A stretch of 64,000 bases of DNA from Pseudomicrostroma phylloplanum (Eukaryota > Basidiomycota > Exobasidiomycetes > Microstromatales), in NCBI GenBank assembly GCA_039545275.1, contig BCHS01000018.1, positions 248,001 to 312,000 of the forward strand, given 5' to 3'. Below the pieces are notes generated by a model. It had not been told where the DNA came from. It saw nothing but the letters and a program-made list of their open reading frames with translations, and did no database searches. The position numbers were made by a program, and so were the translations under genes. Positions 1-64,000 of the stretch are shown here, piece by piece (positions within the stretch are counted from its first letter, which is position 1; each line of letters starts with the position of its first letter).

Positions 1-1189
1 CGAGTTCGAAGACACCCGCTTTGGGTCGTGCACGGGAGGTATCATGCTGGGGCTAGGTCCATCATCGAAGCCGGAGGATGCAGGGCGACCCTGACTTTGA
101 AAGCTGCTTGAGCTAGGCATGAAAGGGGATGTGAACATGGGCGTGTCGGAAGCAGACTTGTCTTGCGCAGGATAGCTGGGCTGCTGACTAGACACAGGCT
201 GGGGCCCAGCAAATGTGGGGCGATCTTGGACGCCGAAGAGGGGACTATGGGTTTTAGCGGCCGTCTGGGGGTAGGCGTCCAGACCGTTGACGCTGCCCTC
301 TGAGTCGCTCTCGTCGCTCATGTCCACGCCTTCGATAGGGGCTGCCTTTGTTGTGTTGGCGCTCGTCAGATCTAGTTCGCCCTTTGCTGCTGCTTGCTGC
401 CTCTCTGCCTCCTTCTTGAGTAGCATGTCACGCTGTCGGGCTTCTTCCTCTTCGAACATCTTCTGAGCTTGATTTCTCATTCGCTCCTGCTCGGCGCGTT
501 CTTTCTCCATCTGAGAGGCAGCATTTGCTTTGGCGTTGGCAGCCAGAGCTGCTCGAGCATTGGCCCGCGATTGGTATTCGTCCTCTACCTGGCCTTCGCC
601 ATCGCCGCCGTCCGTATGATCGTCCACTGAGAGATCAGCTGTGCGTTCAGACTGGAAAGACTGGCGAACACCGCGATCGGGAGCAGTAGCTCCGGAGCTG
701 CCCTGCGTACCACCGACACCGCCTTGGAGCTCGGTCAGAGCCTGATCGAGATCGGCCATTGTGGTCTTCATCACGCCGGGTTGCTGTTGCTGCTGGGTCT
801 GCTGCTGTTCTGGCTTGGTTTGGGTCTGGTTCTCGTCGGGCCCTCCGTCTCCGGCACTCATCGCTAGCGCCTTGGAGTTCATAGCTAGCTCTCGGTCTAG
901 TGTGGTATACGAGAACGGAAAGAGACCCGTGTCTCCTCTTTCGTTGGTACCCTGATGTGAATAGGAGGAGAGAGAGTGCCGGAATTTAGTACATCTGAAG
1001 GCAGGGCTCGATGACCCTGCTCTGCACATCTCAAGACAAGCATGCAGCACTCACCTGCCACCATCCATCACCGTACTGATCGTCACGCTCGACGATCATG
1101 ACCACCTCTCCTACCTTGAAGGACACTTCATCTGGGTTCTCTGCCACGAACTCGTGGAGGCCCCAGACGCGATCTTGCACTGCAGCCAT
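1..1189 (-). CDS. SH3-domain protein with coiled coil and disordered tail (partial, runs off the window)
   Basis: Exons 1055-1189 and 1-951 (minus strand), intron 952-1054 with GTGAGT/CAG ends and phase 0. The ATG at 1189 is the first in frame. Residues 5-65 form an SH3 domain: an ALYDF-like start (GLHEFVAENPDEVSF), an acidic RT loop, the GDGWWQG motif split by the intron, and the GLFPFSY end. A Gln-rich stretch follows, then a charged Ala/Glu/Lys/Arg-rich segment at about residues 185-235 likely to be a coiled coil, then a Ser/Pro-rich region. The 3' end lies outside the window. Known family: SH3 at the extreme N terminus followed by disorder fits fungal Boi1/Boi2-type polarity scaffolds (SH3-SAM-PH), but SAM and PH would lie beyond the edge, so that name is only an inference. 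The SH3 call itself is firm. Confidence 0.8.
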
Positions 1190-2435
1190 GGTTGATTAGA
1201 GGGAGTGGGACGAGAAGGTATAGGCCAAGGGTTGAGTCTCCAGCTCCTCCGAGTAGCCTGTAGTTGCCGATAGGGTTGGCTGCAAAGTTCCTGTGGCCTC
1301 GCCAGCTGGTCGAGGTGGGTTGGGTTGCTCAGAGCAAGCTCAGGCGAAGTGGCCGACGAGATCTTGGGAAAGTGGAGACGACTGCTCAGGTATCAGGCGC
1401 AAGACTACTTGGTCTATGCTGGTATAATAGATGTGCGATGCGGTGTGTAAGAGATGGAAGGATGGGAAGGAAGGATGGTTGTGATCTACGGTGCGAAGGA
1501 AGAGGTGCAAAGTCGAATGGGGAAAGGATCTCGTGCACGCACGCACACACGCACCCACGCACGTCCGGCTCCTCTTCCGTCGCGGCCTTGGGCGAGGCTT
1601 GGGCCTGACCACCTGCGCCTCTGGGCCTCGCCACTCCCGTTGAGGGCGTCCAGGGCGGGGCAGGCTGCCGTCCAGCCTGGACCACCGAAAGCGGAATTAA
1701 AGAGCCGCGTACGCACCCAATACGCCTCCTGCGTCACATCCTCGACGCAGCACCTCTGCCGCTCGTCGCAGATGAGCAAGGTTGAGTACAGTATAGAGCT
1801 GCTCAAGTCTATCGAATCTCAAAAACTAGGGCTTGCAGATCTTCATGACCCGACTCGTACGACAGATCAACGCAGGAGCTCACAGGTGTGTGGGTGGGTG
1901 GCGCCGGAGGCGAAGCCGAAGGTCTTGCCATTGCTGCAGCCGGGCTGGGACGCTGTCTGGCCAGCAAGCTCATGAGCACTGGTGAAAGCAGCACACTCGC
2001 TATCAATGAGAACCTGAGTCCGTACTAGACGAGCTGCGGGTGTCTACTGCGAGTACTACCGGCGAATGGATTGGGCTTTGCACAGTAAAGGCATGTTGCT
2101 CCTTCTCGGTTTTCGCTAGTCTTCTTTGCTACGACGCTCAGTTGCCTTTGCTCCATGGAATTGTGCCTGGAATGCTGCGCATCATTTGCTACGAGGTCGG
2201 TCAAGGTTGATCGGAAGACGAGGTGCGGCAAGTGAGTGTTTTTGTTTGGCTGCAAACACACACACAGACGATTCTGCATCTATCGTCCCTCTGCGCCATT
2301 CTCGCACCACACCTCAGCCGCCATCCATCGTCGGTGGTGCGCAGTTCCTTACTGCCCTCCTCGCGCCCCTTGACATCTTCGCCCTTGCGTCGTACCCTAC
2401 CGTCCAGTTCCCTCCCCTCTCCAGACCATTCGCCC
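1190..2435. promoter_or_regulatory. Divergent intergenic region between the SH3 gene and the polyQ protein gene
   Basis: About 1.25 kb between two divergently read start codons. It contains several overlapping open frames in both directions, none with an ATG in good context, recognisable domains or splice-supported extension. A CA-rich tract lies near 1540-1560 and 2255-2275. I see no gene here and treat it as promoter and 5' leader sequence. Confidence 0.5.
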
Positions 2436-5400
2436 ATGTCTCACCCATCCTACTTCCCGCCGCCGCCCATGTCACCATGGAGATACCCAATCAGCACACT
2501 CGGTCCACTCGACGACGGCGTCGTCCCTGATGGAAGCTCCTCTCCTTTGTTTCACAGCGCACCCCCTTCAGTGTCGCCCTTCTCCACTGCACATCACTTC
2601 TACAGCAGTCAGCCTCCCTTCGCTGCTTCCATGATGATGCATAGCAACTTCAGTGCCACGGCAGCTTCGCAAGCAGTGCCGCCTTTCGACAATCTCGTCA
2701 GCTCTATGAGCGCACTTCAAATCCATGACGACAGTCTAGCCCTCATAGAAGCAGCTCCTCCTCACATCACCTGCTCGACTAGCACAGCCCCTTACCACAT
2801 GGACATACCTACACGAACGAGGCGATGGGGAGCACGCTATGTCGACACTGGCATACAGACAGACGACCAGCCTTCGCAGACGCCTGAAGCTACTCAGGAG
2901 ATATCGCTGCCATTGAAGTTGTGTGACACTGCGCACGGCATGCCTCCATCTCCGTCTCCATTCACATCTCCTGCAACTGCAGACCTCATCTGCCTCGACA
3001 GTGACGATCTCAAAGAGCAGAACTGCTCTCCCTCTACCATGGCTTCGTCACCTTCGGCGTCGGCTTCAGTGCAAGCACCTCGAAAGGTAGACAGCGACAG
3101 CAGTGACTCCATCACATCCGTCCTTAGCAAGTCTGAAGATGAAATCAAGCCAGTCATCGACGCCTATATCGGAGACCTCAGACGACACTTCAAGTTCGAG
3201 GAAGTCGAGGCAGCGGCGCAAAGGGGTCAAACCCCAGAATGGCTCCTCCAGGAAAGCCTTGTCATTGCCAACGTACCTGCATCTTACCTACCCTCTGCGA
3301 TCAAGTCTGAACCATCGATGAGCCATAATGAAGCTTCAAGCCTTCAGATGTCCGCAGAGGAGGTGCGACAGCCTGCAACGGCCCTACGATCACCGCAGCA
3401 GACACCAAACAAGCCTGAGCCCAAGCCTGTCGCATCAAATGTCAACAAGCAATCCGTCAATGAAGAATCTCTGAGCACAAAGAACACCTCTGCCATCAAA
3501 GAGGAACCGGTAACAGCAGAGCTACGACAACAACTTGGAAGCGATGTGCTCTCGGCTCAAGCCATCGAGGAGGCGTTCGCATCCAACGCTGCTCGCACGA
3601 GAGCTCTCGTACGCCCACGAATACTTGAGCTAGGGTCTGCATCCAGTACAGCTTCCCCTGAGAGTCTTTCATCACCCACTTCTGCCACAATGGCTGGCTT
3701 CGGCAACATGGGCTCTCCTCCGCGTTCACCACCACCATCACCTCCCAAGAAGACGGAGACCTCTCCTGAGGGTACGCTGCACACTGACCACTCGAGCTTA
3801 GATGTCAGCGCGACGACACGACGACTCGTCGATGTCAATCCCATTTCAACCGCACAAGCTGCAACACCAGAACGCAAAGAGGTAGCCAAGGTGCTTGTTG
3901 ACGTACCCAAAGCATCTTACAATGCCAAGGAAGAAGAGAAGCGCCCCGCATCCCCTGTTGTCGAGCCGGCAAAGGTGGTTCCGCGAATACCACTCCAGAG
4001 CTGGCCAATGTTGTTGGAACGACCTTTGTCTAGAAGCGAAGACCAGGTGAGCGCCGACTGTGGAGTTGGCTCGCGAGGTTATAACCGAACAGGCGCTGAA
4101 GTCTTTGCTGCCCAATGTCTACTGCCGTTAGCGCCTCGAGGCGGTCGAGCACTTGCTTTCTGCACTGACCACGACAGCACCTAATGAGAGTCGCTACGAA
4201 TTTTCGTGTCAGATGAGAACGATCGTACGGCTAGCCGCTGCCTTCGGCGTCCACCCTTGCGACTTTGGTGTCAAAGGGGAGGAAGGTGCGCCTCTCACGC
4301 TGGGCGACGTCAAGATATCGACAGCGGAAGGAGATGAGAAGAACACTGGGACAATGTATCTGGAGGTAGATTGCTCAAGAGTGAAGACGTAAGTACGCGC
4401 TACAACATGATCGGAAAGGCGCAAATTGAGCTCACAAGGACCCTCATATCTCACTTCTGCCCCTCATTCTTCGCATCGACAGAGCTGCTGCCGACAAGTG
4501 GGTCTTCCAATCCCAGCCGGGTGCAACAAGCATGAGCGACATTGTCACGGATCTTGTACAGTCCTTGGCCTGGAGGCGAGCCATCGACGTTGTTGGCAAG
4601 GTGAGTTCTTGTAGAGAACGATTACTCCCCTGGATTAGACGCAGGCTGATGCAGTACCCAGCTGTCCCTACCCTCATCCTCAATTCCTTTATGTAGGCAG
4701 ATGATGATGTCGCCGAGCTCACCAAGCTGGCACCCCTCAGCGGCGCAACCACCTTGAACCCTCGTGCCCCGCCGATGGATACGAGCAAGCCCATACCCGC
4801 TCCCTCAAACCCTGTCCTTCGACGGGGGGAGCCCCTCTTCGTCAACGAGTCACGCTCTTCTCCAGAAATTTTCAACCAGAGCACTCGTATCAAGTTCGGC
4901 AAGAGGAGTCTCCCTCGACCATTCGACTTTGGCAGGATCATTACCCCTGCTACGCAAGAGAGCATCTGGATCGCTCTCCTCTCGGCAGCCAACAGGGCCA
5001 GCGTCATCTTGGAAGCAGTCTTCGGGCCTGAGCCTGCCACCTTGCCAGTCACGGTGAGAATGGGGGATGTGGCTAAGAGAGTGCATGAGATGGAGAACAA
5101 GGCGAGACCTGCACTTGAAGTACAGTCACAGGGACAGCAGCAGCAACAGCAACAGCAACAGCAATCACAGAAACAGGCGAACGGGGAGCCCAAAAGCACC
5201 AACACGACCTCCAAGGGACAGCAGCCCATTTCCAACAAGCAGAAGAAGAAAGGAGGCCTATGCACCTGCAAGGTCAACTCTCGCAACCATCACTTTCAGC
5301 AAAAGGGCTGTTTCACCAATAGCAAGCTCAAAAATGCACCAAAAGGAGCACGAGGAGCTCAGTCCCTCCCGACGAATCCTCAAAAGGGAGCAGGCAAAGA

Positions 5401-5710
5401 AGCAAATGTCGCCAATCAATCCAAGAGCAAGACGTCCAAGCAGGGCCACTCCTCTTCGGACTACGAGACGGCCCCTGAAGAGGACAAGGGTCGCAAAGTA
5501 CGTGTCAAGAAGGAGGGCAAGAACGCCCTGCCTATACCTGTACCCCTGCTTCCAAAGGATATCCCTCTGCCTTGCTCTGATGCAGAGGAGGAGGCGAAGC
5601 CGAAGTCGCAGCCGCAGAAAGAGCAGGGAGAGGAGAAGCAGAAGCCGAAGCCTGTGATGAATTGCCGAGACTTGGAGATGGTCGATTGGCGAGCTGCTCT
5701 GCTGGCTTGA
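2436..5710 (+). CDS. Large disordered protein with polyQ tract; unknown function
   Basis: Four exons: 2436-4046, 4132-4388, 4483-4600 and 4697-5710; introns of 85, 94 and 96 nt with GTGAGC, GTAAGT and GTGAGT donors. Together they give 999 residues plus stop. The open frame extends upstream of 2436 without an ATG, so the ATG at 2436 (MSHPSYFPPPP) is taken as start. Residues 1-530 are Ser/Pro/Thr-rich and disordered. The part spanning the introns (about 538-750) looks folded, with hydrophobic runs such as MRTIVRLAAAFGVHPCDFG and SIWIALLSAANRASVILEAVFG. A 10-residue polyQ tract and a Lys/Gln-rich basic tail follow; the tail has a Cys/His patch (CTCKVNSRNHHF). I do not recognise the family. The tail composition would suit a nucleic-acid-associated or nuclear protein, but that is speculation. 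Confidence 0.72.
5135..5164 (+). repeat. CAG/CAA trinucleotide repeat coding polyglutamine
   Basis: Ten consecutive glutamine codons, CAG mixed with CAA, in the last exon of the preceding gene. CAA interruptions usually stabilise such tracts against slippage. Confidence 0.9.
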
Positions 5711-6062
5711 AGCTGACGAAGTGATCATGGGTAGGAAAACTCTCTCCATCACCTCAAATTGACATGCGCAGGCAGGCAGACGAAATGCCCCTTGGTGGGA
5801 CGACTGCCTTTCCCCGACCCCCAACATGTCTTCCCCTTTCTCTCTTCCCCCATTCCTCACTCTAATGAATGTCGTGAATTGATGAATTGATGGCGCCTCA
5901 ATGCTGGCCCATTGTCGTCAAGCAGTGTCTCTAAGCAGTAGCAACAGCGTTGAATATGCCCAAGCGCCGAAGTCGTGGCCTCGGCGTGCCATCCGGATGC
6001 CTCTTTCCCCCTGACCCTAGCCCTGGCCCCGGTCCTGCTTGCTCTTTCGCCCAATCAATCGA
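5711..6062. other. Convergent 3' region, no gene seen
   Basis: About 350 nt between two convergent stop codons. It holds only 3' UTR-like sequence of the polyQ gene (+) and the U5 snRNP 40K gene (-), with pyrimidine-rich runs. No supported open frame. Confidence 0.6.
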
Positions 6063-7626
6063 CTACGGCTCGATCTCCCCCAGCAGCAACTGCCCATCCG
6101 TCGAGCTCGAGACGACTGTGACACATACGCAAAAGGGAAGAAGGTAGAGGATGTCAGCCTACATCTCTCCAGACGTCTACATGTTTGGCGTTGGTGACCG
6201 GAGAGAGAGGAGAGGAGAAGAGTGAGGACTCACCAATGGGCTCTTTTGGGTGGTAGGCTGCGGCGGTACAGGTGCCGCGATGCCCTGGTAGCTTGTAGAG
6301 GATCTTTTCTGACTCGACACTGGTAGGAAGGGAGACACAGAGTGGACGAGTATCAGCTCGCCTGCTCTCTCGCTCGGCTCTGCTCTGCTCTGCTCATCCC
6401 CAGCTACTCACTCCCACACGACGCAAGTCCGGTCTCCGCTGCCCAGAATGATTCTCCTCCCATCCCTGCTCCATCCTCCCTTGATCAGCAGCGCATCAGC
6501 GCCATTCAGCGCTCCACTCAATGTCTTATACAGCCTCTCTTGACTTGCCCGGTCTTCCTCGTTGACTTGCCCTGCTGCGTCGCCATTCGAGGAGGAGATG
6601 GCAAAGGGACGTACGTCCCAGACTCTTAGAGTGGAGTCTAGGGAGAAGGAGAAGAGGTACGAGCCGGAGGGTGAGAGGGTGAGGGAGGTGATTGTGTCTG
6701 TGTGTAGGTTGAGAGAGTAGAGGATTTGCTTGCGATGCAGGTCATAAAGCTGAGAATGTCAAAGAGGCCCAGTGTCAGCGATCGGAGGAAGCTCTCTTCG
6801 CAGACTCGACAGGCTCATGACTCACGTGGATCTGATTATCTATTCCGCCTACGAAGATCCCACTGCCATCTTTTGTCCACTCGAGCGCAGTGACTGGGTA
6901 TCCCACCTTCAACGTCTCCAACGGCTGCTTCTCCTCCGTCTTCCAAATGCACACGTCTCCATCATCTGACCCACTAGCAAACAGCGTCGCATCCGCTGGA
7001 GAAGGGGCTACGCAGTTCACAATCCCTTTGTGATGCCTGAATCTCCTCAGCTTGTTGTTCGGCGGCGGCGAGAGGGGAGACCAGAGGATGATGGTCGAGT
7101 CTGCTGATCCGGAGAGGAGCAGCGGGAGGGAAGAGGTGGAAGAGGGGAAGCCGTTCGTGGTAGTCGTGGAGGGAGGGAGGAAGGCGAGGCATATCACTGC
7201 CTTGTTGTGTGACTGGAGTGAGGTGACGTGGTTGTTGGGAGTGTATGTCTTCCATATCGCTGAAAATGAATAGCAATGAAGGGGGAGAACGTTCAGCCGA
7301 ACAAGCGAAGTACGTGCACGCGGCTCCTTCTCGTCCTACTCACAGATGGACTTATCGCCCCCGGCAGCTGCGATGTACTCTCCATCCAGAGAAAACTTGA
7401 CGTCGAGTATCTCTCCCTGGTGACCGCCATTCAAGCTCAAGATGGGATCAGACAGGCCACTTGTCCGCTTGACGGACCGTACCAGACCCTTGTCCTTTCC
7501 GTCGCGGGAAGAAGTGATGGGTACGAGCGAGGATGAGGCGGCTGCATCGGAGCCGTCCTCGTCTTCTACGCGACTGCGCTTCACTAGCGAGGATGAGGCA
7601 GCCGGGGGCGGCCGTTTTGTTGCCAT
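6063..7626 (-). CDS. U5 snRNP 40 kDa WD40 protein (SNRNP40 / S. pombe Spf38 homologue)
   Basis: Five exons on the minus strand: 7344-7626, 6826-7259, 6412-6749, 6234-6319 and 6063-6115; introns of 84, 76, 92 and 118 nt, all GTGAGT...AG. They give 397 residues, close to the 357 of the human protein. Seven WD40 blades are visible. The order of signature segments follows SNRNP40: an N-terminal basic VKR patch, SDPILSLNGGHQGEI, then FASGSDDGDVCIWK, GGIDNQIHLYDL, LRVWDVRPFA, GSGDRTCVVWDVESEKILY, KLPGHRGTCTAAAYHP, and the C-terminal end LLLGEIEP (human ends LYMGEI). Family role: a U5 snRNP subunit that joins the spliceosome in the nucleus. It has inserts with low-complexity Ser/Thr between blades 2 and 3. 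It is divergent from EFL1, with 284 nt between start codons. Confidence 0.93.
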
Positions 7627-7910
7627 ACTGACAAAGCTTGGCGAGGAGACGTGTGAGAAGGCTTCCTGGGTATGGCGTGTTGGGTATTGGCACGTACGGA
7701 AGGACGAGAAGATCTGGCTGCAGCGAGGGCCACTGCTTCCGTTCCGTTGCGGGGCCTCCGACAGATTTTGAGCGGAAAGGCGACGAGAATTGGCTGAGAA
7801 GAAGCTCCTCCACTGACGACTCGCACTTGGGTAGGGTCACCTTCTAGTCTACCTACACCATCGCCAACACTTGGCTACCACTGCAGTCCATCTACGACTA
7901 GCGGCCCACC
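7627..7910. promoter_or_regulatory. Bidirectional promoter, U5 snRNP 40K (-) / EFL1 (+)
   Basis: The 284 nt between two divergent ATGs must hold both promoters and both 5' leaders. No clear TATA box is visible. The EFL1 start has a good context (CCACCATGA). Confidence 0.6.
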
Positions 7911-10900
7911 ATGAGCACCACATTAGCCCTCACCCTGATGGGCCACGTGGACCATGGCAAGTCATCCTATGCCGACTCCCTCCTCGCCTCCAATGGCCTC
8001 ATCTCCCAGCGCCAGGCGGGCAAGATCCGATACCTCGACTCTAGGGAGGACGAGCAGGAGCGTGGCATCACAATCGAGTCCAGTGGAATTCGGCTGGGAT
8101 TCAAGATGCGGAGAAAGGGAGACGATGGTCAGCCTGGGCCAGTACAAGATTGGACGCTCAATCTCATCGATACCCCTGGGCACATTGACTTCAGCTCCGA
8201 AGTATCCACTTCGTCTAGGCTCGTAGATGGCTGCCTCATCCTCGTGGATGCGCTTGAAGGGGTGTGTACTCAGACCATCAATGTGCTTCGGCAAGCTTGG
8301 GTCGACAGGTTGAAGCCCATCCTTGTACTCAACAAGGTGGACCGGCTGGCAGTGGAAGTTAGAATGACGGCTCACGAGGCCGAGGCGCAGCTGCAGAGGG
8401 TAATCGAGCAGGCCAATGCTACCCTCGCAGGCTTCTGGGCAGAGGAGAGGATGCAAGAGGAAGAAAAGGAGAGGGAAGCAGCCGAAGCCAAGGGCGAGGA
8501 ATTCACCGCAAAGGTTGAAGTAGATGGAGAAGAGGCAGATGCCGAGCTCTACTTCGACCCTGCGAGAGGCAACGTCATCTTCGCTTCGTCCATGTACGGC
8601 TTTGCATTCAGGCTACACTCCTTCTCCCACCTCTACTCAACCAAGCTGGGTCTACCAGAAGAGAAGTTCAGGACTTTCCTATGGGGAGACTGGTACTTTG
8701 ACGCAAAGGGCAAGAGGATGCTCAACCGCAAGCAGGCATCAAAGCTGTGGGGCGAAGGTCGGCTAGGACCTACAGCATGCCAACAATTTGTCATAGACAA
8801 TCTGTGGCGCGTCTTTGAGAAGACGATAATCGAGCGGGATCAAGCAGCAATCGAGAAGATCGTGGCGACGCTCTCACTGCCCATCAATGCTCGAGACCTC
8901 AAGACCCCTGATTCGCATGCTCTCCTTTCTTCCATCCTCTCCGCATGGTTGCCGTTAGCCCCTTGCACCTTCTCTACTATCGTGGATCAAATACCGCCCC
9001 CGCCGGTGGCACAAGGACGCAGAGTACCCCGCATCCTGGACCCTACAGGGTCGATTTGGAAGACAGACCTAAGCCGCTTCTATGCTGACAAGGTGGGGCT
9101 GGAGAGACCTCAAGGCAGAAATGCTGTCGAGAAGGATCTATTCAGCGCCAACAGGGAGAAGGAAGCGTGGCGCGTGGGAGTCATCTCCAAGATGTTTGCA
9201 GTAGCGAAGGACGACCTGCCTACTGACACAGGCAAGGCGAATGGTAATGGCAAAGAAGAAGCTGAACAACAACGGGGAGATGTTCGCAATCTGTCCGTAG
9301 AAGAGAGACGGAGAAGAGCGAGGGAGGCTCGCGAGAAGCAGCAGGCCGCTAGGAATGGGGAGACAACACTTCAAGCAGACAAGGAGGCTGTACAACAAGC
9401 CTCAACTGGTGGCGCGAAGGAGACTGCAGCGGTCGACTCAGTGGCTATGCCGGTCGAGCTGTCGAAGCCTACATCAGCGGAAGAGGATCAGCAAGTGCCT
9501 GCTTCCGATCTAGGGACCGCTCCCGCTGTACCAATCGAAGCAACTTACGAGAGGCCGCCTACAGCAGCGCCTGAACCCGCTCAGGCTTCCAACGTGGAGA
9601 CTTCTGCTGAAGATGAAGGGAGCAGCGAGGTACTCTTGGCGTTTGTGCGCGTGTACTCCGGATCCCTCTCAGCATCAGCATCGGCCGCTAGCTCGCCATT
9701 CTTCCTCCTCCTGCCCAAGTACAACCCGTCCCTCGGCCCGACACACGCTTCCAACATCAAGCATATCAAGCGCATCCATATTCAAGGCTTGTACGTTATC
9801 ATGGGCAAAGAGCTTGTGAAAGTCGACAAGGTACAAGCTGGAGAGATCTGCGCTGTACGAGGTTTGGAGGGCGTGGTCGGCAGAATGGGGACTATCGTTG
9901 CGCTACCAGAGACCGTGGCGACTCCTGATGAAGAATCGAAGCTCATCTCGGACTCAGCTCCTGGCTTTGTCAACTTGACTGGTGGGGCTGGTCTGGCAGC
10001 ACCAATCGTGCGCGTCGCTCTAGAACCTGACAATCCAGCTGATATGCCCAAGCTCATCGAAGGCTTGCGTCTGCTGAACCAGTCGGACCCGTGCGTACAG
10101 ACGCTGGTACAAGAGACTGGAGAGCACGTCATTGTCACCGCTGGTGAGCTTCATCTCGAACGGTGTCTGAAGGATCTTCGAGAGCGCTTCGCCAAGGTAC
10201 CCATTTCGGCTAGCAAACCTCTCGTGCCCTTCAGAGAGACGGCAATTCGAGTCGGCGAAATGGCCCCGCCTCGCTTTGGTGAAGAAGGCGAGGCGAGGGG
10301 AACAGTGAATGTCAGTGTCGCAAATGGCATCGTCAAGCTCAAGCTGAGAGCCAAGCCTTTACCTCTGGCGGTCACTGAGCTTCTCGAAGCCAACACCAGC
10401 ACGATTCGGAGTATGCTGGAGAAGAGGGGAGTCGCGAGAGGCGGTGAAGAAGATACATCGAATGATGTTGCGGGCGCTAGCAGCTCCACCGGCACGGCAA
10501 GCAAGGTCGTACCCGCTTCGCAGCTCTTCACAACGCTGGCGACCCTCCTGCATAAGGCGGGCTCCTCTGCACGAGTGTGGGAGCAAGAGTGGAAGGAGGA
10601 GTCTCTAGTGGACAGGATCTGGAGCTTTGGACCTCGGAGAGTGGGGCCTAACCTCCTCTTCGGACCTCAAGAGGGTCTCGCTGCAGGGAGGGGACTAAAG
10701 AACCGCCTTGCTGCGAAGGTCGGAGCAGGCAGTGGTCTGCCGACTCCGGCAGTAGCACCCAAGGGGTCAGACGAAGACACGGCTTCGCTGACCTCGGCGC
10801 TAGCTCAAGCTTCACTGGAACAAGACGGCGAAGAGAACGGCGAAGCTTCTGGATCCTCTGCAAAGGGTCTTTCGTGGTCAGCGACCGACCTCCTCGAGTC

Positions 10901-11692
10901 CCTCGATACCGGCTTCCAGATTGCCACTCTGCAAGGTCCTCTTTGCGCCGAGCCTGTCCGCGGACTCGCCTACTTCATCGAATCTCTCACCGTCGACTCT
11001 TCCGCCGCGGTCAAGGCCAACCTGCGTCTCTCTCAGGTGACGGGCTCCCTCATCTCCTCTGTACGAGAGGCATGCAGGAATGGTCTGCTGGACTGGTCGC
11101 CAAGATTGATGATGGCCATGTACGAGTGCGATATCCAAGCCGCTCCCGATGTGCTCGGTAAGGTCCACGCGGTACTCAACAAGAGGAGGGGCAAGGTCAC
11201 GAGCGAGGAGATGAGGGATGGGACGACCTATTTTACTATTGGCGCTAGTCTGCCGGTGGTGGAAAGCTTTGGGTTTGCAGATGAGGTGAGGAAGAGGACT
11301 AGTGGCGCTGCTAGTCCTCAATTGATCTTCAGGGGGTGAGTACGGCGAGCGGGGAGAGTGTGGAGCAGCGTAGGTGGTCATGAGAAACATAATACTGATG
11401 CCATTGCTTCTTCAATTCTACATCCTGCTTCTCAATTGCCCCATACGACCAATCTCCTGCTCTCCCTTTCCCTCTTGCACTTCCTCCCTCACCCTACAGC
11501 TTCGAGCTCTTTGACCTAGACCCCTTCTGGGTTCCCCGCACAGAAGAGGAGCTGGAGGACCTAGGTGAAAAGGGCGAGCGCGAGAATGTGGCCAAGAAGT
11601 ACATGGATGGTGTACGAAGGCGCAAGGGTATGCACGTGGACCAGAGGATGGTCGAGGCGGCGGAGAAGCAGAGGAACTTGAAGAGTAATTGA
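7911..11692 (+). CDS. RIA1: Elongation-factor-like GTPase, ribosome assembly factor EFL1/Ria1
   Basis: Exon 7911-11335, intron 11336-11499 (GTGAGT...CAG), exon 11500-11692: 1,205 residues. Without the second exon the protein would end at an artificial stop just after the splice donor; the spliced tail (GFELFDLDPFWVPRTEEE..., RKGMHVDQRMVEAAEKQR) is the conserved EFL1 C terminus. The N-terminal GTPase domain shows GHVDHGKS (P-loop, about residues 11-18), RGITIESS, DTPGHIDFSSEV (G3) and NKVD (G4). EF2-like domains II-V follow. Family role: with Sdo1/SBDS it uses GTP to release the anti-association factor eIF6/Tif6 from pre-60S ribosomes in the cytoplasm. A charged low-complexity insert rich in Glu/Arg/Gln/Ala occupies about residues 440-570, between the GTPase part and domain II. 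Longer than EF2 (about 840), as usual for EFL1. Confidence 0.95.
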
Positions 11693-12058
11693 GCGAGGCG
11701 GGCGCTGTTGATCATCTTATTTGCTGCTGACCTGTAATGCAGTTGTAGCAAAGAGCTGATGCCCGCTTGATTCGGAAGGCTATGTGCAGCGTCTAGTCGG
11801 AGGATACTTCCTGAGCAGTTGTCGCTACAGTTTGTGCGACTCTGTCAGCTCGCCGTCTTGAGCTTGACAGAGAGCATATGCTGCATCATCGCATAAGTTC
11901 TGACGATGCATGGCGCTGAGTCCTTGGCGGATCGTGGCCTTGTGAAGGGCTCGCAGCCCTCCTATCGAGGCGTGTTTTGCCGTGGGTATATGGAAAGCCT
12001 GTTTGGCTATGAGGAGTGGTGTTGATGGCATGCGCCAATTTGCTTAGATCTCTGCCCC
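11693..12058. other. Convergent intergenic region, no gene seen
   Basis: About 370 nt between the EFL1 stop and the stop of a small minus-strand gene. Only short shadow frames are present. Probably the two 3' UTRs. Confidence 0.55.
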
Positions 12059-12319
12059 TTATCCGCCCCTCCTGCCCTTCTCCTCGACCTGTATCCACCC
12101 CTTCCTACCCGCAAACCTGATCCTCTCCCCTTCCATCTTCTCTTCCTGCCTCACATCATCCTGTAGCAGCTCGGAGCTAGTGAGTGGCTTGTTCTTGCCA
12201 TTGCGGGCCGGGCAGGGCAAGAGGGTCGAGGCGGCGACGGTTAGAACTGAACCGAAGAAGGTGGCGAAGAAGATGCTGGAGGTGAGGGTGCGACGTGAGA
12301 GGGAGATGGGGCGAAGCAT
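12059..12319 (-). CDS. Small single-span membrane protein, possibly mitochondrial
   Basis: An intronless 86-residue frame with a true ATG at 12319. The first 10 residues are basic and Ser/Arg-rich (MLRPISLSRR). A hydrophobic segment at about residues 12-33 (SSIFFATFFGSVLTVAAS) could span a membrane. After it comes a soluble, charged tail with Glu/Lys alternation, ending in a basic GRKGWIQVEEKGRR. A short basic N terminus, one span and a charged tail are typical of small inner-mitochondrial-membrane assembly factors, but I do not recognise a family, so function is open. It lies head-to-head with MDJ1 (431 nt apart). That would suit a mitochondrial role but does not prove it. It could also be a chance frame. 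Confidence 0.55.
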   Translation of the reverse strand: MLRPISLSRRTLTSSIFFATFFGSVLTVAASTLLPCPARNGKNKPLTSSELLQDDVRQEEKMEGERIRFAGRKGWIQVEEKGRRGG

Positions 12320-12750
12320 GGTCGCGGAGGTGAAGGGAGTAGGGAGAGTGGAGTGAGAGAAGACAGCTGGTGGTCTACACTGCTGCTCTTCTACGTCGCT
12401 GGGTTCTTGATAAGGGCGAGACTGTTTGGTAGGTGATGCTACTGTCCACCTCTATCTACCACTCTATCCTTCCCTTCCCTTGGCGCTTCCGGATTTCCAA
12501 CCAGGCTTCCGTTCCGACGTGGGTGGCCACTGTGCGCGCAGATTTTTCTGGGCGTGTGCGTGAGAAGCGGAAGTGAGGGAATGACAAGGGCAATGGATTC
12601 TTCTGGATTACAGTCCGGTACATTCGACGTTTCAAATCGCGAGGACCATCATCGATACCAGTGGCCACATCATAGACAAGGCATTCAGGTGCCTACACAC
12701 ACATATACATTATACCCTTCCTTCTCTCGCTGAGCTTCGAGTAGATCAGT
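12320..12750. promoter_or_regulatory. Bidirectional promoter region, small membrane protein (-) / MDJ1 (+)
   Basis: 431 nt between divergent ATGs. A weak TATA-like run (ACATATACATTATA) lies near 12701-12714, about 40 nt before the MDJ1 start. No other motif recognised. Confidence 0.45.
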
Positions 12751-14409
12751 ATGGCTGCGCCACCACTGCTCATCCGAGCGGCAACGGCCACCACCTCGTC
12801 CTCGCTAGCAGCTGCGAATCTGGCCACCCGCTCAGCTGCCACTGCTGCCGGGCCTTCTTCATTATCACCGCCATTGCAGCGCCAACAGTGCTACTCGACA
12901 TCATCTCAGTCAGCATCCTCAAGGCATCCGAGGCGGCCTCGCTCCCTCTCTCAGTCCGCTTCTTCCACCTTCCACCGCTCCTTCTCGTCCACTCCGCGCA
13001 CGTCAGCGTCCGTTAAGGACCCCTACGCTGCACTCGGCGTCAAGAAGTCTTCGTCTGCAAAAGAGATCAAGTCGGCCTACTACGACTTGGCCAAGAAGCT
13101 CCATCCCGACGTCAACCCAGACAAGTCCGACAAGGCCAAGGAGCGATTCGTAGAGATCCAGCAGGCGTATGACATACTCAGCGACGACAGCAAGAAACAA
13201 AACTTCGACCAGTACGGTAGTCCCGATGGACCTGGTGCTGCTGGCTTCGGAGGCGGAAACCCATTCGGAGGTGGCTCACCTTTCGGTGGGTTCGGCGGCT
13301 TCGGAGGACAAGCTGGCGCAGGCAACGCCTCGGATATCTTCGACAGCATCTTCGGTGCCTTTGGTGGCGGAGGAGCCGGTGGGAGAGCTCGAGGCGCAGG
13401 CTTTGCGGGCGAGAGCAGGGGTGACGATCTCGAGACGGGCGTCAACATCTCCTTTGAGGAAGCCTGCCGCGGAGCTACGCGCAGCATCACCATCAATCCC
13501 ATTGAGAAGTGCAGCCCCTGCTCGGGCGAGGGTCTCAAGAAGGGCGCAAAGAAGACGACGTGCGGCGTCTGCAACGGTACCGGTACTAGAACATTTGTCA
13601 TTCAAAGTGGATTTCAGATGGCGTCCACATGTCCTGCCTGTGGCGGAGCCGGCTCCTCTATTGCAGCAGGCGACGCTTGTGGCTCCTGCGATGGAGTAGG
13701 CAGAGTGAGAGGCAAGAAGACAGTCCAGGTCAAGATCCCACCAGGCGTCGATGACGGAGCCAAGATCCGACTGGAAGGAGCCGGAGATGCACCGCTCAGC
13801 GGGCCCGGACCCTCCGGCAGTCTCTTCGTGCGCATCAACGTGAGGAAATCGAATGTTTGGAGGAGGCAGGGCTCCAACCTACACTTTGCAGCCAAGGTCC
13901 CCTTGCACGTTGCCCTCCTGGGAGGTAAAGTCAGGGTACCGACATTAGATGGAGACGTCGATGTGCGTGTCCCAGCTGGGACACAAGTCGGCGATGAGAT
14001 GCTGCTCAGGGGTAGGGGCGTGCAGAGCCTGATGAGGAGGGGCGAAAAGGGAGACTTGCTCGTAGGATTCGAAGTAGCTATCCCCAGGAGTCTCACCAAG
14101 CGGCAAAAGGAGATCCTGCAGAAGTATGCGGACGAGGTGGAAGGGAAGACGAGCGCAGCTAGCAAGCCTGCCCCTGCGCCGGCACCAGCAGCATCATCAG
14201 CAGCAAATGCCCCTCCTCCTTCGAGCGCTGATGCAGCATCAAAACAGCAAGCCTCAAGCTCGGCAACTGGGACTAAGACTGCAAGTGGAAGTGGACCTTC
14301 ATCTGGTACGTCATCGTCTTTCGAAGAAGAAGCATCAGGTAGTACATCGGGAGGTAGTGGAAGCGGAGGGCTACTGGGCGGTTTCTGGAAGAAGCTGATG
14401 GGCAAGTAA
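12751..14409 (+). CDS. MDJ1: Mitochondrial DnaJ-type Hsp40 chaperone (Mdj1)
   Basis: Single exon as annotated, 552 residues. Residues 1-88 are rich in Ala/Ser/Arg with almost no acidic residues, a long mitochondrial presequence. The J domain is at about 89-155 with the HPD triad at residues 118-120. A Gly/Phe-rich linker follows. Four CxxCxGxG zinc-finger repeats (CSPCSGEG, CGVCNGTG, CPACGGAG, CGSCDGVG) lie at about 253-318. A C-terminal substrate-binding domain and a Ser/Ala/Pro-rich tail ending GGFWKKLMGK complete it. This is a type I (class A) DnaJ. Family role: activates mitochondrial Hsp70 (Ssc1) in the matrix for folding and protection from aggregation. A possible alternative 3' exon lies downstream (see 14692-14840). 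Confidence 0.95.
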   Translation: MAAPPLLIRAATATTSSSLAAANLATRSAATAAGPSSLSPPLQRQQCYSTSSQSASSRHPRRPRSLSQSASSTFHRSFSSTPRTSASVKDPYAALGVKKSSSAKEIKSAYYDLAKKLHPDVNPDKSDKAKERFVEIQQAYDILSDDSKKQNFDQYGSPDGPGAAGFGGGNPFGGGSPFGGFGGFGGQAGAGNASDIFDSIFGAFGGGGAGGRARGAGFAGESRGDDLETGVNISFEEACRGATRSITINPIEKCSPCSGEGLKKGAKKTTCGVCNGTGTRTFVIQSGFQMASTCPACGGAGSSIAAGDACGSCDGVGRVRGKKTVQVKIPPGVDDGAKIRLEGAGDAPLSGPGPSGSLFVRINVRKSNVWRRQGSNLHFAAKVPLHVALLGGKVRVPTLDGDVDVRVPAGTQVGDEMLLRGRGVQSLMRRGEKGDLLVGFEVAIPRSLTKRQKEILQKYADEVEGKTSAASKPAPAPAPAASSAANAPPPSSADAASKQQASSSATGTKTASGSGPSSGTSSSFEEEASGSTSGGSGSGGLLGGFWKKLMGK

Positions 14410-14568
14410 AGAGATGGGTGGCGATCGGTACCCCCGCCTGTGATCGCCCTCGAGCATGTGGGAGGAGACAGCGCTAGAGCGGTAGAGAGAAAGAATGGAT
14501 CTATCTCCACCACTGTCTACCTGCACTTTCGTCTGCCCGCCTGCATCTCGTGGTCATCTGAGCATCAG

Positions 14569-14840
14569 GTGAGGATCACCGATCGGAAGGGAGACAGGCA
14601 GGAAGAGTCCGGCGCTCGTTGTCAACCCTAGTCGCCCGCTACTCATATTTGCTGACCTGCGATCACTTCTGTCCCCCCTTGGTTTGGACAGCTGCTGAAG
14701 CGAAGGAGAATACTCAGTCGTCAGAGGCCGACGCAAGCAGCAAGACTGAAGGAGCAAACCAGTCCGCCTCTGCTGCTCCAGCCGACGGTCAAGGGAAGGA
14801 CGCCAAGGCAGAGGGACAGCAGTCGACGGCGGGTCAGTAG
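14569..14840 (+). other. Probable intron 14569-14691 and following exon downstream of MDJ1
   Basis: A good donor (CAG/GTGAGG at 14569) and a strong acceptor (branch-like CTGAC at about 14652, a pyrimidine tract, AG at 14690-14691) define a 123-nt intron. The exon after it, 14692-14840, has an open frame of 49 codons rich in Ala/Ser/Glu/Gln (AAEAKENTQSSEADASSK...). It resembles the low-complexity MDJ1 tail and ends at TAG 14838-14840. It may be a spliced 3' UTR or an alternative C terminus of MDJ1: phase-1 donors inside the MDJ1 tail, such as GTACGT at 14306, would join in frame. Confidence 0.35.
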
Positions 14841-15698
14841 GACTGTACGAGCGAGGGAGAAGGAGAAGAAGCATCTTTGTATACATCACAAGACGACCAT
14901 ATCACCTCTCTGGAAGTGCGCTAATATCAATCGACCAACCTCAGCAAAGCATGAGAGAGAGCGTTTCATGGGTTTGTTTGTCAGAGCTTGCTCATGCTCT
15001 AATTCGGATTTGAAGCAGGCGGTACATAGGCTCAATGCACTTCTGCCTTCCTAGCCCTTGTGCCCTCTCATCCTTCCAGAAAGGCCCGGCGTGGCTTGCG
15101 AGCCTCTTGTAGTGTGGGTGTGGTCTGCGAAGAGGGACCGCGACCACGACCACTTGTGCTCGAGCCCCTTGCGCTCCTGCTCGGCGGTCTCCACCACTCA
15201 GGGCCAGTATAGGGCGACGGATGTCCTGGCTGCTGAGTGTCTAAAGCCCACCACGCGACACTCTCTTCGCTGGCGCTCGCAAGAGGTGCCGTTCTGATCA
15301 GGTGGGTTCGCTGGAGCGGTAGTAGACAAGAAAGGTGAGACAGTGTCCGGAGAGGTAGATATCTGGGCGCTCGGGCCCGCCGGGCAAGCTTGGGCCTCTG
15401 TCTGGATGTGAGACCTTCTCATAGATGAAGGCCAGCACCTTCCCCGCACGAGGTCGAAGTCAGGCTGTGACAATGCTGAGACCGGGGATAGGCCTCGTGA
15501 GTCGGCACTTCTCTGCCGGGAGCAAAGCCTTTGGACAGCTGCCGAGACGCTGCTTGGGGGGAGTGGAAAAGGGGACCAGGAGACCTACCGCCGTCGGGCG
15601 AATGAGGGATGTGCGGGGTCTGCTTCTGCTATTTAGAGCTTGCTCCATCAATACCCGCCGGTAGCTACCAACCTTGACCAACACTTCATCGATTCAAG
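14841..15698. promoter_or_regulatory. Upstream region of the FAD-linked oxidase gene
   Basis: About 860 nt with no supported gene. A TATA-like CTATTTAG lies at about 15628-15635, some 65 nt before the oxidase ATG, a plausible core promoter distance. Nothing else recognised. Confidence 0.45.
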
Positions 15699-17198
15699 AT
15701 GCTGACCATCACCAACTCGTGGCTTCTGCCAAAGCTATTCCTGGTCTGCGCTACCATCTTCAGCCTGCGAGCTTCTGCTTCTCCGGCCAGGCTCCACAGT
15801 AGGACGGCGGTCAACACGACGTCCTTGCACGCCTGCTCCGCCCTCAGTTTGTCTTCATCCGCCTCCACCCTCGTCGTCAACCCCTTTACCCTACTGGATT
15901 TTAAAGAGCAGCACTATATGATCACCTCGTCTCAAGTGCCCACTTGCACAGTCCAGCCTGCCACCGCTCAAGACCTCGCGGCAACGCTCAAGACTGTCGC
16001 AGCACGCCGGGCTAAGTTTGCCGTTGTCGCCGGCGGACACACGGGCAACCAGGGCTTCTCAAGCACAGATGGCGTCCTCATCTCCTTGGAGAGCTTCAAT
16101 GATGTGAAATTGAACAAGAGCACGCAGCAGGTCTCTTATGGTGCTGGTGTCACTTGGGACACAGTCTACAACAGCTTGGAAGGTACGGGATACAACGTCG
16201 TTGGCGGTCGAGTACCAGGTGTTGGCGTAGGAGGCTTCCACACTGGAGGCGGAGGCTACAGCTGGCTGAGCAATCAATACGGTCTGGCAGCAGATAACCT
16301 CGTCTCGGTTGACATGGTGTTGCCCAACGGGACCCTCGCAACGGCGAGCGAGACGAACAACGCTGACCTCTTCTGGGCCATCCGTGGTGGTGGCAATCGC
16401 TTTGGTGTCGTGTATCGGTTCACGGCCAAGGCTCACCCACAGCCTGCTAAGGTGTACGGAGGCTATCGCATGATTGTCGGAGCCGCCAATGTCCAGAAGG
16501 TGATTACTGCCACTGCCCAATTCGCCGCCAACAATACTGCGCCCAATGCCCAGGTCATCACTACCTTGAACAGCGAATTGGGCATACCTGGCGCTATTGT
16601 CATGGCTTACTACCCCGGCACCTCAGCTCCCACAGGCAGCTTGGACATCTTCGACGATATTGATTGCCTGACCGACGGATGGAAAGTGCAGAGTTTCTCC
16701 AGTCTGGTGAACTCTATTCCCTCGAATCTGCAACAGGGTCAACGCGGTGGCTTCGAGGCCTTTGCACTCAAGAAGCTCTCTGTACCAATGCTCCAGTATA
16801 TAGCCAAGACCGTCCAGACGCTAGGCAAGAGCCATTCCGCAACTCTGACATCAATAGAGGTGGAGCCATTTGCCTCGACGCTCCCCGGTTTGGCCAAGAG
16901 TGCCGCTTGGGACCACTCCTCGACCGCATGGCCACAGGCGATATACTTTGCCTGGACCAGCGCCCTCGATGATGCCTATTGGCGCAAGCAGCTGGTAGGC
17001 GTAGGTCAGACGCTCACAGCCATGGCCAAAGCCGAAGGGCAAGATTTGAGCGATGCATATCTCTACCCGAACTACGCCGGCGCGGGGACCTCCCTGAGCG
17101 CTATGTATCCGCCGGAGAACCTTGCAAGGTTGAAGAGCTTGAGGGCCGGGATTGATCCTCAGAACATCATGGGACTCACTACTTGGTTCGATTTCTGA
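15699..17198 (+). CDS. Secreted FAD-linked oxidase, berberine-bridge-enzyme-like (PCMH fold)
   Basis: Intronless, 499 residues, start at the first ATG. A signal peptide is seen at residues 1-28 (LLPKLFLVCATIFSLRASASP). The FAD-binding PCMH domain follows; VVAGGHTGNQG carries His114, the expected 8-alpha covalent FAD attachment site. In bicovalent family members a cysteine occurs in GRCPxVGxxG; here the matching segment reads GRVPGVGVGG, with Val, so only the His link is expected. The C terminus has the BBE-type YPNYAG motif. Known family: these enzymes oxidise sugars, oligosaccharides or alcohol-containing metabolites with oxygen, yielding hydrogen peroxide. The substrate cannot be told from sequence. 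N-glycosylation sequons (NTT, NKS, NGT) suit a secreted protein. Confidence 0.88.
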   Translation: MLTITNSWLLPKLFLVCATIFSLRASASPARLHSRTAVNTTSLHACSALSLSSSASTLVVNPFTLLDFKEQHYMITSSQVPTCTVQPATAQDLAATLKTVAARRAKFAVVAGGHTGNQGFSSTDGVLISLESFNDVKLNKSTQQVSYGAGVTWDTVYNSLEGTGYNVVGGRVPGVGVGGFHTGGGGYSWLSNQYGLAADNLVSVDMVLPNGTLATASETNNADLFWAIRGGGNRFGVVYRFTAKAHPQPAKVYGGYRMIVGAANVQKVITATAQFAANNTAPNAQVITTLNSELGIPGAIVMAYYPGTSAPTGSLDIFDDIDCLTDGWKVQSFSSLVNSIPSNLQQGQRGGFEAFALKKLSVPMLQYIAKTVQTLGKSHSATLTSIEVEPFASTLPGLAKSAAWDHSSTAWPQAIYFAWTSALDDAYWRKQLVGVGQTLTAMAKAEGQDLSDAYLYPNYAGAGTSLSAMYPPENLARLKSLRAGIDPQNIMGLTTWFDF

Positions 17199-19644
17199 GG
17201 TCGTCTTGGGCCGAAGGTTTGCAAGAGGGAAAGGGAGGTACTGTCTCGACCGAGTCCATCATGTTCGATGCCCGTTTGCATACCATATGTCTTTGCTCGT
17301 CCAATTACCGCTTATAGCCTCTTTGAGCATCGCCTTCCATCAGTGCCGTACCGTTTAGTGTGCCGCTTCTCTGTGTGGTCTTCGAACATGATGTGATGGG
17401 TGGAGTAGGCATGAAGCTTCGGTAGCATGAGACGCACCAGAAGCCCCCAGTAGATGCGGGTGGTGATTGATCGCCCTGATCACGCCTTCCAATAGATGTC
17501 CGAGCCGGCTTTCCCCTTCCTTTGCTCCTGCATACCGGGGGTGGAGGCAAGTGGCAGAAGTGCTCTTGGTGTGCCTAACGGGTAGGGAGGGAAAGAAGCA
17601 TCGGGCTTCGCTCAGGAACAAGGTTTCAATATCTTCATAGCAGTCGAGATCCTGTCTTCCGGAGCCACGCAGCTCTTCCACTGAGATCGCTCGCATCTTC
17701 TCACCTACGGATACCTTGAAATCCTGGCAATGCCTACTTCTCCTACCAAATGCTTGAGAAACGCCCGAGTTCCGATAGCTGCATCATCAAGACTCGATAG
17801 GCTTGCTAGACGCCCCGAGCTAGGAAGGCTCTTCATCACCCTCGCCTAGGGTTGCCTAGATGACGATCTTGTCCTACTTAGCGAGGCCGAAGCGGTGGAA
17901 TTGGATGGTCCTGCCGTTGTTCGCGCTGTGGCCTACATGTGGTCGTCTTCTATGGCATCGTCAGGAGCTCGCCGACTGCGAAGATACCACAGAGGCTGCA
18001 GCATTGAGACCTCGAGAAACGCACCAGGTACGTAGGGTGGGGTGGCGGCCGAGCAGGCCAGGCTGGTTTCCGTTACCCGAGCAGAGTCTGACACTTCTGC
18101 TTTGCTTGCTTCTAGCGCTACATAGCTCGATGAGGGCCGAGACCTGAAGTCTGCAGCGCAGGAAGCCTCGCTGAGTCGGATATCTCGTCTCAATCTAGAA
18201 CGAAGAGCTGACACCATGCTCGAAGCAAGAACCAGCGCTTGACCGGCCCAAAGCAGCGTGGTGCCATCAAACTCACTCTATGACTGCTCTCTCGGTATAC
18301 TCGTCCTAGAGGGGCAGAGTGTGTGAGCGAGGCAGGGAAGCATTACGCCAGCTCATGTCCATTGTGTTGACCGCTCTTCGGCATCAACCTTTTCCGCTTC
18401 AAGCTCACCTCGGAGGGGTTCACAGGGCTAAGAACCTGTGTACTTGGCAAGCGAGCTACAGGATTCGAAGCCTCGCCGGAGCTGGAGACCTTGGGAGGCC
18501 AAGCCACTCTTGGTGAGTGTGCCTGAGGGAAGGAGATCAACTCGGTGATTGCTCGTCCTCGCCTTCCAAGCGACTTTGCCGATCAAGAAGTAGGTGAGCT
18601 CCGCCGGTTCTCCGCCTTTACCCCGTGTGAAGGACTGGGGCTGGCCTCGGAGATCTCCTTGCCGGGTACTTTCCTCGCCTGGTTGTCATACCCACACGGC
18701 AATCTCTATGTGGCCTTTATCGATTGCGCCATGGCTGCTATTGGAAGAGATCACCGAGGAGCCAGCTCCTAGCGAGGTCATTGACCCAGGGCATATGGGC
18801 ACGCAGTACGATGCACGAGCGCCACGATACGAATTCATAAGCAGGTCCAGCGCATCTGTGGTATGCAGGTGGATTGTAAAGTCAGCTCTCTCGCTGATCT
18901 GAGAAGAGCAGGAAAGCACCAGACCCGCACATCAATGAAAGGACGGTACATCCGGCAATCCCCAAGTGCGGGTGCGGCGGGCTGCAAACACCAGCCCCAG
19001 GCGGGAGTAGAGGGCGGAGCCCCGCTGTCCACGTTGTGTATGACGCTAGCCACTTTGGGCGCACCGTCGGCTTTGGCGGAGCCGAGTAGGAATCAGGCAG
19101 CAGCCATGCCAGGCACTTGACAGCAGCTGTGCCTGGTGCATCTGTGAAGAGAAAGCCGAGCGGAGCACCTGGGCACTGCACCTCACAATTGCCTCGCCCG
19201 CCTTTCGCAGCAGGGCGCGTGTGCCGCGCCTCCTCCTCCTCTCGCACAACGCCCGGCACCCGCTCTGGAGCTCCCTCCCCCACGTTGGAATCAAGTCTCT
19301 TCATCGGGAATCTCTGCAGCAGCTTCTATCACTCCATGGGCCGCTCGGCTTTCCCGACCCCCTCCCCGGATGTCACATTGCCCGGAGCCCCGCTGCATCA
19401 TCTATAAGGAGAGGTCCTGGACTTCATTTACCCCACATCCATTTGCTTCCATCCATTAACTTCGTCCCTTTCCCCAGGTTTCATCTAACCCCTATCCTCT
19501 TCGCCCACCTCCTATTCCTCCCCCTCTCCTCGTCTCCTTCTTAACCCCCCCTCGACGCAGCCTGTGTGCTCTGAGCCATCACCACCTCTACTTTACAACA
19601 CCTTGCACTACCCAACAAACTACCTACTCTAGACCTCGCCTACA
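17199..19644. promoter_or_regulatory. Long intergenic region upstream of a sugar transporter; TATA at 19403
   Basis: About 2.45 kb with no convincing gene: open frames are short, overlap on both strands and carry no domain. The last 700 nt are G+C-rich with several CCCCG/CGGGG-type runs. A TATAAG sequence at 19403-19408 lies 240 nt before the transporter ATG and is followed by a long C/T-rich leader, a usual fungal core promoter layout. The CCCCG runs could be carbon-catabolite repressor (Mig1/CreA-type) sites, which is an inference only. Confidence 0.45.
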
Positions 19645-21467
19645 ATGGCCAACACCGGCTACGCCTCGGACGAGAAGAAGGACTTGGCCTTGGGCACCAC
19701 TCGCTCTGCCTCGGATGACAACATGGTCGGTCACGCTGGCATTCCCGATGAGGTGCCATCCAAGATCACCACTCGGTGCCTCCTGCTCATGATGACCATC
19801 TGCGCCGGAGGATTCCTCTTCGGTTACGACATTGGTGAGTAGCGAACAAGTGTGGCATCACTAGCATGTTCGGGTGAGCAAGATGCAGCAAGAGGTTGAC
19901 CATCTTCCCTCGGCCCCTCATCTTTGCTGCGACAGGTGTCATGAGTGGTGTCCTGATTATGCGGGACTTTGTGCTGCGTTTCGGCGGTGCCGAGACCGCG
20001 CCGGGATCGAACGCCTGGAGTCTGCCAGACCAGGCCATCTCCGAACTCAACGCTACGCTCTCGGCTGGAACCTTCTTCGGCGCTCTCCTCCAGGCCCCCC
20101 TCTCCGACTATCTCGGTCGTCAGAGAAGCATGATCGTATGGGCTCTGTCCTTTACCATCGGCGCTATCATCCAGACTGCCACGAACACCTCCATTCCCCA
20201 ATTCATCGTCGGTCGAATCTTTGCTGGTCTCGGTGTGGGAGCCCTCTCCGGCCTGTGCCCTCTGTACCTAGGAGAGACTGCACCCAAGGCGATCCGAGGT
20301 ATGATGGTGTCCGGATACCAGCTCCTCATCATCTTCGGTATCTTCCTTTCCTATGGTATCGGCTGGGCCTCGCACAACGCTGAATTCTCGTCTGCATCGT
20401 GGCGAATCCCGGTAGGCCTGCAGATGCTCTGGGGTGTCCTCCTGATCGGATTGGTCACATTGCTCCCAGAGTCACCACGATGGAATCTTCAGAAGGGTAA
20501 CCTGCTCAAAGCACGAGAGACTATGGCTTCCATGCGAGGATTCACCCTCATCGACACTCCCGAGGGACCTCGCGGCGACGCTGCTCTCGAGGACGAGCTC
20601 GCCGAGATGGAGCAGTTCATCAGCGCCGAGCGAGAGGCATTCGCTGGAACCAACTACCTCACTGCCTACGCCAAGTGCTTTTCCCGTGACAAGCAACTCT
20701 GGCGACGAACTCTGCAGGGTATGCTTGTCCAGATGTTCCAGCAGCTCAACGGACAGAACTTCTACTACTACTACGGTCCCATCTTCTTCCAGTCTGCCGC
20801 CGTCGCTCTAGACTCATACCAGATTCAGTTCATCCTTGGAGCTGTCTCATTGCTCGCCACCATTCCCGCCCTCGTTACCGTCGAGAAAATGGGGCGCAGG
20901 AGCTCCCTGCTCGTCGGATCCGTCGGATGCGCGACATGCGCTTTCATCGTTGCCTTTGTTGGACGCTACTCGCTCGCACCCAAGGGAACCCCTCCTGAGG
21001 CTCTCACCAGCTCTCAGAAGTCTGCTGGAGGTGCCTTCATTGCCTTTGCAGTCATCCACCTAGTCTTCTTCAGCACTTTCTGGGGCCCAGTCCCCTGGAT
21101 CTACCTCTCGGAGTCCTTCCCTCAAAACACCCGAGCAAAGTGCATCTCTCTAGGTGCCGCAAGCAACTGGTTCTGGAACTTTATGCTCAGTTATTTTGGT
21201 CCCAGCCTCAACACTCAGTATGGAACCTATATCCTTCTCATTTTCGGTAGCATCACTTACACGGCTGGCATTTTCGTGTACTTCTGCTTGCCCGAGGTCA
21301 AGGGTCTCTCGCTCGAGCAAGTGGACTACATGTACGAATCCGGAGCAGCGAACAAGGCCTGGACTACAAGCAAGTGGGTCCCTCCCATCGGTGACACAAA
21401 CAGGGCTACGCTCGGTAGTGGTACGAAGAGGGTTGTGGGTAACCATGTCGGTAACGACACCGCGTAG
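19645..21467 (+). CDS. MFS sugar (hexose) transporter
   Basis: Exons 19645-19834 and 19936-21467, intron 101 nt (GTGAGT...CAG); 573 residues. The spliced join completes the sugar-porter start GGFLFGYDIGVMSG in TM1. Other signature elements are DYLGRQRSM after TM2, RIFAGLGVGALSGLCPLYLGETAPKAIRG (PESPR follows TM6), QQLNGQNFYYYYGP in TM7, VEKMGRR, and the terminal PEVKGLSLEQVD. This is the 12-span sugar porter family (TC 2.A.1.1), plasma membrane, proton symport or facilitated hexose uptake; QQLxGxNxxYYY favours hexose. An inverted, decayed copy of the last 70 codons of a close relative lies at 26369-26582, beyond the endonuclease array. Confidence 0.94.
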
Positions 21468-23083
21468 GAGGAAGTACTCGCGCGCGGACCGCTTTCCTCA
21501 TCTCACTGTGGCTGCAAGTGTCCCGCCACACCACCTGATCACCCAATGTCTGTTTCCATCGTAACCTAGTCGAGTATCTTAGTAAATCATCCATTATCAT
21601 TGTCTTCCGCATACTTGTCTGGGATCGAGGCCTAGCACGCTGCGGTGCGGCACATTGACCGTGACGCGTATGCACGGACAATGCAGCAGCGGCAGGAGGC
21701 GCATCGGAAGCTAGACTGGCTCACGGCAGAGTTCTCAGGCGTATTATCACATTGGCCCACGTAGACTAGGACACCGGTGTAGTGCAAGGCCTCAAGGCGG
21801 AGGGTGCCTCAATTCCGATCCGCCCTGGCTAGCACCTTGGCCCGCACACCCCCTGCGGTCAGGCACCGCCAAGGCAGCGTCCCTGCCGTGGTGTGATGTG
21901 ATGTGCTGAGGTGCTTGCGTCCAGCGCATACATCTGCGCGCTCAGCTCCTTTTCCTTCTTTCCACTTCCTCTACCTTCTACCACACATCCTGTCCAGCCA
22001 TCGATCCATCCAAACCATATCAGATGCTTCTTGCATAGAGATAGCGCCCTCTAAGCACTCTCACCTCACCTCGCATCTGCACGCTCACCTCTCATCCCTC
22101 ATCACCCTTCAGCTTCACGTAGCTGCCTTCCCGCATCAAGAGACCTTCTTCTCAGTCGTGTCACACCGATCACAAGCACCTATCACCCATTGCGACAGAG
22201 TCTAATGCCTCAACAGTGCAGTTGCTGAGTCGACGGTGCACGACAGCGGTTCATCACTGAAGTAGAGTGTGAGTCACAGGTTGCAGGCGAGCTCGACTGG
22301 AAGAGAAGAATAAGAGCTGACAAGTCCTACCTCTTGCCGTTGCAGGTGATCACCGCCAAACTCGAACCGAAGCAACAACACAATGGCAGTGCTTCACCAC
22401 ATCCGACCTTGCACTCATCGACTTCGTCAACAGACACACAGAGATAAGATCTCCTCAAGGTCAACGAGGCGTGGGAACCTGTCTATGCCCCCTTCTCTCA
22501 ATGAAAGGCAACGCTACAACATGCTCGATGAGTCCACCATCATTAGGGATCTCCTGGGCCGCAACAGAAGGCATTACAATCTCTCTCGGAAAGTCTGCTA
22601 CCGACCACAACCTCACACTAGGACTATAGCCCTCCAAGACTATCCATCGAGCAAGACGTCCTCAGAAGAACACTACGACTGTCTTCGTCGCAAAAAGGCA
22701 AACACCGATGATCCATCAATTACAAGTCTCGCCATCCTCCGTGTCGCTGACACTGCCAATGCACTTGCTCTTCCTACGGTGTTCTCAGTACCAACAGCAA
22801 TCAGGCACCGGACACGCGGCCGCGCGCTCAGAGCCAGAGCTTGAGAGCTTTGCCCTTGAGACTCTTCGTCGTCCCTTCGTCTTATACCACACCCACGCTG
22901 ACACCAAGAGCACCGCCGTCGTCCTCGTCAGCTTCACACACACCATCACCAACCTTTCACACTCACCGTCATCAACCTTGTCACATTCGACAGCCCTGCT
23001 CACAGACACAGCATCTTGTACCTCACACCTTCCCCAACGCACGACTCTCCGTCCACCGTCTTTCACATCCAACCGCATCCAGC
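21468..23083. other. Intergenic region upstream of the endonuclease array
   Basis: About 1.6 kb. It is C/A-rich towards the 3' end, like a 5' leader. One ATG-initiated frame (22383-22844, 153 codons) follows a possible splice acceptor (TTGCCGTTGCAG near 22345). It shows no domain and biased composition, so I do not annotate it as a gene. The frame of the downstream Hint gene is open back to 22841 but has no earlier in-frame ATG. Confidence 0.4.
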
Positions 23084-24510
23084 ATGCTAGGCGTAGACAC
23101 GGTAATTAGGACTCCCGAGGGAGAGCGCACCATCGGCTCTCTTCCAACCGGCGCAATCGTGTATGACTCTCATAACCGAGAGATCGAGGTCGAGGTTGGT
23201 CCGCCCATCGAGATGGAGCGGCCATACGAGGTAGAATACTACTCCCTCCATCACAACGAGGCCCGCGCTGGTCGCGCCGGTCTACAGAGCTATACCTGCG
23301 ATGCAGATCATCCTCTCCTCCTTGTCGCTCCAACGTACGTCTCCGCCTTTGCACCGACGCAAAATGATGCAAGGCGTCGAGTCACTTGGCAGACACGTTG
23401 CGTGGGCTACATGCCCACCGACGAGGAGATTGCCCAAGAGGCTTTGAGACTGGACCTGCCCGAAGAGCACGAAGAGAGTGACCGAGAAGACTCTACACGA
23501 CAAGGCAGCCAGAGGATTGCGAACTTGGGTCTCGGACCCTTGCTTGCTTCCTCATCCCCATCCCAAGAGCCGTCAAGTGACCCCAGCTGGCACTCGAGAT
23601 CTGATTCAGATCGAAGCGACGATGCAGACAACTCTGATGATAGCGACGCAGAAATGCTGCCGCCGCCAGCACCCAGCTCCGACGATTGGCTGCAGAACAA
23701 CAACTATTCGCCCGCCCTCATCAACAGGGTACGAGGACGCCTGGACAACGAGCAGGCATGTACACGCAAGGCAGTCCGTACCTTCACCCTTCTTTGTGGC
23801 AATGAAGCGCAGGCGGCACACATCAGAGACGCCCTTCGTTCGCAGCTGAGTGCACACGTCGACCCTGGAGCTCTCTTGGCTGGAGAAGCGCACGTGCTCA
23901 CAGCGCAGCAGTACGTCGACTCTCCTCACGTCAAAAAATCCAATTCTGGCGCTCCTGTGCCCGGCCAGTTCTTGAAGATGGGCCGCTTTCCCCACGAGTT
24001 GCTCCCGGCTACGGGTGTCGCCGCCGCCGACCTGCCACTGGATCCTCAGTGGCTGGGATGGTGGTATGGCGATGGAAACCATGACCACCCTACCATCGCT
24101 GCCGCTGCCAGCGACGAGGCACCTGTGCGCCGCAAGTGCCAAGCAATTGTAGCTGACCTCAATGCCCACAAGCCAGAGGGTGCGGACCCAGTCCACCTGG
24201 CCGTCACCTTCATTCCGGCCAACGACTCTGGAGCCGTGGTGTCGCGTCAAGACTGCTAGTGGGCGCTCGGGTACCCACTGGAACCCATACGCTGATAGTA
24301 TGCTTACCTTGGGCATCTGGACCAACAAAAAGGCGACAGGTATACCACAGGTATACAAGGATGCAAGTGATGAAGCCAGGTCGGCGTTGTTGGCAGGATG
24401 TATGGACAGAGAAAGCTGCGCGATCAACAACCGCACGGCGTACAGCGTCTCGCAAGCAGCCAAATATCGCCAGCTACTCGAAGCTGGGCGAAAGGTCGCC
24501 CTGGGTCTGC
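23084..24510 (+). pseudogene. HO/VMA1-intein-like homing endonuclease, copy 1 (Hint N-half intact, frameshifted in second LAGLIDADG half)
   Basis: ATG at 23084; 391 codons are open to TAG at 24257-24259. Residues 1-125 match the N-terminal Hint half of the yeast VMA1 intein and HO: MLGVDTVIRTPEGERTIGSL (HO also begins ML and has no intein Cys1), and block B TCDADHPLLLV at 71-81 (T and H conserved). An acidic Ser-rich linker follows. The next part resembles the DNA-recognition segment (AHVLTAQQYVDSPHV), then LAGLIDADG motif 1 (QWLGWWYGDG). Compared with copy 2, 20 nt are missing after 24256, which shifts frame and creates the stop. Similarity continues in the other frame to about 24510, where motif 2 reads LLAGCMDRES: the catalytic Asp position is Glu. 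Copy 1 is probably dead as a nuclease, though a Hint protein with half the endonuclease could still be made. Confidence 0.8.
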
Positions 24511-25379
24511 CATCTTGCCCGGCGAAACCCACGTACTCACCGCCCTTCAATACGTCAACTCCCGTCACGTCCGAAACCCTGCTGCTGGAGCTCCGGCGCC
24601 GGGAGCCTACCTGAAGATGGGACGGTTCCCTTTCGAGTTGTTGCCTACGGAAGGTGCCGTGGCGGAGGACATGCCGCTTGATTCTCAGTGGCTGGGGTGG
24701 TGGTTTGGAGACGGAGATCATGACGCTCCCACCATCGCCGCGGCAGCGAGCGACCAGGCTCCGATCCGTGCCAAGTGCGAAGCAATTGTCAACGATCTCA
24801 ACTCTCGCAGGCCAGAGGGAATGGATCCACTTCACCTCGCCGTGACCCTCATCCCTGCAAACGACTCGGGCGATGTAGTCAGTCATCAGGACTGCTACAC
24901 CTTTAGGATTTCAGGCAGTGCGCGTCCAGGCACGCACTGGAATCCTTACGTCGACCGGATGCGGGCGCTGGGAATCTTCGATAACAACAAGGAGAATGGC
25001 ATACCACAAGTTTACAAAGGAGCAAGTGAAGAAGTTCGCGCGGCGGTCCTGGCAGGCTTCATCGATACCGATGGCTGCCTCATTAACAACAACAACGCCT
25101 ATACTCTTTCTCAGTGCGTCAGGCACCGACGCCTGGTCGAAGATGCTCGCGAGGTTGCGATGGGCCTTGGCATCGACCGCAATGGCCGCAACCGAAACAG
25201 ATGATTCGAGCAGCTGGCGTTCGGCCTCTTCGGACCTCATCTCGCAAAGCTACAACCACACATTCCTCTCACTCGGAAGCGACTGCGACCGACATGGATC
25301 GACAGTGAGCTTCGCGCTCTCCTAGTAGAAGAGGCAGCAGGGCCTGTGATGGGTCGCAGCATCCGGTACCCAGGGCACG
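24511..25379 (+). pseudogene. HO/VMA1-intein-like homing endonuclease, copy 2 (both LAGLIDADG motifs intact, no Hint N-half, one internal stop)
   Basis: It begins abruptly at the point matching copy 1's ETHVLTALQYVNSRHV segment, so it lacks the Hint N-half and a natural start. The frame that covers it is open from 24398. Motif 1 is QWLGWWFGDGDHD and motif 2 is VLAGFIDTDGCL; both catalytic Asp positions are present. After GIDRNGRNRNR a TGA at 25202-25204 replaces the Gly codon seen in copy 3, then the same frame continues as FEQLAFGLFGPHLAKLQ and LRALLVEEAAGPVMGR up to about 25379. Protein identity to copy 1 and copy 3 is clearly high, but the nucleotide match by eye is only about 70-75 percent. 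The copies are therefore old or diverged before being joined, not an assembly stutter. Confidence 0.8.
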
Positions 25380-25925
25380 GTCTACAAGGCTGCAAGCGAA
25401 GAAGCTCGCGCCGCCCTTCTTGCCGGTTTCATCGATACCGACGGTTGCCTAATCAACAACGGCACCGCCTACACGGTGTCGCAGTCGGTTCGTCACCGAC
25501 AGCTGATCGAAGACATGCGGGAGGTAGCAATCGGGCTCGGCATCAAGGTGGGTCAACTGCGCCAGTACTGGGCGCCAGACCCAGCCGGTTTGGTAAACGA
25601 CGACCACGATGAGCACGACGACCACGATGAGCACGACGACCACGACGACCGCGACCGCAATCGCAACAGAGGCTTCGAACAGCTCGCCTTTGGCATGTTC
25701 GGGCCGAACCTTGCCAAGATTCAGCCCTACCTGGCATTGACGAGGAAGCGAGTGTATGGGTCGTGGATCGACAGTGAGCTTCGCGCTCTGCTCGTCGAGG
25801 AGGCAGCGGGTCCGGTAATGGGCCGTCACATTGCACTACCTGGGCACGAGGTCACCACCCTCCAGCTCAGGGAAGGCTACATTGTGTATGCGGACGCCCC
25901 TGCCGCTGTTCAGGCAGCGCCCTGA
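25380..25925 (+). pseudogene. HO/VMA1-intein-like homing endonuclease, copy 3 (5'-truncated; second LAGLIDADG plus C-terminal Hint half)
   Basis: Starts abruptly inside the segment VYKAASEEARAALLAGFIDTDG, so it has only LAGLIDADG motif 2 (intact) and everything after it, ending at TGA 25923-25925. An Asp/His-rich stretch of about 26 residues is inserted after the second core. The final part, GPVMGRHIALPGHEVTTLQLREGYIVYAD, has the pattern of Hint block F (VMA1: hydrophobic strands ending VVVHN), but the terminal His-Asn of inteins is replaced by Ala-Asp. Protein splicing is therefore not expected. It is the only copy that keeps the complete 3' end. Copies 2 and 3 are in different frames at their junction (about 25380). 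Confidence 0.8.
25600..25650 (+). repeat. 18-bp tandem repeat coding an Asp/His-rich tract
   Basis: Two and a half copies of an 18-nt unit (GACGACCACGATGAGCAC) that codes DDHDEH repeats, followed by Arg/Asn codons. The tract is absent from copy 2 at the equivalent position, so it expanded or was gained in copy 3. Confidence 0.85.
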
Positions 25926-26368
25926 CAGACCCCCTGCGCCACTACAGCGCGATCAACCCTCCGTCCCTTGCGTTGTTCTCCTCGCTCGCACCAAGTTTCC
26001 TTCTTCGGTACCATCCTACTTCTCTTTGTCACCCACTTCTCTTCACCACCCACTTGTTTTCGTCACTGACTACAATCAAAGATTCAAGACTTCAGATCGT
26101 ACCGAATGACCGTGGGTACATCACTTGTGTTAAAATTCAAGCCACTTTCTCATTGTGAGACATGAGTCACTTGAAGTGAGTAAGCATCGGACCGCGCCAT
26201 TTGCAATGGCGGCATTCAAGCGACGACAGAAGAGGAAATTGGCGTAGTGTGTGTCGCTCTCTGTTTCAATCATAAGTGACATGCATTTGTCTCAAGGCTT
26301 ATACAGTGCGTCGGGAGGACCGCCAATTCGCCTCCGCGCTGTTCGCGCCTCTGCTCCCCGCCTCGGCC

Positions 26369-26582
26369 CTACGCAGCATTGTCACCGACACCGTTGCCCC
26401 ACGACGCGCTTGCTCCCGGTAGCTAGAGTGTTTTGGTTGGTATCGCCAACTGGTGGTATGCATTTGCTGGTGGTCCAAGCCTTGTCTGCTGCTCCAGACT
26501 CACACATGTAGTCCACCTGCTCCAAAGAAAGATCTCTTACTTCTGGGAGACAGAAGTATACGAAGATGCCTGCGGTGTATAG
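26369..26582 (-). pseudogene. 3'-terminal fragment of an MFS sugar transporter gene, inverted, frameshifted
   Basis: The minus strand codes YTAGIFVYFCLPEV, LSLEQVDYM, ESGAADKAWTTSK and PPVGDTN, matching the last 70 codons of the transporter at 19645-21467. Near the end one extra G (about 26395) shifts frame; without it the reading would finish in register, ending in the family's last residues at the stop 26369-26371. No match to the transporter is seen upstream of Tyr-Thr-Ala, so the 5' 500 codons are missing. Nucleotide identity by eye is roughly 70 percent with many silent differences. It therefore came from a diverged paralogue or is an old duplicate. Confidence 0.85.
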
Positions 26583-27448
26583 CTGACATACAGCCATCAC
26601 GTACCATTGCTGCCACCTTTGTCGCAGTCAGGCTGACGTAATGAACGGAGTCCTGCAGGTGACTCGCGCTGGCCGCTACCTCGTTGATCCCTTCACCTGT
26701 CCAACCACTCTCAATACTTGACTTGTCATCCGCGTTCTCACCACACCTTCTGTTGCTTCACTGCTATCGAGGCTGACGCCATCGCCTTTACTGCTTCCGA
26801 TTCATCATTTCCTTAGCCACCCCGGCCAGGTCCGTGCATCTGAGAACGGAACTGAGACACATTGGAACGAGCTCAACCTTCGTGCAAGACGAGAATAGAG
26901 TAGTGTCAGGACATAGGCTGTAAGCAGCGGGTCTTTCCATCCTTGACAGGTGATCCTTTGTTTCGTCTGAGAGCGTTCTCCGGCTGTCTTTGTGGTTCCT
27001 ACCTTCGCACCAAGTCTACTCTAGTGGTCGTCTGCCTCGCATGGTCCCTTGCTGGATCACCTTCATGCTCACAAGCTGTTTCCCATTCGAAGTCGTGTGC
27101 ATCAGTCATGTCTCTCTCTGTCTCTTGCTCCAGCCTTCCCACGCGAGTGATTGTCTGCCTGATGTAGTGCTGTGGCGAATCAGGCTCACACTCAAGTGCC
27201 TTCAGGCTCGCGAGCTCATGTCTTTGCTGACGGTCTTTGCACCATCCATCTGCCACCCTCTGCTCATGACATCTGCTCCTCCTGCGCACCGTCTTGACAT
27301 AACCAATCGGCAGGTGGGGTGGCCCCCTACGTGCGAGAAGGCATGATGCGTGCAGCCGTGCCAAGTTTCCCGCCTCGGCTAATCAGCGGGAAGCGCAGAG
27401 ATTCGGAGGAGCTGTCCGAGGCGAAAGGCCCGAATCCCGAGATGGACG

Positions 27449-27476
27449 GGGCAGGCAGGCAGGCAGGCAGGCAGGC
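27449..27476. repeat. GGCA tetranucleotide microsatellite
   Basis: Six to seven tandem GGCA units. Confidence 0.9.
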
Positions 27477-27478
27477 GA

Positions 27479-27513
27479 GGTGCGGTGCGGTGCGGTGCGG
27501 TGCGGTGCGGTGC
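27479..27513. repeat. GGTGC pentanucleotide microsatellite
   Basis: Seven perfect tandem GGTGC units directly after the GGCA repeat. Confidence 0.92.
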
Positions 27514-28124
27514 GGCGAATTGGCATTGGGCGTCGGCGGCCCGACGTCAGCGTCAAAGAGAACTCAGCCAATCTCTCCGAGGGAAAAAGTTGGGAAAATC
27601 CAGGTGCAGGACTACGCATGTAAACCCGGACCATTGGACCCACGCACACCCACGCACAAAGGCACCCGGCACTCAGGCACCCACCGCCAAGACGGCAGAA
27701 TAACTCAGACATGCAGACGGACACGATGGATAATCAAGGCCTCACAGTCTCGCACACACACCAAAGACACCGGCACGGCGCAGACACCCCGGGGCAAGAA
27801 AACAGGTCCCGTACGTACGTCAGTCGTGCGCGCTGCCTCGTCCCTCATCCTCATCCTCTTCGCATTTCCCCCACCTGCCTGCCTGCTTTCCCCGCACCCC
27901 ACCTCGTCCCCAGATCGCATCCCTCCTTCCCTTCCTTTCCTTCCCTTCCTCTCCTCTCCCCAGCACTGCGCTTCGTCAAGTCATCCGTAGGAGCAGCAAT
28001 CACTACATCCCGGCACCCTACGCACTCCCCAGCTCTACCATCTTCTTCCACCGTCCTTCACAGGACTCGCCTCACTACTTCTTAGCCCACCTCACTGCCA
28101 CAAGCACCCCTCGCTCTACCCAAA

Positions 28125-30088
28125 ATGGTCTGGCAGCTGCCCGTCCTCACTGGCAATGCCATTCGAGGAAAGGCTCTCACTGGAGCCGTTGCCATGATCG
28201 CATCGACTGGCTTCCTTCTCTTTGGCTACGACCAAGGAGTCATGAGCGGTCTCATCAACACCACTCAGTGAGTAGGCGAGGGCCAGCACCTAGCATAGGG
28301 CATGCAGAGGTGTATGTGACCCACCCCACTGACACACTCGCATTACGCCCACCCTTTGCCCTCCGTAGGTTCTACGACACCTTCCCCACCATCACTGAGC
28401 TCACGGACCCCACCACAGGTGACTCCCTCAACCCTCAATTCCAATCGGCAGTACAAGGCGCCGTCGTGGCCATCTATGAGATCGGAGCCCTGATCGGATC
28501 ACTTATCATCCTATGGAAGGGAGATGCCATGGGTCGAAGGACGTCCATCGCCATTGGAGCCACCATCATGACCATCGGCGCTGTTATCATGACTGCTTCC
28601 TTCGGCATCGCACAATTCACGGTAGGACGCATCATCACTGGAATTGGCAACGGCATGAACACCTCCACTATTCCCATGTGGCAGTCTGAACTCTCCAAGG
28701 CTCACAACCGTGGAATGCTGGTGTTGGTCGAGGGAGCTCTGATTGCAGGCGGTATCATGTTGTCCGTGAGTAGTGTCGAGGCTGAGTGGAGTGACCTGAC
28801 GCCACACGCACACACACCGTACTGAGAGACCAACCATTCCTCCACCCCCTCCTCTCAGTACTGGATCGACTATGGATTCTACCAGATCAAGGACTCGTCG
28901 GTCTCTTGGCGATTCCCCCTTGCCTTCCAGTGCGTCTTTGCGCTGACGCTCCTCTTTGGTGTCCTCTGTCTGCCCGAGTCTCCTAGATGGCTGATCAAGA
29001 AGGGTCACTCCGAGCAAGCCGCCAAGATCTTGGCGCAAGCTGATGACACTACAGTCGACGACCCTGCCATCAAGTCCAACCTGCGTCAACTCGAGGAGTC
29101 CATCTTCGCCTCCGAGCAGCTCATGGGCGACTTCTCCTACAAGGAGCTCCTCACCAATGGGCCAGAGCAGAACTTCTACCGAACCTGCATTGCATTCACC
29201 GCCCAGGCCTTTCAGCAGCTGTCCGGCATCAACCTTATTACATACTATGCGACGACGGTGTTCTTGTCCATCCAACCGAACGAAAATATCGCCCGACTGC
29301 TGACCTGCGGCAACGGCACCGAATACTTTGTGGCATCCGTGGTGGCCCTCTTCTTGATCGACACGCTGGGCAGGAGGAAGCTCATGATGGGAACCGCCTT
29401 CTTGATGAGTGCGTCCATGGCCGTCTTGACTGGTACGGTGTACAAGGTCGAGAATTCTCCCATTGGCTCTGGTGGTGCATCGGCCATTGTTGCTGCCGTG
29501 TTCCTCTACCTCTTCAACACCTGGTTCGCCCTCGGTTGGCTGGGCATGACTTGGCTCTACCCACCCGAGATTACGCCCATCAGGATCCGTGCTCCTGCCT
29601 CTGCCATTGCCACCTCGAGCAACTGGATCTTCAACTTCTTGATCGTCATGATCACTCCTCCTGCCTTCAACTCCATTGCCTACCAAACGTACATCATCTT
29701 TGCCGTCCTCAACATGGCCTTCATTCCCGTCATCTGGGCCTTCTTCCCCGAGACGAAGCGACGTGGTCTCGAGGAGATGGACTTGATCTTTGCCGAGGCC
29801 AACGACCAGGGCTTCTGGAGCGCCAAGTACTTCATGACTCACGCTTGTCGTCTGTCCATCACCAAGCCGCACATGACTTCCGAAGAGCTGGACGAGGAGT
29901 TGGTCAGGCGCTTCGGCAAGGACGCCACCACTGGCGTCAAGAGGCCCATCGGTGAGAATGCCCCCGACAAGACGGAGGCTGTTCTCGAGAAGCAAGCGGC
30001 AGAGGGAGCCGTGGACGACGGCAAGGCCACTAGCGCCGGGCACGATGAGGCTACGAGCTCCCGCTCAGGATCCGCCGCATCTCACTGA
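28125..30088 (+). CDS. MFS sugar transporter (second, distinct paralogue)
   Basis: Exons 28125-28267, 28369-28765 and 28859-30088; introns of 101 and 93 nt (GTGAGT donors); 589 residues. TM1 has GFLLFGYDQGVMSG. Further hallmarks: GDAMGRRTSI, GRIITGIGNGMNTSTIPMWQSE, PESPRWL, QAFQQLSGINLITYY in TM7, DTLGRRKLM, and PETKRRGLEEMD after TM12. A 70-residue hydrophilic Ala/Glu-rich tail follows. QQLSGINLITYY and the PETKRRGLEEMD ending place it with fungal sugar permeases of the high-affinity glucose, quinate or lactose-permease-like groups, different from the transporter at 19645. Substrate not assignable. A 510-codon antisense frame over it is a shadow. Confidence 0.93.
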
Positions 30089-31192
30089 TGCGGTAGACAA
30101 AGCACCTTTTCTGAATAGGGCATGATCCGGACCAGCAGCAGCAGCAAATTACTACTCATCATCACCTTGTACCGAGCATGTAGCATCAAGACGTGCTTGC
30201 TCTCTTGCAGAATACTCTGGCTGCTTGTAGACTATGCCTCCTACTGCCCTCTGCATTGATTGGTTGCTACATTCGGATCTGGGTCTGGCTTCCGCCCTTT
30301 CGTCACGAAGAGTCCGGACATGGGGGCAACATCTATGGCAAGTCTTAGGCATGTTCCACACTCCCTTCTGTTTCACTGTACGTCTTGGCCATGTATGTCT
30401 CTGTTCATAGCGGTGTCATTTTCAACAGACACGCATGTCTTTTCTCTTGTACGTACATGTTAATACAAGCAACACACTAGCACAGATCCAGAGCCCAGCC
30501 CTTTCGTGATCGGCTGACATTCCATCACGTGCCTGCCTGCCTGCTTGCCTGCCTGTCTCGAGGACGAGCCATACTTCTCTCTACCTCGGGCGACTTCTTT
30601 GGGGTTCTTGCCACGTTGCTGTGATTGTGTGTGAGTCCATAACGAGCGAGATAGATGACTGGTACGCGAAGATCCAGATGAAGTCTCCGGCTCGGGCTCG
30701 GGCGATTCTTGATGCGACTCGGCTGATCTTTTTGCCTCGTCTCGCGTGTTGGGCGAGGTGGCTTTTCAGCGAGGCTTGCGAGGCTGCGACGAGCGAGGAA
30801 GCTGCGACAAGCGACGGAAAGAAAGTCAGCCGGAGAATGCGGGGAAAGGCCACAGGGTCAGGTCAGTCAGTCAGGCAGGGAGGTGATCATGGCACCTTGG
30901 GAGCAGATGAGCTCAAAGATCTCTAGAGCCCTCCTCTCGTTTCCCTTTCGGTCGTAGTCTAGACTTTTGGACTTCAGCTCCTCTCCCTTAGCTCGCTCGT
31001 CGCTTGAAGTCGTCCCTGCCAAGCCGATCCCGAAGCCGGAAGTGGAGATCTCGCGTTCCGGCTGCCCGGTACCGGCTGCCTGCTGCATAAGAAAAGTCAA
31101 GCGTGCTTGCATACTTATACCTCCTCCCCTGGCCAACTCATCATCCCTCTGCCCCCCTCTCTCTCTCCTCTCTACCTCGTCTCTGTCCCGTC
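30089..31192. other. Intergenic region, no gene seen
   Basis: About 1.1 kb. It has a CAGCAG run after the transporter stop, a GCCT-type microsatellite at about 30531-30556 (GCCTGCCTGCCTGC), and short antisense frames without domains. A C/T-rich tract (31120-31190) precedes the acyl-CoA oxidase ATG, as in other promoters here. A TATA-like ACTTATAC at about 31113 lies 80 nt upstream of that ATG. Confidence 0.5.
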
Positions 31193-33625
31193 ATGCCAGC
31201 CTTACACAACGGTTCTTCCTCCGCCTCTTCGAGCGCCTCGACCTCAGCGCCGGGGCAGGGCAAGCCACCAGGCGACCCGAGCTGCACCACCTACCAGCCC
31301 CTCGGTACCCCCAAGCGCGGTCCCGCAGGCTCAACCGTCGTGCAACAAGTCACCCTCCCCATCCCCATTGGTCCTGTTGCCCTTCACACTGCACAGGATA
31401 TCGAGCATGCTCGCTCTACGGCTCAATTCGATCCGGCGAGGATTGAAGAGATTATTAGAGATGGGAGGATTGACAATGATAGTCGGAGGAAGATTATTAG
31501 CGCGTTGGACAAGGATGAGGTCTTTGGAGATTGGAAGAAGAGAGTGTGAGTGTCTCGAAAGGCTCAGGGAGGTAGATACGCGGGCAGCCGGGCTGACATG
31601 ATGCACTGCCTTGCCTTCTACCCGCCCAGGCTGCACCTGAATCGAGAGCAGGTGATGGCAGTCTCGCACAAGGCCTGCCGGCGTCTGCTAGACTTGGCGG
31701 AGCGCGAGGACTGGGACACCCAAGAGATCATCGAAGCTGCCATTTCTCTGGATCTCCAATCACCCATCACCATCCACTGGGTCGCCTTTGTGCCGGTGAT
31801 CATGTCTCAGGGAAGCAGCGAGCAGGTGGAGCGATGGGGCGGCCGAGCCATGAATCATGAGATCCTCGGAGCCTACCTCCAGACGGAGCTTGGACACGGC
31901 ACCAATGTCCAAGGTCTGGAGACGCTCGCCACCTACGACGAAGGGAGCGACTCCTTTGACATCCACTCGCCCACTCTCACTTCTACAAAGTGGTGGGCGG
32001 GTGGTTCGGGATTGACCTGCACTCACGGCATCGTGCAGGCGCAACTGATCATCAAGGGCAAGCGCTACGGTCCACACCTCTTCTTTGTTCCCATGCGCTC
32101 GCTAGAGACTCACGAGAAGCTGCCCGGAATCGTAGCAGGTGACATCGGACCCAAGACGTACGGCGCCTTTGGCGGACTGGACAATGGCTGGGTGCGCTTC
32201 GACCACGTCAAGATTCCTCGCGACAATATGCTCGGCAAGCACGCTCATGTCAAACAGGGAGGAGAGTACGTCAAGCCGCCCTCGGACAAGCTTTCCTATG
32301 GAGGTATGATCTTCATTCGTTCGCAAATGATTGACCGCACCGGATGGATGCTGTCCCGCGGTATCACCATCGCCACACGCTACTCCCTCGTGCGAAGGCA
32401 ATTCCGTGATCCCGACGCCAAGGAGGGAGAGATTGAGCGCAGCGTCCTAAGCTACCCTTCCCTGAACCGCAGGCTGATGCCCTTGCTGGCCAAGTCCTTT
32501 GCCTACATCATCGCCGGAAGGCGGATGCGGGTGCTGTACGAGGACATGGCAGCACAGCTCGAGGCAGGAGACACTACCATGCTTGCAGACGTGCACGTCG
32601 CCTCGTCCTCCCTCAAGGCATACTGCACAAAGCAATCCCTGGATGGTATTGAAGAGTGCCGACAAGCACTTGGAGGACATGGGTTCTTGGCCTACGCTGG
32701 TTTCTCCTCCCTGTTCCCCGACCAGGCTCCTACCGTCACATACGAAGGTGACAACTACGTTCTGATGCAGCAAGTGGGTCGAGCTATGCTCAAGATCGCC
32801 AACGAGCTCAAGACTGGCTCAGCCAACGTCACCAACACCACTGATTTCCTTCGCGCCCTCGATACTCCAAATGCCATCCCTTACAAGGCACCTCAGACTG
32901 CCGCCGAGTGGCAGCAACCGAGCGCATGGCGGGATGCTCTGCGCCTGCGTTGCGCTCGTCGTGTAGCAGACCTGCGAGCAGAAGTGGCCGGCGGAAGGCG
33001 CTTCGTAGAGCTTTCGTGGGATTGTGTCGAGGTGGCCAAGTCGCACGGCGAAGTCGTCGTCGACGCATGGTTCTCCGAGGGTGTGGCAAATGACTCGGAG
33101 GCGTACGGTCCCGAAGCAGCCGCCTGGCTGCACAAGCTCGTCGCCCTTCACGGACTCGTCGCCGTCGCGAGGGACCTCAGCCCGCTCGTCCTCCCCGCTG
33201 GCCCTGGACGCGCCCTTGCTGGTGGCAGCGAAGGATCTGCGCCCATCCTGGGCCCGCAATCGGTCTTGGCCCTCGAGACCGCCATCAGACAGAGCGTCGA
33301 AGAGATCCTGACGCAGGCTGTGCCCCTCACGGATGCCTTTGGATGGTCGGACTGGGAGCTCGGCTCTGCCCTGGGTAGGAAGGATGGCAGGGTGTACGAA
33401 GCGCTCATGGCCGAGGCCGAGGCGAACCCGCTGAACCACCCCACTCCCGCTCCCTCCTCGGAGGGAGGAGACGACCTGGACCACGTTGGAAGGTACAGCT
33501 ATGGTCGTCCTGGCACAGGCAAATTTGTGAGCGAGACGTTCCGCACAGAGTTGAAGCCACTGTTCGAGGCTGCTGCCAAGAGGAGCGTCAGTGGACCTAT
33601 CAAGGGAGACGGTAGCAAGCTTTGA
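31193..33625 (+). CDS. Peroxisomal acyl-CoA oxidase (SKL C terminus)
   Basis: Exons 31193-31545 and 31630-33625, intron 84 nt; 782 residues. The join gives WKKRVLHLNREQV. Features: an N-terminal disordered region; the FAD/acyl-CoA fold with GAYLQTELGHGTNVQGLET and CTHGIVQAQLI; GPKTYGAFGGLDNGWVRFDHVKIPRDNML; and PTVTYEGDNYVLMQQVGR, whose Glu is the expected catalytic base. The last three residues are Ser-Lys-Leu, a canonical PTS1. Family role: first step of peroxisomal beta-oxidation, acyl-CoA to trans-2-enoyl-CoA with transfer of electrons to oxygen (hydrogen peroxide product). Chain-length preference cannot be read from sequence. It converges with the gene at 33657, only 31 nt from its stop. 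Confidence 0.95.
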
Positions 33626-33656
33626 GAGGTATAGAAGCATCGTTCAATCTCATCTG

Positions 33657-34741
33657 CTATGACTTCCGGTCGAGTTCAGCCGTGCTAGTGTGTGCCTGCT
33701 TCGCTTGCATCTTGATCCTTTTCTTTGTGTCCTCACGCTTGCTGAGGTCTTCCCTACTTCCAGAAGGACGTGCCGTCTCGTGGTCCATCCGAGGCTTCTT
33801 GTGCGTCTGAACGGCCTCTTTTGGCGTGGCTACTGGCTCTGACCCTCCAACGCTAATGCCGAGTTGCTTCATGGCCGTCTCAGCATCAGCAATCATGGTT
33901 GACATGGGCTGCTCAAGAGCGTGAATAGTAGGAATGGCAAAGAGTACTTGTTCTACGAGTGGAGGGAGGAGGCGACGGTGATCGGAGACGATCCCAGAAG
34001 TGAGCAGAGACGATCTGACAGTACCTGGCCTGCTGTGCAACGGCCGACCTCTCTATTCCACTCACTTGTGTCTATGGTGATCCCTTTCCAGAGATTGTTT
34101 CTCTGCACATTCCAATTGATAGCCGCAAAGACTCTCTTGCCAGCCTTGAAGCGGTGGACGGCGAGCTTTCCCAGAAGCCTCTTTGGCCTGTGCAGCAAGA
34201 TTCTGACCTCTGGCGGAGCCCTCTCCCAGCGTTGCGCCTGCGGGAAGAGGCCTGCTGAGTGGTGCCTGCCGATCAAGCATTCAGGACCCACGTGAAGAGG
34301 AATGGAGGGCGGTCGAAGCCATTTCGCCAGCTTTGGAATTTCCTTGATGTACAATGTAAAGGCTGGGGCGTGGGCCACTTGGGGTCGACGACCGTGCTTC
34401 ATGAAGGTCTGGAAGAAGAAGTCCTCGCTCATCTCCGCCGGAGACAGGTGGACACATCGCGCTGATCCTTTTGGTAGAGGGCTCAGCTTTGTGGGTGTGA
34501 GCTCGAGCCTGCGGAGAGCGGCGTGACACAGGAAGGATGGTAGGTGTCAGGTGTCAGACTATACCTCTTCGCATCATCTCTGGCGAACGAGTGTCCACCG
34601 GTTACCGCCATGAGCTCTTCTCTTGACCTTCCTTCATCGCTGCCATCTTCCCTGTACTCCAGCAGCTCCCACGTTCTTCTCTACTCACTTGCTGAGATTC
34701 TTGCCCAGGGTGGCTACATTGCGTACCGTTCTCTGAGCCAT
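33657..34741 (-). CDS. Three-exon basic protein, possibly mitochondrial; unknown function
   Basis: Exons 34689-34741, 34066-34508 and 33657-33952; introns of 180 nt (34509-34688) and 113 nt (33953-34065), both GTGAGT donors; phases agree and give 263 residues. The N terminus (MAQRTVRNVATLGKNLSK) is basic, without acidic residues and amphipathic, as in mitochondrial presequences. The middle part (about 40-165) is compact and rich in Arg/Lys/Pro/Trp with SEDFFFQTFMKHGRRP, LYIKEIPKLAKWLRPP and RFKAGKRVFAAINWNVQRNNLWKG. The C-terminal 80 residues are hydrophilic and basic. Composition would fit a mitochondrial ribosomal or RNA-binding protein, but I do not recognise the family. The coherent splice phases across three exons are the main support. 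Confidence 0.65.
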
Positions 34742-35173
34742 CCGGAGAGTGATATTGATGGGATACGTGCACAGGGAGGTACGTTGTGCCGGAAATCAGG
34801 GTCTGCAAGTCAAGCTCCGCCGCGCCGCTTCCGACGCGAGACCGGTTAGGCTAGACTACCGGTTGGCTTGACTCCTCATTACATCTTTTCCCAATACAGT
34901 CGGACATTGCTTACGTCACTGAAAGATCAGTCAAGCAAGAAGACAACGACGGATAGACTCCAGCAAACGTGAGGGAAACGTCGCTACAATCTCTTCCCAG
35001 ACATCGCAACAACGAGCATGTGAGAGGGCAATGACATTGACATAGATTTAGCAGAGTGGAATGAGGGGACACAAGGCCAGCAGAGATGGTCGAAGCAGAG
35101 TACAGCGTACAAAGAGGCAAGTAAGCAGATGTACAAGGAGCGAAGGTGCAGATAGAGGAGGGCTCAGGCCGTC
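34742..35173. other. Short intergenic region, no gene seen
   Basis: About 430 nt: upstream region of the preceding minus-strand gene and 3' flank of the permease gene. Nothing recognised. Confidence 0.55.
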
Positions 35174-36769
35174 TCAGATCTGATACCTGAAGTCCGGGTG
35201 GTTCTCGAGGATCTTCCTGCCCTGATTGGCAAGGGAGTTGCTTCGCTTGAAGTACAGACCGAGGCAGAGGCAGATGAGGATCGTCGCTCCCTGGCACGCG
35301 AGGACGAAGCTCATACCAAGGGTGTAACGAGGAGAGTCACGAGGTCGGAACACCACGGCGCTGAGGATACCGCCCAAGCCACCGAATCCGACGACGAGGG
35401 CCGAGGTGAAGGACCTCTTGGACTGGCCTCGAATGGAAGCTTGCGAGGCGGAGCTGATCAGGGGCACATTGGAGTTGACGGCGGCGCAGCAGAGGAAGAT
35501 GCCAATGTACCTGCCCGCAGTGTTTCCTCTGGGCAGGAACGCAAACAGGGCGCAGCCGAGGGCGGCGATGAGCGCATTGAGGGCGATGAATGGCAATCTC
35601 CGGCCAGACTTGTCCGAGTAGAAGGCGAGGGTAAGACCCCATGGCAGAGCAGCGACGTAAGGTGGAAAGACGAGCAGGTACACGTCTCGGCCTGTAAAGC
35701 CCATGGTGGCGATGATCAAAGGAGCAAAGTACGAGAGGGCGTACGAGCCAAGGGTGGCGAAGCAGAAGCACAGAGCAAAGGCCCAGAGCTTGAGGTCTGC
35801 TGCGTACTTGCCGACCTTTGCCAGTGTGAGACCGTCGAATTGGGCATCGGCACGGTCGCGCTGGATCCGGGTGGCGACGACTGCCTTCTCCTCTTCGGTA
35901 AGGAAGGTGCAGCGGCGAGAGGAAGGGAAGTCGACGATGAGGAAGTAGCAAGGGATCGCGATGGCGAGGGACAAGATGCCTTCACCAAAGAAGATCCATC
36001 GCCAGCCGTAAAGGTTAGGACCGGTCCGAGCCAGGGAGAAACCATAGGCGAGGAGAGCGCTGAGACCACTGAAGAAGACGCCGACCATGTAGAAGGCAGT
36101 AAGTCGTTGGGCGAGCTCGCGCCTCAGGTACCAGCAAGACATGAGGTAGGTAGCACCGGGGAAGAGCGCGGCCTCAAAGACACCGAGCAGAGCTGATGGG
36201 GATGCAAAAACAAGGAAAGGTCAGTCTAGCTCATCGACAAGCGTCGTTCTCAGTGGTGAAGGGCTGAATGACTCACCTCGCAGCGCAGTCAAACCTTGCC
36301 AGTTGTGGACAAAGGCCATACCGATCAGGACAATGCTCCAGAGGACGCAGGCCGTGGGCAGCCACCATCGAGCGCCGACTCGCCTCATGCCGATGTTCGA
36401 AAAGAGCTCAAAGGCAATGTAGGGCGGGAAAAAGGCAATGACGGCATAACCGTAGTAGTTTTCGCGGGCCAAGGGTGGCTGCAGGCGAAGTTCACGAATC
36501 ATACCGGCCTGGGCGGCGAGGGAGATGTTGGTCCTGTCGATGAGCGAGATGGCGTAGAGGGCGGAGAGAGGAGGAACCAATCGCCAGTCGATCTTGCGGC
36601 GAATGCGCTTGATGACAGCTGGGTCGTATCCCTCGTCGGGTCCGCTGAGGTGCACCGTGTTGGTCTCGTTGGTGAGAGAGTGGTCGACGTCATGGAAGCC
36701 GGAGCCAGTGGGCTCCAACTTCTCGTCGGAGCCCTTAGTCTGGGCGGGGTAGAGAGCGTTGGCGGCCAT
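35174..36769 (-). CDS. MFS permease of the Dal5/Tna1-like anion:cation symporter family
   Basis: Exons 36277-36769 and 35174-36192, intron 84 nt; 503 residues. The ATG at 36769 is used; the codon two positions upstream in the frame is GTG. The N-terminal cytosolic segment (about 60 residues) ends in KIDWRLVPPLSALYAISLIDRTNISLAAQAGM, the hallmark TM1 segment of this family (allantoate, nicotinate, biotin and similar organic anions). The second exon starts ALLGVFEAALFPGATYLMSCWY (TM4), also characteristic. Later come GWRWIFFGEGILSLAIA and FPSSRRCTFLTEEEK. About 12 spans are visible. Expected at the plasma membrane, importing a carboxylated nutrient with protons. The substrate is unknown. Confidence 0.92.
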
Positions 36770-38055
36770 GTTCACGAGGCCTGTTGGGAAGAGTGAGGTC
36801 TTTTAGGGGCAGCGGGAAGGCAGACGGGAAGTGGGAGTCAGGCGGGACAAGAAGCTGTAGGAGAGTGGAGGCGTGCAGTCTCGACGAGAGGGCGGATACT
36901 TATAGGACAACAGCAAGCGATGCCAATGACTTAGCTCGGTGATGAACAGCAAGTGTAGGGGGACGGAGGGACTGCCTTGCTAGCACCCTTACACCTGCAG
37001 AGATGGAGTCAGAGTGCGGGGTAATGCCGCACTTCACCTGTCCCTGCATCCTTACCCCACATCCCAGGCAGTACAGGAGTCAAGAGTCGAGACAAAGATG
37101 TTGCTCTGAGACGGTCTGTATTGGAGGTCAGGGCGCTCCCAAGGCCGACGTCAAATTGCGGCAAGGTAATCCCGCCCCTGAATACTCGGCCGCGTGCCTC
37201 GTCTTGGCAGGGCGACTGTCTGCTTCGTGTGGCTGTATAGCTGTCCACCCACCCATCGGAGGCTCATTTGCTTCCCCAGACAATGCCCTGCTTCAGCCTC
37301 TTCTGCTCCTCTGATGCCTCGAGCTTCGAAGCTCGATATGCGCCAAGACAAGCCGCGTGGTAGCTGAGTGCTAAGATTGATGTCGCGCCCAGCCTTTTGT
37401 TTCACCGCCCTCGCGTGGGGCTCCACACACGCACTGTGGGGAAGCTCGCTCCTACCTCCGCATCCAAGCCGCCTCGGAACTACCGACGCCACGACCAAAG
37501 GCTACAGGTAGACTGGCCAAGTGAAGAATGGTTGCAATACAGCAGAGGTTGGAGAACGAGGGTCAGAGAGACAGGGGTCAACCGATCTGGTGTGGGGTCT
37601 GTCCACCTCCGTCGCACGTCTCTGGCGCTCTTGGCACCTAGCCTGATCGCCTCTACCCTTCCCGCACCGCCAAAATCTCAGTCTCCTTTCCCGTACGTAC
37701 CCAAGCCTCTTGGATGTCGTCTCTCGGACTCCGGAGCGGCTACATATGCAGATGACAGGGGCGATCAGCCAAACGCCACAATGTCCTTTCCCCCGCAATA
37801 TCTGCTGTGCTGCCCGCGTGACCTGCACCGGTGGCAGGCTAGACCGAGCAACACGCAGCGTCTCCTTTCTCTCGAGCTACAGCTGAAGAAGGTACCCCGC
37901 AAATCTGAGATCGGCTTGCATGAGATTCATTACCATGTGGGATTGTGACAAAGCAGACGTGTGAGATAGTGTAGTGGCTTGACAGTCGCGGTGACTCGGC
38001 CGCCGTTTCCCTCCTGATCGCAAATAAGCAACCATCTCCCTCCCCCTCTCTCTTG
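36770..38055. other. Intergenic region between permease start and giant gene stop
   Basis: About 1.3 kb; it carries the permease promoter (a TACTTATAGGA TATA-like element, seen on the minus strand as TATAAG, at about 36898-36904, 130 nt upstream of the ATG) and the 3' flank of the giant gene. Open frames here have no domain support. Confidence 0.5.
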
Positions 38056-41000
38056 TTACGACACTCTGACTACCACCGCTCCAGGCTCCTCCTCGACTCC
38101 TCCCCTCGTCACGGGGTCAAAGGCACGTGCAGCGTCCTCGAAGGGCAGGATGCTCCTCAGCCGAGGACAGATGTCTCCACTCTCAGCGACCGCCCGCACA
38201 TTCTCCAGTGCCTCTTTGCAATCCTCTGAATTCTCCAGTCCAGTCCACTCGTAGCGAATGTTCTTCTTGTCCTTCTTGAAGAAGGTCCTGCGAAGTGAGC
38301 GCATGTGCGAGCGGAAGTTGGGGTTGGCAGAGGTGTGCTCGTCGCCGAAGCAGGTCACGAATTGGCCCTCGGAGGCAAGGATGCGGCGCGAGGCGTCGTA
38401 CAGACGTCGACCACCGATGGTATCGATGACCAGGTCGAAAGAAGACTCGTGCAGCGAATTCATCGCCCACAGAGGCTCTCCTACTACGACCTCGTGTGCG
38501 CCATTGGCCTCGCAGACGGCCAGCCCATCGCTGATGGAGGCGGGACACTGCGCAACCATGATCAGGCCCAGGGAGGCACACTCTTGCATCGTCAGCAGCC
38601 CAATGCCGTCGTGGGCATTGAGGATGAGAATGCGGGCTCCCTTCGGCAGGTGTGCACAGTGATTCTGCACAATCTGGTAGGTCAGGACACCCGTAGCCGG
38701 TAGGGCTGCGATCTGCTCGACTGTCAAGCAGTCCTCGGGTGCCTTGGCAACAAAGTCCTGATCGATGATCATGAACTCGGCCAGAGCTCCGCACTTGCGG
38801 TTGGACTGGAGACCGAAGACCATGTCCCCCTTGCGCAGGCGCTTCACCTCCCAGCCCACCTCCATGACCCTGCCACAGAAGGATCTGCCCGGGACCCAGC
38901 CGTACGCCGAGTCAGAGCGGACCTTGTCTCGTAGGAGCATACGATCCATCTCGTCAAGAGCGACGGTGATGATTTGTACTAGAATCTGGTGGCTACCGAT
39001 CTTGCGCGGTGGAGGCGTGTGAGCTGAAAGACTAAGCACAGTCAATCCCAGCTCGTCCTGTAGATGCTCCGGAACTGCGTCGGCAGAGGATTGAGCGGGT
39101 CCATCCACAGACGGGCGGCTAGTGCTACCACTTCGAGACTTGCTGCCTCGCTTGCTTGCGAAGGCTCCCGAAGTTACAGAGATGGTCGCCATTGTCGTGC
39201 GAGAGTAGAGGCGGTCGTCGACTATACTGCTCGAGGCAGCCTTGACGGGATCCTGGGGTCGGTACACGGAGCGGGATGTGGGTGCGGTTGGCAAGCTTGC
39301 GAGCGACATTGGGATCGAAGCTGCAGTGAAGCCTGACATGACAGACATCGGCCGCTGAGAGCCTCGAGGACCTCCATGGCCGTCCACGCTACCTCCGTTC
39401 GCCGTGCCGTACCTCGAGCCACCGTACTCGCTTCCACCCCCACCTCCGTGGCCTCCTTCGGAAGCAGCGTAGATGCGATCGCTACCACTGACATGAGCCT
39501 CGAAAGCGAGTCTCTTCTTCTCCTCTGCGGTCATCCTAGAGCGCGGGACAGGTGGGTGCAGATAGGTCTCTGTCGTTGATCCATACGGGGCGTTCCTCCC
39601 GATACTCGCCGAGTCATCGTTCCTGATCGAGCCTGTGCTTCGCGAAGTCGGTGACATAGCATCGATGGGGCTTGACATCTGTGCAGGAGTAGTGTACCCG
39701 CTTCCTCCATAGCCATTGACAGGAGAAGCAGACTCCCACTCATTGATGGCAGTCATCAGGTGAGGGCGACGATTGAGCTGGTTATTGCTGGACTGCGTCC
39801 TCACTCTTGCAGGCTGACGACGGCTGTCGGACACATCAGACGCAGCCATGTTGGACACGCCATACATGTCAGACCTGCCGGCGTTGCCGCCTGACGAGTC
39901 GCCCGAGCCACCACTGCGGGCCGGCGAGTCGTCTGCGCCTACGCTCGAGGCAGCAGCAGAGCCCGCCCAAGACCCGGTCGATGGAGGTGGCGAGATACTG
40001 CTGAGAGAGGCATTGTTGGGGAGCCTCAAAGGCGACTGTTGACGCGGTGACCCATCATCCTTGGGTGGGACAGGCGGCTGCTGAAGGTCTCGGGGAATGG
40101 CCGGGACAGGGGGTTGCTCCGCGCGTGAGCCGCGACGAGAGGACGAATGACCACCATCGCTACTCGAGCTCCTTCGTGGACTGGCACTGGCGCTCCGGCG
40201 CGGGCTGGGGATGGTCTGCTGCTTGACGTCACTTGAAGCAGCAATAGTCTCTGCAGTGAGGCCCGGAGGAAGCGTGAAGCCGTACGCTTCGGCAGCTTGC
40301 AAGATGCTGCCCTTTCGACGAGTTGGTACAGCAGTCGCGGAAGACACTGCAGATGCCGAGCTAACGGATCGCGCCAGATCCGCGTTTGGTCCATATGACA
40401 TGTAGTTGCTTCCATCGGCCCCACTGTGAACGGGAGGAGTAGGCGGGATGATGTTCATCCCGAATTGAACATCAGGTTGTTGAGACTCGTATTGTGGCTG
40501 AGGTTGAGACTCGTATTGGGCAGCGGGTTGAGGCTCGTATTCTAGCTCCTGCTGATGCTCGTATTGGGCAGCGGCTTGAGGCTCGGCTTGAAGAGCGGCT
40601 TGAGGTGCGCTCTCAACTTCGCGCGTGTGCACAGGACTGGCGTAGTCTTCCTGCACTGCAGCCATCGCACTACTGCCCTCGGCGCCATTAGCGTCGTATG
40701 ATTGGGCAGGCTCAGCAACGGCCCGATCCTCCACACTGGCTACTGGAGCTTGTGACGAGAAGACATCGGTAGCAGAGCTGGGCACCTCATCTGTAGACTG
40801 CGCAGTGGGGTTCGACTCGTAGCTTTGGCGACTGAAGCTGCTCTGCTGCGCGTCTGGCTCGCCCTGCGTCTTGACGAGCGAAGGAGTCGGGGAAGCAAGG
40901 GAGGCTTCCGTCTCAGCAGAGGGCGCCGTCTCCTGGCTGATCTCCTTCTCCTTGCCAGAGGGAGTGCTCGTGGCAGCAGTCTTGACCCCTCCCTTCGCTT

Positions 41001-44000
41001 CCTTCTCCTCCTTTCGAGCAGCCTTTCTGGCAGCCTTCTCGTTCAGCGAGTCTCTCCTTGCCCTCTCCTTCTCTTCCCTCTGAGCAGCCCTTGCCTGCTT
41101 CTTTTCCGGACTCTTCGTCGGGAAGCTGAAGAGGGTATCGGCGAGGGACTTGGCAGGGCGGAGCTTCAGAGCCGACTTGGCTGGTGCAGGCTTGTCTTTC
41201 GAACGCTGTTGATCGCCTAGATCGATCGACTTCTTGGCTGGTGCGGGAGAGGATGGGTTGCTCGTGGCTCCGGTGGAGTAGAAGGCCTCTACGTTAGATC
41301 GCCCATCGACTGGTGCTGGCAGCTCTCCGGCGGGTGCCTTGCCCAGAGGAATGTCAACACTGCCTATCTGCTTGAACCTGCTCGGTCGGAAGCGCGGTCG
41401 GTCGAGAACACTTTGACCTGCCTTTGCGGTCTTGGTTGGAGTAGCCGACGTAGTGGATCGTCCACCCCAATTGGCTGGCGAGTCGGTGATAGCAGAGACG
41501 CTGGTAGGCACATCTCTCTTCACCGGCTCTTTCGCAGGCTCTGCATCAACACCGTTCAATGGCTTCCCCAGCCATAGAGCGGCGAAGCTTGCTGCCAGAC
41601 CACCGGCATCGCTCTGGACAGTCTTGTGATCCGCATCTACATCTCCCGCAGCCCTCCTTCGCCTGACCTCGCTAACAATCTGCTGTGCTTGTAGCTGAGC
41701 CCTGGTGGTATCCTCTATTGAAACTCCCTGAGCTCTCGCCTCTTCCTCCAAGGCGGCAGTCTTACCGACAGTCTCTGTCGTGAAGTCCATGTTGTCAATG
41801 GCTAGCAAGACTTCTCCGAGCGAAGGTCCGAAGAAGTCGTCACCGACGCTCATGTTCCTCAGCCTGTTCTGTTCGACCAGAGCTCTCTTCTTCAGCTCCT
41901 CGTCGTCGCCCGAAGCATTGCCATCGGAATCGGAGTCATCTTCGTGCAGCTTGATCCTGCGCGAAGAGGATTTGCCGGTGATTTTGGAGCCCATGAAGTG
42001 CGAGAAGGCAAAAGAGTTGGCCATCGAACCGCTAGAAGACAAGCGTCTCGCTAGCGGCCTGCGAGTAGACTGTTCAGCGGTCCTGTCTGAATCCGCGATA
42101 CTGGCGGCATCGGCCTGTCCATCGAGCTCTTTGACTTTGCCTTGTGCACTCCTTCGTCGACCGGAACGAGTGACGCCATCTGCCAGGTCTTCCACACTCT
42201 CATCACTATCATCATCAGCTTTGCCTGCATCTCCCTCAAACTTGACACCCTTGGGGCTGTCTTCACGAGGTGCCTTGACAGCCTGCGCTGTCCTGACCGA
42301 CGACGTATCGCCATCTTTGCCGCTGTCGTTATCCACGTCTCTCGACAGATCGCCCGAGTCAGACGACGAGGACGAGGAAGCGGTCTCATCGGCTACCGAA
42401 TCTCCGGCCTGGCCTGATGCAATGGCGCGGCCCAGCATTGGGGCAGAGCCATTGTACCTTGACGGAGTAGTGGGGGAAGAGGGAGCCAAAGTAAATGCCT
42501 CCGACTGGGAAGAAGCGAGCGGCGGAGTCTGTGGAGTCTTCAAGGGTTGGCTGACCGAACTAGTGCGGGTTGGCAGTTGAGGGCGGGGCGACATCGAAGA
42601 AGGAGCTGTCGCGGTTGATCTTTGACTCTTGGCGGGTGTTGTGGGAGTCTTCGTCGACTCTGCCACGGGAGCCACATCCTCGGTCTGGGCGGCAGGCTGC
42701 GTCTTCCCTGATGTACTCCACAAGAAGGCTAGAGCTGGGGCAGCGGCTCCGGCGGCGGCCGTCGCTGAAGATGAAGCTTGCGAGCGCTCTACAGGCGTCT
42801 CTGTTGCATTTGCGGTCGGAGGTGACGCGGCAGAGGCACCGTTCTGTGATGCGTGCCATGGCGTCCCACCCAGCGAGGGCGCGGCGACGTTGGCGGATGC
42901 AGGAGCTGCCACCTCCCTCGCAGCAGGCGCTTCTGTTGCAGCCACGGCGGGTGAGCCTACTACTCCTATCTGCTCATCCCTTGATCTCTGTGAAGGCTCA
43001 GGGGTTGCTTCGGGTTGTGGGCGCTGCTCAGGCAGTCCAGTCTGCTCTACAGCGGTGACCGGAGGTAGCGCAGGAGCGGGTGAGTTGCCCTCCTGCACCA
43101 CAGCAGCAGTCGGTGGTCGTGCACCTACTCCCGCAAATCCACCATTCGAGCTACTGCCAGAGCTCCGTTGTGCCGAAGCAGCGAACGCGGTATACTTGGT
43201 AGGTGAATGAGGGGAGTTGCTAGCTACCGGCCGCACAGGAGATCGTGGAAGATAAGTGCTTCGCGGACCCGGCCTCATCTCGTGGCCACCGTCTGAGGAG
43301 CCATCCTCCTCCTCTTCTGCCAAGACCCCAAGAGTCTGTGGTCGGTCGTCTTCAGAGGAGGAGGCATCTCCTTCGGCCTCGTCCTCTTCGGAACTCGAAG
43401 AAGAAGAGTCGGATGAAGGATCTTGCGTAGACGTCTGAAGAAGTGGAGGCAGGCGCTGCTGATTCGAAGGCTGGGATGCAACAGGTTCGACCGCCTTGCT
43501 GGCTTGCGCAGTCTGCTCTTGAGGCGCCATGCTCTGCGCAGTTTGCGGCGCTGCAGATGGCTCTTGTTGCTGTGCTGGGAACTGGTATGGAGCCGGCGCA
43601 GGGGCCGTCTGGACTTGCTGTTGTACAGGAAGGGGAACCCTCGCCTGGGGAGGCGGTGACAGGGCACGAGCTTGAGGCGGCGGCGACATGACTCTAGCCT
43701 GAGGCGGTGGCGACATGGCTCGAGACTGCGGAGGAGGCGACATTGCTCTCACAAGCGGCAGAGGCGTGGGCGATGTAGACGTAGACCTTGGTGCTTCCGG
43801 TGACATCAGACTCGTCATCCCAACAATGGAGCCAGGTCGAAGGTTGACTGGCAGCTCAGGCACGAGGGTGTCTGTCATGGTTGTGGGTGCAATACCGCCT
43901 ACGACGCTGGTCGCCCTTGCAAGCAGATCCCCACGGATCACGCCAGGATCCCTAGCGACCTGCTCGAATTGAGCATCCTGCTGCAACTCCTTCTGAACGC

Positions 44001-45018
44001 GATTCAGCACTGTGGATCTCTGTGCCTGTGGTTGTGAAGCTGAAGATGTGGTAGACCCTGGGGCACGACTCCAGGACTTGGCAATGTCGCGCTTCGCCAT
44101 CTGTTTGGTGAAGTCATCCCAGCCCGAGTCAGAGGCAGAACTTGATCCGACTACGCTACTGGCTCGTCGTGTACCGCTTGAACTCTGGGGAGCACCCGCA
44201 GAGGGGCCGAGTAGACCCAGGGTAGAATGTCTGTTGCTACCAACACTGCCCGATGAAGAGAGGTTGCGTCGGAGAGTGGGGGGCTGCTGACCCAAGGGCG
44301 CAACACCCGATTGCAGCCTGCCTCCGTTGGACATGGCCTTCAGCATGGCAGGGTCATGCTGGGGTAGAGGCGGTGGTTTCGAAGAGTAGGATGTGGAGGC
44401 TCCGAAATCGCTACGAGTGCCTCTGCGAGTAGGCAAGCTGCCGTACTGTCTCTGCTGCAGTGAAGCTAATCCACCGTTGCGGCCTTCAGGCTCGACATCG
44501 GAGAAGACGCTCTCTCCAGCCACACTGTCGCCCATGACACTGTTCGCGCGACTCCTTGACCCTTTGCCGAATCCTTTCAGACTGCCCGTTTCCCACCACC
44601 TCTTCTTGGTGTAGGTGGCGGTTGAGCCGGCATTGGAAGCGCGTTCATCCATGGGAGCAGTCCCGTACGAAGAGTCTGATGTGTTCCGCACATGAGTCTT
44701 CTTCTTCCTTCCAAAACGGCTCCTCGTCGTTCCTTGGCTATCCGCCACGGACGAGGGAGCAGGAGGCGGCGGCCCAGTGGCATAAGTGCGAGAAGGGCGG
44801 TTGGAGTTCGCAGAAGAGGCGGGAGGGGGATGGTAGGCCCGCAGAGAAGACGGACCAGATGGGCGGTTGGGGAGATCTGTTGGGCCCGACCACTTCTTCG
44901 AGCCAGAGCCGCCCTTGGAGGACGAAGCCGATGCAGATGGGGCAGGTGGGGCAATTGGTTCCGGTGCGTACCTCTGACTAGGCCGCTGCAAAATAGAGTC
45001 CATGAAAGTTCGCGGCAT
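38056..45018 (-). CDS. Giant mostly disordered protein with C-terminal medium-chain dehydrogenase/reductase (MDR) domain
   Basis: An intronless frame; the ATG at 45018 (MPRTFMDSILQRP) gives 2,320 residues. The frame is open 40 codons further upstream but without an ATG. Residues 1-1980 are low-complexity (Ser, Ala, Pro, Gln, Glu) with several short repeats: four units of MSPPPQAR-type at about 423-460 and YE(P/S)Q repeats at about 1495-1525; Glu/Ser-rich acidic and Lys/Arg-rich segments alternate. The last 335 residues are an MDR domain: a GroES-like part with WVPGRSFCGRVMEVG and GDMVFGLQ, then a Rossmann part with LPKGARILILNAHDGIGLLTMQ and DLVIDTIGG. No structural zinc cluster (four closely spaced Cys) is seen. 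A lone MDR domain fused to a long disordered head recalls Ast1-like fungal proteins in layout, but that is inference. Enzyme activity is uncertain. Confidence 0.8.
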   Translation of the reverse strand: MPRTFMDSILQRPSQRYAPEPIAPPAPSASASSSKGGSGSKKWSGPTDLPNRPSGPSSLRAYHPPPASSANSNRPSRTYATGPPPPAPSSVADSQGTTRSRFGRKKKTHVRNTSDSSYGTAPMDERASNAGSTATYTKKRWWETGSLKGFGKGSRSRANSVMGDSVAGESVFSDVEPEGRNGGLASLQQRQYGSLPTRRGTRSDFGASTSYSSKPPPLPQHDPAMLKAMSNGGRLQSGVAPLGQQPPTLRRNLSSSGSVGSNRHSTLGLLGPSAGAPQSSSGTRRASSVVGSSSASDSGWDDFTKQMAKRDIAKSWSRAPGSTTSSASQPQAQRSTVLNRVQKELQQDAQFEQVARDPGVIRGDLLARATSVVGGIAPTTMTDTLVPELPVNLRPGSIVGMTSLMSPEAPRSTSTSPTPLPLVRAMSPPPQSRAMSPPPQARVMSPPPQARALSPPPQARVPLPVQQQVQTAPAPAPYQFPAQQQEPSAAPQTAQSMAPQEQTAQASKAVEPVASQPSNQQRLPPLLQTSTQDPSSDSSSSSSEEDEAEGDASSSEDDRPQTLGVLAEEEEDGSSDGGHEMRPGPRSTYLPRSPVRPVASNSPHSPTKYTAFAASAQRSSGSSSNGGFAGVGARPPTAAVVQEGNSPAPALPPVTAVEQTGLPEQRPQPEATPEPSQRSRDEQIGVVGSPAVAATEAPAAREVAAPASANVAAPSLGGTPWHASQNGASAASPPTANATETPVERSQASSSATAAAGAAAPALAFLWSTSGKTQPAAQTEDVAPVAESTKTPTTPAKSQRSTATAPSSMSPRPQLPTRTSSVSQPLKTPQTPPLASSQSEAFTLAPSSPTTPSRYNGSAPMLGRAIASGQAGDSVADETASSSSSSDSGDLSRDVDNDSGKDGDTSSVRTAQAVKAPREDSPKGVKFEGDAGKADDDSDESVEDLADGVTRSGRRRSAQGKVKELDGQADAASIADSDRTAEQSTRRPLARRLSSSGSMANSFAFSHFMGSKITGKSSSRRIKLHEDDSDSDGNASGDDEELKKRALVEQNRLRNMSVGDDFFGPSLGEVLLAIDNMDFTTETVGKTAALEEEARAQGVSIEDTTRAQLQAQQIVSEVRRRRAAGDVDADHKTVQSDAGGLAASFAALWLGKPLNGVDAEPAKEPVKRDVPTSVSAITDSPANWGGRSTTSATPTKTAKAGQSVLDRPRFRPSRFKQIGSVDIPLGKAPAGELPAPVDGRSNVEAFYSTGATSNPSSPAPAKKSIDLGDQQRSKDKPAPAKSALKLRPAKSLADTLFSFPTKSPEKKQARAAQREEKERARRDSLNEKAARKAARKEEKEAKGGVKTAATSTPSGKEKEISQETAPSAETEASLASPTPSLVKTQGEPDAQQSSFSRQSYESNPTAQSTDEVPSSATDVFSSQAPVASVEDRAVAEPAQSYDANGAEGSSAMAAVQEDYASPVHTREVESAPQAALQAEPQAAAQYEHQQELEYEPQPAAQYESQPQPQYESQQPDVQFGMNIIPPTPPVHSGADGSNYMSYGPNADLARSVSSASAVSSATAVPTRRKGSILQAAEAYGFTLPPGLTAETIAASSDVKQQTIPSPRRSASASPRRSSSSDGGHSSSRRGSRAEQPPVPAIPRDLQQPPVPPKDDGSPRQQSPLRLPNNASLSSISPPPSTGSWAGSAAASSVGADDSPARSGGSGDSSGGNAGRSDMYGVSNMAASDVSDSRRQPARVRTQSSNNQLNRRPHLMTAINEWESASPVNGYGGSGYTTPAQMSSPIDAMSPTSRSTGSIRNDDSASIGRNAPYGSTTETYLHPPVPRSRMTAEEKKRLAFEAHVSGSDRIYAASEGGHGGGGGSEYGGSRYGTANGGSVDGHGGPRGSQRPMSVMSGFTAASIPMSLASLPTAPTSRSVYRPQDPVKAASSSIVDDRLYSRTTMATISVTSGAFASKRGSKSRSGSTSRPSVDGPAQSSADAVPEHLQDELGLTVLSLSAHTPPPRKIGSHQILVQIITVALDEMDRMLLRDKVRSDSAYGWVPGRSFCGRVMEVGWEVKRLRKGDMVFGLQSNRKCGALAEFMIIDQDFVAKAPEDCLTVEQIAALPATGVLTYQIVQNHCAHLPKGARILILNAHDGIGLLTMQECASLGLIMVAQCPASISDGLAVCEANGAHEVVVGEPLWAMNSLHESSFDLVIDTIGGRRLYDASRRILASEGQFVTCFGDEHTSANPNFRSHMRSLRRTFFKKDKKNIRYEWTGLENSEDCKEALENVRAVAESGDICPRLRSILPFEDAARAFDPVTRGGVEEEPGAVVVRVS

Positions 45019-46252
45019 GTTGAATAGCGTTAGGGGGGAAGATGATAGTTGGCTATGGCCCAAGAATTGACTGAGGGCTTGTTGTGTGTCTGGCAGTAGA
45101 ATCTGAGATGAGATTGACCGGGTCTCAAGTGGTGTCACCTGTGATGGAACTTCCAGGCGGCGCAGATGTGAATCTGCCGCGCCTTACAGGTGGTGTTGTA
45201 GTGAGCGCGATCGCAATGAAGTGACAAGGAGTTCCAAGAAGAGGACTACGGCGATACGATGACGCTCTCAGTGGATGCAAGAGGCGTCAAGTGGGGCGAC
45301 TGAGGACGCTGTGCAGCAGTGGAAGCTGCGTCCGAAGCCGTCTCTAGCCCCCCTCGGAACTCTTGGCAGATCGCCGAAAGAAGAGAGAGACGAGAAGTGC
45401 GAGACGCAAGGCTTCGTCGAGGAGGGCGACGGAAAAGATGAGGATGAGTAGAAGATCGTCAGGGAGAGGTGTTGGGGGTAAACTGTCTGAATGAGGGAGA
45501 ATGCAGCCCCTGCGAAGAAGAGGGTGAGTGAGAAAGGGTAGGCCTTGCCCTCTACAACGGGATGCTGCCTGCCTGCCTGCTTGGGATCATTTGGGAAGAG
45601 ATGTGCTGCCTGTGGCCCCGCTGCCCTTCCGCTCCACGGCTTGCTTGCTTGCACGCCTGCCTGCCCACACGCCTGCCCACACGCCAACCCGCCCGCCTCG
45701 CTTCAGCATCTTGGCCAGGCCAGACGGAGAATCAACTCCACCCACCGGAACCAAAAATCGCCTGGAGCGCGCATAATGATCATCATCATCATCATCTGCC
45801 TGAACCCTGTCTGCATGACAGCCAGGCAAGATCACTCAGCCGTGCCAGGGCACTTTGGCCCAGAGCCGCCGGCGGACGACGACGACGGCTAGCTCCGACG
45901 CCGCCATTGGCCCGCCCCTAGTCAGAGCCATTCTCGATGACGAAGGCCTCACCGGGCCACAAGCGCCGGCAAGTGCGGCCAGTCATGCAGCCCCGGACAC
46001 GCACTCACCAGCCACCACCCGACCCCCGCTCGCAGTTGACACCTGAAATTGGCTTGGTGCAAAAGCCGTAGGCGCGCAGCAGGCGGCAGAACGTGCCTGC
46101 CTGCCTGCACAAGCGCCGTCCCCGCTTCGCATAGGGCAGGACTTCGATCATGAGCATCTCGGATCGGATGCAACGGCAATGAACGATCAATGTGGGTATG
46201 ATTGCTTCCTCGGGTGGGGCACGCCTGCCTTGCCCGCTCGTACGGCTGCGTC
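45019..46252. other. Intergenic region with simple repeats, no gene seen
   Basis: About 1.2 kb holding the promoter of the giant gene and the 3' flank of the Nudix gene. GCCT-type microsatellites occur at about 45571-45590 and 45650-45690, and ATC repeats at 45779-45797. No supported open frame. Confidence 0.55.
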
Positions 46253-47645
46253 TCACAATTTGGCCTTATTGCCCGCTTCCTCGGTGCCGTACTCGGCCCT
46301 TCTCTCGTCGTCGTCCCTGGGCTGCTGCAGCTCGAGCACGGTCATCCGGGGCCGCACTCTCCGCTTCTTGATTGCCTGCGGGCCGGTAAAGGCCATTGTG
46401 ATCAGCTCAGCGTTACTCGGCTGTCCAGGCGCAACGAGGGAGAAGCTCGGCGCACGCGAGTAGGCGAGGGAGGCGCAATGGATCAGAATGTCGCTGCAAA
46501 AAGGGGCAAGAGTTGAATCGCGATGGGCTTTGTCAGCCAAGGTCGCGACTTCCACTTAAGCGTCAGTCGGCTCTAGAGCTCACCTTGTCAAGCCTCGCAC
46601 TGGGTTTCGTCGATCCCAGAATGTATGTCTTCTGCACCGCTTGTCGAACCATCTCACGTCCCTGCATGTATGCCAGTCCGACGGGCCCGAAACCTCAGAC
46701 CATGGCGTCGAGGCAGAAGAGGCCGCCTCCTCCTCTTCGCTAGGTGGAGCCCCAAGCTTTAGGGCTAAGCGAAGATCAGCATCTGGACTATGCTGCAAGA
46801 ATGCCTTCAGAGGCAGTGAGAATATCCGGGAGACTTCTTGCGGATTCAGGTGGGGCTGGGCAAGGAGTGGTATTTGGCGCATATAGAGTCAGATGTGTGC
46901 TTCTTCACTTACACCAAACGTGTCCGGGCGCCTCACTTTGATCATTGGATCTAGCAGCAGCACGACGATTGGTGTGACAACGAGTTCGTTGGCCGACAGA
47001 AAGGGTTGCAATTCGCACAATTTGCGCACCTTTCTGAAGTTGATGGGCAGACCGACCTGGGGAGACGAAGACAGATGGAGGCTCAGTCAGACGTGACCCA
47101 ATGTCGTTTTGCCCACTTGCTCTTACCTCTTCCCATGCCTCGCGCCGCTACAGGTCGGAAGGAAGTGGCGGTGAAGAGGTCAGCCTTCTGCACCAGGGCT
47201 CTCCATCGTACAGGCGAGGAGCAGTCGGATCTGTGGGCCATTGACTCACCGCTGTGGCCTCGAGGTCAGCGTCTGTCACTTCAAACCTCCCTCCTGGAAT
47301 AGCAGTGTCACCGCCATGCGACCTCAGCTTCGAGGACCGCTCTGAAAGAACGACGTACAGCTCCCTGGGTATTGCAAGGCAGACAGCAATGTCAGCGCGA
47401 CTAATCTCGAGGGATGACAATCGCCCCTGTATAGCATATACGCACCCTTTCCTGCTACCAAAGATCCCCAACAATACGGCTGCCCTCCTGAAAGCGGGCA
47501 CAGACTCTGGACATGGTTCGGTGGAAGGATGGGGGACGTGCGAGGCGAGATTGCGGAGAGCCTGCAGGGACTCTTCAGTCAAGGGGGCCAGGTCTAGGGG
47601 CGTGTCCAGCTGCTCGGGCAGTGGTCGGCGTGACGAGCTGGACAT
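46253..47645 (-). CDS. Nudix hydrolase, CoA-diphosphatase-like (Pcd1/NUDT7-8 family), with a 21-nt exon
   Basis: Six exons: 47446-47645, 47250-47364, 47127-47147, 46913-47056, 46584-46855 and 46253-46493; introns of 81, 102, 70, 56 and 90 nt. They sum to 330 residues. The Nudix box is assembled across three exons: GGRFEVTDADLEATA, then the 21-nt exon coding RREAWEE, then VGLP, matching the family signature G-x5-E-x7-REUxEExGU. Upstream are ELYVVLSERSSKLRSHGGDTAIPGG, typical of CoA diphosphatases. Downstream are PFLSANELVVTPIVVLL and NPQEVSRIFSLPLKAFL, as in Pcd1. Family role: cleaves CoA or oxidised CoA to phosphopantetheine and 3',5'-ADP, often in peroxisomes; no SKL-type ending here (ends AKL-less, NKAKL). 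An in-frame ATG at 47768 would add 41 residues. Confidence 0.88.
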
Positions 47646-48014
47646 CGAATGACAGAAGGGGTGGACCTCAGGGACTGTCAAAGGTGCGTGGGACAGATAG
47701 CGGCGGATGTCTGGACGGAAGAGAAAGGGAGGAAGGAAAGGGGAGGAAGGACCGGACCGATCCGCCATTCCGTCTCGTCTTGGAAATCTCGGGTGCTCCG
47801 TGCTCAGCTGGGATTGGATTTCCCCGGCTGCAAATGGAGACGCCTTGTGAAGTGCTACTCTCCGCACATAGCTTGGAACATCTCTTTCCTCCCATATACT
47901 CTCTTCATCGACCAGCTTGTTCCGCCCGCAGTACAGTGTAAAGTCTCGCTGCACTCTTGAGCGCTGCCTTGTCACGATCTTTCTCCTTTCTCTGCCTTCT
48001 CATCCGCCCCCTCA
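47646..48014. promoter_or_regulatory. Bidirectional promoter, Nudix gene (-) / membrane-anchored protein (+)
   Basis: 369 nt between divergent ATGs (less if the Nudix protein starts at 47768). No TATA box recognised. Confidence 0.5.
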
Positions 48015-49121
48015 ATGCCCCACCCGGCTGTACTCGCAGGCTGTGTCATCGCAGGCGCAGCAACCGTCGTAGCCCTCGAAGTAGCCATCTTCCGGCCTTG
48101 GAGGGAGGAACATGGCGAGGAGTTCGTCGCAAATGCTCAGAACCACTGGGGCAACTTTCGGAGAGAGTGGACTTCTGCCTTTGGCGAGATGAACCCGATG
48201 GCCAAGCGGAGAGGTGGCGTCGACGAAGACTCGCTGAGGGAGATCGAAGCTTTCGAGATGGAGAGGCGCTTGCAGGAAGAGCAAAACAGACATTCCGGCC
48301 ACGACCATGAGCTGGACCAGACGGCCAGTGAGGAGCGAGGTATGAAGAAGCGCTACGAGGAGGAAATGACTGCTGGCTCCGAAGTCACGGGCTTATCTAG
48401 CCAGGTCGATCGTCACACCGAAGGGGCACGCATCAGACGACGCAGGACAAGCACTCAAGGTGGTGGAGACTCGTTGTTGAGCTCGAACCATACTATTGCA
48501 GAAGCTTCGCCTGTCATCGATCGTCGCTCATCGGGCAGTCCTCCCGAGACGGACCTCTTCTCAACGGCAACGGATTCATACGCTAATGGCAGGGAGCCTC
48601 CGGCGCCTCTTTCGCCTAGTCTTCACACCTATCGAGAGGCCAGCCCACAGGAACCTGCGCATGGACAAAGGCACAACTACCTCGAAGACGAGCTTGACGG
48701 TACTCTCAGCTTGACATCCCTGCATTCGCCATCTACCATGTCTCCCCGGATGTTGAGCGGCTGCTCCTCACCGTTTGAAGAACACTTGGCATCACCGAGA
48801 TCCCTGTCACCGTCCTCATCCGGTCAATGGCAACACACAACCATCAATGGAAGCATCTTTGATGACCAGGCAAGCGACGTCTTCACAGATGTAGCGCAGA
48901 CAGCAGGCGAGGGTGGCCAAAACGCAAGCGCCCTGACCCTGCCCAGCCTATCATCAGCTTACACGAGGTGGGAGGAGGCACTGAGTCCGTCCTCTGAATC
49001 TCAATTTGCCTGGACAGATGGAGGCCGTAGCGAGGAGTGGGAGAGATTGTCAGATGAGAGATCGTTGGGCAGCGAAGGCGGCAGTCAGGGACACCGAGAA
49101 GAGCTGCAGAGGCGAGACTGA
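48015..49121 (+). CDS. Membrane-anchored, Ser-rich disordered protein; unknown function
   Basis: Intronless, 368 residues, ATG at 48015. Residues 4-27 form one hydrophobic segment (AVLAGCVIAGAATVVALEVAIF) that would act as signal anchor, followed by FRPWREEHGEEF. Residues 60-110 are strongly charged and helical-looking, possibly a coiled coil. The rest is Ser/Glu/Pro-rich with many SP and SPS phosphorylation-like sites. No family recognised. The short hydrophobic N terminus with a long soluble tail fits a type III or signal-anchored protein of ER, mitochondria or peroxisome. Confidence 0.65.
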   Translation: MPHPAVLAGCVIAGAATVVALEVAIFRPWREEHGEEFVANAQNHWGNFRREWTSAFGEMNPMAKRRGGVDEDSLREIEAFEMERRLQEEQNRHSGHDHELDQTASEERGMKKRYEEEMTAGSEVTGLSSQVDRHTEGARIRRRRTSTQGGGDSLLSSNHTIAEASPVIDRRSSGSPPETDLFSTATDSYANGREPPAPLSPSLHTYREASPQEPAHGQRHNYLEDELDGTLSLTSLHSPSTMSPRMLSGCSSPFEEHLASPRSLSPSSSGQWQHTTINGSIFDDQASDVFTDVAQTAGEGGQNASALTLPSLSSAYTRWEEALSPSSESQFAWTDGGRSEEWERLSDERSLGSEGGSQGHREELQRRD

Positions 49122-49182
49122 GATGTGTCTTGACAGAATGCAAGAGAGCTGAAGAAGTAGGGCTACACATTCACGCCCACCA

Positions 49183-49206
49183 TCGCAATCGCAATCGCAA
49201 TCGCAA
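49183..49206. repeat. TCGCAA hexanucleotide repeat
   Basis: Four perfect tandem units in the 3' flank of the preceding gene. Confidence 0.9.
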
Positions 49207-49505
49207 TGCCTTTCGTAGTACCATGCCTTCTCAACCACCTCATCCGCTTTATCTCATCTTGACTTCCCAACACACGGCAGGCCGGCGGTTGGGAGCCAAA
49301 GCACTGCAGCCAGGCGTCTCATGATGTCAAGGGGCGTGGATGCACTCCCCAGGGTCCAGGCGCGCCTCCTCGCGTGCTCTCTTGTCATCCCTCCACTCCA
49401 CTTGAAATTCCGCCCGACGCCAACATATTGGCTGCACAACCACTTGCGTATCCATCTCGCAACCCTTACATCCCCACCACATCATACGTCGCAGCATTGA
49501 ACAAT

Positions 49506-50101
49506 ATGACCGACAACACCAAACAAGCTACTTACCTCGACCAGGCCAAGTCTGCCGCCAGCATCGTCGGTGGACACGTGCAGTACGCTCAGGGAGCTGC
49601 TGAGAGTGTGAGTTTGTGGACCGGGAGTTACAAGGCCATTCCGGCACCCCCGGAGTCTCCATGCCTCACCTTCGTCCCACTTCATACCTACCTCCTGTCC
49701 TGCATCTTGCTGACCTTCCGTTCCTATCGCTACTCTCTTCTACCTCTGCATCCCCGGCTCCTCATCTGCTCCACAGGCCATCGGCTCCACCACCGGCTCC
49801 GAGGCCTGGACCAGCTCCGGCGAGTCGATAAAGAAGGACGCAGCGGACAACATCCGCGAGAGCTTCCAGAACGCCCCCGACGGCGGCAAGGCTGGCGAGC
49901 TGGCCCAGGAAGGTATGTGTCCGGTCTGCATGGATGGCCTGCGCAGGGACTTTGAAAAGACCGACTGGACGGCAGTTAGTGGTGGCAACTACAGTAGCTG
50001 ATTTTCCCCACCGTCCCCCCTTGTTCGCTCGCTTTCATGAATTCTCTTTGTTGATAGCTTGCCCGCAGACTGGTGGTGGTGTAGGAGACAAGGCAGTCTA
50101 A
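49506..50101 (+). CDS. Small hydrophilic CsbD-like / stress-type protein
   Basis: Exons 49506-49607, 49777-49912 and 50058-50101; introns of 169 and 145 nt (GTGAGT and GTATGT donors); 93 residues. Sequence shows DQAKSAASIVGGHVQYAQGA, then AIGSTTGSEAWTSSGESIKK and a tail ending GGGVGDKAV. The composition (Ala, Gly, Ser, Gln, Lys; no long hydrophobic run) and the xAKSAxxxxxG / AIGSxTGSExW pattern resemble fungal CsbD-like proteins, some of which are named mismatch and cruciform DNA recognition proteins. That functional label is weak. Probably an abundant stress-related small protein. The last exon is short and rests on phase and composition; an alternative acceptor exists 8 nt further on. Confidence 0.65.
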
Positions 50102-50257
50102 ACCATGGAATCGTTGTATCAATGACATGACCTTTGTGTTAAGTTCACGTATGCGGCGAGTGTTGAATTCGAAGGGCTGGCGTGCTTCATGCGCCGCGAA
50201 TGCGCGAGTGCTGCGTGGGTGGTATATGTTTGCGCTGCAAATCATTCTCTCCTCGAC

Positions 50258-50356
50258 TCCTCTGTCGTCTAGTGGCCAAGATACCCGCTTTTCAACTTCC
50301 GTCCTACAAAGACGAACTTCACGCGGGCGACCCGGGTTCAATTCCCGGCAGGGGAA
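50258..50356 (+). tRNA. tRNA-Glu (anticodon TTC) with a 27-nt intron
   Basis: Acceptor stem TCCTCTG pairs with CAGGGGA (one G-T pair), discriminator A at 50356. A D arm containing TAGTGG follows. The anticodon stem CCCGC pairs with GCGGG, and the loop TT-TTC-A-C gives anticodon TTC. The T arm is CCGGG/TTCAATT/CCCGG. Between loop position 37 and the 3' side lies an intron of 27 nt (about 50295-50321), the canonical intron position. It contains GAA, which can pair with the anticodon as in eukaryotic pre-tRNAs. Six T residues follow at 50360-50365. Confidence 0.92.
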
Positions 50357-50359
50357 TAC

Positions 50360-50365
50360 TTTTTT
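50360..50365 (+). terminator. RNA polymerase III terminator of the tRNA-Glu gene
   Basis: A run of six T residues starting 4 nt after the tRNA 3' end. Confidence 0.85.
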
Positions 50366-50673
50366 GCATTTTCGCTCAGGTTCCTCTTGACACGCCATAA
50401 GTTTTGCCCGTTGCGGGTTTGCCTTCAAGCTAACGAATGCCTGGTTGCAAAACACAAATGCTCGAAGCAGAGGATGAGATGATGGAATAGTTCACATGCT
50501 TTGTTGTCGTGAACAATGTCTAGCGGGAGTTTCCACGAACGCAGCAATGACAGAGCAGGGTGAACCTTAGCAAGCCGCAATGAGTACCGCTGCTCCTTGC
50601 AAAGGTTCGAGTGCCTCCGTGTCTGCTGCATCACTCACCCAGGCAGGCACAATAGAGTTGCTCTTCGCAAATG

Positions 50674-50710
50674 GACCAATCGCATCCGCACTCGACAAGA
50701 CTCTATATAT
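50674..50710 (+). promoter_or_regulatory. CCAAT and TATA elements of the secreted repeat protein gene
   Basis: A CCAAT at 50675-50679 and CTATATAT at 50703-50710 lie about 140 and 105 nt upstream of the ATG at 50816. Confidence 0.6.
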
Positions 50711-50815
50711 CCACAGAGCTTGCGCCCGACTCTAGCAGGACCAGGCGACGAAGCTGGATTTCGTTGACTGTGAGCCCTAGGGCACGCCTACCACATTCTC
50801 TCTGACCCAGCTCAA

Positions 50816-53164
50816 ATGTGCCGACTCACGGCCCTCATAGCACTCACTTGCCTCTTGCTCGCCGCGTGCGAGGCAAGTCTGCTTGCTTCCCCCAGGGTGG
50901 CGAATACGGAGCTGGCTCCAGTATCCTTACGAACGGATCATGCTCTCGACCCCACTCTTTTCGGACATGGCAAGGACCTCACAGGCACTGAAGAGCTCTC
51001 GAGGCCCGTTTCTCACGACGTTACGCTCGGCGCTGGTCTACAGGCTTTGCATTCCCGAGCGACCTCAGATAAGACGGCAAGCTCTGTTCAGTCCACCAAT
51101 CGTATTCTTCCGGCTGCCTCATCTAGCGGCTTGGGCGTTCAAGGGCCTACGATAGCAGACGCCAGCAGGTCTCCAGTGTCAACGATCCCTCCGCTTTCCC
51201 CTATTCGAACACGACTCATGGGGAGCACCTCTGGTCTCTCTTCCGTTAATACCCATCACCCTGGGTCGAACCTCCCGAGCGCTGCCTCCCCACCTTCGTC
51301 CAACACGCACGGATCTCACACTTCGGCTTCGGAGCTGAGGAAGCCGTGGCCAAATCGAGGGCCCCGCCGCATTGCCAAGTCCGCCCTCGACGATGATGCG
51401 GATAGTCACGAAGCAAAAGTGAAATCCAAGAGGCTCTTCCCAAAGAGGCCCTCGAAACTGAAAAGACATTCCTATTTTCTGCGCAAGACGAGGAAACGGG
51501 GTAAGCTAATGAAGAAGCCCGGGTCCTTCAAAGCCAGCCGCTTCGCGAATATGTTGCTCAGAATGTCCAGCGACGAGCGAGAGTCGATACACCGCCGCCT
51601 CTTCGCCTCACACCAATTCTCAGACGACCCATCGACGCATAATGAGCACGATCAAGGGCTGCAGCGAACTCGATCGGCCTCCACAGCTGGCCTGTGGAGT
51701 TTGTCTTCGTTGAGTTCCGCGCTTGGTTCAGATAATGAGCGAGAGGTCGGAGACTCTCCTCATGCGGGCTGGCAAGACTTCGCGAACGAGCCGTCAACAG
51801 CTCACGAGCACGATGAGGGCCTCAAGCGGACTCGACCGGCTTCGACAGCTGATACCTGGAGCTTAGCTTCTTTTAATACTGTCGGCGCTTCGGGTGATGA
51901 TCACTTGGCTGAGGAGCGCCCCAAGAAAAAGCACAAGAGCGGGACCTCTTCATCGCCTTCGTTCACTAGTCTGCCCACAGAGCCTTCACACCTGGGCAGG
52001 CTTTCTGCGGAGAAGAAGTTTGGTAGACTCAAGGCGTATAGAGCGTCGTTGTCCAAGATCACAGGCGGCGTCAAGAAGCCGCCGCTCAAGATGCATCGCA
52101 TCTTTGCGCACGGTATGCTCAAAAGAGGCGTATCAGATGAGGGAATCTCACGAAGCAGCGCGAGATTAGAGTTCACGTTGACACCGAGGTACGCTAAGCA
52201 CCCCGTCAAGCATATGAGGATGATCTGGAAGGCAGAAGGGAAGAGGAAGTCCCCGGTGAAGGTCGTTCATAAGGTCCAAGGCAAGAAGATCGCAAAAAAG
52301 AGAGGCTCTGATGCAATCATTGTTGCTCCTCACCTTCCTTACTCAAAGCTGATGCCCATGACCAAGCAAGAACGTCCGAGAAAACCGTTTCAGAGCTATC
52401 GTGCCAGCTTGGACAAGCTGCAAAAGGAGCGGACTTCGCCCAACATCAGGAAGTACCACGCAAGAATGAACCTCCTGGCTAAGAGGCTCAAGATCTGGAA
52501 GCGAGGCGACGGTACAGCGGAGGAGAATGTGGCTTTGGTTTCTGCCTTCGTAAAGCGGAACCCACGACAGACATCGCCGTACTCGGCTGCTGTGCCCGTG
52601 TCCTTGACGAGCAGAGATGCAGTCGATGGAGTGCGTATTACGTCGACTTTGATACCAAGGGTGGCACAATCCGGCTGGAAGTACGTGGCAAATGCGATCA
52701 ACAAACACCGCAGGCGACGACGTCCTCTGCACCGAACCCGGGACAAGAAGATCTCCAAATCCAGAGGCCCTTCCCTGGTCATTACGGCGCCAAATCTGCC
52801 CTATTCGCGACTGGCGCCGGTCACCAAGCAGCAATGGCCTAAGAAGCCATTCCAGTCCTTCAGAGCTAGTCTGCATCGCTTGCGCAAGACTCGAACCAAG
52901 CAGAAGGACGAAGCGATGACCTTCCTACAAACACAATCGGGGGATGTGAGCAAGCAGAAGAAGAGCAGATTCCTCGACTCCGGCGTATTCGTAGCCAAGC
53001 CAAGGCCGAAGCCGGGCCTCGTTCCCTTCAAGACAAGAACAGCCGCTGACTTGGCCTCCATCGCCACGTCTGACGGACCGTTGGGAGGATCGCAGTCCAT
53101 GTCGGCAGGTATCGGTAAGGGAAAGGAGCCCATGGTCCCTGTGCTCAGGAGTAATCCGCCATGA
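50816..53164 (+). CDS. Secreted, highly basic internal-repeat protein; unknown (orphan-like)
   Basis: Intronless, 782 residues. Residues 1-20 are a signal peptide (MCRLTALIALTCLLLAACEA). Two repeat families are visible. Repeat A occurs at about 270-300 and 323-353, shared pattern xEHDxGLxRTRxASTAxxWSL. Repeat B occurs at about 489-540 and 644-695, shared KKI-K-RG, APxLPYSxL, TKQ, KPFQSxRASLxxL; a partial third copy (YRASLSKI) is near 405. Repeat B is about 155 residues apart. The protein has many Lys/Arg pairs, including KR sites that Kex2 could cut, and few acidic residues in the C-terminal half. No known domain, no membrane span after the signal. Candidate secreted repeat or effector-type protein; lineage-restricted by appearance only. 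Confidence 0.7.
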   Translation: MCRLTALIALTCLLLAACEASLLASPRVANTELAPVSLRTDHALDPTLFGHGKDLTGTEELSRPVSHDVTLGAGLQALHSRATSDKTASSVQSTNRILPAASSSGLGVQGPTIADASRSPVSTIPPLSPIRTRLMGSTSGLSSVNTHHPGSNLPSAASPPSSNTHGSHTSASELRKPWPNRGPRRIAKSALDDDADSHEAKVKSKRLFPKRPSKLKRHSYFLRKTRKRGKLMKKPGSFKASRFANMLLRMSSDERESIHRRLFASHQFSDDPSTHNEHDQGLQRTRSASTAGLWSLSSLSSALGSDNEREVGDSPHAGWQDFANEPSTAHEHDEGLKRTRPASTADTWSLASFNTVGASGDDHLAEERPKKKHKSGTSSSPSFTSLPTEPSHLGRLSAEKKFGRLKAYRASLSKITGGVKKPPLKMHRIFAHGMLKRGVSDEGISRSSARLEFTLTPRYAKHPVKHMRMIWKAEGKRKSPVKVVHKVQGKKIAKKRGSDAIIVAPHLPYSKLMPMTKQERPRKPFQSYRASLDKLQKERTSPNIRKYHARMNLLAKRLKIWKRGDGTAEENVALVSAFVKRNPRQTSPYSAAVPVSLTSRDAVDGVRITSTLIPRVAQSGWKYVANAINKHRRRRRPLHRTRDKKISKSRGPSLVITAPNLPYSRLAPVTKQQWPKKPFQSFRASLHRLRKTRTKQKDEAMTFLQTQSGDVSKQKKSRFLDSGVFVAKPRPKPGLVPFKTRTAADLASIATSDGPLGGSQSMSAGIGKGKEPMVPVLRSNPP

Positions 53165-53513
53165 AAGGCACAACCAGACCGCTACAGCACGCTCGCAAAG
53201 GAACAGGGTGTGACGATGTCTTCGACGCTGGTCGGTTGAGGCATGTCAGACGGTATGTATAGACTCATTGTTCGCACTGAAGAAAGAGAAAAGTCGGTTG
53301 CCAGTCGTTGAGTGCTGTGTGCAGGAAGGGTAGTCGTATTGCAGGTTGGTCTGAGGTTGTGTTTGTTGTGCAGCTGCTGCGTGCGTGTCGGAAGCGGAAA
53401 GGGCGTGTTGGCATTTGGCGTTGATCAGTGTCACTTTCCCCCATTGTCCGTACCAACCACTGCTACCACTGCCATCTTCCCCTCGGCTCTCAGCCTTTCC
53501 TCTTTCGCAGGCC
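53165..53513. promoter_or_regulatory. Upstream region of RIC1
   Basis: About 350 nt between the preceding stop and the RIC1 ATG. It has GT-rich runs, then a C/T-rich leader. A pyrimidine tract with TTTCGCAG ends 3 nt before the ATG and may be a 5' UTR intron acceptor. Confidence 0.45.
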
Positions 53514-56500
53514 ATGTATTGGCCTCTGAACGTCGCCCGCAGGCTCTTACCCCCGGCCTTGCCCTCGGACGGCGCAGGCCCATCCTCTGAGCCCGCGGTC
53601 CACCTCTGCCCATCACCGCCTTCTTTCCACCCTTCGTACTTCATCCTCCTCACTCCCTCGTGCATTCACCTCTACTCCGTACGTCCAGCTCAGGCCGTCA
53701 CATCCCTTCGTCGTACAGAGAGGAGCCTCAAGGAGTATGGCCACAACGTACGATGTCATTGGAGGCCCGGTAGCGCAGCAGCAGAGATCGCAGTCGAGAC
53801 TTCTTCTTCCTACCTCCTCATCTACTCCATCGAGGCGGCTAGCTTGCAGCAGGCGTACTCCTATGCGCCTCCCTCCTCGGCGAATAAGGCAGCTCCATCT
53901 TCCAAGGCGCTCAAGGCTGCCTTTGCCGCATCTGCTGGTGAGATTCAAGGCAGCTGGGCGGCTGGACAAGGCGAGCTGAGAGTAGGCGAGGCGGGGAGCA
54001 ATGACAATGCGGGTCGGGCTGCGGGCCGAACAGGAGGGGCAGCGCTCGAGATTCATCTCAGGTTGGCGCTGAGAGTTGACGCAGGTCTGAGCTGGTGAGT
54101 GACAGTTCTCAATAAAGCAAAGTAGGACTAGCAGCTGTGAGCTCACTCTTGTACTGCCTCCTCCTTCGCGTCTGCCCTGCGTAGTGCTCTTGCCATACCA
54201 TCCCACCTGATCATCGCGACCAGCTTCCCGCCGGCGGTACAAGCAATACCCTGGCCCGATGATACATCTGAACAGCTCCAGACGACAGCTGTACTCGCCG
54301 CCCTGCCTTGGTTCTACAGTGGGGCCGAAGCATCGCAGCAACCAGATGAGACGCTCGAGCCACCATCGGACGTTCTGGCCGAGGCTACGATCGATGATGA
54401 CGAGAAGGACACCAATCACAGTAACGGGAACAGCAACGGAGCGCAAAGTACAGCGCCTGCAGACAATGGCGCTTCATCGATGCAAGCGACGAATATCGTT
54501 TCTCTGCACTATTCTCGTGCAATGCATCTATGCGTATGGGTCGCCAGCGATGGCAGGAGCTACGTTGCCAGTCTCGATGATGACGCCGAGTGGATGGGTC
54601 GCTGTTTCCACAATCCTCCGCCCCGGAGAAGGCGGAGTCGCGCTCAGAGGGAGGGTAGCGAAGGATTCGACGAGAGCATAGATCGAGGAGAGGCGGATGA
54701 AGAGGCTCTACCGATGGTCGAGGAAGGGAAACGAGCTACTGTCGCAGCTATCAATGCCAAGATTGGGCTGATAGCTGCGGGGCAAGAAGAGTGAGTTCGA
54801 GAAGGTAGGATACAGAGGGTAGAAACTTGGCAAGCGAGCATGGCACTCACCTCACCGAACACTCCGCATTGACCCTCGCAGCGGAACTATCGAAGTCTTC
54901 GTACTTCGCACGCAACATCGCGCAGTGCCATCGCATACCCTATCACTCAGGGTAGCTCTGCGATCTACTGCATCATATCTCACCTCTGGACCTGTTCGCG
55001 CGCTGCAATGGACGGCAGATGGACTGGCGCTAGCCGTCGGCTGGAAAAAGGGATGGGCCGTCTGGTCAGCATGGGGAAAGCTGATGGGTCACTCGTTTAC
55101 AGACTCTCACTTGACAAATCGAAGCAAGAACTTTTCAGACGCTTTCATGGACGGGCTCACAGATCTGTTCTGGGGACCAGGGGGCACGAATCTGTTCGTC
55201 CTTGCAGGCGCTGCTAACGAAGGCAAAGCCGGTGAGTCGAGACGGTCGATGGGCACGGCTTCGCTGTACTGATCCTGTCGTTGCCTCCCTCAGATCCCCA
55301 CCGTCAGCTGTTCTCTATACCCTTCGCCAAATCAGCTGTGGCGGGACAACATTCACCAGACAACACACGATTTGCTTTTATTCAGCTCGACGACTCACTG
55401 CTAGTCTATCGAGGCTCAGAACAACCCGACATGTCCATCATCAACCCCGAGTCTGACGTATGGCATCATATCAAGGTTCCACAGGACTACTTTGCTCGCA
55501 ATTGGCCGATCCGCTATGCATCGATCAGCACTGACGGTCGACTCATTGCCGTTGCTGGTAGGAGAGGACTAGCGCACTACTCTGCCATATCTGGACGGTG
55601 GAAGATCTTCTCTTCAACTGACGAGGAGGAAGCGTTCCAAGTCAGAGGCGGCTTGCAGTGGTATGAACACGTCCTCATTGTAGCTTGTCAGTCTGGAGAT
55701 ACGGCCCAGCTCCGACTATACTCGAGGGACACAGACCTCAGTAACGCCAATTTGCTCCATATCGAGAATCTGTCCGCGCCAGTCATTCTGACGAGCTTGT
55801 TTGAGGATTCGCTGTTGGTATACACCAGCGACAATACCTTCTACCACTTCTTGATTGTCATTACGAGGGACTCCATCAACCTGAGCTTGTGCGGAAGCAT
55901 CACATTCGAAGGTGTCGTAGGCGAGCCGGAGAGGGTGAGGGGCATGAGCTGGATGATTCCCAAAGGACAGCAGCGGTTCGGAGACCCAATGGACGATCTG
56001 ACTGTGGCAACGATCATCTTCCTCGTCGACGGAAAGCTGGTCCTCCTTCGTCCCCGCAAAGCTGAGGACAATGAAGCAGAGGTAGCCTATGACATGCAGA
56101 TCCTGGGAGACCGGATAGAGTACTACTGGACTCACCTGCACGGCATTGGAACCCTCGAGAATTCACTGTGGGGATATGATGGTACAGGCATTAAGCTGTG
56201 GCTGGACGCCCTGACTATAGAGCAGGCTCGACCTCACAATGGCAGCCTCGCCGATTCGGACGAAGAAGGCTGGGAGGACGAGTACGAGGATGAAGCGCCT
56301 GAGTACAAGACGATCGAAGAGTCGCTTAGCATGCCACTGGACTTCTATCCTCTTTGTGAGTCGAAACAGGAAGCAACGATGCGCGGAATTCTTGACTGAC
56401 ATTGTCCCTGCTGTCATACCAGGTATCGTGCTCGAAAAGGGAATCATCATCGGCGTAGAGCCAGAGGTGTCCCTTCGCCGAAACCTCGAATTCGCCATCT

Positions 56501-57618
56501 TCAGAAGCGCTACGACAACGCACCTCTTCCTGCACCAACTACTGCGCTACTATCTCGAGCACAGGAGAATGAGAGAGGCAGTCATCTGCGCCTCGTTCTA
56601 CCAGTCACTGGTCTACTTTCCTCATGCACTGGAGGTTTTACTGCACGCCGTTCTCGAGGACGAGGCGGAGGGAGACGGGAACATGATGACCCGCAGTACA
56701 TCCAACGGCTCATTCGCTGGTACCAGCGTAGGAGACACGAGCATAGCACCTCCTGCCGACTCTAGGAATGTGGACAGTCACGATCGGTCGGCTGGCGATA
56801 CCGGTGATCAACCATTGCTGCCGGTTGTTGTTGACTTTCTTGACCATTTCGATGAGTCTCTGTCCGTGGTGGTGGCCTGCGCCCGCAAGACCGAAGTAGA
56901 ACGCTGGCCATATCTCTTCGGAGCAGTCGGGGAGCCAAAGGTCCTCTTCGAGAAGTGCTTGGCAGCAGGCAGCCTTCAGACGGCTGGCTCGTACCTGCTA
57001 GTCCTGCAGACTGTCGAGTCACTCGAAGAGAGCATCGCTGATACGGCGCGACTGCTAGCGCTGGCGGCGCAGCGTGAAGAGTGGGTGCTCTGTCAAGACC
57101 TGCTGAGGTACACGCGCAGCATGGACGAGAGCGGGCAGGCGCTGCAGCAAGTCGTCAAGCAGGCTGGCATCCTCGAGGAATTGCCAGCTTCGCCTGTTCC
57201 CACTTCGTTTCGTTCATATCCTCCAGCGCCGCCCCCGCTGGTGAGGACAGTCTCAGGCAGCACGACGTTGGACGTCACGCACGAGGAAGAAGAGGAGGAC
57301 GAGGAGCAAGAAATCCTGCATGAGCGATCTGCAGACTCGAGCGAGTACAACGACTTCATTCACTCCCCCTCTTCCTCTTCGGCCAATCTGAGCGCTGACT
57401 ACTTCCGCGCTTCGCCTCAGCGTCGTCTCTCTGGCCGGTCGAGCTTCGCCAACAGTCCCGCTGGCGCAGCCGGAGGGGGTGGAAGTGCGGGTCGATTGGG
57501 AGGGACCTTCTCGCCGTCGGGCTCGCCGCTCGCTTCGCCGCCGTTGGCTCCGCCCGTGCCTCAGCTGACGGTCAATGGCAGAATCATGCCGAGCATGACG
57601 TCGCGAGGAGGCGGATAG
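53514..57618 (+). CDS. RIC1: Ric1, subunit of the Ric1-Rgp1 GEF for Ypt6/Rab6
   Basis: Five exons: 53514-54094, 54185-54790, 54882-55231, 55294-56355 and 56423-57618; introns of 90, 91, 62 and 67 nt, all GTGAGT; 1,264 residues. The start MYWPLNVARRLLPP matches the start of human RIC1 (MYFLSGWPKRLLCP). Further matches: SGPVRALQWTADGLALAVGWKKGWAVWS, the ARNWPIRYASISTDGRLIAVAG segment, FPHALEVLLHAVLEDEA, and VVACARKTEVERWPYLFGAVGEPKVLFEKCL. The N-terminal half is a WD40-type beta-propeller, the C-terminal half helical. Family role: with Rgp1 it activates Rab6/Ypt6 at the Golgi, needed for endosome-to-Golgi retrograde traffic. The C-terminal 130 residues are Ser/Pro/Gly-rich and disordered. Confidence 0.93.
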
Positions 57619-58070
57619 TGTTTAGCGTCAGGTCACTGCAGGGAGGTACTACTCGAGTGATCGTCTGTGGCAGAGACAGGCATGTAATTCATCATCAATT
57701 CATTACCATCACACTTCTTGATCATCATCTCACATACACACACACACACGTTGTCAAGGATAAAGAAGATGTATCTCATGTTGAACCCCCAAAGGGGCCA
57801 CAAAACATGGCTACGAGAGCATGGCGACTTGGAGCGACGATGAGAGGCCGGAGCACAACTCATCTACTGACTGATTGACTGACAAAGGAGAGGGAGAACA
57901 GGGGGCGGGTACATGGCTCGAAAGCAAGCACATTTGGCTCGAGATCTGTCAATAGAAAGGAGGAAAAGAAAAGCTTGGAGCTCTATCAGCCGCCGCCTCG
58001 TAAGAAGTTCTCCCCGTCCCGCTCGTACGTACCTTGCTCTGAGCAGCAGGAGAATCTTTGTCCTGGCAAA
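57619..58070. other. 3' region between RIC1 and the metallothionein gene
   Basis: About 450 nt between convergent stops. It has a CA repeat at 57737-57749 and no supported frame. Confidence 0.6.
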
Positions 58071-58187
58071 TCATTTGCCTCCAGAGCAGCAGGAGCAAGA
58101 GCCACAGTCGGTGGAGCAGCACCCGTCGCTGCCACACGATGAGCAGCTGCAGGGGTCGCTAGCGTTCTGGGTGAGGGTGAAGTCCAT
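58071..58187 (-). CDS. Metallothionein, 38 residues, nine cysteines
   Basis: Minus-strand ATG at 58187, TGA at 58071-58073; no intron. After MDFTLTQNASDP the chain is PCSCSSCGSDGCC, STDCGSCSCC, SGGK: nine Cys in 27 residues with C-x-C, C-x-x-C and C-C pairs, no His and no aromatic residue after Phe3. This is the composition of fungal class II (copper) metallothioneins, such as the short Neurospora type with CxC repeats. Family role: binds Cu(I), and perhaps Zn or Cd, in the cytosol. The ATG context (GACAAAATGG) is good. TATAAGAA lies 134 nt upstream and TTTGCTC motifs are further upstream. It is too short for usual ORF cut-offs and could easily be missed. Nearby genes for glutathione reductase and APS kinase fit a thiol/metal role. 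Confidence 0.88.
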   Translation of the reverse strand: MDFTLTQNASDPCSCSSCGSDGCCSTDCGSCSCCSGGK

Positions 58188-59409
58188 TTTGTCGACGTTG
58201 CTTCGTTGGGATCGTTTGGGTGTTGGGTTGACTTGTCAATAGCTGTTAAGCAGGTAGGTAGGCGGTCTTTATCTGAAGACTGGAGAAGAGAAGAACGATC
58301 AGATGAGACAGAGGGCAGGGTTCTTATACCTCTCACTTGCCCCCCTCCGCCTCCCCCTTGTTCCTGCCTTGAGAGTTTGCTTTTCTCCCCCCCGGCCGCA
58401 CCCTCACGCGACATCGCCCGAGCCACGCACGCACACACGGAAGTTCCTGAACTTCGCTCCTAAGGCGGTTCCTGGGGGCAAGGGACCTCGTCGGGATACT
58501 CGCATTCGCTGGAGCAAGAGCAATGCTTCGGAACATCCGTTTCGGTGTGTACCTTGTGGTGTGTTGTGTGCCATCACCTGGGCAAAGGGCGATGGGTCGG
58601 GGGAGAGGGGCGGGCCGGGGGAGGGGCGAGACAAAGGAGCGTGTGCTGTGCTCCGTACGCTGTATGCTGGGTGCTGTACACCGGGCAAAACCTGGGCCGG
58701 CGGAGAGCAAAGGCGGGGGTCTGCTTGCTCTGCACCCCACTCTTGCAGATGCAGATGCGATTGCTTGCACCCTGGTTCAGCTTTCGCCCGCTCGCCCGCT
58801 CGGAAATGCCTCACACTGGGGGAAATGCAACCGTCGCAAGGGCGTCATCGGGATTCTCTTTTCCCTCTCTGGCGATCGTGTTCCTTGCCCTTGCGGCACT
58901 TCTGAACGCACAGCACCGCTCACTTAACGCCGAGCTCTAATCAGGGTGCGAGCAACCACACCTGCAAAACAGGGTGCAGAGCAAACCGCTCGCCCTCTTC
59001 CCCCTTCTCCTCCCCGGCTCTCCTGTCTTTGCCCCTGGTCCTGGCTCGGGAAGTGCTGTGCAAGCCAAGCAAAGGGCCAACACAAGCACAAGGGACGGAT
59101 CCCTCGCGCTTCCAGCGACTCACTCTGCATGGCTGAGAATGCGCAAAGTATGGCGATCGACGCCTGGTCTGTGGCGGGTTGAGTACTTGTACGTGTTTAC
59201 ATGTCACATGCTGAGCGTGGGGGCTGAGGGGAGATATGGCATGGCATTAGGTGGAATGATGCGATGCTCCACGGGGTCGCATAAACTCTACAAATGTGGC
59301 TTCTTGGCCTCTACAGGCGGCCCATCTACCTCCCATGTCGACTGGTCTGCCTCAGTCTACAGTGTCATCTGATGTTCTCCCCTTCCACGTACCCACTGGC
59401 GCGTTTCCC
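58188..59409 (-). promoter_or_regulatory. Metallothionein promoter region; TATA at 58321 and TTTGCTC motifs
   Basis: About 1.2 kb with no supported gene. On the minus strand, TATAAGAA is at 58321-58328. TTTGCTC, the yeast copper-response core (Mac1-type), occurs twice at 58705-58711 and 58979-58985 (520 and 790 nt upstream of the ATG). A seven-base motif is expected by chance once per about 8 kb per strand, so two here is suggestive only. The region also carries the 3' UTR of glutathione reductase. Confidence 0.4.
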
Positions 59410-61111
59410 TCACTTGGCAGTCACGAGCTCCTCTGCGCTGGTAGGGTGGATAGCAACCGTATCGTCAAACTGCTTCTTGGTGGCTCCCATCTTGACCGCC
59501 ACGGCGAATCCCTGCAGCAGCTCATCACTTCCCAACCCCACGGTATGCACACCACGCACCGTCTCCTCCTTACCAGAGCAGACAATCTTGAAAGCCCACG
59601 GCTCCTTGTGCTCCAGCATTCCAAAGTACATCGAAGTGAACTTGCTCTTATACACTTTCACGTTTTCGTCTCCGTACTTTTCGCGAGCTTCTGCCTCGGA
59701 CAAGCCCACGGAGCCCGAGGTGGGATGGGAGAAGACGACAGTGGGGATGTTCTCGTAGTCGAGGAAGTCTACGCCGCGCACGCCTTCGGGGCCGTAGAGG
59801 CGGTTGCCCAATTTCCGTCCAGCGGCAATGGCCACTGGTGTGAGCTGGGCTTTGCCCGAGACGTCTCCCAGGGAATAGATGTTGTCGATGTTGGTGTTCT
59901 GGTACTTGTCTGCAATCACATTGCCCTTCTCATCCGTCTTGACTCCGACGTCCTCCAGACCGAGGTTGTCCGTGTTGGGTCGTCGTCCAATGGCCCAGAG
60001 GACACAGTCTACCTCGAGCGGCGGTTCATCCTTGAGGTGAACAGTCAATGGTCCACCCTTCTCTCCGGTGATCTTCTCGAGGCAGATGTTCTTGTGCACA
60101 TTCAAACCCGTGTTGGCCATGTGCTCCTGCAGCGTCTCAGAGATGATAGGATCATAGGCGCGCAGGAAGGTGTCGTGGCGAATCAGGAGATGCGTCTCTG
60201 ATCCGAGAGAATTGAAGACTCCTGCCAGCTCTACAGAGATGTAGCCTGCTCCGATCAGGGCGACTCGCTTGGGCTGCTCACGCAGGGCAAAGAAGCCGTC
60301 CGAGTCGATTCCCAGGGAAGCGCCCTCGATCTTTTCGTCCGAGGGAATGGTGGGTCTACCTCCAGTAGCAATGCAAATCTTGTCTGCCTTGATGATGTGC
60401 TTCTCTCCAAAGCCGCTGCCGTCTTCCTTGCGCATCGCCACCTCTACCTCAGTCTTGCTGATCAGCTTAGCATGGCCAGAGATGTACTCTACTCCGTCCT
60501 TCTTGAGGTTGTTGTCGTAGATGCCATTGAGCCTCCTGACGTAAGCGTCCCTCTTTTCAGCAAAGTACTTCCAGTCGAACGCATCTGGCTTGACGCCCCT
60601 GAAGCCGTACTCGGGCGCGGACTTGACAGACTCCATCACGTCTGCTGCGTGCCACATGAGTTTCTTGGGGACACATCCCACATTCACGCAGGTTCCGCCA
60701 AGACGACCGTCCTCTTCGATGACGGCGACCTTTACGCCGTAGGAGGCGGCACGGCGTGACAGGCCCATGGCACCGGACCCACCGCCGATGACGACCAGGT
60801 CATACTTCTCCTGGGGCTTCGATACGGGAGGCATAGCGAGAGAAGGCAAGGAGGAGAAGGTGCGGGTGGAAGAGGACGAAGATGAAGAGGCAGAGAGGTG
60901 GGAGGCCGCAAGGGAGAGGCGAGTTGCTGGGATGGAGCTAGGAGACAGCTTGGCGCTGGCGAGGTGTGTGGCTGCGGAAGTGTGAATGTGACGCTGCAGG
61001 GACGAGCGCAGAGGCTGTAGTCTACGAAGTGGAAGTAGAGATGCCAGGTTGGGCGAGTGTAGAGTCACAAGGGAAGATGGTAAGGAAGGGATCGATGACT
61101 TACTTAGCCAT
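59410..61111 (-). CDS. GLR1: Glutathione reductase, with mitochondrial presequence and internal cytosolic start
   Basis: Exons 61104-61111 (8 nt: ATGGCTAA) and 59410-61021, intron 61022-61103 (82 nt, GTAAGT...TAG); 539 residues. The second exon's frame is open 15 codons past the acceptor but has no ATG. Joining the 8-nt exon gives [20 protein letters not shown], a basic, acid-free mitochondrial presequence. Met66 (MPPVSK) begins the conserved core and suits a cytosolic form. Motifs: [13 protein letters not shown] (FAD), [13 protein letters not shown] with redox Cys114 and Cys119, [13 protein letters not shown] (NADPH), HPTSAEEL with the catalytic His/Glu near the C terminus. Reduces oxidised glutathione with NADPH. 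It is head-to-head with APS kinase (211 nt). Confidence 0.9.
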
Positions 61112-61322
61112 CAGCGAATGGAAGATCAACCTCGTCAGCCTGAGTGGAGCGGCCCGTGGCGGCGATTGCACTCGACTCCAGGCGGCAGTTTACCCGCGGC
61201 AGCCAGAAGTTCCCGACGAGCACGACATTTGCAACGAACACACAGCTTCCACTCCTTCCCGCAGACAGATACAACCAACACTCACCAATCACAAGAGCAT
61301 CATCATCATCATCACACCAACC
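61112..61322. promoter_or_regulatory. Bidirectional promoter, glutathione reductase (-) / APS kinase (+)
   Basis: 211 nt between divergent ATGs, assuming the 8-nt first exon of the reductase. A run of CAT triplets (about 61298-61315) precedes the APS kinase ATG. No TATA box is evident. Confidence 0.55.
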
Positions 61323-62027
61323 ATGGCCACCAACATCACCTTCCACCCAGGAACGGTCTCCTACGAGGAGCGCTGCTCTCTCCTCTCCCAGACCGGTGCA
61401 ACCATCTGGCTCACCGGCCTGTCCGCCTCGGGCAAGTCGACCATTGCAACTGCCTTGGAGCAGCACCTCCTCCACCAGAAGAAGAGCGCATACAGGCTCG
61501 ATGGAGACAATGTGCGATTTGGACTCAACAAGGACTTGGGATTCAGCCCAAAGGACAGGGAGGAGAACATCAGGAGGATCGCCGAGGTGAGTCGTCCGGC
61601 TATACTCCGGCCAAAGCTGCGTGACAGTGCCATATTGACCTGTCTATTTTCAAATCTCCTTCCGCACACCCCCTACCAGGTCTCGACCCTCTTCGCCTCC
61701 TCCTCGACTCTGACCATCACCTCCTTCATCAGCCCCTACGCCGCTGACCGTCAAGTGGCCCGCACCCTGCACGAAGCCCACAACCCTCCCCTCCCCTTCG
61801 TCGAAGTCTTCATCGACGCCTCTCTCGACGAATGCGAGAAGCGTGACCCAAAGGGACTCTACAAGAAGGCCAAGGCTGGAGAGATCAAGGAGTTTACCGG
61901 GATTAGTGCTCCTTATGAGAAGCCGGAGAAGGCAGAGATTCATATTGATGCGGATAAGACGAGCGTGGAGGAGAGTGTGAGGATTATTACCGAGTATCTG
62001 ATTCAGAAGGGATACCTCAAGGTCTAA
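61323..62027 (+). CDS. MET14: Adenylylsulfate (APS) kinase
   Basis: Exons 61323-61586 and 61680-62027, intron 93 nt (GTGAGT...CAG); 203 residues, the usual length. The P-loop GLSASGKST lies at about 32-40. DGDNVRFGLNKDLGF, RxENIRRIAEV, TSFISPYAADR, VFIDASLDECEKRDPKGLYKKAKAGEIKEFTGISAPYE and the ending IQKGYLKV are all diagnostic. It catalyses ATP plus APS to PAPS in sulfate assimilation, cytosol. The intron is a multiple of three and has no in-frame stop, so a retained intron would add 31 residues between IAEV and STLFA instead of truncating the protein. Confidence 0.96.
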   Translation: MATNITFHPGTVSYEERCSLLSQTGATIWLTGLSASGKSTIATALEQHLLHQKKSAYRLDGDNVRFGLNKDLGFSPKDREENIRRIAEVSRPAILRPKLRDSAILTCLFSNLLPHTPYQVSTLFASSSTLTITSFISPYAADRQVARTLHEAHNPPLPFVEVFIDASLDECEKRDPKGLYKKAKAGEIKEFTGISAPYEKPEKAEIHIDADKTSVEESVRIITEYLIQKGYLKV

Positions 62028-62277
62028 AGGACGGATGCGGTAGCTAGAGATGCGGATCGGCTCGTAGGAGACAGTAGACTGGGTCCACAACTTCACTTGT
62101 TCCTTTGCAATGGTTGGATCGCGTATCATATCTCTCAAAGTGTGTCTGTCTGTAGAGGTTTTATTGCACGCAAAGCAAGTCAAGAGGTGCGAACCTAGCT
62201 CTCATCATCTTCTAGCGTCAATTCCCTGCCACCGCTTCTTCGTCTGCCCTCACTTTCTGCGCCCCCGGTCTACCCTT

Positions 62278-63745
62278 TTACTTGGCAGCAGCAGCGACGG
62301 CCTCCGAAGCAGCCTCGTCCAGACCCTCGAACGGCACCACGTCCACCGAGCTGTTCTTGAGAATCTCCCTAGCCTTCTCCACATTGGTTCCCTGCAGTCG
62401 GACCACCAGTGGAATCTTCAGGTTGAGCTCCTTGGCCGCACTGACGATTCCGTCGGCAATGAGGTCGCACTTGAGGATACCACCAAAAATGTTGACAAAG
62501 ATGGCCTTGACCTCCGTTGAGCCCAGCAGCAGCTCAAAGGCCTTCTTGATGGCAGCCGCATTGGCGCTTCCACCCACGTCCAGGAAGTTGGCGGGGGCAC
62601 CACCGTTGAGCTTCAGCACGTCCATGGTGGCCATGGCCAGACCGGCTCCATTGACGAGGCAGCCGATGTTTCCCTCCAGCTTGATGAAGTTCATGCCCAC
62701 CTTGCCAGCCTCGATCTCATCCGAGTCCTCCTGGCTAGCATCACGCATACCGAAGACCTCGGACTGACGGTACTCGGCATTGTTGTCGAAGCCCAGCTTG
62801 GCGTCCATGCAGAGAATCTCACCGTCCTTGCTCTCTGCCAAGGGGTTGATCTCGACCTGGGTGGCATCCCTCTCCTTGAAGAGGGTGTAGAGCTTGATCA
62901 TCGTGTCTGCCGCCTGCTCCTCCTGCTTTGATCCGCTGAAGCCGAGCTTCTTGGCAATGTCAAGAGCAACTTCCTTGGTCAGTCCCTTCTCAAAGTCGAC
63001 GGGAGTGGTGATGATGGCGTCGGGGGATTCAGCGGCGACCTCTTCGATGTTCATACCACCCTGGTTGGAAGCCACGATGACGGGGAGCTGCGAGGTTCGG
63101 TCGTTGAGGATGGCGAGGTAGTACTCCTTGGCAGGAGGGCGAGCTTCGGCCAGCATGACTGCGTTGCAGATTCGGCCTCCAGAGCCAGTCTGCTTGGTGA
63201 TGAGCTTCTGACCGAGCATCTTGGAAGCGTAGTCCTTGGCCTCCTCGGGGCTGCGAGAGGTACAGGTAAGGGGAGTGCACGATATGCGGGTGAGTACCTT
63301 GTCACTAGTTTCTGCCTGCTTTGGCTTCGCCTCTGACCACTCACGTCTTGATAAGGTGCACACCGCCCTGCAGACCAGAGTCAAAGTGACCCTTACCACG
63401 TCCACCAGCCAAGACCTGAGCCTTGATGACCATTCCCTTTCCACCGAAGGACTGGGCTGCCTTGAACGCCTCGTCTGCCGAGTGAGCAGCGACGAAGCGG
63501 GGCACGGGCACGCCGTACTTCTCGAGCTGAGAAGAGCCAAGGAGGAAGGTAAGAACCAACATTGGAGAGGTGAGCATGCGTGTTCAGGCTGTCTGTAGAT
63601 GTCGAGCTGCGCCGGTACTCACCAGTCCCATGGAGAGATGCTCATGGATGCTCAAGAATCGCTTCTGGGTGGCAGCAGGCCCGCGCAGCAGCGAGCCAGC
63701 TACGGCCGCCTTTGTCCTGAGAGCATTGAGTGGTGAAGTGAGCAT
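62278..63745 (-). CDS. LSC2: Succinyl-CoA ligase (ADP-forming) beta subunit, mitochondrial
   Basis: Exons 63623-63745, 63345-63526 and 62278-63250; introns of 96 and 94 nt; 425 residues. The ATG at 63745 begins a presequence (MLTSPLNALRTKAAVAGSLL) and the mature part starts near RFLSIHEHLS. The ATP-grasp domain has GVPVPRF, KAQVLAGGRGKGHFD and VEINPLAESKDGEILCMDAKLGFD. The C-terminal ligase/CoA half has LEGNIGCLVNGAGLAMATMD, GGAPANFLDVGGSA and VNIFGGILKCDLIA. It acts in the TCA cycle in the mitochondrial matrix, with the alpha subunit (not in this window). A frame upstream of the ATG is open but has no better start. Confidence 0.95.
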
Positions 63746-64000
63746 GGTGAGCGGAGGAGAGGGAAGTGTGGAGATGGGGAAGGGGGGAAAAGGCGGGGGT
63801 AGCGGCAGATAGATGGTGACTGGCAATACCGACCGTGTCTCCCCACGCCAGGCCATCCTCGGCACACCCGGGGCTAGCAGGCCAAGCAGGCAGGCCAGGC
63901 GCGCGCGATGCGGGAAGGAGAGCTCACCCGCGACCGGAACGGAGGATGCAGGGCGGCGGGGCGAGGCGAGGCGTCGGAGTCGTGCACTCAGCCGAGAATA
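63746..64000 (-). promoter_or_regulatory. Upstream region of the succinyl-CoA ligase beta gene
   Basis: 255 nt to the window edge; G/A-rich on the plus strand, so C/T-rich in the coding direction, as in other promoters here. No TATA seen. Confidence 0.4.

Follow-up and report, generated by a model that had tools for sequence, protein, structure and literature searches.

A decayed array of putative free-standing PI-SceI/HO-type homing endonuclease genes behind a sugar-transporter gene in a basidiomycete

The closest described systems are the HO and WHO genes, which are presented, in the parts of PMC7282813 that deal with them, as intein-zinc finger fusions confined mostly to a few genera of the Saccharomycetaceae; their zinc finger is C-terminal and carries 3-5 CxxC motifs. 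According to the same parts of that account, WHO elements of Torulaspora adjoin FBA1 downstream and have been proposed to replace the 3' end of FBA1 on homing. Fragments of the 3' end are left past the WHO gene, decaying copies make up clusters, and WHO elements sometimes reach other genes; in K. lactis, a WHO12 pseudogene has a full-length CAO gene on one side and a damaged CAO fragment on the other (PMC7282813, same parts). For basidiomycetes, the relevant sections of PMC5784728 and PMC10849329 describe PRP8 and RPB2 inteins; these Hint domains lie in nuclear genes, and some of them carry LAGLIDADG. Among the matches listed by full-text searches (titles and abstract openings, mostly from journals outside subscription), there was no free-standing HO- or WHO-like gene in a basidiomycete.

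Structure and past selection of the array

The stretch of DNA analyzed here (the window) comprises 64,000 nucleotides of Pseudomicrostroma phylloplanum, located at C18:248001-312000 of the genome. Positions 23084-25925 of the window hold, on the plus strand, three adjoining damaged copies of one protein of ~600 residues:

23084..24259, plus strand: copy A, part 1, with MLGVDT block A, TCDADHPLLLV block B and LGWWYGDG; TAG at 24257
24258..24511, plus strand: copy A, part 2, in a shifted frame of 84 codons, with a degenerate second motif, LAGCMDRES
24515..25356, plus strand: copy B, with the recognition-like segment, LGWWFGDG, LAGFIDTDG and the start of Hint-C; the Hint-N part is missing
25374..25925, plus strand: copy C, with LAGFIDTDG, an acidic repeat and Hint-C; the first two thirds are gone

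Pieced together from the copies, the full domain order would be Hint-N, a linker, a recognition-like segment, two LAGLIDADG motifs and Hint-C. The first-pass annotation had described three overlapping partial copies with this content; the three copies are present, but they are adjacent rather than overlapping and the whole order is found in none of them (0/3). Part 1 of copy A is one frame (23084-24256) that covers Hint-N, an acidic Ser/Asp linker, the recognition-like segment and the first LAGLIDADG motif, and part 2 shows 57% identity to copy B over 84 codons. Copy B contains a single in-frame TGA at 25202-25204. The C-terminal end of copy C is EVTTLQLREGYIVYAD, with Hint-C terminating in EVTTLQLREGYIVYADAPAAVQAAP directly before the stop codon. 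A reverse-strand open frame at 23606-24910 had no Pfam match and was taken as a by-product of codon composition.

The copies share 57-80% protein identity, and the differences among them fall mostly at third codon positions (4 comparisons, p 2e-9 to 7e-8). This codon-position pattern, together with the relatives found at other loci (best E 7.9e-64), excludes chance as the source of the array reading. Between copies A and B, differences at the three codon positions were 0.21/0.17/0.50. Among 20 comparisons, which included a transporter control at 0.07, dN/dS was 0.13 for A/B, 0.08 for B/C, 0.04 for the tail of B against C, and 0.19 and 0.17 for C10 copies 2 and 3, with the highest value within one locus (0.32) in C13a/b; these ratios are rough, as dS was 1 or more throughout, and the codon-position contrast is independent of them. 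Saturated dS left the ratio undefined for A2/B and, in C10, for c1/c2, c1/c3, c1N/c2N and c2N/c3N. As the differences within the array lie mainly at third codon positions, the copies diverged under purifying selection as working enzymes and decayed only afterwards.

The simplest history of the array would be three full tandem copies in which the A/B and B/C boundaries were later deleted. Damage through assembly or base errors is a less likely explanation than decay, since the transporter frames nearby, of 529 and 546 aa, are uninterrupted, and large deletions and junctions are part of the damage to the copies.

Relatives in the genome and protein identity

A search of the same genome (17.08 Mb, 20 contigs) placed the endonuclease family at seven loci, i.e., the window array (C18) and the following:

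C10, 320190-325391, plus strand: three tandem copies
C13, 257557-259014: two N-terminal copies
C1, 370113-370945: family relative
C11, 148629-148931: family relative
C9, about 212590-213091, minus strand: very decayed remnant
C15, 114683-114901: weak relative (E=1.1e-4 in the genome search, profile E=0.077)

Three-copy arrays are found at two of the seven loci (C18 and C10). None of the copies read is intact, each having a frameshift, a stop, a truncation or no ATG at the conserved start; further decayed copies may exist, as the genome search scores the best candidates only. In a tree of 10 rows, built without C9 and C15, which were too short, the arrays formed locus-specific groups, with bootstrap values of 96 for C10, 92 for C13 and 79 for the split of C18 from the rest. 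Prokaryote and viral contigs, searched with one query each, yielded 42 and 5 pattern matches, none of which was confirmed as a relative.

All matches of the five window pieces to Pfam were under the curated cut-offs; these included Hom_end_hint (E=0.027, copy A), LAGLIDADG_3 (E=0.0013 and 0.00066) and Hom_end (E=0.0063 and 0.0024), and two of the five pieces had unrelated weak matches only. Of seven family pieces taken from other loci, two, C10 copies 2 and 3, passed the Hom_end (PF05204) cut-off of 21.1 bits, with 26.6 and 22.7 bits. Genome-wide, all four matches to PF05204 fell in the endonuclease family, two of them above the cut-off. The Pfam support that the first-pass annotation had suggested seeking was obtained in part, as Hom_end exceeds its cut-off in the two C10 pieces but every window piece stays below. 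The two Pfam families are named as domain gains in fungi in the part of PMC10158824 that covers them.

When a profile of 11 family pieces was compared with solved structures, the top five matches were all PI-SceI/VMA1 chains (E=6.6e-6 to 3.9e-5). The profile covers residues 209-372 of PI-SceI, spanning both LAGLIDADG motifs, and aligns D218 and D326, which we take to be the catalytic aspartates, with the D of GDG and the last D of IDTDG, respectively. This match and the two aligned aspartates uphold the earlier proposal of a LAGLIDADG endonuclease of the VMA1-intein kind. PI-SceI was also the best match of the Hint-N profile, a weak (E=0.13) and collinear match over chain residues 27-101 in which the block B histidine is aligned, and a Hint_2 match (E=0.0053) occurred in one of seven family rows. 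The PI-SceI and Hom_end_hint matches to the Hint part are collinear with none of them significant alone, and in a joined profile of seven rows (PI-SceI, E=6.4e-7) the Hint part contributes only 5.7 bits. Copy A alone had chance matches only in a phmmer search of solved structures (best E=0.29), NCBIfam gave a single chance match for three pieces (E=2.9), and AlphaFold2 models of copies A and B, made from the window rows only, were uninformative (mean pLDDT of 34.8 and 39.1).

Outside the endonuclease core, the position equivalent to Cys1 of inteins is recognizable in five copies: three of them (C18 A, C13b and C10c1) have Met there, and the other two (C10c2 and C10c3) an Arg or Lys codon. Upstream of the three Met starts, the translations share no relationship. 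Five copies retain the C terminus (C18C, C10c2, C10c3, C1 and C11), and in these a stop follows 2-12 codons past a GYIV-like strand; a terminal His-Asn was found in none of these five, and the same is true of a C-terminal CxxC or zinc finger. The C9 remnant, which is too decayed to align at the C terminus, extends ~21 codons further and is also without CxxC. No host protein in frame with the endonuclease copies was recognized at the loci read. In the whole genome, PF14890 (Intein_splicing) had no match at E<=1, and PF05203 (Hom_end_hint) had no match, a negative that says little as the same search missed copy A too.

Judged by sequence comparison, a LAGLIDADG endonuclease of the PI-SceI kind is certain and a Hint domain around it is probable, and the identity of the family as free-standing endonucleases of the PI-SceI/HO type is predicted with high confidence. 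Read in the same way, the family does not consist of inteins, and the genome yielded no resident intein that could be its source. The first-pass claim of a stand-alone element is supported in that Met at the Cys1 position, the lack of a terminal His-Asn and the lack of a host reading frame are also seen at other loci.

Sugar-transporter neighbors and the proposed homing

The surroundings of the array in the window contain three transporter features:

19878..21467, plus strand: sugar transporter, candidate host, with an uninterrupted 529-aa frame (Sugar_tr PF00083, 360.8 bits)
26368..26579, minus strand: transporter 3' fragment, the last ~61-64 codons of the 19878-21467 transporter, inverted relative to that gene
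28361..29821, plus strand: second sugar transporter, downstream of the array (PF00083, 246.8 and 95.5 bits), with an in-frame TGA (intron or damage) between the two matched parts

In C18, 1617 bp separate the 3' end of the first transporter from copy A, both on the plus strand. At C10, a transporter at 316770-318407 (plus strand) is followed by a gap of 1783 bp, the array (plus strand) and then another transporter. In C9, transporter and remnant are both on the minus strand and 1.2-1.3 kb apart. Three of the seven endonuclease loci thus follow a sugar-transporter gene on its own strand, at a distance of 1.2-1.8 kb. With ~23 sugar-porter loci in the genome (two transporter queries, E<=1e-8, grouped by hand), the binomial probability of three of seven loci within 2 kb of a transporter 3' end on the same strand was 8.5e-8; it was 8.0e-6 with 105 first-look candidate stretches as the upper count and 2.7e-5 when C10 and C18 were counted as one (two of six loci), all three values being post hoc. 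The other four loci adjoin genes or frames that are not sugar transporters: at C13 these are ZPR1 and a nucleoside transporter, at C1 SRPRB and a CSTF2-like gene, at C11 an FMO-like gene together with a frame lacking any Pfam match, and at C15 frames that likewise lack one. Six further sugar transporters (of 18) had no convincing remnant within the 3.6 kb that follow their 3' ends, where one chance-level match (E=0.6) was seen.

The inverted fragment shows 70% DNA identity over 212 bp to the adjacent transporter, with 48 of 60 aligned residues identical, as compared to no more than 13 of 36 for any of four other transporters; the closest relative of the adjacent transporter in the genome, on C20, has 40% identity over its length. 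Differences between the fragment and the adjacent gene at the three codon positions were 0.13/0.13/0.66 over 61 codons. The fragment has an abrupt start near codon 460, and a search for further transporter portions next to it found none. A profile of five transporters detected no further 3' fragments in the stretches at C10, C9, C13, C1, C11 and C15, so that such a fragment is found at one of the three transporter-linked loci. Separately, an acetyl-CoA synthetase gene had as its nearest solved structures the 5ifi/5k85/5k8f set, presumably from Cryptococcus neoformans, at 902 bits, with the next at 841, which lends slight, single-gene support to a basidiomycete origin.

The layout in C18, with a full-length transporter, a dead endonuclease array and a transporter 3' fragment, resembles the WHO arrangement. 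Neither the transporter neighbors nor the 3' fragment figured in the first-pass annotation. We propose, with a probability of roughly 0.6, that the array represents the decayed remains of three free-standing PI-SceI/HO-type homing endonucleases that were WHO-like and had sugar transporters as hosts. By analogy, the family would most likely work like WHO, and a homing link to sugar transporters is somewhat favored. As in the WHO design, an intact enzyme would cleave a sugar-transporter allele without the element in its 3' part, and repair from the element-bearing chromosome would copy the endonuclease gene behind the host transporter, swapping the host's 3' end for a resistant one and displacing the former 3' end away from the gene. 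Arrays could then build up as homing recurs, and their copies would decay once no cuttable allele is left. The Hint fold, freed from splicing, may have been kept only as part of a DNA-binding scaffold.

Several observations speak against WHO-like homing. Given its inverted orientation, the C18 fragment would be of no use to the WHO scheme in its present position, and only one of the three transporter-linked loci has such a fragment; four of the seven loci are elsewhere, six transporters are without a remnant and there is no zinc finger. In addition, the transporter category was chosen post hoc, C10 and C18 might share descent from a single old cluster, the Hint evidence is weak, and the copies, none of them intact, come from a single genome. 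The inversion, the four other loci and the six sampled transporters without an element would fit an endonuclease family whose proximity to transporters arose by chance or goes back to a single ancestral cluster and whose arrays are ordinary tandem duplications of working paralogs, as would the locus-specific clades formed by the arrays and the downstream transporter in C18, which is related to both C10 transporters (49% identity to the upstream one). We regard this explanation as rather unlikely, because C9 provides a third link, to a different transporter (28% identity to the upstream C10 and 33% to the upstream C18 transporter), because side and strand are alike and distance is similar at all three loci, and because, among five transporters compared, the adjacent one alone is close to the fragment. 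A segmental duplication between C10 and C18 was rejected after DNA comparison of seven stretches, in which these two loci shared only endonuclease copies and transporters.

The strong past purifying selection would also be expected if a host gene, e.g., a regulatory or switching nuclease, had been domesticated from an intein or HO-like element, tandem-duplicated and later lost, without being selfish; HO itself is described as such a case in the part of PMC7282813 that treats it. This is improbable, however, as the copies are dispersed, diverged and broken with none intact in the genome, for which the degeneration cycle of homing elements is the better fit. It is very improbable that the copies are what is left of a true intein (VMA1, PRP8 or another) that sits in a host frame or did so until recently, even though the nearest solved structure is the VMA1 intein and the genome-wide Hom_end_hint search, having missed copy A, is no strong negative, since Cys1 and His-Asn are lacking, five copies have a stop soon after the Hint-C strand, no host protein was recognized in frame, the upstream translations of C18A, C10c1 and C13b are unrelated, and Intein_splicing has no match at E<=1 in the genome.

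If the array does represent WHO-like elements with transporters as hosts, this would suggest that the escape of an intein from its host protein, followed by settlement next to a host gene, can occur repeatedly, and the route from intein to HO would become testable by comparison. Sugar transporters would then be genes whose 3' ends a selfish element may rewrite. Overall, the data suggest that selfish genes of a type described from a few yeasts may not be confined to those yeasts.

Comparison with known systems

Unlike the family, the PRP8 and RPB2 inteins of basidiomycetes are true inteins with exteins, as described in the relevant sections of PMC5784728 and PMC10849329, and none was found in this genome with PF14890. 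PI-SceI (1dfa, 1vde, 1um2 and others) is the best solved match, and its catalytic aspartates, as we take them to be, and block B histidine align with those of the family, but the family lies outside a host frame and is without Cys1 and terminal His-Asn. HO, which starts with ML, resembles the family in being an intein-like endonuclease that has two LAGLIDADG motifs, carries Met in place of Cys1 and lacks exteins; in contrast to Saccharomyces HO, the family has no zinc finger and consists of broken copies at multiple loci. The HO-like gene of the first-pass annotation holds as a free-standing intein-like endonuclease, but as decayed pseudogenes without the HO/WHO zinc finger. As the C-terminal zinc finger sets HO and WHO apart in the published description (PMC7282813, in the parts that treat them), the family is not filed under either name.

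The differences from WHO are the lack of this zinc finger in the five copies that retain their C terminus, the location of three loci beside sugar transporters rather than FBA1, the inversion of the family's single transporter fragment relative to the WHO scheme, and the basidiomycete source. Like the WHO elements of Torulaspora and Lachancea, as described in those parts of PMC7282813, the family consists of free-standing intein-like endonuclease genes without exteins or motif G, which form tandem clusters of diverged and broken copies beside a full-length gene (here a candidate host), with some loci elsewhere and a 3' fragment of that gene (here one, inverted) near a cluster. The family would represent zinc-finger-less, free-standing endonucleases of the PI-SceI type that are arranged in arrays behind transporter genes of a basidiomycete.

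Recognition-like segment and acidic repeat

A conserved motif, ACQCGAxRTF...CG, is common to the recognition-like segments of all three copies of the array on contig C10 (C10:320780-324828; DNA stretches L011 and L012); window copy A carries ACTRKAVRTFTLLCG at the corresponding position. Copy C includes an acidic His/Asp repeat, placed after the second LAGLIDADG half and before Hint-C; this repeat is missing in C10 copies 2 and 3.

Window 25600-25660, copy C: acidic His/Asp repeat, DDHDEHDDHDEHDDHDDRD

Family loci on C13 and C9

On contig C13, the family is represented by a tandem pair, with a ZPR1 gene 1 kb upstream on the same strand and an adjoining nucleoside transporter gene on the opposite strand.

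C13:257557-259014 (3557-5014 of stretch L013): tandem pair of family copies, N-terminal part only

Immediately past the C9 remnant, two weak Hint-N profile matches (E=0.004 and 0.011) were found on opposite strands at C9:212296-212616 (4296-4616 of stretch L039), representing either chance matches or another decayed family copy.

Other features of the window

Window 27454-27500: simple repeats, GGCA units followed by GGTGC units
Window 38059-45183, minus strand: open frame of 2375 residues

The simple repeats lie in the interval that separates the transporter fragment from the transporter gene downstream. The only part of the long frame recognised by Pfam is a C-terminal zinc alcohol-dehydrogenase (residues 2064-2360 of 2375).
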